IMG/VR virus record: IMGVR_UViG_3300032291_003156
Span: 1 to 43,115 of that record
Strand: one strand, 5' to 3'
From: a virus
Length of the DNA stretch: 43,115 bases
This document shows positions 1 through 43,115 of this stretch, one piece after another. The first letter of the stretch is position 1, and every line of letters begins with the position of its first letter. The notes under the pieces were generated by a model, which was given only the letters and a program-made list of their open reading frames with translations, was not told the origin of the DNA and did not search any database. A program made the position numbers and the translations under genes.

Positions 1-1
1 A

Positions 2-2275
2 CTGCAAATTGAAAAATGGCAAGCACAAGTGGCCAAAGTGTGTGCCGGAACAGCTGACGTAAGTCAGAGCATGATAGAAATCAAAGCACAATTGCATTTT
101 TATGACGGTATTACCACCAAAGAAATTGACGGTATTACTCTACGTGCCATTGTGGATCTGATTGATGTGGAATCAAATCCCGATATTGGGCACACCAACT
201 ATCAATACGTGGCAGGCAAACAACGTTTGAGCATGCTACGCAAAGATGTGTATGGCAGTTACGATCCTCCGCACTTGTATGAAATTGTGAAAACAAATGT
301 GGCCACTGGCTTATACACTCCTGAACTCCTGGAATGGTATTCAGAAGATGACTGGAACCGCATGAACGACATAATTGATCATTCCAAGGATGAACAATAT
401 TCTTACGCAGCCATTGAACAATTAATAGAGAAGTACTTGGTTAAGAACCGCAGTACAAAACAAACATATGAAACTCCACAAGTTAGATACATGGTCGCGG
501 CCGCTACTGTATTTCACTCAGAAGAACCGAATTCAGCGAGAATGCGATACATCAAAGAGTATTATAACGCTGCCAGTGATGGTCTTTTTACTCTTGCTAC
601 TCCTGTACTCGCTGGTCTTGGTACTCCTACCAAACAGTTTAGTAGCTGTGTTCTTATTCGTAGCGATGACGATCTCGACTCTATTTTTGCCTCTGGGGAA
701 ATGATGGCCAAGTATGCCAGCAAGCGAGCAGGCATTGGTTTGGAAATTGGACGACTACGTCCGTTAGGTAGTCCCATCCGTGGCGGTGAGATTATGCACA
801 CAGGTATGATACCTTTCCTGAAAAAATGGTTCGGTGATTTACGATCATGTTCACAGGGAGGTATTCGTAATGCAAGTGCTACTGTTTTTTATCCTATTTG
901 GCATCATCAGTTTGATGATCTTATTGTCCTTAAGAACAACCAAGGAACAGAAGAAACCCGAGTCCGTCATATGGATTATGGGGTTGTGCTTAGTGCTTTC
1001 TTCTGGAGACGATTTAAAAATCGAGAAAACATAACATTCTTTGACCCCAACGAAGTTCCTGATTTGTATGAAGCCTTTTACAAAGATACAACACTATTTG
1101 AAGAACTGTATGTCAAATACGAAAAACAGGGTGGACTTCGAAAGAAAGTAATGGCTGCCGAAGAAGTATTCAAAAGCGGAATTCTTAAAGAGCGCACAGA
1201 CACAGGACGCATCTATCTTGTGTTCATTGACAATGTGATGAACCAAGGGCCATTCGACCCTGAGTATCACACCATTTACCAGAGTAATCTTTGCTGTGAA
1301 ATACTTTTACCTACTAAGCCCTTTAAACGTTTGGATGACGATAGCGGTCGTATCGCACTTTGCACTCTGGGCTCAATCAATTGGGGTGCGTTCCGTAATC
1401 CAGAAGACATGCGCCGTGCTTGCCGTATACTGCATCGTAGCCTCAACAACATTCTTGATTATCAAGACTTTCTTTCCATCCAGTCTAAACTATCCAACGA
1501 CGAAATCAGACCGCTGGGAATCGGAGTTACCAACCTTGCCTACTGGCACGCCAAACGTGGATTCAACTACGGAGAACGAGACGCCCTGGCTGAAGTCAAG
1601 ACGTGGATGGAACACCAGGCCTACTACTTGACAGAGATGAGTGTGGAGTTGGCCCGGGAACGTGGTCGTTGTGTAGACTCAGACCGGACACGTTACGGTC
1701 AAGGTGTATTTCCCTGGGAACTACGTGCCAACGGTGTCAATGATTTAGCAGACTTCTCTCCAGAACTAAACTGGGAAGGCCTACGTACTGAGATGCGCAG
1801 TCATGGTGTACGCAATGCAACTACCATGGCCATTGCTCCGGTTGAGTCTAGCTCGGTTGTTATCAACTCAACCAATGGCATTGAAATGCCCATGAGCTTG
1901 ATTTCAGTTAAAGAATCCAAAGCAGGGTCGTTGACACAAGTGGTGCCCGAGTATCACAAGTTAAAAAACAAGTATCAACAGATGTGGGCACAAAAGGACT
2001 GCGATGGCTACTTGAAGACAGCAGCCGTACTAGCAGCATATGTGGATCAAAGCATATCAACCAATACATTTTACAATCCTGCACACTGGGCTGATCGCAA
2101 AGTGCCCACAACCCTGATTGCTAAAAATTTAATGCAAGCACACTACTGGGGACTGAAAACATTCTACTACAGCTTGATCAACAAAGCAGGCAGTAAGATG
2201 GCAGCAGACAATGAAGCAACCACATCATTGGAACAAATTGCTTTTGATGATGACTGTGAGGCATGTAAGTTATAA
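2..2275 (+). CDS. nrdA: Ribonucleotide reductase class Ia, large (alpha) subunit, 5'-partial
   Basis: Reduces ribonucleoside diphosphates to deoxy forms for phage DNA synthesis, working with NrdB (gene at 3328). The frame is open from base 2 and its first residues (LQIEKWQ) align roughly 20 residues into E. coli NrdA, so the true start lies before the window and the GTG at 29 is not the start. The ATP-cone region is followed by the redox Cys of FSSCVLI (codon 647), the catalytic NLCCE motif (Asn 1286, thiyl Cys 1292, Glu 1298), the partner Cys of CTLGSIN (codon 1361), a Tyr-Tyr radical-relay pair near the C-terminus, and the terminal CEACKL thiol pair that is re-reduced by glutaredoxin (gene at 4837). 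All key residues are present, so the enzyme should be active. The identification is essentially certain. Confidence 0.97.
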   Translation: MQIEKWQAQVAKVCAGTADVSQSMIEIKAQLHFYDGITTKEIDGITLRAIVDLIDVESNPDIGHTNYQYVAGKQRLSMLRKDVYGSYDPPHLYEIVKTNVATGLYTPELLEWYSEDDWNRMNDIIDHSKDEQYSYAAIEQLIEKYLVKNRSTKQTYETPQVRYMVAAATVFHSEEPNSARMRYIKEYYNAASDGLFTLATPVLAGLGTPTKQFSSCVLIRSDDDLDSIFASGEMMAKYASKRAGIGLEIGRLRPLGSPIRGGEIMHTGMIPFLKKWFGDLRSCSQGGIRNASATVFYPIWHHQFDDLIVLKNNQGTEETRVRHMDYGVVLSAFFWRRFKNRENITFFDPNEVPDLYEAFYKDTTLFEELYVKYEKQGGLRKKVMAAEEVFKSGILKERTDTGRIYLVFIDNVMNQGPFDPEYHTIYQSNLCCEILLPTKPFKRLDDDSGRIALCTLGSINWGAFRNPEDMRRACRILHRSLNNILDYQDFLSIQSKLSNDEIRPLGIGVTNLAYWHAKRGFNYGERDALAEVKTWMEHQAYYLTEMSVELARERGRCVDSDRTRYGQGVFPWELRANGVNDLADFSPELNWEGLRTEMRSHGVRNATTMAIAPVESSSVVINSTNGIEMPMSLISVKESKAGSLTQVVPEYHKLKNKYQQMWAQKDCDGYLKTAAVLAAYVDQSISTNTFYNPAHWADRKVPTTLIAKNLMQAHYWGLKTFYYSLINKAGSKMAADNEATTSLEQIAFDDDCEACKL

Positions 2276-2284
2276 GGAATCACT

Positions 2285-2482
2285 ATGTTAAAAGACAGAA
2301 GAGTATTATTAGAACACGATCTCAAAGAGGCACACGACCGTGCCTCAAATATGTATTTGGACATTGTTACCAATGACGGTGATGTTCATAGCATGGAATA
2401 TCAACAGGCACGAGATCAAATTTCTAAACTAGAATTTGATCTCAATATGGTTAATCAATTAATTCACAAAGGACATGAATAA
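2285..2482 (+). CDS. Small acidic helical protein, unknown function
   Basis: A 65-residue charged protein with no cysteine and a heptad-like pattern, probably a short coiled coil. It starts with ATG 9 nt after the nrdA stop, with AAGGA as ribosome site, and its TAA directly abuts the GTG start of the next gene, so it belongs to the nrd transcript. I do not recognise the family. The coding call rests on spacing, ribosome site and lack of a competing frame. Confidence 0.7.
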   Translation: MLKDRRVLLEHDLKEAHDRASNMYLDIVTNDGDVHSMEYQQARDQISKLEFDLNMVNQLIHKGHE

Positions 2483-2674
2483 GTGCTTGAAAAAGTTTGG
2501 GCTCGAGCCACTGGTCATTTGATGGGACACTCCGACAGTGATAGGCCCGATGTGCCTATCTTGACACTGCGCGAAGCCCGAATAGCCTTGTTTTTAAAAA
2601 CATTCTGGGTTGTAATTCATGTTGTGACCTGTGTGTTTATCATAGCAAATACAATCAGACACTGGAACAATTAA
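2483..2674 (+). CDS. Small single-span membrane protein
   Basis: A 63-residue protein with a soluble N-terminal half rich in charged residues and one hydrophobic segment near residues 36-56 (ending ...VFIIANTI), followed by a short polar tail. This predicts one inner-membrane span. It starts with GTG directly after the preceding TAA and ends 1 nt before the aldolase-like gene, so it is translated as part of the nrd operon. Function unknown; small membrane proteins of this sort are common between phage metabolic genes. Confidence 0.65.
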   Translation: MLEKVWARATGHLMGHSDSDRPDVPILTLREARIALFLKTFWVVIHVVTCVFIIANTIRHWNN

Positions 2675-2675
2675 A

Positions 2676-3326
2676 ATGTTAGAAACCTGTTGTGATATAT
2701 TGGTAGATGCGTACAAACGCAATTGGATAACCAGTAGAGATGGTAACATCTCTATTCGTCATCACGATCGTGATCATTTTTACATCACGCCCAGTGGTGT
2801 TCGTAAACAAACACTACAACCCGACCAGTTTAAAAAAATTCGATTGGTTGATCATGTCAATCCGATTCCTCCATTTTTGACAAAATCCTGGCAGGAAGAA
2901 CACTACACTGACATCAGTGCTAATCTAACGCCCAGCGGTGAAATGCCTTTGCATTTTGGATTGCAAAAAGAAATGGGTCAACACAGCAACGATGTTAGAG
3001 TTGTGGTTCATGTGCATCCAACCTATTGCATCGCGGCCATGCATGCTGGTATTGATCTGAGCACTATCAGCAATGCATTTCCAGAACTCAATCGCTATAC
3101 TCGGGTAGCACCAAACGTAGGTGATGTTGCTCCTATTAGCCAGGCTCTTGCTGATCAGTGTCATTATCGTTTGGAGTTGGATGATCGTGGTAATGTTGCC
3201 TACGACATTGTGGGTATCAAAGGACATGGAGTAGTGGCCATTGATGTCACACCATGGCGTGCTTATGAGCACATTGAAAGATTAGAACATATCTGTAAAA
3301 TTGTTCTAGCATCGGGAAAATATTAA
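2676..3326 (+). CDS. Class II aldolase/adducin-family protein
   Basis: A 216-residue protein of the zinc-dependent class II aldolase fold (fuculose-phosphate aldolase, ribulose-phosphate 4-epimerase, MtnB group). Visible motifs are GNIS at residues 23-26, TPSG at 38-41 (phosphate-binding loops), SGEMPLH around the expected acid/base Glu, the HVHP zinc site (His 112 and His 114), and the third zinc ligand His 184 in KGHGVVAID. The length matches the family. It sits between nrdA and nrdB with gaps of 1 nt on each side, so it is co-expressed with dNTP synthesis. The real substrate cannot be told from sequence; a sugar-phosphate or methylthioribulose-phosphate step is possible. Fold assignment is firm, reaction unknown. 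Confidence 0.88.
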   Translation: MLETCCDILVDAYKRNWITSRDGNISIRHHDRDHFYITPSGVRKQTLQPDQFKKIRLVDHVNPIPPFLTKSWQEEHYTDISANLTPSGEMPLHFGLQKEMGQHSNDVRVVVHVHPTYCIAAMHAGIDLSTISNAFPELNRYTRVAPNVGDVAPISQALADQCHYRLELDDRGNVAYDIVGIKGHGVVAIDVTPWRAYEHIERLEHICKIVLASGKY

Positions 3327-3327
3327 A

Positions 3328-4428
3328 ATGTCAAAACAACAATATAACTTAACAGCAAAAACTGACTATCTCAATCGCAAGATGTTTCTGGATCCAGCTG
3401 GTCCTGTGACCATTCAAAGATTTGAAGAAGTCAAATACAACAAGCTGGTCAAGTTTGAACAAGAGGCACGTGGCTTCTTTTGGATCCCCGAAGAAGTGTC
3501 ATTGACCAAAGATGCCAATGACTTTAAAGATGCGTCAGACACTGTGAAGCACATTTTTACATCAAACCTACTGCGTCAAACAGCCCTGGACAGTTTGCAA
3601 GGACGTGGGCCAGCACAGGTGTTTACTCCTGTGGTGGGCATACCTGAATTAGAAGCCTTGATGTACAACTGGAGTTTCTTTGAAACCAACATCCACAGTC
3701 GTAGCTACAGTCATATCATTCGCAACATCTACAATGTGCCCAAGGATGTGTTCAACACCATTCATGACACCAAAGAAATTGTGGATATGGCGTCAAGTGT
3801 GGGCAACTACTACGATGCATTGCATGTGATCAACTGTCGTAAAGAAGCAGGCGAACTAATCACAGAGAGTGAACACATCCGAGCAATTTGGTTGGCACTC
3901 AATGCCAGCTATGCATTGGAAGCATTCCGTTTCATGGTATCGTTTGCCACCAGCTTGGCCATGGTAGAGAATCGTATTTTCATTGGCAATGGCAACATCA
4001 TCAGCCTGATCTTGCAAGATGAAATCCTGCACAAGGACTGGACTGCATGGATCATCAATCAAGTGGCCAAAGAAGATCCTCGCTTTGCTGCTGCCAAGAC
4101 CGAATGTGAAGCCGAAGTATATCAGTTGTACCTGGATGTGATTCGTGAAGAAAAGGCCTGGGCCGACTACTTGTTCCAGAAAGGTCCTGTGATTGGGCTC
4201 AATGCCAACATCTTGCGTGACTTTGTGGATTATACAGCAGCCAATGCTCTCAAGGAAATTGGTATCAAGTATTTAGAACCAGCACCCAGAAGCACACCCA
4301 TACCGTGGTTCATGAAGCATGTGGACACGTCGAAGAAACAAACTGCACTGCAGGAGAACGAATCAACTAACTATGTTATTGGTGTCATGGGAGATGCCAT
4401 CGACTACGAGGAATTGCCTAATTTATGA
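3328..4428 (+). CDS. nrdB: Ribonucleotide reductase class Ia, small (beta, diiron) subunit
   Basis: Generates the tyrosyl radical that NrdA uses. The 366-residue length fits the family. Diiron ligands can be read by alignment with E. coli: Asp in QTALDSLQGR, Glu and His in FFETNIHSRSY, Glu in ALEAFRF, and Glu/His in QDEILHK; the radical Tyr of HSRSY is present, and Tyr in the C-terminal NYVIG region matches the relay Tyr 356. Odd point: E. coli and T4 have Glu-x-x-His (ETIH) at the second ligand pair, whereas here one Asn is inserted, giving Glu-x-x-x-His (ETNIH). The stop overlaps the next start (ATGA). Confidence 0.96.
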   Translation: MSKQQYNLTAKTDYLNRKMFLDPAGPVTIQRFEEVKYNKLVKFEQEARGFFWIPEEVSLTKDANDFKDASDTVKHIFTSNLLRQTALDSLQGRGPAQVFTPVVGIPELEALMYNWSFFETNIHSRSYSHIIRNIYNVPKDVFNTIHDTKEIVDMASSVGNYYDALHVINCRKEAGELITESEHIRAIWLALNASYALEAFRFMVSFATSLAMVENRIFIGNGNIISLILQDEILHKDWTAWIINQVAKEDPRFAAAKTECEAEVYQLYLDVIREEKAWADYLFQKGPVIGLNANILRDFVDYTAANALKEIGIKYLEPAPRSTPIPWFMKHVDTSKKQTALQENESTNYVIGVMGDAIDYEELPNL

Positions 4429-4835
4429 TTGACGACAACTGGTTCAAGCAAGGTGGATTCGCAACCTACAAGTATCCAACACCCATTAGCTATGAAACTG
4501 CCACAGACAACGGCACAGTGGATACACTAGAGGGTCCTGTGAACTACACAGTGGGTCACAAGATTATCACAGGCCCCAAGGGCGAGCGGTATCCTGTGAG
4601 TCCCATCAAGTTCTCTGCGTACTACGACGACAACGGTGATGGCACGGCTACTCCCAAGAAGATCATGAAAACTGCTCGACTGGCTGACCATGACGGTGTG
4701 GTAAAAGCCAGCTGGGGCAACTTGGAATACACCAAAGGCAATGACTATATTGTTCGTCATGGCCCAGGTGATTACGGTGTTGTTAAAACAGACATCTTTG
4801 CCAAAACATACCACATACCAACAAAAGGAAAATGA
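4425..4835 (+). CDS. PGDYG-motif protein
   Basis: A 136-residue protein whose C-terminal part contains the PGDYG signature (HGPGDYGVV, about residues 111-119) that names a small family found in bacteria and phages; biochemical function is not established. A middle segment (GPKGERYPVSP) resembles the usual family context. Its ATG overlaps the nrdB stop by 4 nt and its stop lies 1 nt before the glutaredoxin start, so it is translationally coupled within the RNR operon. No signal peptide or membrane span. Confidence 0.75.
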   Translation: MIDDNWFKQGGFATYKYPTPISYETATDNGTVDTLEGPVNYTVGHKIITGPKGERYPVSPIKFSAYYDDNGDGTATPKKIMKTARLADHDGVVKASWGNLEYTKGNDYIVRHGPGDYGVVKTDIFAKTYHIPTKGK

Positions 4836-4836
4836 A

Positions 4837-5058
4837 ATGAAAGCAATAGTATGGTCCAAAGACCAATGCGCCTTCTGCGAACAGGCCAAGGGTTTGTTAG
4901 AAAGTCGAGGCATAGAATATGAAGTGCGCAACATCAGTCACGATTGGACTCGCGAACAATTATTAGAAGCAGTGCCAACTGCCAGATCAGTGCCACAGAT
5001 ATTCTTGGATGAAGAATACGTGGGTGGATTCCAGGAACTGCGCCAAAGGTTGCAGTAA
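4837..5058 (+). CDS. Glutaredoxin
   Basis: A 73-residue glutaredoxin, the dithiol electron donor for the RNR encoded just upstream. It shows beta-strand MKAIVWSKDQ, the active site CAFC (residues 11-14), the cis-proline motif SVPQIF, and the GGF glutathione-binding element near the end. I chose ATG 4837 because MKAIVW is the natural family start and AAAGGAAAA lies just upstream; an upstream in-frame start at 4741 would add residues overlapping the PGDYG gene. Equivalent in role to T4 NrdC. Confidence 0.93.
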   Translation: MKAIVWSKDQCAFCEQAKGLLESRGIEYEVRNISHDWTREQLLEAVPTARSVPQIFLDEEYVGGFQELRQRLQ

Positions 5059-5663
5059 TGCCACAATTCACATCTGACTGGTTCAGCAATGCCTTGGTCA
5101 ATTTTGATTATATCACCAACTACTTACAAAAACAAAAAACAGTTGACAGCATATTGGAAATAGGCAGCCACGAAGGTCGCAGTACCTGCTGGATGTTGGA
5201 ACACATGCTGAGTAACACAGGCACAATTACTTGCATAGATCCATTTGCTGACCGTCCGGTCACAGCATTCAGTCATGACTCGATCCCTGAAGATCGCAGC
5301 ATTGAACAAGTGTTTCGTGCCAACACAGCAGAGGTTAAAAAGCCTGGACAAACCGTAGAAGTCGTGGCCAACATGAGTTTCCCTGCACTGGCGCAATTGA
5401 TTGTGGATCAACGTCAGTATGACTTTGTCTATGTGGATGGCAGTCACAACGCAGATGATGCCTTGGCAGATGCTGTGATGTGTTTTGGATTGTTGCGCCC
5501 CGGAGGCGTGATGTTGTTTGACGATTACTTGTGGGAAGATGATCAACATTATTTGGGTCGTTGCAAGCAAAGTATTGATGCCTTTGTGAACATGTTTTAT
5601 CACAGGCTTCAGTTGGGCTTGGTAAATTATCAGTTGGCAATAGTTAAAAAGGAACTAGAATGA
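5058..5663 (+). CDS. Class I SAM-dependent methyltransferase (Methyltransf_24-like)
   Basis: A 201-residue Rossmann methyltransferase. Motif I is EIGSHEGRST (about residues 33-42), the acidic residue after beta-2 is in CIDPF, and the typical YVDGSH motif of the Methyltransf_24 group is at about 124-129, followed by RPGGVMLFDDY. The ATG overlaps the glutaredoxin stop by 1 nt (TAATG). Members of this group methylate sugars or small molecules; in a phage a sugar-, nucleic-acid- or protein-directed role is equally possible. The target cannot be read from sequence. Confidence 0.85.
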   Translation: MPQFTSDWFSNALVNFDYITNYLQKQKTVDSILEIGSHEGRSTCWMLEHMLSNTGTITCIDPFADRPVTAFSHDSIPEDRSIEQVFRANTAEVKKPGQTVEVVANMSFPALAQLIVDQRQYDFVYVDGSHNADDALADAVMCFGLLRPGGVMLFDDYLWEDDQHYLGRCKQSIDAFVNMFYHRLQLGLVNYQLAIVKKELE

Positions 5664-5959
5664 GCGTTGAAGCAGGAAAAACATACACCATGCGCATGGG
5701 CTATGGTGAAGAGATAGTGGCAAAAATTGTTGGATTTGATACAGCCACTTATACATTGAGCAAGCCCGTGGCAGTGGTGCCTGGACAGCAAGGCATACAG
5801 TTGATGAACAGTTTGTTTACCGCAGACCCCGAGGCAGAAGTCACGGTAAATAAGTCTAGCGTGGCCATGATTGCTCCTGTGCGCGAAGACGTTGGGGACA
5901 GTTATTTGGAAGCCACAACAGGCATCAAGCCTGTGCGCAGTAAAATCTTAATGGGATAA
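5660..5959 (+). CDS. Small beta-rich phage protein, possibly Sm-like
   Basis: A 99-residue protein that begins GKTYTMRMGYGEEIVAKIVGF and continues with short alternating hydrophobic strands. That layout resembles the small beta barrel of Sm/Lsm-like proteins, but no diagnostic Sm2 motif is clear, so this is only a suggestion. It overlaps the methyltransferase by 4 nt (ATGA) and sits one base ahead of the PAAR gene, so it could be virion-related or simply co-transcribed. Confidence 0.7.
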   Translation: MSVEAGKTYTMRMGYGEEIVAKIVGFDTATYTLSKPVAVVPGQQGIQLMNSLFTADPEAEVTVNKSSVAMIAPVREDVGDSYLEATTGIKPVRSKILMG

Positions 5960-5960
5960 A

Positions 5961-6248
5961 ATGCCAGGAATACAACGAGTAGGAGATGCAAATGGCGCAG
6001 GTGGAGTTACTACTTCCGGTGTGTCTTCGGTGCGGGCAAACGGCCGCCCTGTTGTTGTGCCCGGCGGCTCAGTAACTCCGCACCCATGTTGCGGCCGCAA
6101 AGGCTGCCCGCCTATTCATTGTAGTGCTGTCACATCCGGTGGATCAGGATCTGTCAGAGCCGGCGGACGTCCTATAATACGTAGTGGCGACTCAGATACC
6201 TGCGGTCATTCACGTACAGCAGGCAGCGGCACAGTGAGAGCAGCATAA
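5961..6248 (+). CDS. PAAR-repeat protein, probable tail spike tip
   Basis: A 95-residue PAAR-family protein. It has the family's PGIxRxGD start, repeated Gly/Ser/Val turns with VRANGRPVV and VRAGGRPII half-repeats, and the scattered Cys/His ligands (HPCCG, CPPIHC, CGHS) expected to hold an iron or zinc ion at the cone apex. In T4 the equivalent gp5.4 sharpens the gp5 spike that pierces the outer membrane. It ends by overlapping (TAATG) the next gene, so the downstream pair is probably also tail- or baseplate-linked. Confidence 0.9.
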   Translation: MPGIQRVGDANGAGGVTTSGVSSVRANGRPVVVPGGSVTPHPCCGRKGCPPIHCSAVTSGGSGSVRAGGRPIIRSGDSDTCGHSRTAGSGTVRAA

Positions 6249-7402
6249 TGATACTGTCAACTGCAACACCCTTACAACTCATAGCAGGTGTGGGATTTTA
6301 TTCAGGCAATGCCATTGCAGGCAACATACAATTGGCCAACAATGTGGCCAGTTACAATTCATTGGCACCTATTGCCAATTTGTTGTTTGTGATTGGTCAG
6401 GCTGCAAGCAATACATCATTGGGCATTGCCAATGTCACATTGGCCAATCTCAAAACATTGGGGGCCAATGTTGCAGGCAACTATTGCCCTGCTCTGGGTG
6501 ACAGTGTGCCCAGCAATGTTTCATGGACTGTGGGCAACGCAGGATATGCCACTTCAATTTCCACAGCAGGCAGCACGTATCTAGGCAACGGAAGTTTTGG
6601 AAATTTTGCACAGGCGTTTGGTGCTGCTCAAGGCTATATTTCACTCACAAACTATATCATCAACAGTGTGTTCAATGCCAACAGCACAGACTACCTTGGT
6701 CCTACATTCACCAACATGACCAATTTGATCACAGCCGACATTGCCCAGGTCAACTTGGCATTTCCTGCATTTGGTGCAGATTTAGCCTTGACCGGTGACC
6801 TGATTGACTTTGTGAACATTGATCGTTTTGGTACCCCTGCTGTGTTGTTACACCAGTTGGCTGTGAAAGGCAATATCCTAAATGGTTCAACTCCGGCGGT
6901 GACTGCGGCACTACAAGCCCAAGGGCTCACCGATCAGAACATTGCTGATCTTGTAAATCTCAACCAACAAAGTTTGTTCAATCCTGATGGTCTCACAGCC
7001 AATCAGTTTGATCGTTTACAAAAAGCAGCTTATCCTGGATTGCTTGCAGTGACTGGCGCTGATTTGCAAACAGTATTGGATATTTTGAACTGTACCTTGC
7101 CAAACATCACTACCATGGGTGATCTGTTGAATCCTGTAAAAATATTCCCCACTAGTTTTTCCAGCTTGACCTTGCCCACGCCCAATGGACCAGTGTTGAT
7201 TTACGACACCGCAGGTTCGGTCAACAGTGTGATTGAGCCTGTATTGAATTCAGGCAGCATTACTCCCACAGGTTGTGATGATCTTGGCAAAATTATACCA
7301 ACAGCACAGGCAGCGGCCAACCGAGCATTGCAGATTGCATTCCAACAAATCAAAGGCATCACTGATACCACTGCACCACAACTGGCGGCCATACTGCAAT
7401 GA
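6248..7402 (+). CDS. Probable virion structural protein (baseplate region)
   Basis: A 384-residue protein rich in Ala, Asn, Gly, Leu and Thr with low charge, which is typical of phage structural proteins. No enzyme motif, signal peptide or clear membrane span is visible; an N-terminal hydrophobic stretch (LQLIAGVGFYSG) might insert or pack. It follows the PAAR gene with a 1-nt overlap and is coupled (ATGA) to a second protein of the same composition, suggesting a two-protein complex near the spike. I do not recognise the family; the structural role is inferred from context and composition. Confidence 0.72.
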   Translation: MILSTATPLQLIAGVGFYSGNAIAGNIQLANNVASYNSLAPIANLLFVIGQAASNTSLGIANVTLANLKTLGANVAGNYCPALGDSVPSNVSWTVGNAGYATSISTAGSTYLGNGSFGNFAQAFGAAQGYISLTNYIINSVFNANSTDYLGPTFTNMTNLITADIAQVNLAFPAFGADLALTGDLIDFVNIDRFGTPAVLLHQLAVKGNILNGSTPAVTAALQAQGLTDQNIADLVNLNQQSLFNPDGLTANQFDRLQKAAYPGLLAVTGADLQTVLDILNCTLPNITTMGDLLNPVKIFPTSFSSLTLPTPNGPVLIYDTAGSVNSVIEPVLNSGSITPTGCDDLGKIIPTAQAAANRALQIAFQQIKGITDTTAPQLAAILQ

Positions 7403-8247
7403 CCACACTCACACAAACAGCAGCCGCTGCGGCAGCATACTCAAGACGTCTATGCACACTCAAAGGGCTAGACTTAGTGGCCAACAACTCAACTGTTTTG
7501 CCTGCCGACGTGGTTGCATGGTATCAAGCCAATTTGGCCAAGGGAGCAGGACCCAATGGCACATATGTGCTCACAGACTTTTTTGGATCAGCTGCTGGTA
7601 TTCCTTACAACGATTATTTGCCCACAGTCACAGCAACTATAAATGCCCAACTCACTGCTGGCACACTGACCACACTCAACACCATATATTCCGTTATGAA
7701 AAATCTCATTACCGATGTGTATGGAGTGCCTGGCGCAATTGTTCTTCCGGCGCCTTACACCGCAGGCAATCCTTACGCTTCATATGATGATGCGTTGGTA
7801 GTGCTGATCACAGCCGCGGATGCGGCCATTGGCATTGCCGTCACAGCCATGGGCGCTGCCACAACAACATTGAACACCAATTGGTATAGTATGACATCAC
7901 ATTCAGCAAATGAACTTGTCAATCAAACCAGTGCCAGTATTGACTTTGCTACAATAGTCCCGGGCTCACAATTGCCTATCACTGCTTTTATTCCTTCCTT
8001 GGCCGGCTACGGCCAAGAAACACAAGTGGACATGGCCTCACAATTTTTGGAAAGCATTGCCAACACGGCCAACCAATATGGTCAAGCCATGGTAGGTGCT
8101 CTACGTGAAGGGCGCAACATCGCTGGTATTAATTCTATCAACCTTGAAATAGACAATGGCGTACCACAATCGCCCAGTACAGTGCCTCCACAAGCCACAC
8201 TGAGTAGCTGTGAATACACCCCCGCCGAAGCCAGGGCACTGGTGTAA
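7399..8247 (+). CDS. Probable virion structural protein, partner of the preceding gene
   Basis: A 282-residue Ala/Thr/Asn-rich protein with low charge and an alanine run near residues 8-13. Its ATG overlaps the previous stop by 4 nt. The composition matches the preceding gene, and both end the PAAR operon: directly after the TAA come a small hairpin and a new promoter. No catalytic motif. Likely baseplate or tail component by context; identity unknown. Confidence 0.7.
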   Translation: MTTLTQTAAAAAAYSRRLCTLKGLDLVANNSTVLPADVVAWYQANLAKGAGPNGTYVLTDFFGSAAGIPYNDYLPTVTATINAQLTAGTLTTLNTIYSVMKNLITDVYGVPGAIVLPAPYTAGNPYASYDDALVVLITAADAAIGIAVTAMGAATTTLNTNWYSMTSHSANELVNQTSASIDFATIVPGSQLPITAFIPSLAGYGQETQVDMASQFLESIANTANQYGQAMVGALREGRNIAGINSINLEIDNGVPQSPSTVPPQATLSSCEYTPAEARALV

Positions 8248-8252
8248 AAAGT

Positions 8253-8269
8253 AGTACTCTAGTAGTACT
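8253..8269 (+). terminator. Short AGTACT hairpin after the structural operon
   Basis: AGTACT (8253-8258), a 5-nt loop and AGTACT (8264-8269) form a 6-bp stem 5 nt after the stop codon and running straight into the -35 box of the next promoter. It has no T-run and is AT-rich, so termination is uncertain. Confidence 0.35.
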
Positions 8270-8297
8270 TGACCAATAATTCCCAAAATGCTATAAT
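8269..8297 (+). promoter_or_regulatory. Sigma70-type phage promoter (repeat family copy 1)
   Basis: TTGACC (8269-8274), 17-nt spacer, TATAAT (8292-8297) with extended TGC before the -10. The spacer carries the AATAATTCCCAAA segment shared with other copies at 8659, 9022, 30707 and 35561. The transcript would run through about 110 non-coding bases before the next promoter; no gene with a ribosome site was seen there. Confidence 0.75.
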
Positions 8298-8405
8298 ACA
8301 GCATAAATTGGGCAAATCAATTAGAACAACAACCGCTACAGGTAATACTATAGTACTAAATTTACCGTGGTAGAACTGCTGGTGATTACAGTGATTATAT
8401 TTTGG
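8298..8405 (+). other. Non-coding stretch between two promoters
   Basis: No ATG with ribosome site. It contains a GGTAA (8341-8345)...TTACC pairing with an internal TAGTACTA palindrome, so it could be the 5' part of a leader or a very short RNA made from the promoter at 8269. Nothing firmer can be supported. Confidence 0.3.
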
Positions 8406-8434
8406 TTGACCAAAAATGCCCAATTTGCTATAAT
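8406..8434 (+). promoter_or_regulatory. Sigma70-type phage promoter (repeat family copy 2)
   Basis: TTGACC (8406-8411), 17-nt spacer, TATAAT (8429-8434), extended TGC. It drives the small gene at 8465; the predicted start near 8441 gives a leader of about 24 nt with AAAAAGGAG as ribosome site. Confidence 0.78.
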
Positions 8435-8464
8435 ACACACATAGACAGCAAAAAGGAGCACACA

Positions 8465-8662
8465 ATGATCACAGTAGCAAAGATGACAGACGGCAGAGTG
8501 GTTGAAGTCGTTCGAGTTGCTGACACTGTTAGGTTCAGCCCTGAGCCAGGGTGGGTCATGGTGTGCTTTGACTTTGAAAAGCCCTTTCGCAAGCGGACTG
8601 AGTTCAAATGGATGCCGGTCACTACCCGATTTGATTGGGTGCGGGAATACGCTTTTGGTTGA
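8465..8662 (+). CDS. Small hypothetical protein
   Basis: A 65-residue protein with alternating short strands (ITVAKMTDGRVVEVVRV) and a Trp/Phe-rich second half. The ATG at 8465 is preceded by AAAAGGAGCACACA, so this start is preferred over an upstream in-frame TTG at 8402. It is a single-gene unit between two family promoters, the second of which (8659) overlaps its last codons. Function unknown. Confidence 0.75.
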   Translation: MITVAKMTDGRVVEVVRVADTVRFSPEPGWVMVCFDFEKPFRKRTEFKWMPVTTRFDWVREYAFG

Positions 8663-8687
8663 CCAATAATTCCCAAACTGCTATAAT
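8659..8687 (+). promoter_or_regulatory. Sigma70-type phage promoter (repeat family copy 3)
   Basis: TTGACC (8659-8664), 17-nt spacer, TATAAT (8682-8687), extended TGC. Nearly identical to copy 1 through the spacer. The -35 overlaps the end of the preceding gene. Confidence 0.8.
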
Positions 8688-8717
8688 ACACACATAGACA
8701 ACAAAAAGGAGCCCCAA

Positions 8718-8996
8718 ATGAGTTATGTAATTGTCGCAAAAGGTACAGGTCTTATTGTCACAGACGGTCCCAACAAAACCCGTGCATACAAAACTTATGG
8801 TGCCGCACAGGCCACTCGTACCCGTCTTTGCCGCAAAGCAGGTTGGAGTGCTGGTGACCTGAGCATTGTTGCTCGTGACACTTATGTTGCACCCCGGATC
8901 ACTGTTCGCAATTTGATGTCAGGTAAGCCTGTGGAGATTGACGCAGATACACCCTGGTGTTGCAACCCAGCCAGCGAAACTTACTGGAGCATGTAA
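8718..8996 (+). CDS. Small basic hypothetical protein
   Basis: A 92-residue protein, basic in the middle (RTRLCRKAGW) with a Cys-Cys pair near the C-terminus. It has its own promoter (8659) and a strong ribosome site (AAAAAGGAG). The stop codon TAA lies inside the stem of the following hairpin. The sequence resembles small phage early proteins, but I cannot name a family or function. Confidence 0.75.
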   Translation: MSYVIVAKGTGLIVTDGPNKTRAYKTYGAAQATRTRLCRKAGWSAGDLSIVARDTYVAPRITVRNLMSGKPVEIDADTPWCCNPASETYWSM

Positions 8997-9015
8997 CACT
9001 TGAGTGTTACTGTTT
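8993..9015 (+). terminator. Hairpin terminator embedding the stop codon
   Basis: GTAACAC (8993-8999), tetraloop TTGA, GTGTTAC (9004-9010), then TGTTTT. A perfect 7-bp stem with a short T-rich tail. The TAA stop of the gene ending at 8996 is part of the left arm. The next promoter begins 12 nt later. Confidence 0.65.
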
Positions 9016-9021
9016 TGGCGG

Positions 9022-9050
9022 TTGACCAATAATTGCCAAAATGCTATAAT
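9022..9050 (+). promoter_or_regulatory. Sigma70-type phage promoter (repeat family copy 4)
   Basis: TTGACC (9022-9027), 17-nt spacer, TATAAT (9045-9050), extended TGC. Downstream sequence up to the ribosome site (ATATTGTAACAAAAGGAG) is nearly the same as at copy 7 (35561), so the repeated unit includes the leader. Confidence 0.8.
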
Positions 9051-9080
9051 ATGAACATATTGTAACAAAAGGAGCCCAAG

Positions 9081-9368
9081 ATGGAACAACTCACTCAAAT
9101 CCAACAAATCAATTCCGCAATCATGTTTGGCAATTTGACCAATACTGAACTCAACAGCATTGTCAGTGCCGTGCAATATGCTCGCGCTCAACTTGGCAAG
9201 CAAAAAATTCGTAGTTTTGCCAAAGGTGACACAGTGAAATTCACCAGCGCCAAACGTGGTGGCCTTGTGGTACAAGGCACAGTCACAAAGGTGGCCATCA
9301 AGTATGTCACAGTCAAAGACGGTGCGATGTTGTGGCGAGTGCCTGCCAACATGTTGGAGGCAGCATAA
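9081..9368 (+). CDS. Small phage protein with KOW/SH3-like C-terminal half
   Basis: A 95-residue protein. The N-terminal half is helical (INSAIMFGNLTNTELNSIVSAV), and the second half has the turn-rich GDTVKFTSAKRGGLVVQGTVTKV pattern of a small SH3/KOW-like barrel. Similar short proteins are common in T4-like marine phages, without known function; nucleic-acid binding is a guess from the fold. Good ribosome site (AAAAGGAGCCCAAG). Overlaps the next start (TAATG). Confidence 0.78.
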   Translation: MEQLTQIQQINSAIMFGNLTNTELNSIVSAVQYARAQLGKQKIRSFAKGDTVKFTSAKRGGLVVQGTVTKVAIKYVTVKDGAMLWRVPANMLEAA

Positions 9369-9505
9369 TGAAAGTGGTATACAATGCCGTGTTGGGTGGT
9401 TGGTACATTGTACGTGGCGCACATCAAACACCCATCTCGGGTCGATTTGACAGCAAAGAGGCCGCACTGGCACACCTTCGTAAACGCAATCCTTTACATT
9501 TCTAA
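9368..9505 (+). CDS. 45-residue basic hypothetical protein
   Basis: Short gene starting with the ATG of TAATG, so translationally coupled to the previous gene. It encodes MKVVYNAVLGGWYIVRGAH then a basic tail with KEAALAHLRKRNP. The GWYIVRG...F-S-KEAALAHL pattern resembles short phage proteins that fold as a small beta hairpin plus helix. Function unknown. Confidence 0.68.
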   Translation: MKVVYNAVLGGWYIVRGAHQTPISGRFDSKEAALAHLRKRNPLHF

Positions 9506-9516
9506 AAGGTAAGAAC

Positions 9517-9942
9517 ATGGGACTCGACATGTACGCATACGTGGCCGCTCGAGCAGGCCAACAAGATGAATTTTATGAAGGCGCAGAGTGGGACGAGGCT
9601 CATAAAGAGCACCGTAATCCCAATGTCAACCGGCCAAGAGAAATTGCCTACTGGCGCAAACATCCCAACCTGCACGGCTGGATGGCTCGATTGTGGTTGG
9701 CTCGTGAAAACAATGAACTGCGTGAGGTAGACAACTTCAATGGCATTGAACTGGAACTCACTGCTGAAGATTTGGACAACTTGGAGTTAGCAGTAAAAAA
9801 TAAGCAACTGCCCTCGACCTCAGGATTCTTTTTTGGCAACGAAGCAGATGATTACTATCGCGAAAGCGATTTGAAATTTATCCAGATGGCCCGGGCAGAA
9901 ATGTTTTTAGGGTTGAAAGTATTCTATAACTCATCATGGTAA
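9517..9942 (+). CDS. Phage MGLDMY-family protein
   Basis: A 141-residue protein of a widespread phage family recognised by the MGLDMY start, the YWRKHPNLHGWM segment (usually YWRKxNxIHxW) and the SGFFFG motif near residue 100. Family function is not known. Ribosome site AAAAGGT at 9505-9511. It stands 11 nt after the preceding gene and 12 nt before DNA ligase, so it is probably in the ligase transcript. Confidence 0.85.
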   Translation: MGLDMYAYVAARAGQQDEFYEGAEWDEAHKEHRNPNVNRPREIAYWRKHPNLHGWMARLWLARENNELREVDNFNGIELELTAEDLDNLELAVKNKQLPSTSGFFFGNEADDYYRESDLKFIQMARAEMFLGLKVFYNSSW

Positions 9943-9954
9943 CACTGTAAATAT

Positions 9955-11331
9955 ATGCATGACATCGATTTCTCACACACTCAATTCAACGGTATCACTG
10001 TGGCAGCTGATTGGATAAGAGATCTTGAAAGTTCCGACAGTCGCTTGCACAAAGAAAAGGTGATTGAAAAAGCACTTATGGCCTCAAAGTTAGGCAGTGC
10101 CAATGCCCAGTGTTTTTTGTTCAACTGCTATCAGGCCTACAATCCCTACTACACATTCCATGTGAAACAGGTGCCTGAGAGTTCTGGCATTGAACATGCT
10201 GAAAACCCTTGGCCTGTGTTCTGGGGCTTGCTGGAAGGCCTGCGCACACGATCCATCACCGGCCATCGCGCCAGAGATGCCATCCTGGAAACAATGAAAC
10301 GCTTTGATAGTGTAGAATGGAACAATCTCTGCAGACGGGTGATCACCAAAGATCTGCGGTGCGGCATCTCAGAGAAAACACTGAACAAAGTGTTGGGTCG
10401 AACAGAGTGGCGGATTCCTGTGTTCAGTTGCCAGTTGGCACAAGACTCTACAGACCAACCCAAGAAACTTCGAGGCATCAAACGCTTAGAATGCAAACTG
10501 GATGGTGTGCGTGTGTTGGCTGTAGTGCAAGGCACAGATGTCACACTGTACAGTCGCAATGGCAAACAGTTTGAAAACTTTCCGGAGATTGTGCAAGCCA
10601 TTGAAGACAATCGCAAGGCATTGGCCGTACCAAACCACACCAGCTATAGTTATGTGCTGGATGGCGAGATTGTGGGCGAAAGTTTCCAGAAATTGATGAA
10701 ACAAGCACACCGCAAATCGGATGCTGTCACAGACAGCATGGTGTATCACGTGTTTGATATCATACCGCTGGACAGTTTTATCGAAGGCCACTACAACGCA
10801 CAACAACACAAACGCATTGAAATGTTGGAACGTGTACGTGCCAAATTGCCTGCGGATGGTCCTATCCAGATCATGAACGGCCTGGATGTGGACTTGGACA
10901 CAGCCGAAGGACATGACATCATGAACCGTTATGCTGAAGCTGCCGTGGAAGGTGGCTTCGAAGGCATCATGATCAAGAGCATGGATGCGCCATACCTGTG
11001 CAAACGCACAGATTCATGGATGAAATGGAAACCCACAATCACAGTTGATCTCAACATTGTGGGATTTGAAGAAGGTACTGGTCGCAATCTGGGCCGGTTG
11101 GGTGCTATAATTTGTGAAGGAGAAGATAATGACCGTAGAATTTGTGTTAATGTTGGCAGTGGGTTTAGTGATGCTGTTCGTGATGAGTATTGGGCCAATA
11201 GGGATGACTTACTTGGTCACTTGGTTGAAGTCCAAGCGGATGCAGTCACACAAAACCAAGACGGAACATACAGTCTCCGATTCCCCAGGTTCTTGAGATT
11301 CCGTGACTTTGAAGCAGGAGAAAAAGTATGA
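9955..11331 (+). CDS. ATP-dependent DNA ligase, T4 gp30-like
   Basis: Seals nicks in phage DNA during replication and repair. The 458-residue length is close to T4 gp30. Nucleotidyltransferase motifs appear in order: motif I ECKLDGVR with the adenylated Lys (codon near 10495), YSRNGKQF (motif Ia), LDGEIVG (III), GFEGIMIK (IV) and WMKWKP (V), followed by an OB-fold ending RFLRFRDFE. An alpha-helical N-terminal domain precedes the catalytic core, as in gp30. The ATG at 9955 has no strong ribosome site. The 3' part contains a candidate nested frame at 11129. Its stop overlaps the next ATG. Confidence 0.95.
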   Translation: MHDIDFSHTQFNGITVAADWIRDLESSDSRLHKEKVIEKALMASKLGSANAQCFLFNCYQAYNPYYTFHVKQVPESSGIEHAENPWPVFWGLLEGLRTRSITGHRARDAILETMKRFDSVEWNNLCRRVITKDLRCGISEKTLNKVLGRTEWRIPVFSCQLAQDSTDQPKKLRGIKRLECKLDGVRVLAVVQGTDVTLYSRNGKQFENFPEIVQAIEDNRKALAVPNHTSYSYVLDGEIVGESFQKLMKQAHRKSDAVTDSMVYHVFDIIPLDSFIEGHYNAQQHKRIEMLERVRAKLPADGPIQIMNGLDVDLDTAEGHDIMNRYAEAAVEGGFEGIMIKSMDAPYLCKRTDSWMKWKPTITVDLNIVGFEEGTGRNLGRLGAIICEGEDNDRRICVNVGSGFSDAVRDEYWANRDDLLGHLVEVQADAVTQNQDGTYSLRFPRFLRFRDFEAGEKV

Positions 11332-11564
11332 GTAAACAAATTGGACCCATCACACTAGACGGCGACACAGCCGATCGAATCACTGTGCTCACTCTCAAAG
11401 AGCAACGAAGCTATCTCAAGAAAGAACTTTCTGAGTGGAAGAAAAATCCTGGCACAGAAGCCAATCCTGACGGATACTGGTTGCACCCTGATGATGTAAG
11501 TGGAAACCAAATCTTGATACACCATTTGGATGCAGTGATCAAATACTTTGGCGAAGTAAAATGA
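11328..11564 (+). CDS. Small hypothetical protein
   Basis: A 78-residue acidic protein coupled to ligase by an ATGA overlap, with a charged helix (LKEQRSYLKKELSEWKK) in the middle and a short helical C-terminus (HLDAVIKYFGEVK). It ends in another ATGA overlap. Such proteins are common in T4-like phages, of unknown role. Confidence 0.75.
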   Translation: MSKQIGPITLDGDTADRITVLTLKEQRSYLKKELSEWKKNPGTEANPDGYWLHPDDVSGNQILIHHLDAVIKYFGEVK

Positions 11565-11992
11565 AAATTGGACTCAGCTATAGCCGTTGTGTGCGCGACA
11601 TTGTGGACGGTCTAGTAGACATCAAAGATGTTCTTGTACTAATCACCCGCACAGATTTTGACCCGCGTGATGACGAGCAGTGGCAGGGAATTTGGCAAGG
11701 ATACGGTGGCGGGCAAACTTTTGGTAGCCCGTTTAGTCAGCCAGAATGGATGGACTATCCTGCCGAAGATGAACAGAAGTTTCGAAATATCAGTATTGAA
11801 CTTTGGGAAACCGGCAAACTTCACCAGCCTCGTAAGTTTGGCTCACGTCCACAACGCCGTCCTGAAATTTGGCTGGAAGCAGTTTTGCCAAGCAGTGAGC
11901 TGGCCACAAATCCAGCCGCTAAAAAAGCCTGGGAGCAGTTTCAAACAATTGCTGGATTGACTAACGTTAAAATAGATAAGGACTATCAATAA
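11561..11992 (+). CDS. Hypothetical phage protein
   Basis: A 143-residue protein beginning MKIGLSYSRCVRDIVDG. The segment with RPEIWLEAVLPSSEL resembles conserved phage hypothetical proteins of about this size. No metal or nucleotide motif is recognisable. Both ends are coupled: ATGA with the previous gene, TAATG with an 11-codon mini-ORF downstream. Confidence 0.78.
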   Translation: MKIGLSYSRCVRDIVDGLVDIKDVLVLITRTDFDPRDDEQWQGIWQGYGGGQTFGSPFSQPEWMDYPAEDEQKFRNISIELWETGKLHQPRKFGSRPQRRPEIWLEAVLPSSELATNPAAKKAWEQFQTIAGLTNVKIDKDYQ

Positions 11993-12027
11993 TGAGAACC
12001 ATAGGATACATCAGAGGAAAAGTTTGA
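11992..12027 (+). CDS. 11-codon mini-ORF bridging two genes (possible coupling peptide)
   Basis: ATG 11992 overlaps the TAA of the previous gene; the frame reads MRTIGYIRGKV and stops at TGA 12025-12027, which overlaps the TTG start of the next gene (12024). Its codons hold the AGAGGA ribosome site for that TTG. It could deliver ribosomes to a weak start codon. Real translation is unproven. Confidence 0.4.
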   Translation: MRTIGYIRGKV

Positions 12028-12431
12028 AATATTTTGCATATGGCATGAACACCAACTTGGAGCAAATGGCAGCCCGATGCCCGGGTGCTGTTTGCTTGGG
12101 CCCGGCATGGATCACTGACTATGCCTTGGTGTTCCGATATTTTGCAGACATTGAACCCGCGGCAGGCAACTGGTGTGATGGTGTGTTGTGGGAAATCACA
12201 GATGACAACTTGCGAGCACTGGATCGACTGGAAGGCCATCCCTGGCACTACACACGATTCTCAGTGTTGGTACATACTGACCGCGGATCAGACACTGCTC
12301 TGGTGTACCAAATGGTGGACCAGTCTTTTGAGCAGGCGCCCAGCGGCCACTATTACCGCATGGTAGCAGAAGGCTATGAACAAAACAGTGTGCCCACAGA
12401 TCAACTTGTTGCGACATTGGAACTACAATGA
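12024..12431 (+). CDS. Gamma-glutamylcyclotransferase-like (AIG2/GGCT fold) protein
   Basis: A 135-residue protein of the GGCT fold. Seen: the N-terminal MKYFAYGMNTN (family YGSN loop), the central DGVLWEIT (usually GxxYxI), and the catalytic-Glu segment LDRLEGHPWHY. Members cleave gamma-glutamyl amines or peptides; phage copies are of unknown role. The start is a TTG at 12024, chosen because MKYFAYG is the natural N-terminus and AGAGGA is 6-11 nt upstream. It ends with an ATGA overlap. Confidence 0.82.
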   Translation: MKYFAYGMNTNLEQMAARCPGAVCLGPAWITDYALVFRYFADIEPAAGNWCDGVLWEITDDNLRALDRLEGHPWHYTRFSVLVHTDRGSDTALVYQMVDQSFEQAPSGHYYRMVAEGYEQNSVPTDQLVATLELQ

Positions 12432-12703
12432 TCAATCTAAACTTTAACATCTACAATCCATTGAGCAATCGATGGACTATCCTTTGGAACAAAAGTAAAT
12501 TCATCGGCAAGCACAAGGCTGTGGAATTCAACGGGTACCGAACCAATCATGTCATCAACGTAGATTTTCAATTCAAGCCCGCAGGTGACCATGGAGGTGT
12601 TCACATTATGCTTGGTGTATTAGGGTTTGACGTTGAACTACACTTCTACGATACTCGGCACTGGGATTATTTAGAAAAGAATTGGGAAACACTTGCAAAA
12701 TGA
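12428..12703 (+). CDS. Hypothetical protein
   Basis: A 91-residue aromatic, beta-rich protein with alternating hydrophobic segments (VEFNGYRTNHVINVDF, GVHIMLGVLGFDVELHFYD). Coupled on both sides by ATGA overlaps. This layout resembles small phage proteins, but I do not recognise a family. Confidence 0.72.
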   Translation: MINLNFNIYNPLSNRWTILWNKSKFIGKHKAVEFNGYRTNHVINVDFQFKPAGDHGGVHIMLGVLGFDVELHFYDTRHWDYLEKNWETLAK

Positions 12704-13164
12704 AGAAAGTATACTATGAAAAAATTGGACGTCGGTATTATCCTGTGGCTGAGTATGATAATGATCTTTTGGATAGTTTCCCTCGAGGTAATCACTTGGT
12801 CATGTGCTATCCCGGGGGAACATCCCGTAGGTTTAACGTGGAACCTAACCATGCCGCGCTGATTGCCGCTGGCCGTGTGGCAGAAGATGCTATGAGTCAG
12901 GCCATTAGTAAAGCCAGTGAGTTGCGACCCAAGCAAACTCCTATTACAGAAGGTCAACGCCGAGCTTGGAAGAAATTAGCCAAAGAGTTTGGTGATGAGT
13001 TGGCAACATTAAACATTAATAGTTCCCGTGATATTGCCGAAGCTGGATTGAAGGCCATGCAGGAAGAAGCAGACAAACTCATGACCAATCCCGCTGTGCG
13101 ACTGGCCTACGAGCAGTTTCTCCTGGTGTGCGAATTAACTAAAAAACAAGTTGACAACGCCTGA
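12700..13164 (+). CDS. Conserved phage hypothetical protein
   Basis: A 154-residue protein with N-terminal KKVYYEKIGRRYYPVAEYD, a middle CYPGGTSRRFNVEP loop, and a mostly helical C-terminal part with many Lys/Glu (TEGQRRAWKKLAKEF). I chose ATG 12700 because it forms the ATGA overlap with the previous stop; an in-frame GTG at 12682 would add six residues. Function unknown. The promoter for the following structured leader lies in its last codons. Confidence 0.78.
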   Translation: MKKVYYEKIGRRYYPVAEYDNDLLDSFPRGNHLVMCYPGGTSRRFNVEPNHAALIAAGRVAEDAMSQAISKASELRPKQTPITEGQRRAWKKLAKEFGDELATLNINSSRDIAEAGLKAMQEEADKLMTNPAVRLAYEQFLLVCELTKKQVDNA

Positions 13165-13179
13165 CTTGTGCAGTATAAT
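13151..13179 (+). promoter_or_regulatory. Full-consensus sigma70 promoter
   Basis: TTGACA (13151-13156), 17-nt spacer, TATAAT (13174-13179). It is the only perfect-consensus 17-nt-spaced promoter I found in the window, and it lies inside the end of the previous gene. Predicted start is near 13186. Confidence 0.82.
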
Positions 13180-13185
13180 TACTGT

Positions 13186-13377
13186 GCATGACCAGGGAGA
13201 TTGGGTTGTTTAATGGACACAGCAGGAATAGATCTGTAACCGGTCCTGCTATGTGCCGTGGCATCAGAAACATAAATCCCGTAGGATGAGACACTGGCTA
13301 GACCTGGCAACAGGTCAAAACACTGGCTGGTACCCAGTGGAGTATGCCTTGTAGATAAAACAGTGTAAAGGATAGTA
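13186..13377 (+). ncRNA. Candidate structured RNA or regulatory leader
   Basis: About 190 nt between a strong promoter and the next gene, with several clean hairpins: AGCAGGA (13221-13227) with TCCTGCT (13244-13250), 7 bp; GACCTG (13301-13306) with CAGGTC (13311-13316) around a GCAA tetraloop (GNRA type); CACTGG (13321-13326) with CCAGTG (13334-13339). ACACTG at 13291 or 13320 can also pair with CAGTGT (13361-13366), which lies just before the AAAGGA ribosome site of the next gene, so competing folds could hide or expose it. A 33-codon frame starts at ATG 13188, at the predicted transcript end, but has no ribosome site. It may be a riboswitch-like leader or a stand-alone small RNA; I cannot match a known class. 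Confidence 0.5.
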
Positions 13378-13695
13378 ATGTCTGTTGAAATTGAAACCTC
13401 TGCGTTGAGTACGTTTGAATCCCTCGACTCTCTTAGAGCAACGCCCTTGGTCATGCACCGTATTCAAATTGAGTTGCGTGATATTGCCACGTGGTATGCT
13501 GTTATTCGCGAACTCAATCAAGTGCTTGGTACCAGTAACTGGAAGGGTCAAAATCATGTCCGGCGCCGATTAGAAAACTTAATTTGGGAAAATGATAAAA
13601 ATATTTGGGTTTGGTTTGACGTGCCAGATGTCAAGATTGCCACATGGTTGGCCGTTAAACTAGCCGTCCAAGTCCGCGTACTACCCAATAAATAA
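13378..13695 (+). CDS. Hypothetical protein behind the structured leader
   Basis: A 105-residue, mostly helical protein with a Trp-rich C-terminal half (LIWENDKNIWVWFDVPDVKIATWLAVKLAV). Start ATG 13378 with AAAGGATAG just upstream. It is the first gene of the transcript that includes the leader; only 4 nt separate it from the membrane protein that follows. No family recognised. Confidence 0.72.
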   Translation: MSVEIETSALSTFESLDSLRATPLVMHRIQIELRDIATWYAVIRELNQVLGTSNWKGQNHVRRRLENLIWENDKNIWVWFDVPDVKIATWLAVKLAVQVRVLPNK

Positions 13696-13699
13696 ATCT

Positions 13700-15151
13700 A
13701 TGTTCCTTAGTTATTTTACATTGTTAACCGCTCTTTCATTGAGCGTGGTTGCGGCCTGGTACAGTATACTGGGCCTTACTGCTATTTTTGCGTCAGCAGT
13801 TGTTCCTATTATTATCATGGGATCCATCCTGGAAGTGGCCAAGGTCACTGTCACAGTATGGTTGCACGAGTACTGGCACCGTTGCCGACTGATGATGAAG
13901 ATATACCTTGTGCCAGCAGTGTTCATGCTCATGGTGATCACAAGTATGGGCATCTTTGGGTTTTTATCAAAAGCACACAGTGACCAAAGTCTGGTGTCGG
14001 GCGATGTGCTGGCCAAGATCTCTGTGTACGACGAAAAAATCAAACTAGCAAAAGACAATATTGATGCCAACCGCAGAGCTCTTACACAAATGGATGAAGC
14101 TGTGGACCAGGTTATGAGTCGCAGCCAGGACGAAAAAGGTGCTGACAAAGCAGTTTCGCTCCGCAGAGCACAGGCCAAAGAACGCAACCGATTGTTTGCC
14201 GAAATTGCAGCCGAACAGAAAAAAATTACTAGCATCAATGAAGAACGAGCTCCTATTGCAGCCGAGGTTCGCAAAATTGAAGCAGAAGTAGGACCAATCA
14301 AATACATTGCGGCGTTTATCTATGGCGACAGCCCAGACACCAATCTCTTGGAACGTGCTGTGCGTTGGGTCATCATCATACTTGTGGTGGTGTTTGATCC
14401 ACTTGCCATCATGATGGTTCTGGCTGCTACAGAGAGCATGAAGTGGGAACGTGAACGACGACGCCAACTGGCCTATGAGCCCGACGATGGCCCACTCACA
14501 GACGAACAACTTGCACAACTACGTGCGACAGCAGAGCCTGAACTGCCTCAGGGCGAAGTTGCTGTCTCTAGCCAACTGTTTGATGATCCCGGGGAGCATC
14601 CTGCAGACACATTTGATCATGAAGTTGAACAACCTGCTGAACAACCTGCTGAACAACAGGCAATAGGACCAGTGGTATTTGATCAAAACTATTTGAATAC
14701 ACTGCAAGAAGATACATCTGGACATGATACTCCCAGCATTAAGACTGCAATCAAACAATGGAAGAGTGAAAATCCCAACAGCACAATAAAAGAGGAACGT
14801 GCCAAATTGGCCGATGGCAAAATTTCCCAACTGCCTTGGATGCAGTTGATAGCAGATAACGACTTGGGCAGAGAGCCCACATCAGGATTTGGTATCTCTT
14901 TCCCAACAAATCCAGCCCCGGCCAAAGGCGACACATTTATGCGTGTGGATCAAATGCCCAATGTGTTGTACAAGTTCAACGGACATCACTGGATTATTGT
15001 GGACAAGAATTTAACTGACAACTATGCCTACGATGATGCATACATTGAGCATCTAATTGCCAAACTCACAAGTGGTGAATACGACCCAGACATGTTGAGT
15101 GATGCTGAAGCAGATGCCATTGCTCGTCGTGTGAGACCCGTCAACACATGA
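13700..15151 (+). CDS. Membrane protein with coiled coil and acidic linker
   Basis: A 483-residue protein with three N-terminal hydrophobic segments (roughly residues 4-24, 28-48 and 70-92), a long charged coiled-coil region (about 105-200), a fourth span near 217-243 (VIIILVVVFDPLAIMMVLAA), then an acidic, Pro/Glu/Gln-rich linker containing a short repeat (EQPAEQPAEQQ) and a compact C-terminal domain with LYKFNGHHWIIVDK. Similar four-span coiled-coil proteins occur in marine T4-like phages. It may act at the host inner membrane, for example in DNA entry, lysis timing or superinfection; that is inference. Coupled by ATGA to the epimerase gene. Confidence 0.82.
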   Translation: MFLSYFTLLTALSLSVVAAWYSILGLTAIFASAVVPIIIMGSILEVAKVTVTVWLHEYWHRCRLMMKIYLVPAVFMLMVITSMGIFGFLSKAHSDQSLVSGDVLAKISVYDEKIKLAKDNIDANRRALTQMDEAVDQVMSRSQDEKGADKAVSLRRAQAKERNRLFAEIAAEQKKITSINEERAPIAAEVRKIEAEVGPIKYIAAFIYGDSPDTNLLERAVRWVIIILVVVFDPLAIMMVLAATESMKWERERRRQLAYEPDDGPLTDEQLAQLRATAEPELPQGEVAVSSQLFDDPGEHPADTFDHEVEQPAEQPAEQQAIGPVVFDQNYLNTLQEDTSGHDTPSIKTAIKQWKSENPNSTIKEERAKLADGKISQLPWMQLIADNDLGREPTSGFGISFPTNPAPAKGDTFMRVDQMPNVLYKFNGHHWIIVDKNLTDNYAYDDAYIEHLIAKLTSGEYDPDMLSDAEADAIARRVRPVNT

Positions 15152-16005
15152 TCCTAGTAACCGGCGATCGCGGCTTTATTGGCAGCGAACTCAAACAACA
15201 TCTCATTGATCAAGGTCACGATGTACACGGCCTTGACTGGGACACACGTGGCCAAACTTACACAGTTCGCACACCAGTGGAATGGATATTTCACATGGGC
15301 GCCATCAGCGAAACCAATGCTGACAACTGGGATGAAATTGTTCGAAAGAACATAAAAGATACGCAAAACTGGATTAAAACTGCGCAGAAGTGGGGATGTG
15401 GCATCACCTATGCATCAAGTGCCAGTGTGTATGGTTCTTGGTCCAACAGTCCTGAATGGGGACCAGTGCAACCACAGCACATGTATGGTGTCAGCAAGTT
15501 GGCCATTGACAACTGGTGTGCTGAACAACGCTTCTCTGTGCCTGTACAAGGCATGCGATTCTTCAACGTGTATGGACGCAATGAAGGGCACAAAGCACAG
15601 CCCAGTCCCATCCGCACGTACATGAAGCGAGCCATTGCTGGTGACCCACTTGTGGTGTGGAATCACCGTGGACGCTTGGGCACAAGAGATTTTGTCAGTG
15701 TGGATGATTGTATACAAGCAATGACCCAGTTAAAAAACACAGGTATCAGTGGAGTATACAACGTTGGCACCGGTCAACAACTCACATTCCAAGACATTGC
15801 ACACAGCATACAACGTCGATGCGGCAACGTGTCAGTATTACTAGAACCCATGCCCGAACACATGGTTGAAAAATATCAGTGGGAAAGCCGAGCAGATTTA
15901 AATAAACTGCAATCCGCAATACCTTGGAATCCGCAAACGGTGGATCAGTGGCTAGACAAAAACTTTGATATTCTTTACAATAAAATCATAAATGAAAACA
16001 CCTGA
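15148..16005 (+). CDS. NAD(P)-dependent sugar epimerase, ADP-heptose 6-epimerase-like
   Basis: A 285-residue extended short-chain dehydrogenase. Seen: the Rossmann motif TGDRGFIGS, HMGAISETN (compare HEGACSSTT in E. coli HldD), the YASSASVYG region, the catalytic YGVSK, FFNVYGRNEGHK (matching FNVYGPREGHK), and RDFVSVDDC. Around residue 240 the run MPEHMVEKYQWESRADLNKL closely follows HldD (KLKGRYQAFTQADLTNL). The family makes ADP-L-glycero-manno-heptose for the LPS core, so the phage may alter host LPS. Overlaps the gene before by 4 nt and clpX by 14 nt. Confidence 0.85.
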   Translation: MILVTGDRGFIGSELKQHLIDQGHDVHGLDWDTRGQTYTVRTPVEWIFHMGAISETNADNWDEIVRKNIKDTQNWIKTAQKWGCGITYASSASVYGSWSNSPEWGPVQPQHMYGVSKLAIDNWCAEQRFSVPVQGMRFFNVYGRNEGHKAQPSPIRTYMKRAIAGDPLVVWNHRGRLGTRDFVSVDDCIQAMTQLKNTGISGVYNVGTGQQLTFQDIAHSIQRRCGNVSVLLEPMPEHMVEKYQWESRADLNKLQSAIPWNPQTVDQWLDKNFDILYNKIINENT

Positions 16006-17203
16006 AACATTAGACAATTGTAGTTTTTGTGGCAAGCACAAAGATAGTGTGGCCAAACTCATTGTGGGAGTAGATGTATCAATCTGCAATGAGTGCGTGG
16101 ATCTGTGTCAAGACTTGCTCAAGGATGAATTGTCCAACAAAGCACAGACCGCGCCAGATGACACACCAGATCCACGTGCCATCAAAGAGCACTTGGATCA
16201 GTATGTTGTTGGACAAAATCTTGCCAAGATGGTGTTGAGCGTGGCCATTGCCAATCACTACAAACGCATTGCCAATGTAGATCCAAATGTGGAGATTGAA
16301 AAGGCCAATATCCTTATGTTAGGACCAACTGGATCAGGCAAAACCCTGCTGGCACGTACAGTGGCACGTTACTTGGATGTGCCATTTGTGATTGCAGATG
16401 CCACAAGTTTGACTGAAGCAGGATATGTAGGCGATGATGTAGAAAGTTTGATCACCAGATTGTACACAGCCGCAGGTGGTGATGTAGAGCGAACACAACG
16501 TGGTATTGTGTTCATTGATGAAATTGACAAGATCAGTCGTCGCAGCGAGAGTGCCAGTATCACCCGAGATGTGTCAGGTGAAGGTGTGCAACAGGCCTTG
16601 CTCAAACTGGTAGAAGGTACCCGGTGTAGAATTACTCCACAAGGTGGGCGTAAACACCCAGCAGGCGAAACAGTAGAAATTAACACAGCCAATATATTGT
16701 TCATTGCCGGCGGCGCATTTGTGGGCCTGGACAACATTGTAAAAAGTCGAGTCAAGGGCACCAGCATTGGATTCTCAGCACAGGTGGTAGGAGACAGCAC
16801 CAGTGCAACACTGGATAAAACCACACCTGAAGATCTAATACGCTTTGGTATGATTCCAGAGTTTGTGGGACGTTTCCCCAGTTGGGTAGCTTTGGCAGAG
16901 CTCAGCAAAGCAGACTTGGTACGCATATTGCAGGATGTCAAACACAGTTATGTCAGTCAGTATCAATGGTTGTTCCAGCGTGATCAAATTGAGTTGAAAT
17001 TCAGTACTGACAGCCTGGACTTGATTGCAGAACGTACCATGGCCAACAAAACTGGCGCACGTGGTTTGCATTCAGAACTTGAACGTGTGTTGTTGCCGCA
17101 CATGTACAATCTAGCACGTTATCGCAAGCACGGAATCCGCATGGTCAGTATTGATACCCAGCAGGTAAATATTACCAAGGAGCTCAAAGAGATAAATGAA
17201 TAA
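15992..17203 (+). CDS. clpX: ClpX, AAA+ unfoldase of the Clp protease
   Basis: A 403-residue ClpX close to bacterial length. The N-terminal zinc-binding domain is intact (Cys 10, 13, 32, 35). The AAA+ core has Walker A GPTGSGKT (111-118), the pore loop GYVG, Walker B VFIDEIDK, a RDVSGEGVQQALLKLVEGT segment, sensor-type residues in MIPEFVGRFP, and the arginine-containing KTGARGL box. The ClpP-docking loop keeps IGF (259-261), so it should bind a ClpP, either host-made or phage-made (genes at 32828 and 34644). It overlaps both the epimerase gene and the bS21 gene, so all three are co-translated. Confidence 0.95.
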   Translation: MKTPETLDNCSFCGKHKDSVAKLIVGVDVSICNECVDLCQDLLKDELSNKAQTAPDDTPDPRAIKEHLDQYVVGQNLAKMVLSVAIANHYKRIANVDPNVEIEKANILMLGPTGSGKTLLARTVARYLDVPFVIADATSLTEAGYVGDDVESLITRLYTAAGGDVERTQRGIVFIDEIDKISRRSESASITRDVSGEGVQQALLKLVEGTRCRITPQGGRKHPAGETVEINTANILFIAGGAFVGLDNIVKSRVKGTSIGFSAQVVGDSTSATLDKTTPEDLIRFGMIPEFVGRFPSWVALAELSKADLVRILQDVKHSYVSQYQWLFQRDQIELKFSTDSLDLIAERTMANKTGARGLHSELERVLLPHMYNLARYRKHGIRMVSIDTQQVNITKELKEINE

Positions 17204-17420
17204 GTCACGTGCAAGATCAGTGCTGGTACAAGATGGTAACATAGAAAAAGCCCTGCGCAAGTTCAAGAAAAAAGTACAAAATTCTGGCATACTAAATGAT
17301 CTTAGAGAATGTGAATTCTATATCAAGCCCACAACTGCTAGAAAAATCAAACGCAGTGCAGCCAAAAATCGTTGGCGCAAACAAGTAGAAGCCCAGCAAC
17401 TGCCTCCACGAACATATTAA
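17196..17420 (+). CDS. rpsU: 30S ribosomal protein bS21
   Basis: A 74-residue bS21 homologue. The family signature is clear: GNIEKALRKFKKKVQNSG, the REFYxKPTTxRK region (here CEFYIKPTTARK), then a basic tail (RSAAKNRWRKQ). In bacteria bS21 sits near the 3' end of 16S rRNA and affects initiation. Phage-encoded bS21 is known from pelagiphage and large freshwater phages and is thought to bias translation toward phage mRNA. The ATG overlaps the clpX stop by 8 nt, so it is the last gene of that operon. Confidence 0.93.
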   Translation: MNKSRARSVLVQDGNIEKALRKFKKKVQNSGILNDLRECEFYIKPTTARKIKRSAAKNRWRKQVEAQQLPPRTY

Positions 17421-17434
17421 TTTTTTCAAATATT

Positions 17435-17463
17435 TTGACACACAATGAAATTTGTGTTATAAA
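17435..17463 (+). promoter_or_regulatory. Promoter region of hsp20: sigma70-like with overlapping late motif
   Basis: TTGACA (17435-17440), 17-nt spacer, TATAAA (17458-17463). The -10 is part of TATAAATA (17458-17465), the exact T4 late promoter motif, so hsp20 could be read by host sigma70 and by the phage late sigma. Confidence 0.68.
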
Positions 17464-17470
17464 TATACAT

Positions 17471-17492
17471 GTAGTGCCCATGGTGGGGCTAC
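17471..17492 (+). other. 5'-leader hairpin of hsp20
   Basis: GTAG (17471-17474) pairs with CTAC (17489-17492), with an inner CCC/GGG pairing and a 2-nt bulge. It falls near the predicted 5' end of the hsp20 mRNA; a 20-nt leader segment with the ribosome site follows at 17508-17527. Confidence 0.45.
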
Positions 17493-17531
17493 ATTTCAAA
17501 AAGTCATCTTGCTTAATAAAGGAGAAAACAA

Positions 17532-17984
17532 ATGACAAAAACTCTAACCCTTCGCGGCTTCGACATTCCTGCAATTCACAAATTTGGTATTGGTTTCGAT
17601 AACATGTTTGATGAACTCATGCGTGTGAGTGCTCAACAAAGCTCAACAAACTATCCACCTTATAATATTGTACAAATCAACGAAGATGAGTACATGATTA
17701 GTCTTGCTGTAGCCGGTTTTGGATTTGACAGTCTTTCAGTTACCAAGGACAAAAACTTCTTGATCATTGAAGGCAAAGAATATCAGACTGACAGCGAAAA
17801 GATTGTGCCAAACTATCTGCACAAAGGTATCAGCAACAGAGATTTCCGTAGAGAATTTCAGTTGGCGGATCATGTGGAAATTACCAATGCGCACCTTGAA
17901 CTGGGTATCTTGAATGTTCACTTGAAACGTGAAATTCCAGAACAACACAAACCAAAGACCATTGCAATCTCCTACAAAGAGTGA
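17532..17984 (+). CDS. Small heat shock protein (Hsp20/IbpA-like)
   Basis: A 150-residue alpha-crystallin-type chaperone. N-terminal FDNMFDEL motif, PPYNIVQINEDEYMISLAVAGF entering the crystallin domain, EGKEYQ, the HKGISNRDFRREFQLADHVE segment and the terminal GILNVHLKREIPE follow IbpA closely; the C-terminal IxI-type tail is AISYKE-like. It would hold unfolding proteins during infection and pass them to host or phage chaperones. Strong ribosome site (AAAGGAGAAA). Hsp20 is a common core gene of T4-like cyanophages. It sits between clpX/rpsU and clpS. Confidence 0.93.
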   Translation: MTKTLTLRGFDIPAIHKFGIGFDNMFDELMRVSAQQSSTNYPPYNIVQINEDEYMISLAVAGFGFDSLSVTKDKNFLIIEGKEYQTDSEKIVPNYLHKGISNRDFRREFQLADHVEITNAHLELGILNVHLKREIPEQHKPKTIAISYKE

Positions 17985-17990
17985 TATAAT
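17962..17990 (+). promoter_or_regulatory. Sigma70-type promoter of clpS
   Basis: TTGCAA (17962-17967), 17-nt spacer, TATAAT (17985-17990), overlapping the end of hsp20. Predicted start near 17997. Confidence 0.65.
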
Positions 17991-17999
17991 GTAAATACA

Positions 18000-18022
18000 G
18001 TGACGGCATTATGCCGTCACTG
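18000..18022 (+). other. 10-bp hairpin in the clpS leader
   Basis: AGTGACGGCA, TTA loop, TGCCGTCACT: a perfect 10-bp stem. It has no T-run, so it is a weak terminator for hsp20 at best; it would sit at the very 5' end of the clpS mRNA and may protect it from decay. Confidence 0.6.
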
Positions 18023-18048
18023 ATCGTATAGCAAAGCAAGGAATAGAA

Positions 18049-18360
18049 ATGGCACAAAGCGATACCCACACAAGAATCAAACCATCACAGGCTGTGAAAG
18101 AGCCGCCCATGTTCAAAGTTATCTACCTAAATGATAATCAAACCACTATGGAATTTGTTGTTGAAAGTTTGATCCAGTACTTTGATTACACCGCCGAGAC
18201 AGCAGAACAAATTACAGTGGATATTCATCAAGCAGGTGCTGCCACTGTAGCGGTGTTGCCCTACGAAATGGCCGAGCAAAAAGGCATTGAAGTAACACTG
18301 AGTGCAAGAGCACAGAGTTACCCACTGCAAATCAAACTTGAACCTGAAACAATCAATTAA
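18049..18360 (+). CDS. clpS: ClpS, N-end-rule adaptor for Clp protease
   Basis: A 103-residue ClpS. The core KEPPMFKVIYLNDNQTTMEFV matches E. coli [21 protein letters not shown], and the second half has the pocket His (His 60) in DIHQAG, then VAVLPYEMAEQK. ClpS hands proteins with N-terminal Leu/Phe/Tyr/Trp to ClpAP. By alignment, E. coli Asn34, Asp35, Met40 and His66 are kept, but Asp36 is Asn here (residue 30) and Met62 is Thr (residue 56), which could change degron preference. Own promoter at 17962. Its TAA overlaps the stop of the convergent gene at 18357. ClpS is rare in phages. Confidence 0.92.
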   Translation: MAQSDTHTRIKPSQAVKEPPMFKVIYLNDNQTTMEFVVESLIQYFDYTAETAEQITVDIHQAGAATVAVLPYEMAEQKGIEVTLSARAQSYPLQIKLEPETIN

Positions 18361-19145
18361 TCATCTACTACAATACGCCTGGGATGGTATACATGTTGAC
18401 ACCATTCGGTATCTCCACGCCCTCGGCAGTTGTTGACAAATCGCACACCTTGCCGTATTTGGTCCACTGAACCATGATAGTGGCCAAAGCACCAGGTATG
18501 CAATTTGTGTTCTGTGTCAGCACTCAAGGCCTGCATCATAAACCCATTGCCCATGGTATTGAATCGCAAAGTGTTGGCAATGCCAATGTCATGTGCAATC
18601 AAACTTGAGTTGGGCACAGTGTGCGTGACACACACTATTTTTTGAACATCTGTATGAGTTTGTAGTCGTTTGATACTGCTGATCATGTACTTGGCATCTG
18701 TTGTAGCCAGTCTGCCCACAGTTTTGGCAACCAATGGAGAAACCTTACACTGGTCTTGAAACCACAATGAAGTTTGTTCGGCATCTATTGAAGGATCTAA
18801 ATCATAGGTCCACCAGCCGTTGGTGCCAAGAATGGCCACGCCATCAATCACTACCACATTGTCTTGCAAAAAAATCACGTTGGGAATTTTTTTTATGCGA
18901 CCGACCAAATCAGCATAACTGGCATTTAGATCGTCATAATGATATCGATGCTCGTCATTGCCATCCACATAAAACACAGCCTGATAACATGTGGCAAGAT
19001 GTTGCAGGGTGTTGATCACTACTTTGCGATCACGTGCAAGATCTCCAGCTATGATACAGTAAGAACTGGTTGCCAATCCAGTCCAATCAAATTTTGGCCA
19101 GGTTTCGGCATGCAGATCAGAAATTAAATCAAATGTAAAACTCAT
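18357..19145 (-). CDS. Calcineurin-like metallophosphoesterase
   Basis: A 262-residue protein with all five metallophosphoesterase blocks: DLISDLHAE (Asp and His), IAGDLAR, GNDEHR (in place of the usual GNHE), VTHTVP, and GHYHG. Predicted to bind two metal ions and hydrolyse a phosphomonoester or diester; substrate unknown. It resembles single-domain MPPs found in many T4-like phages and has a relative at 40197. Convergent with clpS (stops overlap), divergent from the gene at 19170. Confidence 0.86.
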   Translation of the reverse strand: MSFTFDLISDLHAETWPKFDWTGLATSSYCIIAGDLARDRKVVINTLQHLATCYQAVFYVDGNDEHRYHYDDLNASYADLVGRIKKIPNVIFLQDNVVVIDGVAILGTNGWWTYDLDPSIDAEQTSLWFQDQCKVSPLVAKTVGRLATTDAKYMISSIKRLQTHTDVQKIVCVTHTVPNSSLIAHDIGIANTLRFNTMGNGFMMQALSADTEHKLHTWCFGHYHGSVDQIRQGVRFVNNCRGRGDTEWCQHVYHPRRIVVDD

Positions 19146-19169
19146 GATACATATTTAAAAGGAAATTGT

Positions 19170-19526
19170 ATGAACATTATATTTGGCGACGCACTAGAAA
19201 TTTTACCTGACAATTACACTGTGTTGGAATTAGACACATTTGTGTTTCCTCCCAACAATAACAAGCGCACCAGCTATTGTGTGGTTGAAAAAATACCATT
19301 GTCAGATTTTCCTTTGATGGAAGCCTATTGCAAAGTACATGCTGACATGATACAGGCCTATAGGAACCAGAACTGGGATTATTGTCGACATGCCATTCAG
19401 GGACTCATTGGTCGATGGAATGGTGAGTTAGATAGTTTTTATACCAACTTGTTGCAACGTGTGGAAAGTTATCAGGTCAACCCGCCTGACAGTGAATGGA
19501 CTGGTTTTATTGATCGAACTGTGTAA
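19170..19526 (+). CDS. Conserved phage hypothetical protein
   Basis: A 118-residue protein beginning MNIIFGDALEILPDNYTVLELDTF, with a FPLMEAYCKVHADMIQAY helical region and a Trp-rich end. No catalytic motif is evident. It has an AAAGGAAA ribosome site, and lies alone on the + strand between two minus-strand units. This N-terminal pattern is familiar from T4-like marine phages, but its function is not known. Confidence 0.72.
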   Translation: MNIIFGDALEILPDNYTVLELDTFVFPPNNNKRTSYCVVEKIPLSDFPLMEAYCKVHADMIQAYRNQNWDYCRHAIQGLIGRWNGELDSFYTNLLQRVESYQVNPPDSEWTGFIDRTV

Positions 19527-19531
19527 ATTTA

Positions 19532-20530
19532 TTACACAACAGGTACTAAATTGTTTCTAAAAATTTCCCATGCTGTTTGCCAGGACCAACGCTGACTGCC
19601 GGTCCAGACACGATGTCTGGGCAGAAACAAACAGTCAGTTACAGCTTGTTTCAAGTAAGGATTCATACATCCTGTGATGCCTTCGTCGATGACATCCAGC
19701 GGACCCGTGGCAGGGTAAGCAGCCACAGGAGTTCCGCAGGCCATGGCCTCAATCATTACTATGCCAAATGTTTCCCACTGACTGGGAAACACAAACACAT
19801 CTGCTAGATTGTAGTAGTATGCTAGATCAGCACCAGTTTTGAATCCCACAAATTCCACATCAGAATAACGAGATTCTAGCTCTGCGCGATATGGTCCGTC
19901 GCCTACCAAGATTTTGCGTGAGTTGGGATAACTCATACCGCAGAAATCATCTAAGTTTTTTTCTTTGCTGACTCTACTCACACACACCAGTGTGATTTTA
20001 TCGTTGGGCAAGCGTTCTCTGGGATAGAATATTTCACGATCGACCCCGCGGGTCCAGGGAATAACTTCGCCATCAAATCCGTGATCTCGTAACTCTTGTA
20101 CCATGGTATCTGTTGTGGTCAGCACCTTGCCTGAGTGTTTGTGAAACCAACGCACTAGAGGCCAAGTAATAGCCTCAGGTATACCAAACAGTTTTCTAAG
20201 TCCTTCTGGAAATTTAGTATGATAAGCAGTGTTATAGCGATAACCACGTTTGTCAAGATATTGTCTAACACGCAAACCAACAGGACCTTCTGTGGCGATG
20301 TGGATATGATCCGGACGGATCTCCTCAAGTATCTGGCCCACATTCCGGGGAAGGGCAATCTTGACTTCGTTGTAGCCAGGGCAATCAAAGTAGCGGAACC
20401 TCCGGGGATCAATATATACAACACGATAGTTGTCCCGAATCGCACACGCCTCAATATTTTTGTAAGTGGTAACCACGCCATTGATTTGGTCCGGTAAGTT
20501 ATCTGTGACTATTAAGATTGTTTTTTGCAT
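19532..20530 (-). CDS. GT4 glycosyltransferase, SqdX/Agt-like
   Basis: A 332-residue retaining GT-B glycosyltransferase. N-terminal domain: DNLPDQINGVVTTY (acceptor loop), HIATEGPVGLRVRQY, AYHTKFPEG. C-terminal domain: WTRGVDREIFYP, SRVSKEKNLDDF, VGDGPYRAELE, and the family E-x7-E motif in WETFGIVMIEAMACGTPVAAYP. This subgroup includes SqdX and bacterial diacylglycerol glycosyltransferases (Agt). The start is ATG 20530 (MQKTILIVTDN); the longer TTG frame begins inside a terminator. Its neighbour two genes away is a PlcP/LpxH-like metallophosphoesterase, the usual partner of Agt in bacteria. Acceptor not proven. Confidence 0.88.
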   Translation of the reverse strand: MQKTILIVTDNLPDQINGVVTTYKNIEACAIRDNYRVVYIDPRRFRYFDCPGYNEVKIALPRNVGQILEEIRPDHIHIATEGPVGLRVRQYLDKRGYRYNTAYHTKFPEGLRKLFGIPEAITWPLVRWFHKHSGKVLTTTDTMVQELRDHGFDGEVIPWTRGVDREIFYPRERLPNDKITLVCVSRVSKEKNLDDFCGMSYPNSRKILVGDGPYRAELESRYSDVEFVGFKTGADLAYYYNLADVFVFPSQWETFGIVMIEAMACGTPVAAYPATGPLDVIDEGITGCMNPYLKQAVTDCLFLPRHRVWTGSQRWSWQTAWEIFRNNLVPVV

Positions 20531-20544
20531 ATATTCATTTGTTA

Positions 20545-20571
20545 GTAAAAACAGCGCCAATGGCGCTGTTT
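20545..20571 (-). terminator. Intrinsic terminator after the LamG gene
   Basis: AAACAGCGCC, ATT loop, GGCGCTGTTT on the minus strand (20571-20549) followed by TTTTTA. Perfect 10-bp stem. It separates the LamG gene from the glycosyltransferase gene. Confidence 0.8.
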
Positions 20572-20587
20572 TATCTACTAGAAACTA

Positions 20588-21529
20588 TTACTTCTTATAA
20601 TTTGCCTTGGTAGCATTGTAGTACTGAGTAATTTCAGCAGGTGTCAACACTCTGTTGTAAACTGTGACAGTACCAACCGAACCATTCAATCCTTGGAAGG
20701 AATGTGCTTCGGTGCCATCTGGACAGCAGAACTTGCCAATGAAGAATTTATCTCCAATGGTGGCCATGGGCAGACCTGTGTCATACGATGCTGTTTTTTC
20801 GTTGTCATTGATAACAACGGTTACTTTGCCTCTTCGACCGCCAATGTCTGACGCAGTAGCAGTCATCAAAATCCACTGATCAGGATATGCTGTGTCAACC
20901 ACTTGAGTTGCGTTAGATACACCTTCTACTGCTGGCAATTGTTCAATGCCCAGTTCACGATCCTTGTTGCTTGACTCCATGCCAGTGTAGATCACGGGCT
21001 TGCAATCAGCAGTGGAACCCAATGAAAACTGTGCTCCGCTTTCATTGCGACCAAAACCCACAGCATACTGATAACGCTTGCTACCACCATCTGGATCAAT
21101 GTTGCTGAATTCAAATGGTTTGAACTTGACCCAAGTCAAGAAAGTACGTGGTGCTTGTTCTGTTCCAACGTTGGATGCAAGATTTCTTGCACCCATATCT
21201 AACTGGTCAAAGTCTGCTGGGCTCATACCAGGAATTTTTGTAACAGTGGTTCTTGTATCAATTTCCAAGGACTGGCAAGCAGTCATACTGCCTGTGAAGT
21301 TCCATGCTTTGGCGGCTGCATCGTATACAGCACCTTGATTCACAGCATTGTAACCGTGACCTGTTTGGTCATTGGAGTTGCCCTTTGCACCGTCAATGTG
21401 TACAAATGCTCCGCTTGGAATTTCTACTGCTGGTATTTTGCAATAGTCGCTGAGTATTGTGCCCACTGCACAAAGTTTGGCCTTGATATCGTCTATCTGT
21501 GCCTGTAAGTTTTCTATTTCTGTCGCCAT
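20588..21529 (-). CDS. LamG/concanavalin A-like domain protein, probable virion decoration or adhesin
   Basis: A 313-residue protein. An N-terminal short coiled coil (IENLQAQIDDIKAKL) is followed by a concanavalin A-like LamG fold: VHIDGAKGN opening, TFLTWVKFKPFEF, DQWILMTAT, GKVTVVINDN, and the typical closing SVGTVTVYNRVLTPAEITQYYNA. Phages use such domains as capsid or tail-fibre decorations that bind sugars. The coiled coil suggests a trimer. Start has an AAGGAG ribosome site. Ends at an intrinsic terminator, so it is a single-gene late-type unit. Confidence 0.85.
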   Translation of the reverse strand: MATEIENLQAQIDDIKAKLCAVGTILSDYCKIPAVEIPSGAFVHIDGAKGNSNDQTGHGYNAVNQGAVYDAAAKAWNFTGSMTACQSLEIDTRTTVTKIPGMSPADFDQLDMGARNLASNVGTEQAPRTFLTWVKFKPFEFSNIDPDGGSKRYQYAVGFGRNESGAQFSLGSTADCKPVIYTGMESSNKDRELGIEQLPAVEGVSNATQVVDTAYPDQWILMTATASDIGGRRGKVTVVINDNEKTASYDTGLPMATIGDKFFIGKFCCPDGTEAHSFQGLNGSVGTVTVYNRVLTPAEITQYYNATKANYKK

Positions 21530-21551
21530 TCGATGCTCCTTGTTAGTTGAA

Positions 21552-21568
21552 TGTGTGTAGACCTTCTA
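21552..21568 (-). other. 5'-leader hairpin of the LamG gene
   Basis: On the minus strand, GTGTAGA, AGG loop, TCTACAC: a 7-bp stem about 25 nt upstream of the start codon. AGTAAATA, close to the late promoter motif, lies just upstream (about 21575-21582). Confidence 0.45.
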
Positions 21569-21614
21569 CACAAGTATTTACTGCTTCTGACATTTTGCTT
21601 CTACCCTAAAACTT

Positions 21615-22499
21615 TTAAACTTCAGTTGCCACCTGACTGTGCTTAGAGCTTGCTGACAACTCTGTTGGTCCGGAAACTGCATCTCTATTCTCCCTGGCTG
21701 ATCGGTTGGATCGTTTATGTGTACCGCTATCAATATCATCAACCACATTGTCGTTCTCCCGTGTCCAGGTTATGATTTCCCATTTGCCATTGTAATGTTC
21801 TACCAAGGCTGTGCAACTCTCAACCCAGTCACCATCATTCATATAGATGATGCCGTCTATTTCTTTGATCTCAGCATGGTGTATGTGCCCACAGATCACA
21901 CCATCAAACCCGCGCTTCTTACAGTATTGAGCAAGATTGTGTTCAAAGTGAAATATAAAATCTACTGCTTTTTTGACCCGATGTTTAAGGAACAGGCTAA
22001 TGCTAAAGTACCCAAAACCCATACGATGACGAATCCAATTAATGCGGGTATTGAGTCCAAGAATAAAATCATATGCTTTGTCTCCTAATAATGTCAACCA
22101 TGGCGCCAACCGTGTAATACCGTCAAACAAGTCACCATGTATCACAAGATAATGCCGGTGGTCAACGCCAATGTGTTCCACTTGATTTACAACTTCAATC
22201 AAACCCAGACCAATGCCGTATTGCATGAAGGGTCTCAAAAACTCGTCGTGATTACCAGCCACGTACACAACCCTGGTACCACGTTTGCTATGGCCCAGCA
22301 CACGGCGAATAACATTGGTGTGACTTTGTTTCCATCGCCACTTGTTTTGTTTGATTTTCCAAGCATCTATTATGTCTCCCACAAGATATAGTGTTTCACA
22401 GGTGTTGTGTTTGAGAAAGTTGTTGAGTTTGGCAGCCTGGCAGTCTTTGGTACCAAGGTGTACATCGCTGATGAAAATTGAGCGATAAGTTTTTTGCAT
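21615..22499 (-). CDS. Metallophosphoesterase of the PlcP/LpxH2-like group
   Basis: A 294-residue enzyme with SDVHLGT (Asp 12, His 14), YLVGDIIDAW (Asp 42), VAGNHDEF (82-87), LVIHGDLFD, VICGHIHHA and the family closing GDWVESCTALVEH. This pattern, including CQAAKL after SDVHLG and LGDKAYD, is that of proteins annotated UDP-2,3-diacylglucosamine diphosphatase, the group that contains the phospholipase C PlcP, which turns phospholipids into diacylglycerol under phosphate stress. It lies next to LamG and the GT4 gene. About 45 C-terminal residues form a polar tail beyond the catalytic domain. PlcP versus LpxH activity cannot be settled by eye. Confidence 0.88.
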   Translation of the reverse strand: MQKTYRSIFISDVHLGTKDCQAAKLNNFLKHNTCETLYLVGDIIDAWKIKQNKWRWKQSHTNVIRRVLGHSKRGTRVVYVAGNHDEFLRPFMQYGIGLGLIEVVNQVEHIGVDHRHYLVIHGDLFDGITRLAPWLTLLGDKAYDFILGLNTRINWIRHRMGFGYFSISLFLKHRVKKAVDFIFHFEHNLAQYCKKRGFDGVICGHIHHAEIKEIDGIIYMNDGDWVESCTALVEHYNGKWEIITWTRENDNVVDDIDSGTHKRSNRSARENRDAVSGPTELSASSKHSQVATEV

Positions 22500-22655
22500 C
22501 TAGTATTTACAACCAAATGCATTACAGTAATATTACAATGTGTCTTGCCTGGATGCCTGTAGTTCTTGACGTACGGTGTTGTAATCTTCCAGTGTGGCAA
22601 TAGTAGGCATTGTAGACTTCATGTATACAGGATATAAATCTGTAATATGTGTGTT

Positions 22656-22663
22656 TATAAATA
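22656..22663 (+). promoter_or_regulatory. T4-type late promoter motif TATAAATA
   Basis: Exact late motif. It lies only 6 nt before the GTG at 22669, so either the amidotransferase-fold gene is transcribed nearly leaderless or starts further in. Could be chance in AT-rich DNA. Confidence 0.4.
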
Positions 22664-22668
22664 TTGCT

Positions 22669-23310
22669 GTGAAACCCACCATAGCCTTATTCATTCACGA
22701 TCCCCGATGCTCAGTGCAGAGTGGCAATGGTATAATGCATGCCTTGAGCAATCGCTACAACTTCAAATTATTCAGCAGAAACAAAGTTGAGGATGTGTTC
22801 TTTGATGGGGTGGATATGATTGCAGTGCCTGGCGGCTTTGGCGATGCTGACAGTTACAATAACTTGTTTCAACACAATGCTCCAGCAGTTCAAAAATTTG
22901 TGCAAACTGGCGGCCGATATCTAGGTATTTGCATGGGCGCATACTGGGCAGGGCCGCACTATCTCAACATTTTGGACTCGGTAGATGCTGTGCAATATAT
23001 TGGTCGTCCGGGCACAGACACTCGACGTCCACATGCCAAAAACATCAGTGTGACCTGGCGCGGCCAATCTGACCACATGTTTTGGTATGATGGATGTGCT
23101 CTAGTGGGAGATTGTACAAAATTTGAGACTGTGGCAACTTATGCCAATGGTGATGCCATGGCCATCATACAGAACCGCGTTGGTTTGATAGGTTGCCATC
23201 CTGAAGCAGACAAATTTTGGTATGATGGATACTCATGGATGCGCCGGCACTGGGCAGGTGGTCATCATGATCGATTGCGGGAGTTTGCTGACCAACTCAT
23301 GCGGTCATAA
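22669..23310 (+). CDS. Class I glutamine-amidotransferase-fold protein, BPL_N-like
   Basis: About 213 residues. The core is KPTIALFIHDPRC, DMIAVPGGFGDADSY, YLGICMGAYWAG with the nucleophile-elbow Cys, and GCHPEADKFWYDG with the His. These match the biotin-protein-ligase N-terminal (BPL_N) branch of the GATase1/ThiJ fold, which lacks a fused synthetase. Substrate unknown. The start is unclear: GTG 22669 keeps the first beta-strand, ATG 22621 would add 16 residues, and neither has a good ribosome site. Ends just before a bidirectional terminator. Confidence 0.8.
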   Translation: MKPTIALFIHDPRCSVQSGNGIMHALSNRYNFKLFSRNKVEDVFFDGVDMIAVPGGFGDADSYNNLFQHNAPAVQKFVQTGGRYLGICMGAYWAGPHYLNILDSVDAVQYIGRPGTDTRRPHAKNISVTWRGQSDHMFWYDGCALVGDCTKFETVATYANGDAMAIIQNRVGLIGCHPEADKFWYDGYSWMRRHWAGGHHDRLREFADQLMRS

Positions 23311-23312
23311 AA

Positions 23313-23334
23313 AAGCACCCCGAAGGGTGCTTTA
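23313..23334. terminator. Bidirectional intrinsic terminator
   Basis: AAAGCACCC, CGAA loop, GGGTGCTTT; flanked by A6 on the left, so the minus strand reads a TTCG-loop hairpin followed by T6 (strong), while the + strand ends in TTTAAC. Serves the convergent genes ending at 23310 (+) and 23347 (-). Confidence 0.85.
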
Positions 23335-23346
23335 ACACAACCTGAA

Positions 23347-23643
23347 TCAGGCTGCAAGACGTTGTGGTTCTAAAAATTGCACAACTGGTGTGCCCATACT
23401 GTCTACACCCCCAGGAGGATAAGGCCAACTGGTTTGAGCAGAATGTTCATCGTCGTGATCATCTTCTCCAAAGTCGTCTTCTTCATAAGGTACAGTCATC
23501 ACAGACAAGTTTACACGATCATAAACTTTTAATTCTTCTAACAAATTTTTAACATTTTGTAAAACCTCCAATGTATCAAAGTTGTCGTTGTCATCGATCT
23601 CTAATCGCACATCTAGGTCATACACACGCATTTCTAATTTCAT
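23347..23643 (-). CDS. Small acidic hypothetical protein
   Basis: A 98-residue protein: a beta-alpha-beta-like N-terminal part (MKLEMRVYDLDVRLEID, LEVLQNVKNLLEELKVYDRVNLSV) and an acidic His/Asp-rich stretch (EEDDFGEDDHDDEH) followed by a Pro-rich tail. ATG at 23643 has an AAGGAG ribosome site, so the longer frame to 23682 is not used. Its leader holds an 8-bp hairpin (23663-23682) next to a CTAAATA late-like motif. Function unknown. Confidence 0.75.
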   Translation of the reverse strand: MKLEMRVYDLDVRLEIDDNDNFDTLEVLQNVKNLLEELKVYDRVNLSVMTVPYEEDDFGEDDHDDEHSAQTSWPYPPGGVDSMGTPVVQFLEPQRLAA

Positions 23644-23662
23644 GGCAATCTCCTTTTTGGTT

Positions 23663-23682
23663 ATGAACAGTAATCTGTTCAT
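23663..23682 (-). other. Leader hairpin upstream of the gene at 23643
   Basis: On the minus strand ATGAACAG, ATTA loop, CTGTTCAT: perfect 8-bp stem, 20 nt ahead of the start codon and 2 nt after CCTAAATA (23685-23692). Confidence 0.5.
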
Positions 23683-23729
23683 TGTATTTAGGACAATAAC
23701 AGTTACAACAATATGACAGTCATAAAAAA

Positions 23730-23749
23730 AAAGACCCTTTTGGGTCTTT
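23730..23749 (-). terminator. Intrinsic terminator of the outer-membrane protein gene
   Basis: On the minus strand AAAGACCC, AAAA loop, GGGTCTTT followed by about eight T. Placed 60 nt after the stop at 23808. Confidence 0.85.
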
Positions 23750-23807
23750 AGTACTGGTTACGAGTTCCAGCGCCGCTCTATTGTTGCGGTCGGTTTAAAA
23801 ATACAGT

Positions 23808-24362
23808 TTAGAAACTGCGTGTGTACGCCAAACGTACAGCGTCTTTTTCATCATCACCCCAGCTACGGCTCCAACGAACTGCAACAGAGTCTTGTTTGGT
23901 AAGTGCATAACCTACTGCAACATGACCGCGGGTGGTTTGGTACAATTTACCAGACTCAAATGCATTGCGATAGCGAGCACCAACGTCGCCAGTGAAGCCA
24001 GCAAACAAAGGAAACTTCACACCAGAATCAATGGCATAGTAACTGAAGTGTGTGGAACTGGTGATTCTTTCACCTACACGACCACCAAAGTACACTGCAC
24101 CAAAATTTTTCCTTGCACGAAGTTCTAGTGTTTGAGTGATTGATCCGCTGCCAAGTTCTGTTTGGCTGTTGGCCATTTTGATGCTGTAGTCAACATCGCC
24201 CATTTTGGTGCCGACGGTCAGGCCATGGTTGATATTTTCTGCACCTGTTTTGCGATTGCTTTCATCTTGGTAATCCAGGGTTGCATAACCACCTGCTGCC
24301 ATGGCTGAAGTGGTTGTTACAGCCACAAATAACACAGCCGCGATTGCTTTAGTAAATTTCAT
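23808..24362 (-). CDS. Outer-membrane beta-barrel protein with signal peptide
   Basis: A 184-residue exported protein. Residues 1-22 are a Sec signal (MKFTKAIAAVLFVAVTTTSAMA), cleaved before AGGY. The rest alternates polar and hydrophobic residues as transmembrane beta-strands (YATLDYQDE, VDYSIKMANSQ, VYFGGRVGERI, VAVGYALTKQDSVAVRWS) and ends with the aromatic outer-membrane signature LAYTRSF. This fits an 8-stranded host-type barrel made by the phage, perhaps to change the surface and block superinfection (as T5, lambda or N15 lysogenic conversion proteins do). AAAGGAG ribosome site, own promoter and terminator. Confidence 0.82.
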   Translation of the reverse strand: MKFTKAIAAVLFVAVTTTSAMAAGGYATLDYQDESNRKTGAENINHGLTVGTKMGDVDYSIKMANSQTELGSGSITQTLELRARKNFGAVYFGGRVGERITSSTHFSYYAIDSGVKFPLFAGFTGDVGARYRNAFESGKLYQTTRGHVAVGYALTKQDSVAVRWSRSWGDDEKDAVRLAYTRSF

Positions 24363-24380
24363 AGTTTCTCCTTTTTAATT

Positions 24381-24409
24381 TACTCTACTATTGTAGACAT
24401 ATTATATAT
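24381..24409 (-). promoter_or_regulatory. Sigma70-type promoter of the outer-membrane protein gene
   Basis: On the minus strand TTGACA, 17-nt spacer, TACAAT, about 20-30 nt upstream of the AAAGGAG ribosome site. A TCTAC-AATA-GTAGA hairpin overlaps the -10 and predicted start. Coordinates approximate to a few bases. Confidence 0.6.
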
Positions 24410-24429
24410 CATTGTCAATACAATATGAA

Positions 24430-25620
24430 TTATTTCAACAATTGAATTTGAGAAATGTGCAAACCAGTTTGATGCTGATTCATTAGAATCATGGCATGAT
24501 CCAAGTTGGCTCGGTATTCGTTCATGACCCGATCAAACAGTTTGTTGAAAAAATGTTGCTTGTTGCGTTGTGCAATTTCGTGCAATTTCGTGTACAATGC
24601 CTGCTTGTCATCATGGCTCAATGCAGCAATTCTTTTCATTTCTTCGATGATATGATCTAATCTTGTTCGGCTATCCAAGATTAGATCATACGACTCATCG
24701 ATCAAGCTGCCAAATGTTTCAAATCCATAACTTTGCAAATATTGCAAACTGCCCGGTGTTGCTGCCAGTATAAATGGTTTGCCACAGGCTATGGGTCTCA
24801 GTATTTTTTCAGTAAGATGCCAACGATTCTCGTCGAACAGTGTTTCCAATACCACATCAATGGCATGATCAACATAGTCCTGAGCCACATAATCAGCACT
24901 CAAATCACTTTTTGCTGTGTTTGATAGCAACAGTTTGTGTAAGTCAAAGTTTGAAATTTGTAAATCATTGTTTACAAAACTGTGATCGGTATAATGTACA
25001 TGGTTATCAAATTCGGCAAAATTAATGCTAGAAGCCAAATCAAGTTGATGGGCAATAATTTGTTGTGCAAAATACAACCGATATTCTCTTGTTCCACTCC
25101 AGGCTCTATTGTAAATTAAAAAATCTTTTTTAAAGTTGCTGTATTTCAACATTGGGTCATGTTGTGCGTATCTAAACCAATCTAATGCAATCACAGCATG
25201 GCTCCAGTAGTAAACTGGAATAAAAACATCCGACGCCAGCTTGGCCACTTGGTCACTTGATTGCTCTGAATGCAGTAAAAGGCACTTGTCAAATTGATTC
25301 CTACAAGGCAACATTCCCCTGATACCAAGGCTGGCATAATAGTCAGTTATTGCCTTGTGCGATGAGTAATTGTTGTCATGCAGTATGACATGACCTTTTT
25401 GTTGAATAGCATAATAAATGTCTTGTGCCGACCAAAGATCAGGATTAATGGGTTCTTGATCGTGACACAACATCAACGGATGCACATTGGTTGGTTTATC
25501 AGTCAATTGAGCGAGATCTTCCAGTTTTCTCGAACCATGTGGCAACCAACGATAAATTACTAGATCGTGGTTGACACTGTCGGCCAGATAGTGATATAAT
25601 TTGTCTAAAGGAACGTTCAT
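24430..25620 (-). CDS. Glycosyltransferase-like protein (GT-B type C-terminal half)
   Basis: A 396-residue protein. The C-terminal half contains DENRWHLTEKILRPIACGKPFILAATPGSLQYL followed by GFETF and DESYD, a nucleotide-sugar-binding pattern resembling GT10 fucosyltransferase-like and other phage glycosyltransferase-like proteins. The N-terminal half has LVIYRWLPHGSRK and CHDQEP, seen in similar phage proteins. I use ATG 25620, whose start codon abuts the divergent ATG 25621. Specific sugar and acceptor unknown; it would fit the sugar-handling genes on the other side of the shared start region. Confidence 0.75.
   Translation of the reverse strand: MNVPLDKLYHYLADSVNHDLVIYRWLPHGSRKLEDLAQLTDKPTNVHPLMLCHDQEPINPDLWSAQDIYYAIQQKGHVILHDNNYSSHKAITDYYASLGIRGMLPCRNQFDKCLLLHSEQSSDQVAKLASDVFIPVYYWSHAVIALDWFRYAQHDPMLKYSNFKKDFLIYNRAWSGTREYRLYFAQQIIAHQLDLASSINFAEFDNHVHYTDHSFVNNDLQISNFDLHKLLLSNTAKSDLSADYVAQDYVDHAIDVVLETLFDENRWHLTEKILRPIACGKPFILAATPGSLQYLQSYGFETFGSLIDESYDLILDSRTRLDHIIEEMKRIAALSHDDKQALYTKLHEIAQRNKQHFFNKLFDRVMNEYRANLDHAMILMNQHQTGLHISQIQLLK
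25571..25600 (+). promoter_or_regulatory. Sigma70-type promoter of the sugar-dehydrogenase operon
   Basis: TTGACA (25571-25576), 18-nt spacer, TATAAT (25595-25600). It lies wholly inside the first codons of the divergent gene and drives the gene at 25621 with a leader of about 14 nt carrying AAAGGA. Confidence 0.8.
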
Positions 25621-26862
25621 ATGAAAAAAATTGGTTTTATTGGCATTGGAAAATTGGGTCTTGATTGTGCAGAAGTCATGGCCGAAAAACATGAAGTACG
25701 CGGTTACGATATTTACCCACGTACCAGCAACTCAGTAAAAGTCTGCGGAATAGAAGAACTTGTTAACGAAAGCGAATGGATCTTTATTGCTGTGCCCACG
25801 CCGCATGCCGAGGGATACGATGGATCAGTGCCATCCAGTCACATGGAGCCCAGAGACTTTGGGCATGCGGCTGTAATCGACGCAATTAAAAATGTAAACA
25901 AATACGCAACCTCATCTAAAAAGGTTGTGTTGATCTCCACAGTGTTGCCCGGCACCACACGCAAGCACTTTGTGCCGCTGTTGGACAGCCGGCATCAGTT
26001 CTTGTATAATCCTTACCTGATTGCCATGGGCTCGGTAAAGTGGGACATGGTCAATCCTGAAATGATTATGATTGGCACAGAAGATGGCAACCCCAATGCC
26101 TTGGCTGGCGAACTTCGTGATCTATATGACACAGTGATGCAAAATGACCCACGTTATGAGATTGGTACCTGGGACGAGTGTGAAGCTATCAAGATTTTCT
26201 ACAACACATTTATTTCAGCCAAGGTGGGTCTTGTGAACATGGTGCAAGACTTTGCCATGCGCATTGGCAACATCAACGTTGACGTTGTTACAAACGCACT
26301 GGCACGTTCAACCATGCGCATCATGGGACCCAAGTACATGACAGCAGGCATGGGCGATGCTGGCGCTTGTCATCCACGTGACAACATTGCTCTGCGCTGG
26401 TTGGCCAAGGAATACAACATTGGCTACGACTTGTTTGACACTGTGATGCATGCTAGAGAGATTCAAGCTAAAAATTTAGCCATGTTCATGGTTGATCTGT
26501 CAGTGATGAACAACAACATGCCTATTGTGATTCATGGCAAGGCCTACAAGCCTGATGTAGAATACTGCATTGGTTCGTACTCGACCTTGGTTGGGCATTA
26601 TGTTGAAATGGAAGGCCGATCAGTGGTGTACGTTGATCCCTTGGCTGACAACAAAGACCAGGTTGTTGACAGCGTTGATGAGCCTGCCATCTTCCTGTGG
26701 GCTCACAATCGCAAGATCACATATGAGTACACAGGCGATCAAGCTGACACCAAGCCCTACTGTGACATTCTACCTGGCAGCATAATTATTGACCCATGGC
26801 GCAAGTTGGAATCCACCGACGATGTCGAAGTGGTGCATTACGGTAATACCAGGCATGCTTAA
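25621..26862 (+). CDS. UDP-glucose/GDP-mannose dehydrogenase-family protein
   Basis: A 413-residue NAD-dependent sugar-nucleotide dehydrogenase. Rossmann GIGKLG (residues 8-13), VPTP, STVLPGTT, YNPYLIAMG, the central helix with KIFYNTFISAK, and GDAGACHPRDNIALRWL, where the Cys matches the catalytic thiol of the GxCFPKD motif in UDP-glucose dehydrogenase (here ACHPRD). A C-terminal HGKAYKPDV matches the family's GxAFKPxT. It oxidises the C6 hydroxyl of a nucleotide sugar to a carboxylate. Substrate undefined. First gene of a three-gene operon. Confidence 0.88.
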   Translation: MKKIGFIGIGKLGLDCAEVMAEKHEVRGYDIYPRTSNSVKVCGIEELVNESEWIFIAVPTPHAEGYDGSVPSSHMEPRDFGHAAVIDAIKNVNKYATSSKKVVLISTVLPGTTRKHFVPLLDSRHQFLYNPYLIAMGSVKWDMVNPEMIMIGTEDGNPNALAGELRDLYDTVMQNDPRYEIGTWDECEAIKIFYNTFISAKVGLVNMVQDFAMRIGNINVDVVTNALARSTMRIMGPKYMTAGMGDAGACHPRDNIALRWLAKEYNIGYDLFDTVMHAREIQAKNLAMFMVDLSVMNNNMPIVIHGKAYKPDVEYCIGSYSTLVGHYVEMEGRSVVYVDPLADNKDQVVDSVDEPAIFLWAHNRKITYEYTGDQADTKPYCDILPGSIIIDPWRKLESTDDVEVVHYGNTRHA

Positions 26863-27358
26863 ATATCACATTCCAAAATTTTGGGATGATGAATTTAAAC
26901 AGCTATTGTATATCAATGAAACATTCAATGATCCAAAAAATCTAAAACTCTGGCAAGGTCAAGGTTTTGCCAACAAATTCACTGGCGACATGTGCGACAT
27001 GCGATCAGTACAACCCAGTTGGAATAAACAATTTGTAAAAATTTACAAAGAAATGGGTTGGAAAGACGTAGGCACCAGCTACTATAGAATGAGTCCAGGA
27101 ACAATACTCCCCACCCATCGGGATCTCTATGTCAAATACATTGAACTGTTTAAATTACAAGGCCAAGAACAAAATATTAGACGAGCAGTGGTATTCCTTG
27201 AAGACTGGAAACCTGGACACTATGGCGAATATGAAGATCAACCAATGGTAAACTGGCATGCTGGAGACACAGTAGAGTGGCTGTATGACGCACCACACAT
27301 GGCAGCCAATTGTGGGTTTGAACCAAGATACACATTACAAATCACAGGACACGTATGA
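26855..27358 (+). CDS. 2-Oxoglutarate/Fe(II) oxygenase-like protein
   Basis: A 167-residue protein with the layout of aspartyl-hydroxylase-type or cupin-like oxygenases: PTHRD as the HxD iron-site pair, then GDTVEWLYDAPHMAANCG with the distal His, and RYTLQITG with the Arg that would bind 2-oxoglutarate. Similar proteins are frequent in marine T4-like phages. The ATG 26855 overlaps the dehydrogenase stop by 8 nt and the stop overlaps the amidinotransferase start (ATGA). Substrate unknown; sugar or amino-acid side-chain hydroxylation would fit the neighbours. Confidence 0.72.
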   Translation: MLKYHIPKFWDDEFKQLLYINETFNDPKNLKLWQGQGFANKFTGDMCDMRSVQPSWNKQFVKIYKEMGWKDVGTSYYRMSPGTILPTHRDLYVKYIELFKLQGQEQNIRRAVVFLEDWKPGHYGEYEDQPMVNWHAGDTVEWLYDAPHMAANCGFEPRYTLQITGHV

Positions 27359-28272
27359 TTTCAACTTACAACGAATGGGACACACTGCGCAGAGTCATAG
27401 TGGGCCGAGCCGACACTGCCAATTGGCCCGTCAATGATGCTGTGTTTAAGAATGAAGGCCAGAAAACCAGTTGGAAAGAAACTCCAATGCCCAGCGGTGC
27501 CGTGCCACAGTGGATCATCGACGAAGCCAACGAAGATCTTGACATCCTGGCTCAAACACTGCAAGATCTAGGAGTCACAGTAGATCGCCCCAGGCCAGGT
27601 TTGAATTTTCAAACACATGACGGACTCAGCACATACTGCCCACGAGATCGGCTGTTGGCCTATGGAAGCACCATACTGGACCCTGCAATGATGTATCCCT
27701 GCAGGGACATGGAAATACAGTGTTATCATGACATCCTGGCAGATGCTGAATGTGTGCTATCCATGCCTCGGAATCAAGGCATGGTATTAGAAGCTGCAAA
27801 CATTTGCAAACTCAATGACAGTTGGTTGGTGCTGGAATCAGCAGGATGCAATGCTGTTGCGTTGGCTTGGTTACGTGCTCAATTTCCCAACGTCACCATA
27901 GAGTCTTGTAACTTCTATGCTGGCGTGCATATTGACTCAACCATTGTGCCCATACGTGAAGGTGTGGTGTTGTTGAATGGTACCAGAGTCAATGACGCCA
28001 ACTGCCCCGAAGTGTTCAAGGGCTGGGACAAGATCTATGTTGACGATGTGGTGGCACAAGATTTTTACCAATATCCCTATGCATCAAAATGGGTTGGCAT
28101 GAACATGTTGGCCGTGGACCCAAAAACGGTGATCATGGACCGAAATCAACCCAAGTTGATGGCTGAATTAGAACAACGCAACTTCACAGTGATTCCGTTG
28201 GAATTGCGCCACAGCCGTACTTTGGGCGGCGGGTTCCATTGTGTCACACTGGATTTGGTACGTTCAAACTAG
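27355..28272 (+). CDS. Amidinotransferase (glycine/inosamine amidinotransferase family)
   Basis: A 305-residue amidinotransferase-fold enzyme, shorter than animal AGAT. Seen: EWDTLRRVIVGRA at the start, YCPRDRLL (family TPRD with Asp), ESCNFYAGVHIDST with the catalytic His, and GGGFHCVTLDL with the nucleophile Cys near the end. Such enzymes move the amidino group from arginine to an amine such as glycine or scyllo-inosamine phosphate. With a sugar dehydrogenase and an oxygenase in the same operon, the amine acceptor may be a sugar. Last gene of the operon; a promoter follows immediately. Confidence 0.88.
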   Translation: MISTYNEWDTLRRVIVGRADTANWPVNDAVFKNEGQKTSWKETPMPSGAVPQWIIDEANEDLDILAQTLQDLGVTVDRPRPGLNFQTHDGLSTYCPRDRLLAYGSTILDPAMMYPCRDMEIQCYHDILADAECVLSMPRNQGMVLEAANICKLNDSWLVLESAGCNAVALAWLRAQFPNVTIESCNFYAGVHIDSTIVPIREGVVLLNGTRVNDANCPEVFKGWDKIYVDDVVAQDFYQYPYASKWVGMNMLAVDPKTVIMDRNQPKLMAELEQRNFTVIPLELRHSRTLGGGFHCVTLDLVRSN

Positions 28273-28301
28273 TTGACCAATAAATCGTATTCATGTATAC
28301 T
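28273..28301 (+). promoter_or_regulatory. Promoter of the UV endonuclease gene (leaderless layout)
   Basis: TTGACC (28273-28278), 17-nt spacer, TATACT (28296-28301). The start codon ATG 28308 lies 7 nt after the -10, at the predicted transcription start. The first spacer bases (AATAA) match the repeat family; the rest differ. Confidence 0.68.
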
Positions 28302-28307
28302 ACATGC

Positions 28308-29333
28308 ATGAACACATCTAGAATTGGCTTTTGTTGCAAGTGGCTCAATGACCCCTCAGAATGTGGTGGCATGAAAGTCAATGCAAAGGACCGTGACTTA
28401 AACGGCAGATCAACCACCATGCGCTGGCTTCGTGAGCACAAAAGCGAAGCTGAACAACGGCAATGGGATATCATGAATCACAACGCTGCCGCAGCCGTTC
28501 GCATGATTGATCGTGTGGCCACACTGCCACTTGAACGGCGCATGGTTCGATTGGGTTCAGAAATGTTGCAGGGCTACACTGAGAAAGACTGGATTGGCTG
28601 GTGGCAACAAGCCGATGTCCAAGCTCACTGTGAACGAATCTTTGCGCCCATCGGTGAGACTGCAAGACGCTTGGATGTACGCATCAGTTTTCATCCCGGG
28701 CAGTTCTGTGTGCTGGCATCAGAAAGTGACGAAATTGTAGAACGTAGCATTGCAGAATTTGAGTATCATGCAGACATGGCACGTTGGATGGGCTACGGCG
28801 CTACCTGGCATGATTCTGGATTCAAGATCAATGTGCATCTTTCAGGCAAGGGTGGCCCCACCAAGTTCTTGCGCACACTGGGTAAATTAACACCTGAGGC
28901 TCGCAATCTCATAACTATTGAAAATGATGAAATAAGCAATGGACTTGACACTACTTTACTTGTGGCTGAGCATGTGGCTCTCGTATTGGACATACACCAT
29001 CATTGGATCAATTCCGGCGAATACATCTCCCCTCAAGATCATCGTGTGGCAAGGGTTATTGACTCTTGGCGTGGCGTTCGTCCTGCTCTTCACTACTCAG
29101 TTAGTCGCGAAGATATTTTGGTTGATCATGATCGACGAGTTCGCCCAGACCTTGCTGCCCTTCTTGGTGCAGGTTATAAAAAACAAAAGCTACGAGCACA
29201 CAGCGACTTTTATTGGAATGACGCTGTGACAGACTGGGCATTGACCTTTGCTGAAAATTTTGATATCCAGTGCGAGGCCAAGGGCAAAAATTTAGCGTCT
29301 GAGCAAGTCTACAATAGGTTGATCACATTGTGA
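28308..29333 (+). CDS. uvsE: UV damage endonuclease UvdE/UvsE-like
   Basis: A 341-residue TIM-barrel repair enzyme that would nick DNA 5' to UV photoproducts. Metal-site segments are visible: RISFHPGQF (His), EFEYHADM (His), NVHLSGKGG (His), TIENDE (Glu), LVLDIHHHW (Asp and His), and LHYS. The N-terminal RIGFCCKW and RLGSEM also fit the family. I use ATG 28308 (MNTSRIGF) rather than the upstream ATG 28293, which lies within the promoter. A 96-residue hydrophobic frame nested at 28939 is considered a shadow. Confidence 0.88.
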   Translation: MNTSRIGFCCKWLNDPSECGGMKVNAKDRDLNGRSTTMRWLREHKSEAEQRQWDIMNHNAAAAVRMIDRVATLPLERRMVRLGSEMLQGYTEKDWIGWWQQADVQAHCERIFAPIGETARRLDVRISFHPGQFCVLASESDEIVERSIAEFEYHADMARWMGYGATWHDSGFKINVHLSGKGGPTKFLRTLGKLTPEARNLITIENDEISNGLDTTLLVAEHVALVLDIHHHWINSGEYISPQDHRVARVIDSWRGVRPALHYSVSREDILVDHDRRVRPDLAALLGAGYKKQKLRAHSDFYWNDAVTDWALTFAENFDIQCEAKGKNLASEQVYNRLITL

Positions 29334-29620
29334 ACAATATAGTAACTGGAATTTTTGATTGGATTCAAGATGATTTTAAGTCTAACCGCATTCGTTTTGC
29401 TGTTGAGTTGTTGGCTTGGGCTATCAGTATTGGCTGCTCAATTACCATGGCACTCACAGTCCCAACCCCTCCTCTTCTTGCTCTTTATCCTGTGTGGATT
29501 GGTGGTTGTGCCATGTATGCTTGGGCTAGTTATACTCGGAAATCATTTGGCATGCTGGCTAACTACATCTTGCTAACCACTATTGACACAGTTGGTCTGG
29601 CCCGAATGTTACTCAGCTGA
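29330..29620 (+). CDS. Small membrane protein, about three spans
   Basis: A 96-residue protein with hydrophobic segments near residues 22-43, 48-67 and 75-94, linked by short polar turns (TPPLLALYPVWIGGCAMYAWASYTRK). This size and pattern are seen in small phage membrane proteins; no transporter signature can be confirmed. The start is GTG 29330 overlapping the uvsE stop. Its stop overlaps that of the convergent minus-strand gene. Confidence 0.7.
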   Translation: MNNIVTGIFDWIQDDFKSNRIRFAVELLAWAISIGCSITMALTVPTPPLLALYPVWIGGCAMYAWASYTRKSFGMLANYILLTTIDTVGLARMLLS

Positions 29621-29959
29621 TTTCTTTTTGGCAGGTGCTTTTTTTACAGCAGGCGTTTTGGCTGCTGTTTTCTTGGCAGCAGGTTTTTTGGCTGGAGCCT
29701 TTTTGACAGGTGCTGGTTCCGCAATCAAAGAAATTGGTGGCGTGGCTGCTGGCTCTGGCACGTTGTATGTTGCTGAAACTGGAGCAGGTGCTTCCACTGG
29801 CTTGACTGATTCCACACGCACATGATTTTCTGGGGCAGTTTCACTTGCTCTGGGAAACGGCCAATTGGTGTCGGGTGTTTCAATTTTGTATGGTGCCGGC
29901 GCCACAGCAGGTTTTTCGGTAGGTTTACCAAAAAATAATTCTTTGAGTTTTTCAAACAT
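29609..29959 (-). CDS. Lys/Ala/Pro-rich basic-tailed protein (histone H1-like tail)
   Basis: A 116-residue protein. The first 35 residues are mixed (MFEKLKELFFGKPTEKP), the middle is Pro/Ala/Glu-rich, and the last 35 residues repeat KKAPAKKPAAKK-type units, as in H1 tails and bacterial AlgP-like proteins. It likely binds nucleic acid or other polyanions non-specifically and is probably unfolded. Start has TAGGAG as ribosome site; leader holds TTAGT/ACTAA pairing near CTAAATAAAT. The + strand frame in this stretch is an artefact of the repeats. Confidence 0.75.
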   Translation of the reverse strand: MFEKLKELFFGKPTEKPAVAPAPYKIETPDTNWPFPRASETAPENHVRVESVKPVEAPAPVSATYNVPEPAATPPISLIAEPAPVKKAPAKKPAAKKTAAKTPAVKKAPAKKKSAE

Positions 29960-30015
29960 AATTTCTCCTAGGCATTTATTTAGTGATCAATTACTAATTT
30001 ATTTTTTAAAAAATG

Positions 30016-30044
30016 TTGCAGAGCAGCATAAATAATGCTACAAT
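30016..30044 (+). promoter_or_regulatory. Promoter region of the phasin-like gene
   Basis: TTGCAG (30016-30021), 17-nt spacer, extended TGC and TACAAT (30039-30044). CATAAATA (30027-30034), a late-type NATAAATA motif, lies within the spacer. Confidence 0.6.
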
Positions 30045-30049
30045 AATAC

Positions 30050-30077
30050 ATGGGGTGCTGGATAGGCCGGGTCCCAT
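30050..30077 (+). other. 5'-leader hairpin of the phasin-like gene
   Basis: ATGGG (30050-30054) pairs with CCCAT (30073-30077); the loop is GC-rich with further CTGG/CCGG pairing. A leader segment nearly identical to that of hsp20 follows (30084-30103). Confidence 0.5.
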
Positions 30078-30105
30078 AGTAAACTTGCTTAATTAAGGAG
30101 AAATT

Positions 30106-30381
30106 ATGTTTACAGCAGACGCATTCATCGACACCGTTCAAACCGGTAAAAAGACCTTTGTCAACACCTTTGTCACAAACGAAACAGCCAAAGAAGCCAT
30201 GATCAAGTTCATTGACTCTCAAGCTGACTACACCAAAAAAGCCGTCAAGGCCACCACAGATGCTGCCGCCACAGTGGCCAGTGAAACTGTGAAAGCCATG
30301 CAAGAAGCCACCAAGTTTGACTATGTCAAGTTTGGCGAAGGCATCATGAAAGCCTACACAGCTACCACAGCTAAAAAGTAA
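30106..30381 (+). CDS. Phasin-like amphipathic helical protein
   Basis: A 91-residue, almost wholly helical protein rich in Ala, Thr, Lys and Val, without Pro, Trp or Cys. The TANETAKEAMIKFIDSQADYTKKAVKATTDAAATVA-type pattern (30175-30280) is like phasins, which coat polyhydroxyalkanoate granules, but could be any amphipathic coiled coil. Strong ribosome site (TTAAGGAGAAATT). Own promoter and two hairpins after the stop, so it is a single-gene unit. I rate phasin as a plausible label only. Confidence 0.72.
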   Translation: MFTADAFIDTVQTGKKTFVNTFVTNETAKEAMIKFIDSQADYTKKAVKATTDAAATVASETVKAMQEATKFDYVKFGEGIMKAYTATTAKK

Positions 30382-30395
30382 TACTCAAGTATTAC
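30378..30395 (+). terminator. Hairpin embedding the stop codon of the phasin-like gene
   Basis: GTAATAC (30378-30384), TCAA loop, GTATTAC (30389-30395). The TAA stop is inside the left arm, the same design as at 8993. No T-run; followed at once by a classical terminator. Confidence 0.5.
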
Positions 30396-30401
30396 CTTGC
30401 A

Positions 30402-30428
30402 AAAACCCTGCCCAGAGCAGGGTTTTTC
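30402..30428 (+). terminator. Intrinsic terminator fused to a promoter
   Basis: AAAACCCTGC, CCAGA loop, GCAGGGTTTT then TC. The -35 TTGACC begins at 30429, so terminator and promoter form one compact cassette. Confidence 0.85.
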
Positions 30429-30457
30429 TTGACCAAAATTAACCAAAATGCTATAAT
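30429..30457 (+). promoter_or_regulatory. Sigma70-type phage promoter (repeat family copy 5)
   Basis: TTGACC (30429-30434), 17-nt spacer with CCAAAA, extended TGC, TATAAT (30452-30457). Drives the gene at 30488. Confidence 0.78.
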
Positions 30458-30487
30458 ACGAACATGAAAACAAAAAAGGAGAAAGAT

Positions 30488-30700
30488 ATGGAAACTTTTG
30501 TGACAGTGGCAGACATGATGGCGGCATTGAGTGTATTGCCTGCAGACGCTCGCCTGGTAGTGACCGAAAGCGGTTATTACTCCTACAGTGAGTTTGCTGG
30601 AGTGTGCTTGCCCAAGGCCTATATTGTGGAAAGTGGCGAACAAGGACTTCCCCGCCGTGCTCAAGTGTACCGTATTGGTCACAGTCACCAAAATCCTTGA
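30488..30700 (+). CDS. Small hypothetical protein
   Basis: A 70-residue protein beginning METFVTVADMMAALSVLPADARLVVTESGYYSYSEF. The helix then strand layout (DMMAALSVLPADARLVV) is common in small phage proteins. ATG 30488 has AAAAAAGGAGAAAGAT upstream and is preferred over ATG 30464, which would be at the predicted mRNA 5' end. Single-gene unit between two family promoters. Function unknown. Confidence 0.75.
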   Translation: METFVTVADMMAALSVLPADARLVVTESGYYSYSEFAGVCLPKAYIVESGEQGLPRRAQVYRIGHSHQNP

Positions 30701-30706
30701 TCGCAC

Positions 30707-30735
30707 TTGACCAATAATTCCCAATCTGCTATAAT
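30707..30735 (+). promoter_or_regulatory. Sigma70-type phage promoter (repeat family copy 6, leaderless layout)
   Basis: TTGACC (30707-30712), 17-nt spacer, extended TGC, TATAAT (30730-30735). ATG 30742 begins 7 nt after the -10, at the expected transcription start. Confidence 0.78.
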
Positions 30736-30741
30736 TACAAC

Positions 30742-30891
30742 ATGAAAACACTCAGCTTCACTGTACAACTTCCTCGCCAGCGCCGTCGTGCGGTGGAGTT
30801 GTACAGCCGCGACACTCCGTTCAAGCCAAAGGTTGAACGTGACAAAACAGTGTACAACCGCCGAGTCAAACATCGGAACCGTGATGAATAA
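30742..30891 (+). CDS. 49-residue basic phage protein
   Basis: Encodes MKTLSFTVQLPRQRRRAVEL followed by YSRDTPFKPKVERDKTVYNRRVKHRNRDE. It is strongly basic; the TPFKPKV...K..YNRR.KHRN ending resembles short basic phage proteins with a conserved FRxRVxxxKKxYxRKxKH tail. No ribosome site precedes the ATG, which coincides with the predicted mRNA start, so leaderless translation is likely. Overlaps the next start by 8 nt. Function unknown. Confidence 0.75.
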   Translation: MKTLSFTVQLPRQRRRAVELYSRDTPFKPKVERDKTVYNRRVKHRNRDE

Positions 30892-31132
30892 ATTATTGAT
30901 TGCTTTGCTGGTTGTGACCTTGACTGGTTGTGTCAGTGTGGTACAACGTGCTCCGTTGGATGTGAGTCAGATCCCAAATGACTGTGCCAACCGTGCTTCA
31001 ATAATTCGCTGGCTTGAGCAAAATGCGCAGGTCCCACAACAAAACAGTGAATCAAAGGAAGACTATGAAAGAAGTCGTGGACAAATTCGCTCGCGTATTT
31101 GGAGCCTGCGTTATACTTGTCAGCCTGTGTAG
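30884..31132 (+). CDS. Small lipoprotein A
   Basis: An 82-residue predicted lipoprotein. Signal MNKLLIALLVVTLTGC with lipobox LTGC (Cys 16), then a short mature domain having two Cys (DCANRAS and RYTC near the end) and a charged helix. ATG 30884 overlaps the previous stop. The mature part resembles that of the next gene, so the two look like diverged duplicates. Location: inner or outer membrane, periplasmic face. Role unknown, perhaps lysis or superinfection control. Confidence 0.78.
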   Translation: MNKLLIALLVVTLTGCVSVVQRAPLDVSQIPNDCANRASIIRWLEQNAQVPQQNSESKEDYERSRGQIRSRIWSLRYTCQPV

Positions 31133-31358
31133 TGGCTGTGCCAGTCAAGGAACTCCCGGTGCTCGTCCCATGGCATACGAAGATCTCAACTATTTTCAAG
31201 TTGACTGTAGAATTGCGGTACAACAACGAGCCATGTTGATGAGCATGAGACAAACACGTGACGAAGTCACATTAGACCAGTTGACGTTTTGGGACCGTAA
31301 AGGCAATATCAACCGTCAAATTAACTATAACTTATTCTTACTGAGGTACTGTTCATGA
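31065..31358 (+). CDS. Small lipoprotein B, overlapping lipoprotein A
   Basis: A 97-residue predicted lipoprotein. Signal MKEVVDKFARVFGACVILVSLCSGC with a plausible lipobox (LCSGC). The mature part has DCRIAVQQRAMLMSMRQ and ends LFLLRYCS, echoing lipoprotein A (DCANRAS...WSLRYTC). ATG 31065 follows AAGGAAGACT, a good ribosome site inside gene A, giving a 68-nt overlap in another frame. It couples (ATGA) to the next gene. The overlapping layout recalls spanin pairs, but neither protein has the inner-spanin coiled coil, so I do not call them spanins. Confidence 0.75.
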   Translation: MKEVVDKFARVFGACVILVSLCSGCASQGTPGARPMAYEDLNYFQVDCRIAVQQRAMLMSMRQTRDEVTLDQLTFWDRKGNINRQINYNLFLLRYCS

Positions 31359-31915
31359 AACAATTTCTAGCCTTGGCATTGATTCCTGCCACGGTGTTGG
31401 CATCAGAATGTGTGTTGCAAGATCGCACAGTGAGTCGAACTTCTGTGACTATTTTGGAACGCAGTCGAATCACACCCGAGGTTGTGCCCTCAGTCAACAA
31501 CGGTCGCAAGTGCATGGTCACATTTCGTGTGAGAATTGGCGCAGATTGGCACAGTGCTCATGGCGAATATGAGTGGCCAGGAGATCGCCCACGAGAAGAA
31601 GCCTGTGCTGTGGCAGTGAATCGTGCCGAAGATGAGGTACGTGCCAGAGTGGGCCGAACCCAGACTGTGAGTGAAAAGACCATGATATGCTCAGATCGTC
31701 CAGACCTGGATGCACTACGTAGCACCAACCCTGGCACAGTGGCCGAACTGCACCAATTCAGACCGCATCCAGATTTTACTCGGGAATTTTGGCACAACGG
31801 AGCACCCTGCAGATACTTTTTGGACAGTGCATACATTCGATCAGATGTGCGCACTTTTCAAGGAGTGATCTGTAAGATTCACGACTCAAAATGGGTAGTG
31901 GTTGACAAGTTTTGA
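31355..31915 (+). CDS. Exported protein with signal peptide
   Basis: A 186-residue secreted protein: Sec signal MKQFLALALIPATVLA cut before SECVLQ, then a mature domain with about six Cys (ECVLQ, RKCMVTF, EEACAVA, MICSD, APCRYF, GVICK) that could form disulfides in the periplasm. No catalytic motif is recognised. Overlaps lipoprotein B by 4 nt. The next promoter (-35 at 31902) lies in its last codons. Confidence 0.75.
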   Translation: MKQFLALALIPATVLASECVLQDRTVSRTSVTILERSRITPEVVPSVNNGRKCMVTFRVRIGADWHSAHGEYEWPGDRPREEACAVAVNRAEDEVRARVGRTQTVSEKTMICSDRPDLDALRSTNPGTVAELHQFRPHPDFTREFWHNGAPCRYFLDSAYIRSDVRTFQGVICKIHDSKWVVVDKF

Positions 31916-31930
31916 TCAATCTGCTACAAT
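31902..31930 (+). promoter_or_regulatory. Sigma70-type promoter of the LPP20-like lipoprotein
   Basis: TTGACA (31902-31907), 17-nt spacer, extended TGC, TACAAT (31925-31930). Confidence 0.72.
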
Positions 31931-31962
31931 ACGTTATCTGTTAACTAACCTGAAAGGTATGT

Positions 31963-32775
31963 ATGAAACTTGCTAAACTTTCTGCTGTTGCACTCAGCGC
32001 CAGTCTTGTGGCCTGCGCCAGCAGTCAAAAAACTGAAGCACCGGTGCCGCAGGCAGTGGCACAGCCAGCACCGCAGGTGTATCAAGCACCAGCGCATCCT
32101 TATGCCATGCCAGCACAGCCTCAGCGTGTGATTGTTTCCGCGCCAGACTGGTTTGTGCGACTGCCCGAAGATACCGCAGACATGATGTTTGCGGCCGGCA
32201 CTGCCACATCGTCAGACGAGCAAATGGCCTACAACAAGGCTCGCATGTTTGCCGAACAAAAACTCATTGAAACCATGACTGCAAAGGTACAAAGCCTGAC
32301 CAAGAGCTATCGTGCTGATTCTGGTGATGCACTCAATGAGCGTTTTGAGCAGACCATGCAGAAAACTGCCAACGGTGAATTGATTGGTGCTCAGCGTGTG
32401 GACAGCCGTGCCACACATGACGGACGCTCGTACAAGGTTTATGTGTTACTGCGTTACCCACTGGGCGAAAACAATGTGCTCCGCAAAGAGCGTAATCAAA
32501 CACAAGCTCGCAAAGAAAGCGAACTTCGTTCAGGACGAGCACATCAAGAGCTTGATCAAGTTCACAAAAGTCAAGCCGAACAGCAAGAACGAGCCGATCG
32601 ACAACTTCGTGAAAATATTGGTCCTCGTCCTGAACCCGCAAAACCAGCAGACGCTGTGAATACCTCGCAGACTGAAATCAAGTTACTGGATGTGGACAAC
32701 GAAGAATACAAGCGCCGACGGGACGAAGCATTGGCCAAGCCCAATGCTGTAATTGGGCAAATTACCCTGCGATAA
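31963..32775 (+). CDS. LPP20-domain lipoprotein
   Basis: A 270-residue lipoprotein. Signal MKLAKLSAVALSASLVAC with lipobox LVAC (Cys 18), a Pro/Ala/Gln-rich linker, then an LPP20-type domain: PDWFVRLPEDTADMMFAAGTA, SSDEQMAYNKARMFAEQKL and VYVLLRYPLGE. The C-terminal third is a charged Gln/Arg/Glu-rich coiled-coil-like stretch. In bacteria LPP20 proteins are outer-membrane lipoproteins of unclear role. Presence in a phage is unusual. ATG follows AAAGGTATGT. An intrinsic terminator follows. Confidence 0.82.
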   Translation: MKLAKLSAVALSASLVACASSQKTEAPVPQAVAQPAPQVYQAPAHPYAMPAQPQRVIVSAPDWFVRLPEDTADMMFAAGTATSSDEQMAYNKARMFAEQKLIETMTAKVQSLTKSYRADSGDALNERFEQTMQKTANGELIGAQRVDSRATHDGRSYKVYVLLRYPLGENNVLRKERNQTQARKESELRSGRAHQELDQVHKSQAEQQERADRQLRENIGPRPEPAKPADAVNTSQTEIKLLDVDNEEYKRRRDEALAKPNAVIGQITLR

Positions 32776-32781
32776 ACGGCG

Positions 32782-32789
32782 TATAAATA
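32782..32789 (+). promoter_or_regulatory. T4-type late promoter motif TATAAATA
   Basis: Exact late motif 39 nt upstream of the ClpP-like gene and abutting a terminator hairpin. Confidence 0.5.
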
Positions 32790-32814
32790 AAGGCAGCCAT
32801 TGGCTGCCTTTTTC
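32790..32814 (+). terminator. Intrinsic terminator after the LPP20-like gene
   Basis: AAAGGCAGCC, ATT loop, GGCTGCCTTT then TTC. Perfect 10-bp stem. Confidence 0.85.
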
Positions 32815-32827
32815 TACTTCTAAACAT

Positions 32828-33406
32828 ATGACAACTGAAAATACCACTCAACTTGAACAGACACACAGCCATGCATTGGCTGATGCGGGAATGTATGTTT
32901 TTATGGGCGACGTTGACCAAGAAAATATCAAACCCATTGTGGAATGGATTCTGCATGAAAATCATGTGGTCAAGAAAAAACGAAAAGAATTATTGTTGAT
33001 GGTGTGCTCGGAAGGTGGAGACATGGGCGCTGCCTTTGCCTTGATTGATGTCATGCACAGTTCACTCATACCTGTAAAAACCGTGGGGCTGGGAGTGATT
33101 GCCAGTGCCGGATTGTTGATATTCATTGCTGGTTGCAAGGGACGCCGAGTTCTCACACCCAATACATCAATCTTGAGTCATCAGTTCTCATGGAGCAGTG
33201 AAGGCAAGGTGCATGAATTGTTTGCAACCATGCGCGAATTTGAACTCACGCAAGCTAGAATGGTCTCACACTATGAAGCGTGTACTGGATTGGACGCAGA
33301 CCAAATACGCAAACATCTATTGCCACCACATGACATTTGGCTCAGTGCCGAAGAAGCCAAGGCTCTGGGCATCTGCGATCATGTGTCGGCAGTGACCAAA
33401 ACTTAA
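32828..33406 (+). CDS. ClpP-like serine protease, divergent paralogue
   Basis: A 192-residue S14-type protein. The triad is intact by alignment: Ser 93 in GVIASAG, His 118 in ILSHQF, Asp 169 in PPHDIWLSAEEA. The oxyanion region reads CSEGGDMGAA where normal ClpP has [10 protein letters not shown], and the N-terminal axial-loop segment (YDLYSRLL in the phage ClpP at 34644) is replaced by an unrelated sequence (HALADAGMYVFMGD). It could form its own ring, mixed rings with the other ClpP, or act alone. ATG 32828 is chosen because it is the first ATG after the hairpin; upstream in-frame starts fall in the previous gene. Confidence 0.85.
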   Translation: MTTENTTQLEQTHSHALADAGMYVFMGDVDQENIKPIVEWILHENHVVKKKRKELLLMVCSEGGDMGAAFALIDVMHSSLIPVKTVGLGVIASAGLLIFIAGCKGRRVLTPNTSILSHQFSWSSEGKVHELFATMREFELTQARMVSHYEACTGLDADQIRKHLLPPHDIWLSAEEAKALGICDHVSAVTKT

Positions 33407-33407
33407 A

Positions 33408-34592
33408 TTATTTTCGGCGTTCTCTGCCCAGCGTGGCTGCATCAGTTCGAGGTTGGTTTTGCTTTTTGGCAGCCCGGGCACCGGGTCCAGTCAAGCGTTT
33501 GTCAGCCACAGCATCCAAATCATCAGTGTCTAATTCAGCATCGGGCTCAACTTCATCAGCTGATTTGCGTTTCACAACATTGCCATCTTTGTCTACCAGG
33601 ATGACATCCTTGGTGCCGGTCTTGCCAATGCCACGTGTGAGTGTTACTCCCATGATGCGAATACCAGGCAAGCCCAGCGATGTGCTGTTGCGATTGCTGT
33701 CATTGCGCAACAACCATACCATGAGGTGACTTTCAGGAATGTCGGATTTGTTGGCAATCACAGCATGTGCTTCAATGGTGACATCCTGTCCAGTTTGAAC
33801 AAAATGCTCAGGTTTGAATGTTTGGATAACAACGCCACCCTTGGGATTAAGGTCACTGCCAAAGATGGCATTCATGGCTTCTTCTTCAGTGGGTTCTATC
33901 ACAATTTCTTTGCTGAGTGCAAACACTGGCATGCCGTTGCGAGTCTTTTCTAATTTGTTTAATTTGACCTGTTTGTCTTTTACCAACTGGTCAATGATGC
34001 CACGAGCCTTTTTACCAAACAAATTGTCGGCGCTTTCCCATGCTTCGGCATTGAGTTTTTTAATGGATATGGGCAAACTGCGTTCAGGACTCTGTAACAC
34101 CACGTCGGCTTTTTTGCGCCCGCCTGTGTCACGTCCAGCAACGTCAACTGAATTACAATCATTGATCACCAACTGCTTGCCACGTGGGTCAACAAATGTC
34201 ACATTGACACTGCCATAACGATCAATCACGCTCTGCAACAAACTGGCCATTTCAATTTCGTTGGCCACGCCGGCACTTTGATCGCCTTGTATTCCGGAAT
34301 CTTTTACCAAGATTTTAACCGGATTGTCAGCAAACTCAACGCCGCCGATACTGCTGAGTCTGGGATCCGTGCTCAAACTGGGTTGACTTTTGGGGAAACT
34401 CTTTTTCATCAGGCCTAGAATTTCTTGGAGGATAGCGGATCTAAACTGGTCTTTTTTCTCACCATCAGGAATCTGTACCAGCACACCTATTCTGTTGCCA
34501 GACACTTTGAGATCAGTGTAGCCAGCCCGATTCAGTACTGCTTCGATGTCAGGTTTGCTCAAGTTTTCGATTAAATTGATTAAGTCGCGCAT
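33408..34592 (-). CDS. Large phage hypothetical, possible PD-(D/E)XK-like domain
   Basis: A 394-residue soluble protein between the two clpP genes on the opposite strand. A segment near residues 150-178 ([11 protein letters not shown], then [13 protein letters not shown]) has the spacing of PD-(D/E)XK nuclease cores (Asp on one strand, then x-x-Lys on the next), and similar proteins in marine T4-like phages have this SIKK signature. The catalytic Glu is not conserved in a standard way, so nuclease activity is only a possibility. The C-terminal 60 residues are charged and probably disordered. Its stop is 1 nt from the ClpP-like stop (convergent). Confidence 0.75.
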
Positions 34593-34620
34593 TGGTTTTC
34601 CGTGAAATTTATGCTATACT
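34592..34620 (+). promoter_or_regulatory. Sigma70-type promoter of clpP
   Basis: TTGGTT (34592-34597), 17-nt spacer, extended TGC, TATACT (34615-34620). Leader of about 17 nt with AGGAGACC ribosome site. Confidence 0.65.
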
Positions 34621-34643
34621 TATGCAATCAACCAGGAGACCCA

Positions 34644-35234
34644 ATGTCAAATCTAGTGCCCATTGTTATTGAACACACTGCTCGAGGCGAACGCAGTTAC
34701 GACCTTTACAGCCGACTGCTCAAAGATCGCGTGATCATGCTGGACGGAGAAGTCACACAACACACAGCCAGCTTGATCTGTGCGCAGTTATTGTTTTTGG
34801 AAAGTGACAATCCTGACAAGGCCATCAGTTTGTACATCAACTCACCAGGCGGAAGTGTAACAGCAGGCATGGCCATTTATGATACCATGAATTTTATCCG
34901 GCCCAAGATCCACACCATTGTGATGGGGCAGGCTGCCAGCATGGGTTCGCTGTTGGCCACAGCCGGAGACAAGGGCAATCGTTACATCCTGCCCAATGCA
35001 CGTCACATGATCCATCAACCCTTGGGTGGTGCATCAGGGCAGGCCACTGATGTGGAAATTCAAGCCCGGGAACTGTTGCGTTGGAAAACTGTGTTGACTG
35101 ATATCTATGTCAAACACACTGGCAAGAGCCACAAACAACTGCGAGCAGACATGGAACGAGACTTTTTCATGACTGCCGGTGAAGCAGTTGAATACGGACT
35201 TGCCGATAAAATATTGGTCACAAGGGATCAATAG
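34644..35234 (+). CDS. clpP: ATP-dependent Clp protease proteolytic subunit
   Basis: A 196-residue canonical ClpP. Triad Ser 99 (GQAASMGS), His 124 (RHMIHQP) and Asp 173 (MERDFFM); oxyanion loop [11 protein letters not shown]-terminal axial segment [14 protein letters not shown]; handle-helix region with [13 protein letters not shown]. With these features it should assemble a 14-mer and dock ClpX-type IGF loops, such as the phage ClpX at 15992. Start ATG 34644 is supported by AGGAGACCC; the frame extends upstream to 34602 but overlaps the promoter. Confidence 0.95.
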
Positions 35235-35322
35235 TGCCAGGTACGGCTGGCTCGACTCTTTCTGTACTCATACACAATTTCGCCCCAGAACACCAGTGTT
35301 TCAAACACACGATTTAAGAATT

Positions 35323-35484
35323 TCATACCAGTCCTCGTTGTTGATCTTGAAAGTACTGGCGTTCCCAGTGCTCTACGTCAGCGGTGCTTTTTGGATTGCG
35401 GCTGGCAATGTACTGCTCCAGTCTGCTTTGATAATCGCTTTTTGGGAACATTTCGGCCAGACGTTCTAGTAATGTTTCTAACAT
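35323..35484 (-). CDS. Small phage protein, MLETLLERL family
   Basis: A 53-residue helical protein: LLERLAEMFPKSDYQSRLEQYIAS, then ADVEHWERQYFQDQQRGLV. The YIAS...ADVExWxRQY layout resembles small phage and bacterial proteins of the DUF3563-like type (tentative). Start 35484 has AAGGAAAAATC upstream and a minus-strand GATAAATA late-type motif 24 nt away. Confidence 0.7.
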   Translation of the reverse strand: MLETLLERLAEMFPKSDYQSRLEQYIASRNPKSTADVEHWERQYFQDQQRGLV

Positions 35485-35507
35485 GATTTTTCCTTTTGTT
35501 GTACTGT

Positions 35508-35515
35508 TATTTATC
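35508..35515 (-). promoter_or_regulatory. Late-type promoter motif GATAAATA (minus strand)
   Basis: NATAAATA on the minus strand, 24 nt upstream of the start at 35484, the spacing expected for a T4-type late promoter. Confidence 0.5.
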
Positions 35516-35560
35516 TCATGGTTTCTACTGAGTACTACTTTGGTACTACTTTTGGGGTGG

Positions 35561-35589
35561 TTGACCAATAATTCGCCAAATGCTATAAT
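35561..35589 (+). promoter_or_regulatory. Sigma70-type phage promoter (repeat family copy 7)
   Basis: TTGACC (35561-35566), 17-nt spacer, extended TGC, TATAAT (35584-35589). Sequence from the -35 to AAAAGGAG is nearly the same as at 9022. Upstream GTACTACTTT direct repeats and AGTAC/GTACT pairing replace a full terminator. Confidence 0.8.
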
Positions 35590-35618
35590 ATGGACATATT
35601 GTAACAAAAGGAGTTGAG

Positions 35619-35882
35619 ATGCGTAAACAGCGACTGATTGAAGGCATGAACAACAGCACCCGAATCCGTTTTATTGTGGACGGTGTTGGCATGTACTGTC
35701 GAGTTTCGGACGTGGAAAACTTTGCTACAATGAGTGCGCAACAGGCTGTGATCACAGCCTTGCAAAATCTGCAGGCTCAGCGTGAACTGGCATTTGCAAT
35801 GTGCCGACCACAGCCCACGGGTTGGGGCACCAACAGTGTTTTTGCCGGCCGCCAACACAATGTACAAGTTGATTTGATTTAA
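35619..35882 (+). CDS. Small hypothetical protein
   Basis: An 87-residue protein beginning MRKQRLIEGMNNSTRIRFIVDGVGMYC, with a DVENFATMSAQQAVITALQNL helical part. First gene of the accessory run that continues to 37509. AAAGGAGTTGAG ribosome site. Function unknown. Confidence 0.72.
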   Translation: MRKQRLIEGMNNSTRIRFIVDGVGMYCRVSDVENFATMSAQQAVITALQNLQAQRELAFAMCRPQPTGWGTNSVFAGRQHNVQVDLI

Positions 35883-35890
35883 GGACTAAT

Positions 35891-36043
35891 ATGAACTATT
35901 CAATCCGTTGGACTGTGCCATACACTGCATGGCAACCCATGGCCAATTATGCTCAAACTCAAGAACAAGTAATTGAGCAAAAATTGGCAACTGAAGATCT
36001 CACCGAGGCGCAGGCAGTGTTGGCCAGGATCATGGCAAAATGA
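35891..36043 (+). CDS. 50-residue hypothetical protein
   Basis: Short gene MNYSIRWTVPYTAWQPMANYAQTQE..., ending LTEAQAVLARIMAK. Ribosome site AAGGACTAAT at 35881 and ATGA overlap with the next gene support it. The TxxEAQAVLARI end resembles small phage proteins. Function unknown. Confidence 0.65.
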   Translation: MNYSIRWTVPYTAWQPMANYAQTQEQVIEQKLATEDLTEAQAVLARIMAK

Positions 36044-36231
36044 ACGTCTCAAGAGTTGACTATAACTTACGGTTGGATCGCCAGGAACGGATTCAATTGC
36101 AAGACCGGCGCGAAGAAGACTATCGCAAGGCAGTTGAAAAACGCAATTTTGATAGAATCATTGCAGAGCGAGTTGCACGGAATATTCGTTTGGGTCTAGA
36201 CAAAGGACGTCACATAGACGTAGAGTGTTGA
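36040..36231 (+). CDS. Small charged helical protein
   Basis: A 63-residue, Arg/Asp/Glu-rich protein (DRQERIQLQDRREEDYRKAVEKRNFDRIIAERVARN), likely one long helix. Coupled by ATGA to the gene before. Function unknown. Confidence 0.68.
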   Translation: MNVSRVDYNLRLDRQERIQLQDRREEDYRKAVEKRNFDRIIAERVARNIRLGLDKGRHIDVEC

Positions 36232-36234
36232 AGA

Positions 36235-36708
36235 ATGATGCAAGATTTTTATTTTGAAAAGACCCGTGCCAGTGAGACCGAGGATTGGCCTGACGCATTC
36301 ACATTGCCGGAACTGGCTGACGCTCTGGGTGTGGAACGGGTAAGTTATAGAATTTACTATAGCAAGGACAATCTTACTTGCCGACTGTTTGTGTTTCGCC
36401 CTCACTGTACCTCTTCTGAAGAACAAAAGATGTTGGACTTGGGCTTTGTACATGCCCAAGATGGTGATACAGAAAATATTCCTGATAAATCTAAAATGAA
36501 CGAAAGAATTCGACAACTTGCTGATGAGGCTGCAAAATATAGTGCCATTATGGCATTGCCAACTGGACAATCAGGTAATGAATTGTTTGTTGCAAAGTTC
36601 GCCGAGTTGATTGTGCAGAAATGTGCTGACATTGGTGAGCAATATGCTGATGGCAACTACGAAGTTCGTAATCAGATTTTAGAATATTTTGGATTGGAAG
36701 AAGAATGA
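36235..36708 (+). CDS. Two-part protein ending in an MNER-family domain
   Basis: A 157-residue protein. The first 85 residues (FEKTRASETEDWPDAFTLPELADALGVERV) form an unknown domain. From residue 88 the sequence MNERIRQLADEAAKY...FAELIVQKCADIG...ILEYFGLEEE is the same family as the stand-alone genes at 36705, 36935 and 41609. So this is a fusion, or the internal ATG (MNERI) is also used as a start. Coupled by ATGA to the next family member. Confidence 0.75.
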   Translation: MMQDFYFEKTRASETEDWPDAFTLPELADALGVERVSYRIYYSKDNLTCRLFVFRPHCTSSEEQKMLDLGFVHAQDGDTENIPDKSKMNERIRQLADEAAKYSAIMALPTGQSGNELFVAKFAELIVQKCADIGEQYADGNYEVRNQILEYFGLEEE

Positions 36709-36938
36709 ACGAACGAATTCTGGAACTTGCTGATCAGGCCGGTGCTGATATTTGGGGAGACCAAGTGACGGCCAGTCGGTATTTTGATATAGAAAAGTTT
36801 GCCCACCTGCTGATGCGTGAAATTGCGATGGTTCAAATCACACATCAAGCCGGCATGGACCTGGAGAATAAAAAAATGGATGATCCTGCAAAAGAATTGA
36901 ATTACGCAGTGATTGAACATTTCGGAGTTGGAAAATGA
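36705..36938 (+). CDS. MNER-family small protein
   Basis: A 77-residue member of the local paralogue family: MNERILELADQAGAD start, FAHLLMREIA middle, VIEHFGVGK end. The first half differs from its neighbours, so the copies are old. Such proteins are frequent in T4-like phages without known function. ATGA overlaps on both sides. Confidence 0.75.
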   Translation: MNERILELADQAGADIWGDQVTASRYFDIEKFAHLLMREIAMVQITHQAGMDLENKKMDDPAKELNYAVIEHFGVGK

Positions 36939-37162
36939 ACGAACGAATTCAACAACTTGCTGAACAGGCTGAAATCTATGCTGGCGAACTGATAGATGAA
37001 GGTGCTGATTACGATCAGTATCCAAGATATTACACAGAAAAGCTCGCCGAGTTGATTGTGGCAGAATGTGCTGGGCGGGTGGATCATATCCTGCGTGAGC
37101 GGCAGGCGGGCAGTGGAACCATGGGTGATGACATTAGAGAACATTTCGGAGTTGAAGAATGA
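36935..37162 (+). CDS. MNER-family small protein
   Basis: A 75-residue paralogue: MNERIQQLAEQAEIYAGE start, LAELIVAECAGRV middle, DIREHFGVEE end. It overlaps its neighbours by ATGA on both sides. Function unknown. Confidence 0.75.
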   Translation: MNERIQQLAEQAEIYAGELIDEGADYDQYPRYYTEKLAELIVAECAGRVDHILRERQAGSGTMGDDIREHFGVEE

Positions 37163-37509
37163 AATGGTTTGCCGAAACAACTGACTGGAAGGACTCTGTG
37201 CCCAACGGCATCTATCTGCTGGATGATGGCAAGACCAAGATGTATGCGTTTCGGGCCCGGGGCACAGAAGCCATCAAAGTGTTTAAAAATCCCATCCGCA
37301 TTGATCTGCGTGGCCGCAAATTTGTGGTGAACCCTGTGCAGTTCAAGACTGAACTTACAGAACCAGAACCCGAAGGTCGCACCTGGACTGTGACGGGATC
37401 AAAAGGCGACGAGTACCGAATCACCGAAGTCAACGGCAATCTCTCCTGCACCTGTTCGGGTTTTCGATTCCGTGGTGACTGCCGACATGTCAAAAGCATA
37501 CAGCCATAA
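37159..37509 (+). CDS. SWIM zinc-finger-like protein
   Basis: A 116-residue protein whose end has the SWIM pattern Cys-x-Cys-x(n)-Cys-x-His (SCTCSGFRFRGDCRHVKSI, about residues 96-114), a zinc fold that binds DNA or protein. The first half has GIYLLDDGKTKMYAFRARGTEAIKVFKNPIRID, beta-rich. Similar phage proteins pair this N-terminal part with the finger. Last gene of the coupled run, followed by a strong terminator. Confidence 0.8.
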   Translation: MKWFAETTDWKDSVPNGIYLLDDGKTKMYAFRARGTEAIKVFKNPIRIDLRGRKFVVNPVQFKTELTEPEPEGRTWTVTGSKGDEYRITEVNGNLSCTCSGFRFRGDCRHVKSIQP

Positions 37510-37510
37510 G

Positions 37511-37536
37511 AAAGCCCCTTGCGGGGCTTTTGTTTT
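37511..37536 (+). terminator. Intrinsic terminator
   Basis: AAAGCCCC, TTGC loop, GGGGCTTT followed by TGTTTTT. Also overlaps the end of the convergent gene at 37536. Confidence 0.88.
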
Positions 37537-37763
37537 TACGCGGCGTCTACAAACTTTTTGAGTTCTTCGGCCTGGCTGATGATATCCGTAGTTGACGGAA
37601 AGTCAGGCATGGTCGGAAACGGAAGGTCTGCACGATTGGCGTCGGTCAGCTTGGAATGATATTCGTCACTGAGTTGGCTGCGTTTTTCGTAAATTGGCGC
37701 TTGGAGGATTTCCTTGGCCAGGGTGAGAAGTTCGAGACGGATCTCGTAAGGTGTTTTGCTCAT
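37536..37763 (-). CDS. Conserved small phage protein
   Basis: A 75-residue protein beginning MSKTPYEIRLELLTLAKEILQ and ending QAEELKKFVDAA. The KTPYEIRLExLxLA start and AEELxKFV end are typical of a small family in T4-like marine phages. CAGGAGAACGAC supplies the ribosome site. Function unknown. Confidence 0.78.
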   Translation of the reverse strand: MSKTPYEIRLELLTLAKEILQAPIYEKRSQLSDEYHSKLTDANRADLPFPTMPDFPSTTDIISQAEELKKFVDAA

Positions 37764-37837
37764 GTCGTTCTCCTGTGTGTATGTGTGTGCTGTTCAAGTC
37801 CCGCCCCTTGCAGGACAAGATTGCTACACGAGCATGT

Positions 37838-38269
37838 TTACTTATAGATGTAGTTCACAGTGTCAGAATTTTCGCGGTAAACACCAGCACCGTTTTTCAA
37901 GTGGAACTTGCGAGCCATTTCGGTCTTGGGACTCAAGGTCACGTAGGTGTCGATGTCAGGGAACTCAGCTTCAATTGACTTTTGAGTTTCTTGTATCAGC
38001 GAACGGCCGGCACCTGCTGAGTACGACCAAATGGTGTAAAATACCGCAGTTGTGGCACTGCCAACCAACCCCACCATGTCGTCCACAGCGGCCGGAATGC
38101 TTTCCAAAAATTTAACACAAGTAACTGCACAAGTTTTGTCTCCATCCTTCAGCATGTAGATTCGGCTGTTGGAATTGACACGGTCAGTCACTGGAATTTC
38201 GGGACGCACAGGGTCGTCCTTGATCAGTGTTTCTAAATCTTCAGTAATGGTGGTGATGGTGTATAACAT
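37838..38269 (-). CDS. GNAT-like protein
   Basis: A 143-residue protein. The second half has YSAGAGRSLIQETQKSIEAEFP (like the acetyl-CoA loop and helix of GNAT enzymes) and VTLSPKTEMARKFHLKNGA, as in phage proteins often annotated as acetyltransferases. An exact R/Q-x-x-G-x-G/A is present only loosely (GAGRS). Substrate unknown. Minus-strand GATAAATA motif 27 nt upstream suggests late expression. Confidence 0.72.
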   Translation of the reverse strand: MLYTITTITEDLETLIKDDPVRPEIPVTDRVNSNSRIYMLKDGDKTCAVTCVKFLESIPAAVDDMVGLVGSATTAVFYTIWSYSAGAGRSLIQETQKSIEAEFPDIDTYVTLSPKTEMARKFHLKNGAGVYRENSDTVNYIYK

Positions 38270-38295
38270 GCTACGCTCTTGATGTTTTATAAAGC

Positions 38296-38303
38296 TATTT
38301 ATC
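38296..38303 (-). promoter_or_regulatory. Late-type promoter motif GATAAATA (minus strand)
   Basis: NATAAATA on the minus strand, 27 nt upstream of the GNAT-like start at 38269. Confidence 0.5.
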
Positions 38304-38333
38304 TCTACGTATATTAAATTTATATTACAAAGG

Positions 38334-38357
38334 AAAATGGAGCCTTAGCTCCATTTT
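38334..38357 (-). terminator. Terminator hairpin with the stop codon in its loop
   Basis: On the minus strand AAAATGGAGC, TAAG loop, GCTCCATTTT then CC. The TAA stop of the gene at 38345 is the loop. Confidence 0.72.
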
Positions 38358-38617
38358 TCCTGATACTTTTGTAAAGCCAACATTCTGGCTTTTAGTAATC
38401 TTGTTTTGACATGTTCAGAAAGTTCTTGATCATCTTCCTGATCAAAGTCAGGTCTAAATCTTGGAACCCACTTTCTGTGCCAACACGTATATAGGTCCTC
38501 GTCTTCGGTTACATCTGCCAGATCAAGTCCAGCAAATCTGATGGCCGTGAACCTATGTGGATTACTTCTTAGCAGCTTCGGCTTTGGTATCGGCTTTAGC
38601 AGGTGCGCTTTTGGCAT
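38345..38617 (-). CDS. Small phage protein with unclear start
   Basis: The frame ends with GLDLADVTEDEDLYTCWHRKWVPRFR...LSEHVKTRLLKARMLALQKYQEKWS, about 65 residues that look like a real, Trp-rich phage protein. No ATG, GTG or TTG lies in frame after the stop of the upstream gene at 38562. The nearest is ATG 38617, inside that gene in another frame (with AAGG just upstream), giving about 90 residues. Alternatives are a +1 frameshift at the upstream stop, a rare start codon, or a sequence error. Confidence 0.5.
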   Translation of the reverse strand: MPKAHLLKPIPKPKLLRSNPHRFTAIRFAGLDLADVTEDEDLYTCWHRKWVPRFRPDFDQEDDQELSEHVKTRLLKARMLALQKYQEKWS

Positions 38618-38762
38618 CGGCCTTGGCAGGAGTACTGGCTGCAGGGGCAGGAGCAGTAACAGCAGGCTTGGCTTCAACTTTCTTTTCTTCTTTCTTTGCA
38701 GGTTCTGCGGCAAAAGCGGTAACTGCAACAGCAGCGGCAATGATAGCAATAAGTTGTTTCAT
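38562..38762 (-). CDS. Exported Ala/Lys/Pro-rich protein
   Basis: A 66-residue protein: Sec signal MKQLIAIIAAAVAVTAFA, then a low-complexity tail of Ala, Lys, Pro and Glu (AEPAKKEEKKVEAKP, repeated PAKADAKSA units). Similar to small secreted bacterial alanine/lysine proteins. AAGGAGATTACC ribosome site. The leader contains a strong TGTAGCA...TGCTACA hairpin (about 38790-38813). Role unknown. Confidence 0.72.
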   Translation of the reverse strand: MKQLIAIIAAAVAVTAFAAEPAKKEEKKVEAKPAVTAPAPAASTPAKADAKSAPAKADTKAEAAKK

Positions 38763-38857
38763 GGTAATCTCCTTTGATTTGAAACTTGTAGCAAGAACTT
38801 TCCTGCTACACATACACAACGCCACAGCTTGGCAAACGGTTTACTTGTTTTGGTAAG

Positions 38858-38884
38858 ATTGCCAAAACATTTTATTTTGGCAAT
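38858..38884. promoter_or_regulatory. 10-bp inverted repeat between divergent genes, possible operator
   Basis: ATTGCCAAAA, 7-nt spacer, TTTTGGCAAT. It lies between the exported protein gene (-) and the HTH-like gene (+), so it may be a regulator site; it could also be a hairpin in a leader. Confidence 0.45.
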
Positions 38885-38901
38885 TGATGGGCCAAATTGT
38901 A

Positions 38902-38930
38902 TTGTGTTTGCAACAAGAACTCTATACAAT
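38902..38930 (+). promoter_or_regulatory. Probable promoter of the HTH-like gene
   Basis: TTGTGT (38902-38907), 17-nt spacer, TACAAT (38925-38930). Moderate match. Confidence 0.5.
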
Positions 38931-38977
38931 AGTGAAATGCTGTGAAACACAGCTACTTTAAAGAAAGGTATTTTATT

Positions 38978-39247
38978 ATGATGCGTTTTAATCCTGAAAC
39001 CAAAACTTACAAACTGTTTACTGCCCTGAGCAACGGTGAGAAAATCTCTGCCAGCCAAGCCCACAAGCGTTTTGGCATCAAGAACATCTCAGCTGAAGTC
39101 AGCCGTGTTCGCCAGGCTGGTTTTGCAGTTTATGCCAACAGCCGTAAAGCTGGCAATGGCGTGCAAGTTACCGAGTACCGCATTGGTACACCCAGCCGTC
39201 GATTGGTGGCCGCTGGTTACAAAGCAATGGCTCTTGGTTTGGTCTAA
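38978..39247 (+). CDS. Small HTH-like phage protein
   Basis: An 89-residue protein: helix-turn-helix-like ALSNGEKISASQAHKRFGIKNISAEVSRVRQAGFAVYANSR with a beta hairpin (QVTEYRIG), and the tail TPSRRLVAAGYKAMALGLV. Very similar sequences are common in marine T4-like phages and probably bind DNA. ATG 38978 follows AAAGAAAGG. It faces a palindrome (38858-38884) upstream, so autoregulation is possible. Confidence 0.8.
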   Translation: MMRFNPETKTYKLFTALSNGEKISASQAHKRFGIKNISAEVSRVRQAGFAVYANSRKAGNGVQVTEYRIGTPSRRLVAAGYKAMALGLV

Positions 39248-39286
39248 TCCCAACTCGCTGCTCAAATCCCACTGAGCACACTGACA

Positions 39287-39312
39287 AAACCCTACTCACG
39301 GTAGGGTTTTTT
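39287..39312 (+). terminator. Intrinsic terminator fused to the next promoter
   Basis: AAACCCTAC, TCACG loop, GTAGGGTTT then TTTC. The next -35 (TTGACT) begins 2 nt later. Confidence 0.87.
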
Positions 39313-39313
39313 C

Positions 39314-39342
39314 TTGACTGAAATTGAAATTTGTTGTATAAT
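39314..39342 (+). promoter_or_regulatory. Sigma70-type promoter, leaderless layout
   Basis: TTGACT (39314-39319), 17-nt spacer, TATAAT (39337-39342). ATG 39349 begins 7 nt later, at the expected transcription start. Confidence 0.75.
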
Positions 39343-39348
39343 AATTGT

Positions 39349-39801
39349 ATGCTTAAAAAACTCTTTCAGCGTTTGGGTCGATATCGCATAATCATGGACC
39401 GGGTAAATGACGAGCCGTACCTGGAACGCTACTATGTGTTCTTGAAAGACCGCGAGCGTTTCCCATTCAATGTGTTTGTTCACAAGTTTTTGAAGTCAGA
39501 TCCTGATGATGTGCATGATCATCCCTGGCCCTTTGCTACCATAATCCTTCGAGGCGGCTACTGGGAGTGGCGCCCACAGTTTGACAGCCAAGGTCGAAAG
39601 ACAGGTGAAATTGCCCGATGGTGTGGACCTGGCAGTTTCAGATGGGCCAGTGCTGATACCTATCACAGGATCGAACTGGATCCCACAGTGACATGTTGGA
39701 CCTTGTTCATGCCCGGTGTCAAGCAACGTGACTGGGGCTTCTTGGTCAAGAATCAATGGGTACAGTGGCAAGAGTATCTAGCACAACGCAGACAAACTTA
39801 A
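39349..39801 (+). CDS. Cupin-like phage protein
   Basis: A 150-residue protein with the HDHPWPFATIILRGGYWEW segment (His ligands and beta strands) and later DTYHRIEL, CWTLFMPG and DWGF, the layout of a single-domain cupin found in many phages. Likely metal-binding; reaction unknown. ATG 39349 is chosen because it sits at the promoter's predicted start and no ribosome site exists further upstream. Confidence 0.82.
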   Translation: MLKKLFQRLGRYRIIMDRVNDEPYLERYYVFLKDRERFPFNVFVHKFLKSDPDDVHDHPWPFATIILRGGYWEWRPQFDSQGRKTGEIARWCGPGSFRWASADTYHRIELDPTVTCWTLFMPGVKQRDWGFLVKNQWVQWQEYLAQRRQT

Positions 39802-39811
39802 AAGTAAATAT

Positions 39812-40219
39812 ATGACAGACATAGGACAGGCTCTCATGGAATTCGGTGATTTTTTAATTTACTTTGGTATTGGCTGGGTAATCACCAACTTGGTATTGGG
39901 CTTGTTGGCATTCTTGTTGCGTCGGCACATCGAACAGTCAATGGAACAAGAACTTGCTGGGGTGGGGCAGGCCCTGGATGAAGAACGGCTGATTGCACTC
40001 ACAGTAGAAATTGACCAAAATCAGTATTTGTGTTATAATAGTATGACAAAAGATTTTGTGTGTCAAGGATCAGACTTGAAGGAAATACGTGAACGATTTC
40101 GTGCCAGATACCCTGACAAAGATGCGGCCATTTATGATGGCGATCAGACAGCAGTGGCCGCATTGAAATCGCAACTGAAAGAACAAAGGAAACAAAATGA
40201 AAATAGCATTGGTATCTGA
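39812..40219 (+). CDS. Membrane-anchored small protein with soluble tail
   Basis: A 135-residue protein with one or two N-terminal hydrophobic stretches (LIYFGIGWVITNLVLGLLAFLLRR, about residues 13-36) and a soluble tail (NQYLCYNSMTKDFVCQGSDLKEIRERFRARYPDKDAAIYDG). The tail pattern resembles small phage proteins that lack the membrane part. An in-frame promoter (40011-40039) followed by ATG 40043 could give the tail alone. Overlaps the next gene by 23 nt. Confidence 0.75.
   Translation: MTDIGQALMEFGDFLIYFGIGWVITNLVLGLLAFLLRRHIEQSMEQELAGVGQALDEERLIALTVEIDQNQYLCYNSMTKDFVCQGSDLKEIRERFRARYPDKDAAIYDGDQTAVAALKSQLKEQRKQNENSIGI
40011..40039 (+). promoter_or_regulatory. Promoter-like site inside the preceding gene
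   Basis: TTGACC (40011-40016), 17-nt spacer, TATAAT (40034-40039). It could drive the phosphoesterase at 40197, or a short product from ATG 40043. Confidence 0.55.
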
Positions 40220-41030
40220 TGTACATCTAGAGTTTGGAGACCTAGACTTTGACAACACAGACCGCGCTGATGTTCTAATCCTGGGCGGAGACATCTGTGT
40301 GGCCGCAGACATGGCACAACGTGATCCTTACAACACCATGGGTGAACAGTATCGTAGCAACAGATTTCACGATTTCTTCCAACGATGTTGTGATCGTTTT
40401 CCACATGTGATTTTCATTGTGGGCAATCACGAACACTATCACGGTGATTTTGCCAAGACTGTGCCACATTTCCGAGATGTGCTGGGTTATTTGACAAATT
40501 TGCACATCCTGGAAAAAGAAACTTTTGTGCTGGATGATGTCACGTTCATTGGCGGTACCTTGTGGACTGACATGAACCAACGTGATACCAGAACCCTGCA
40601 TGCAATTTCGAGTATGATGAATGATTTTCGTTGTGTGGACAACAGTACCAAAACGGGAGATGGGCGTGGATGGCCAGGCCGTTTTAGCACCACAGACGCC
40701 GCAGACGATCATGACGCCATGGTAGAGTATATTCGACTGATGATTGAAGGCAAGTGGGATCAGAAGTTTGTGGTAGTGGGACATCATGCACCCAGCAGGC
40801 TCAGCACACATCCACGCTATGCCGACCAAGACATAATGAATGGTGGCTACAGTTCAGAATTAGACAACTTTATTTTGGATCATCCGCAGATCAAGCTATG
40901 GACACATGGTCACACACACGAAGATTTTGACTACTGTATTGGCAGCACTCGAATCTTGTGCAATCCAAGAGGCTATGTCAACTATGAAGAAAGGACAGAC
41001 ACATGGCAACTGAAAACAGTAGAAGTATAA
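40197..41030 (+). CDS. Calcineurin-like metallophosphoesterase
   Basis: A 277-residue MPP with SDVHLEF, LGGDICVA, VGNHEHYH, VVGHHAPS and THGHTHEDFDY, all the metal-site blocks. It is closer to canonical phage MPPs than the copy at 18357 (which has GNDEH). The GNHEHYHG and THGHTHEDFDY blocks are typical of such proteins. Substrate unknown; candidate roles are nucleotide, RNA-end or phosphodiester turnover. AAAGGAAACAAA ribosome site. Confidence 0.88.
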   Translation: MKIALVSDVHLEFGDLDFDNTDRADVLILGGDICVAADMAQRDPYNTMGEQYRSNRFHDFFQRCCDRFPHVIFIVGNHEHYHGDFAKTVPHFRDVLGYLTNLHILEKETFVLDDVTFIGGTLWTDMNQRDTRTLHAISSMMNDFRCVDNSTKTGDGRGWPGRFSTTDAADDHDAMVEYIRLMIEGKWDQKFVVVGHHAPSRLSTHPRYADQDIMNGGYSSELDNFILDHPQIKLWTHGHTHEDFDYCIGSTRILCNPRGYVNYEERTDTWQLKTVEV

Positions 41031-41212
41031 CAAAGTGGTTGCGTTATTCGGGATTCAGTGTTATAATAGTAGGAAATCCCTGTCATTGGAGTCTGCTGCC
41101 TTGGTGGCGAAGAGAACCCAATGACGGATGGCCCAGTCCCAACGAACGCACTTGGAGTGCGGGTTGGATCTTTTTAACTTTGAGAATGTGGATTGATGAT
41201 GGAAGCTGGTAA
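41003..41212 (+). CDS. Trp-rich small phage protein
   Basis: A 69-residue protein with eight or more Trp, KWLRYSGFSVIIVGNPCHWSLLPW and the closing TLRMWIDDGSW. This ending and the HW...PW core mark a small protein seen in many T4-like marine phages. It overlaps the phosphoesterase by 28 nt. Function unknown. Confidence 0.75.
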   Translation: MATENSRSITKWLRYSGFSVIIVGNPCHWSLLPWWRREPNDGWPSPNERTWSAGWIFLTLRMWIDDGSW

Positions 41213-41405
41213 AACAAAAACTCGTTTTGACATGGAACAAGAAATCATGCAAGCATGGCAAGTGCTGGATGATATCTGAATGCTGAGTGCCAAAGAAGGT
41301 ACCACAAAAGAAGACTGGGACGCAGTGACTCGACTGTATAACATACGTTTTGAAACCTTGTTTGAAACATTTGAACAAATGATCAAAGATCGCGTGATAT
41401 TGTGA
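41196..41405 (+). pseudogene. Small phage gene interrupted by an in-frame TGA
   Basis: ATG 41196 opens a frame with TRFDMEQEIMQAWQVLDDI, stopped by TGA at 41277-41279; the very next codon, in the same frame, is ATG 41280, continuing MLSAKEGTTKEDWDAVTRL...FETLFETFEQM to TGA 41403-41405. Together the halves look like one familiar phage protein (RFDxEQxIMxxW...DDIxxL...F/YxMKFExLxxTFE). The second stop overlaps the next ATG, as between intact genes. This may be a nonsense mutation, stop readthrough or recoding, or two separately translated pieces. Confidence 0.6.
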
Positions 41406-41599
41406 TGCGCAGAATGAGCCTGACCCGTCGCCAGTGGGAACAGGTCAGCGTATGGTTGGCCTTGAATCAACAGGTCAATGAAGTGGAAATTGTGGAATCA
41501 AAGACCACAGGCATCGGGTTTGATCACACTGCCAAGTTCTTTTACAAAGAACATATATTGTTGAGTGAGATGGACATAACGGATACATCAACATGGTAA
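41405..41599 (+). CDS. Small phage protein
   Basis: A 64-residue protein: MRRMSLTRRQWEQVSVWLAL then VEIVESKTTGIGFDHTAKFFYK and a short acidic end. The EIVE..TTGIGxDHxAxFF segment is a recurring pattern in T4-like phages. Its ATG overlaps the interrupted gene's stop (ATGA form), so the two are linked in translation. Function unknown. Confidence 0.75.
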   Translation: MRRMSLTRRQWEQVSVWLALNQQVNEVEIVESKTTGIGFDHTAKFFYKEHILLSEMDITDTSTW

Positions 41600-41608
41600 G
41601 GATTTGAT

Positions 41609-41842
41609 ATGAACGAAAAGTTTAAACAGTTGGCCCTGCAGGCCAAAATGGGCACTGCCGACTTTGATGCAGGCTCATTTTATGTGGCTGGTCCGGACAA
41701 GATGCAACAGTTTGCTGAGTTGATCGTCAACGAGTGTGCTGATTTGTTTCCTAACGTTTACGTTTCAATTGAAACTGATCATGGGTATACTTCTGTTATA
41801 GCGGCAAATTATATTAAAAAACATTTTGGAGTTGAGCAATGA
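41609..41842 (+). CDS. MNER-family small protein (distant copy)
   Basis: A 77-residue paralogue of the genes at 36705 and 36935: MNEKFKQLALQAKMG start, MQQFAELIVNECADLF core, YIKKHFGVEQ end. Start is preceded by AAGGATTTGAT. Separated from the other copies by about 4.5 kb. ATGA overlap with the next gene. Function unknown. Confidence 0.76.
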   Translation: MNEKFKQLALQAKMGTADFDAGSFYVAGPDKMQQFAELIVNECADLFPNVYVSIETDHGYTSVIAANYIKKHFGVEQ

Positions 41843-42567
41843 AAGTATACATCAGCGGTTACAGAGATCACTGGATCTCACCTTACACCATGTTGGACTA
41901 TGCGTTTTTCTGGACAGACTGGTCCAAGTGCAGTCGAGACAAAACTGTGATTCGTTCACTGGACGAAGAGCGTGAACACAAATATGTGGAACGTCCAGAG
42001 TGGACAGAACGTTGGCATGATCGACTTGTGCCCATCAGCAGAGCAATTCAATGGGTGCTGGACCGTGTGCATCCCGCCATCAAGTATGTGAAGATTGATC
42101 GCTACGACACCTGGAGCATGGATCACACTCTTGCGGACATTGTGTTGCCCATGCTTCGGCAATTGAAAGCAAACCAGCATGGTGCTGGATTTGTGGATGA
42201 TTCGGATGTGCCCGAAGGCCTTGGTCTACGCAGTACCGAAGCAGCCCCCAAAGAAAACGACTGGGACACTGACAGCAATCATTTTCTTCGTTGGGAGTGG
42301 GTCATGAACGAAATGATCTTTGCATTTGAGTGCAAGGTCGATGACTCATGGCAAGATGCTTTCCGCGAAGGCAACATTGATATACTGTGGGTACCTGTAG
42401 ACAAAAACGGTAATGAAGTGCCCAAGGGCGAGCACAAGTACTACCAAATGGACCGTGGTCCCAAAGACACTTACAAGTGCGATTATGATGGTATGAAAGT
42501 GGTAGAAGAGCGTATTCAAAACGGCTTCCGACTATTTGGCCGATACTATCAAAATCTCTGGGATTGA
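41839..42567 (+). CDS. Conserved phage hypothetical protein
   Basis: A 242-residue protein beginning MKVYISGYRDHWISPYTML with segments YDTWSMDHTLADIVLPMLRQLK, DDSDVPEGL, and DTDSNHFLRWEWVMNEMIFAFE. These recurring segments identify a family common in T4-like marine phages (function unknown). Rich in Trp and Asp. No catalytic motif. Starts with ATGA overlap. Confidence 0.82.
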   Translation: MKVYISGYRDHWISPYTMLDYAFFWTDWSKCSRDKTVIRSLDEEREHKYVERPEWTERWHDRLVPISRAIQWVLDRVHPAIKYVKIDRYDTWSMDHTLADIVLPMLRQLKANQHGAGFVDDSDVPEGLGLRSTEAAPKENDWDTDSNHFLRWEWVMNEMIFAFECKVDDSWQDAFREGNIDILWVPVDKNGNEVPKGEHKYYQMDRGPKDTYKCDYDGMKVVEERIQNGFRLFGRYYQNLWD

Positions 42568-42568
42568 T

Positions 42569-42823
42569 ATGAGCAACAGTGTATTTGAGAACATGACTGC
42601 ACATTTAATGGCAATTGACAACAAAGTCAACCGCGCATACAGCATTACTGAAGCAGAATACAGTGAATGGAAGCAAGCATTTACATTCGAAGGTATCAAA
42701 GGATTAAGATACGGTCAGAGTTTTTGCAATCATTTTGACATAACAGATTACGTGTTGTTTTACAAAGTGGATTGGATCAGTGCTGATCAATACATAAAGT
42801 CTGTGTATCTTGAGAAACTCTGA
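42569..42823 (+). CDS. Small hypothetical protein
   Basis: An 84-residue protein beginning MSNSVFENMTAHLMAIDNKVN, mixed helix and strand, with aromatic FCNHFDITDYVLFYKVDW. ATG 42569 follows the previous stop by 1 nt. A longer in-frame start at 42536 lies in the previous gene and is rejected. Function unknown. Confidence 0.7.
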   Translation: MSNSVFENMTAHLMAIDNKVNRAYSITEAEYSEWKQAFTFEGIKGLRYGQSFCNHFDITDYVLFYKVDWISADQYIKSVYLEKL

Positions 42824-42836
42824 ATACCCACATGGC

Positions 42837-43040
42837 ATGACCCTGCACTGGCAACACAGCCTGAATGACATTCACACATGGAATGAAGCTCTGGCCCGCG
42901 TGGTAGAAGTGTTTGGCCTGCCGGGCGCTAGATACATCACAGACGTTACCATCAACAACATGACCTTTTGGTTCCATGACCCGCACGATGCGCTACTATT
43001 CCGACTGTGCTATGGACACGCTGAACTACATACGGCTTGA
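42837..43040 (+). CDS. Small phage protein
   Basis: About 67 residues from ATG 42837: MTLHWQHSLNDIHTWNEALARVVEVFGLPG...ITDVTINNMTFWFHDPHDALLFRL. The pattern resembles phage proteins in which NxIHTWNEI..RVVEHFGLPG recurs. An upstream TTG (42810) would add nine residues and overlap the previous gene; neither start has a clear ribosome site. Confidence 0.7.
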   Translation: MTLHWQHSLNDIHTWNEALARVVEVFGLPGARYITDVTINNMTFWFHDPHDALLFRLCYGHAELHTA

Positions 43041-43115
43041 TTGCGGCTCGCAACAGGCCTTGGCATACAAACATCAGTTGGATCTAGATGGACTGATTGT
43101 GAACCAAGACTATGA
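43012..43115 (+). CDS. Small gene running off the window end
   Basis: ATG 43012 opens a frame MDTLNYIRLDCGSQQALAYK and continues to the last base. It overlaps the previous gene by 29 nt. The LDCGSQQ..AY..QLDLDG pattern suggests a real phage gene, but without its end or a ribosome site this is tentative. Confidence 0.4.
   Translation, partial: MDTLNYIRLDCGSQQALAYKHQLDLDGLIVNQDY

Follow-up and report, generated by a model that had tools for sequence, protein, structure and literature searches.

What is transcribed from a perfect promoter that is followed by no recognizable gene? In a 43-kb virus record from IMG/VR, the whole of which is the window analyzed here, an earlier note on the sequence had described a full-consensus TTGACA-17-TATAAT promoter, about 190 nt without a convincing gene and, behind the promoter, a possible undescribed structured RNA. 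We found support for such an RNA, which covaries across homologues, matches no Rfam family, and is both larger and better supported than had been claimed. On the comparative evidence presented below, the element is a new, previously uncatalogued RNA family of large freshwater bacteriophages, for which we infer a mechanism of action.

The promoter at 13151–13179 is indeed perfect, and the window holds two perfect TTGACA/TATAAT sites against 0.07 expected from shuffled sequences. The second site (25571–25600, with an 18-nt spacer) lies just 5′ of a UDP-glucose dehydrogenase gene (25621). Judging from spacing, transcription is predicted to start at ~13186, the G of GCAUG, 7 nt past the −10 box. 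Across homologues, the promoter is mostly retained, with the −35 box missing in some (e.g., L105 and L142). A palindrome (CAGTATAATTACTG, 13171–13184) that spans the −10 box occurs in only part of the close relatives and is a possible operator. The sequence directly 5′ of the promoter differs in L004, L006, L016, L023, and L029–L031, indicating that the promoter–RNA–gene unit stays together while its upstream neighbor changes. The stretch past the promoter lacks a convincing gene, as proposed: the 33-codon frame starting at 13188 is not conserved, ranging from 6 to 62 codons among 89 homologues, with one-base indels breaking the frame, and we rejected it as a leader peptide or other small open reading frame. 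A frame read from UAAUGG was also rejected, its AUG being lost in several homologues as judged by eye.

Using the 105-aa protein encoded directly downstream as a query, we retrieved 31 loci from IMG/VR; adding an RNA-derived DNA pattern and three profile searches brought the set to 125 distinct contigs. For R1, a covariance model, 58 distinct sequences served as input, all of them among those it later matched. R1 matched 125 of 125 IMG/VR phage contigs encoding the 105-aa protein, always directly upstream of that gene, the match in L096 being partial because the contig end cuts the element. Each of 22 records, with sizes up to 364 kb, contained a single significant copy; one record (G007) gave an additional sub-threshold hit (E = 0.335, E-values being approximate owing to a short calibration). 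The RNA comprises about 240 bases (~13186 to 13420/13425), beginning at the promoter and extending beyond the start codon of the 105-aa gene (Table 1).

The covariance-model search suggested in the earlier note was run and returned no family: no Rfam 15 model reached its gathering threshold in the window, and 13100–13450 gave no match even up to E 10. Six divergent homologues and L150 likewise had no Rfam match, and L121 yielded chance hits only, all on the opposite strand. A search of 50,697 phage records with protein and DNA produced nothing beyond chance-level hits, plasmids searched with DNA gave no match, and the lone hit from a bacterial-genome scan (L136) was rejected as a chance match in another frame. 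No description of the RNA turned up in the largely open-access literature searched. As far as these collections show, the family is limited to one lineage of large or huge metagenome phages.

Table 1 Coordinates of the promoter, RNA elements, and operon genes in the window.
Feature	Position	Strand	Basis
Sigma-70 promoter TTGACA-17-TATAAT	13151–13179	+	Exact match to consensus
Whole conserved RNA element (covariance model R1)	13186–13425	+	R1 match in all 125 gene-carrying contigs
5′ segment GCAUGAYCARRGAG, predicted single-stranded, purine-rich, SD-like	13186–13202	+	GCAU invariant in 89 sequences
P1, 5′ strand	13203–13212	+	13210–13269 significant in tree-aware one-set test; strand swap 0/5000
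P2 hairpin (contains the stem noted earlier at 13221–13250)	13215–13257	+	Covariation; strand swap 0/5000
P3 kissing helix, 5′ strand GGCA	13260–13263	+	Compensatory GC-to-AU changes
P1, 3′ strand (bulged U13277, internal loop 13273–13275)	13267–13280	+	Covariation, later-found set, tree-aware test
P6, 5′ strand ACACUG	13291–13296	+	Versions CACUG/CAGUG, AGA/UCU, AGG/CCU
P6b, 5′ strand CUA	13298–13300	+	CUA/UAG, CCUC/GAGG, CCCU/AGGG, UCUCUG/CAGAGA, CCUU/AAGG, CUUC/GAAG
P4 hairpin, GCAA loop in the window	13301–13316	+	13303–13314 best pair of 26,106; strand swap 0/5000
P5 hairpin	13321–13339	+	Covariation, later-found set, strand swap
P3, 3′ strand UGCC	13345–13348	+	Same compensatory changes; strand swap 11/5000
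P6b, 3′ strand UAG	13352–13354	+	Covariation, tree-aware test
P6, 3′ strand CAGUGU, directly 5′ of SD in the window	13361–13366	+	P6+P6b strand swap 0/5000
Ribosome-binding site AAAGGA, 5 nt 5′ of AUG 13378	13367–13372	+	Sequence; AAGG 5′ of AUG in 89/89 homologues
105-aa protein	13378–13695	+	Window protein without family match at thresholds used
P7 hairpin, codons 6–13 of 105-aa gene	13394–13416	+	13396–13414 significant in tree-aware test
483-aa protein, next operon gene	13700–15151	+	
NAD-dependent epimerase	15148–16005	+	In only some homologues
ClpX-like AAA+ with zinc finger	15992–17203	+	
Phage ribosomal protein bS21, final operon gene in the window	17196–17420	+	PF01165, 1.4e-18

The RNA folds into two stem domains, one consisting of P1 with P2 nested within it and the other of P6 enclosing P6b, P4, and P5. 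The two domains kiss via P3, which joins their loops and creates an A-B-A-C-B-C topology, and the junctions hold many invariant unpaired bases. The three stems originally proposed, at 13221–13250, 13301–13316 (with its GCAA loop), and 13321–13339, all exist and covary in homologues, where the P4 loop is another GNRA or UUCG; helices P1, P3, and P6b and the in-gene hairpin P7 were absent from that description. ACACTG (13291–13296) and CAGTGT (13361–13366) had been regarded as an alternative pairing. The pairing is real, but it is not merely alternative: it constitutes P6 of the conserved fold and shows compensatory changes. The ACACTGGCT repeat reported at 13291 and 13320 is present in the window and is incidental, because homologues do not retain it. 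For the same reason, a type III toxin–antitoxin system, for which conserved tandem repeats would be expected, was rejected, and the 105-aa protein matched no toxin family at the thresholds used.

Individual elements differ in how they vary. The apical CC(N)GG motif of P2 (13239–13246) was found in 81 of 89 sequences and is missing from the clade of L029, L031, and L090; this apical-loop motif recalls the 16S site of S6:S18. Support for P3 consists of few changes (five sequences plus L141), namely GC to AU at 13260–13348 in L029, L030, L031, L090, and L098, and at 13261–13347 in L141. The 5′ segment (13186–13202) has no supported pairing partner: pairing of its GCAU with AUGC at 13344–13347 shows no covariation and is broken in L152, and its GAG shows no covariation with a coding-sequence CUC either, a pairing that served among the control segments of the strand-swap test. 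A tRNA-like reading of the D-arm-like GGGUAGYYYAAUGG was rejected, as this segment makes up the 5′ side of P1, pairing with 13267–13280, and ARAGORN found nothing. A hairpin AUCC-CGUA-GGAU (13276–13287) was likewise discarded, its CCC pairing in P1 instead.

The folding energy of the single sequence was no better than that of shuffled sequences (z = −0.40). Comparison was thus needed to settle the structure, and energy was not used as evidence. Among 58 distinct sequences, the covariation score was 0.321, as against at most 0.105 with slid partners, and standard pairs occupied 85.9% of pair cells versus 34–44% with slid partners. Under a tree-aware null, our own simplified version of R-scape, 3 pairs of 26,106 passed E < 0.05, namely 13303–13314 in P4, 13210–13269 in P1, and 13396–13414 in P7. 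Other pairs of the structure ranked high in this test, and so did some neighboring off-register P6 pairs; the test alone would therefore not settle P6. The alignment used for testing had also served in part to draw the structure, which prompted two further checks, one on later-found sequences and one by strand swapping. In a structure-blind alignment of 31 distinct later-found sequences, which were found through the protein and belong to the same lineage as the rest, P1a, P3, P4, P5, P6, and P7 were retained, while the middle pairs of P2 and one P6b pair aligned poorly. When strands were swapped between homologues, a test that leans little on alignment, every helix was weakened: 0 of 5000 permutations reached the native mean for P1, P2, P4, P5, P6/P6b, and P7, and 11 of 5000 did so for P3; four control segment pairs showed no effect.

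At the translation start, P6 and P7 flank an unpaired stretch that holds the ribosome-binding site and the start codon. The 3′ strand of P6 stops at 13366 and AAAGGA starts at 13367; homologues have either no gap here or one of a few bases. Structure over the translation start region, provided here by P6 and P7, is what an autogenous leader of the ribosomal-protein type would have. Predicted openness was middling (0.49 for the SD and 0.47 for the start codon), and no simple on/off occlusion is visible, since the SD itself is unpaired in the conserved fold. Within the gene, P7 is formed by strands 13394–13400 and 13407–13416. Its positions 13394–13397 and 13413–13416 are paired in 58 of 58 sequences (AAAC/GUUU, AGGG/CCCU, AGGC/GCCU, GGAC/GUCC, AGAC/GUCU, and similar), and later-found sequences carry AUGC/GCAU (L167 and L168) or GCGG/CCGC (L148). 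Amino acids 7 and 13 vary along with P7 (T/F, G/P, A/P, and T/S), indicating that pairing rather than protein sequence is conserved. P7, covarying across changed amino acids, clearly exemplifies how an RNA fold can shape the N-terminus of a protein, here a region predicted to be disordered.

Modeling of the 105-aa protein yielded disorder at residues ~1–15 and a confident alpha/beta ferredoxin-like region at 25–104, the best structural matches of which are common alpha/beta arrangements with Z at most 7.3 (below Z 8). Given this common fold and the lack of a family match, RNA binding by the modeled protein is neither supported nor excluded. Some homologues showed weak similarity to PHROG 5720 (best E 1e-4). 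An early low-confidence model had suggested a bL12-like topology; the matches of the better model fall below Z 8, and the PF00542 (bL12) profile found nothing in seven phage records.

The window genes from 13378 to 17420 abut or overlap. Most loci share the gene order ligase ... RNA – 105 aa – 483 aa – (epimerase) – ClpX-like, with bS21 next in many. L114 and L116 keep the RNA and the 105-aa gene, with neither the 483-aa nor the ClpX-like gene found within 3 kb. Of the 22 records checked, 16 encode bS21 on the strand of the RNA and ~3 kb downstream, and no bS21 was found in the remaining six (G012, G013, and G015–G018), all of which may be fragments. The RNA is kept in these six, making bS21 unlikely as its sole partner. 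In the phages of PMC9723584, bS21 lies near structural genes, a setting unlike the one here. Beyond bS21, the leader (17430–17531) of an Hsp20 gene (17532–17984) has a TTGACA/TATAAA-like promoter and a GTAGTGCCC..GGGGCTAC hairpin, and past this gene a long perfect inverted repeat, CAGTGACGGCAT-A-ATGCCGTCACTG (17998–18022), is terminator-like on the − strand.

From these comparisons, we consider it probable, at roughly 0.7, that the RNA is a structured 5′ operon leader that controls translation of the 105-aa gene in cis. The leader would act on translation of this gene and perhaps, by coupling, on the overlapping genes after it. A bound partner would stabilize the P3/P6/P7 fold, and the stabilized fold would set a helix on either side of the ribosome-binding site and start codon, holding or excluding the 30S subunit in a mode that may resemble pseudoknotted ribosomal-protein leaders. 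The most economical partner would be the 105-aa protein, with a metabolite or a ribosomal protein as alternatives; autogenous control by the 105-aa protein itself is a tentative proposal, to which we give clearly less than even odds. Since the homologues all belong to a single phage lineage, the constant neighbors could reflect shared inheritance and not functional linkage.

The earlier note had left the choice between a riboswitch-like leader and a phage small RNA. The RNA is always found directly next to the same gene, extends into its coding sequence, and is separated from the 105-aa gene by no predicted intrinsic terminator, which together favor a leader over a free RNA. Very strong conservation, a promoter of its own, and constant pairing with one protein gene would suit a free noncoding RNA, such as one scaffolding the 105-aa protein, whose overlap with the gene would be incidental and which would be released from the mRNA by processing. 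Yet P6 fits the position of the ribosome-binding site, P7 lies in the coding region, and all 89 homologues keep the SD, so that we hold a free RNA to be very improbable. Were the partner a metabolite, the kissing domains would build the pocket for the small molecule, with the P6 region serving as expression platform. As a riboswitch would be, the RNA is conserved and structured and forms the 5′ leader of a gene, and its kissing architecture, its helix beside the SD, its position at the operon head, and its many invariant unpaired junction bases are all in keeping with one. Riboswitches usually spread to several genes, whereas in 125 contigs this RNA precedes only one gene, not recognizable as metabolic or as a transporter; no Rfam riboswitch matched, and a hairpin such as P7 within the coding region would be unusual. 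A metabolite riboswitch is thus unlikely.

Ribosomal components enter into two further readings. The fold could offer the start site to (phage-modified) ribosomes and thereby raise translation during takeover, as suggested by the single-stranded start region between P6 and P7 and the SD-like 5′ tract GCAUGNNCARRGAG. On the 30S subunit, bS21 is a platform protein located at the anti-SD. Phage bS21, encoded downstream in most of the records checked, has been proposed to redirect initiation or favor phage mRNAs (PMC9723584, PMC7162821). However, the RNA persists in the six possibly fragmentary records without a bS21 hit, occurs on only one mRNA per phage and hence is no general tag, and in one clade lacks the apical CC(N)GG that resembles the S6:S18 site. 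Such a ribosome-recruiting element is accordingly doubtful. It would be a long shot that the leader is a partial mimic of the 30S platform to which ribosomal proteins (phage bS21 or host S6:S18) bind, the takeover operon sensing how far host ribosomes are re-equipped with phage bS21. If the trigger were a ribosomal component, the element would bear directly on what phage bS21 does.

The RNA offers a concrete, testable handle on translation control in huge phages. This new RNA family has unusually strong comparative support and stands at the head of an operon that ends in a phage ribosomal protein in most records checked. Structured RNAs in potential 5′ leaders of T4-like phages are already represented by manA and wcaG of cyanophages (PMC2864571, RF01745/RF01761). 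The phage RNA matches neither model, and manA and wcaG mostly precede metabolic genes, whereas the phage RNA precedes one 105-aa gene. The rpsF_leader (S6:S18; PMC4647458) is similar in its gene set with a platform ribosomal protein and in a conserved loop cytosine pair as a recognition feature. In contrast, the phage RNA has no Rfam match, its operon encodes bS21 and not S6/S18, and one clade lacks the CC motif. The E. coli rpsO (S15) leader and its mycobacterial counterpart share with the phage RNA a pseudoknot-type layout at the translation start, and translation in the rpsO pseudoknot leader is controlled by the gene's own product (PMC8470358). The phage RNA differs in its length of ~240 nt, its two kissing domains with a separate in-gene hairpin, and the lack of any Rfam relation found. 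By analogy of layout, and not of membership, rpsO is the nearest working model for this element.
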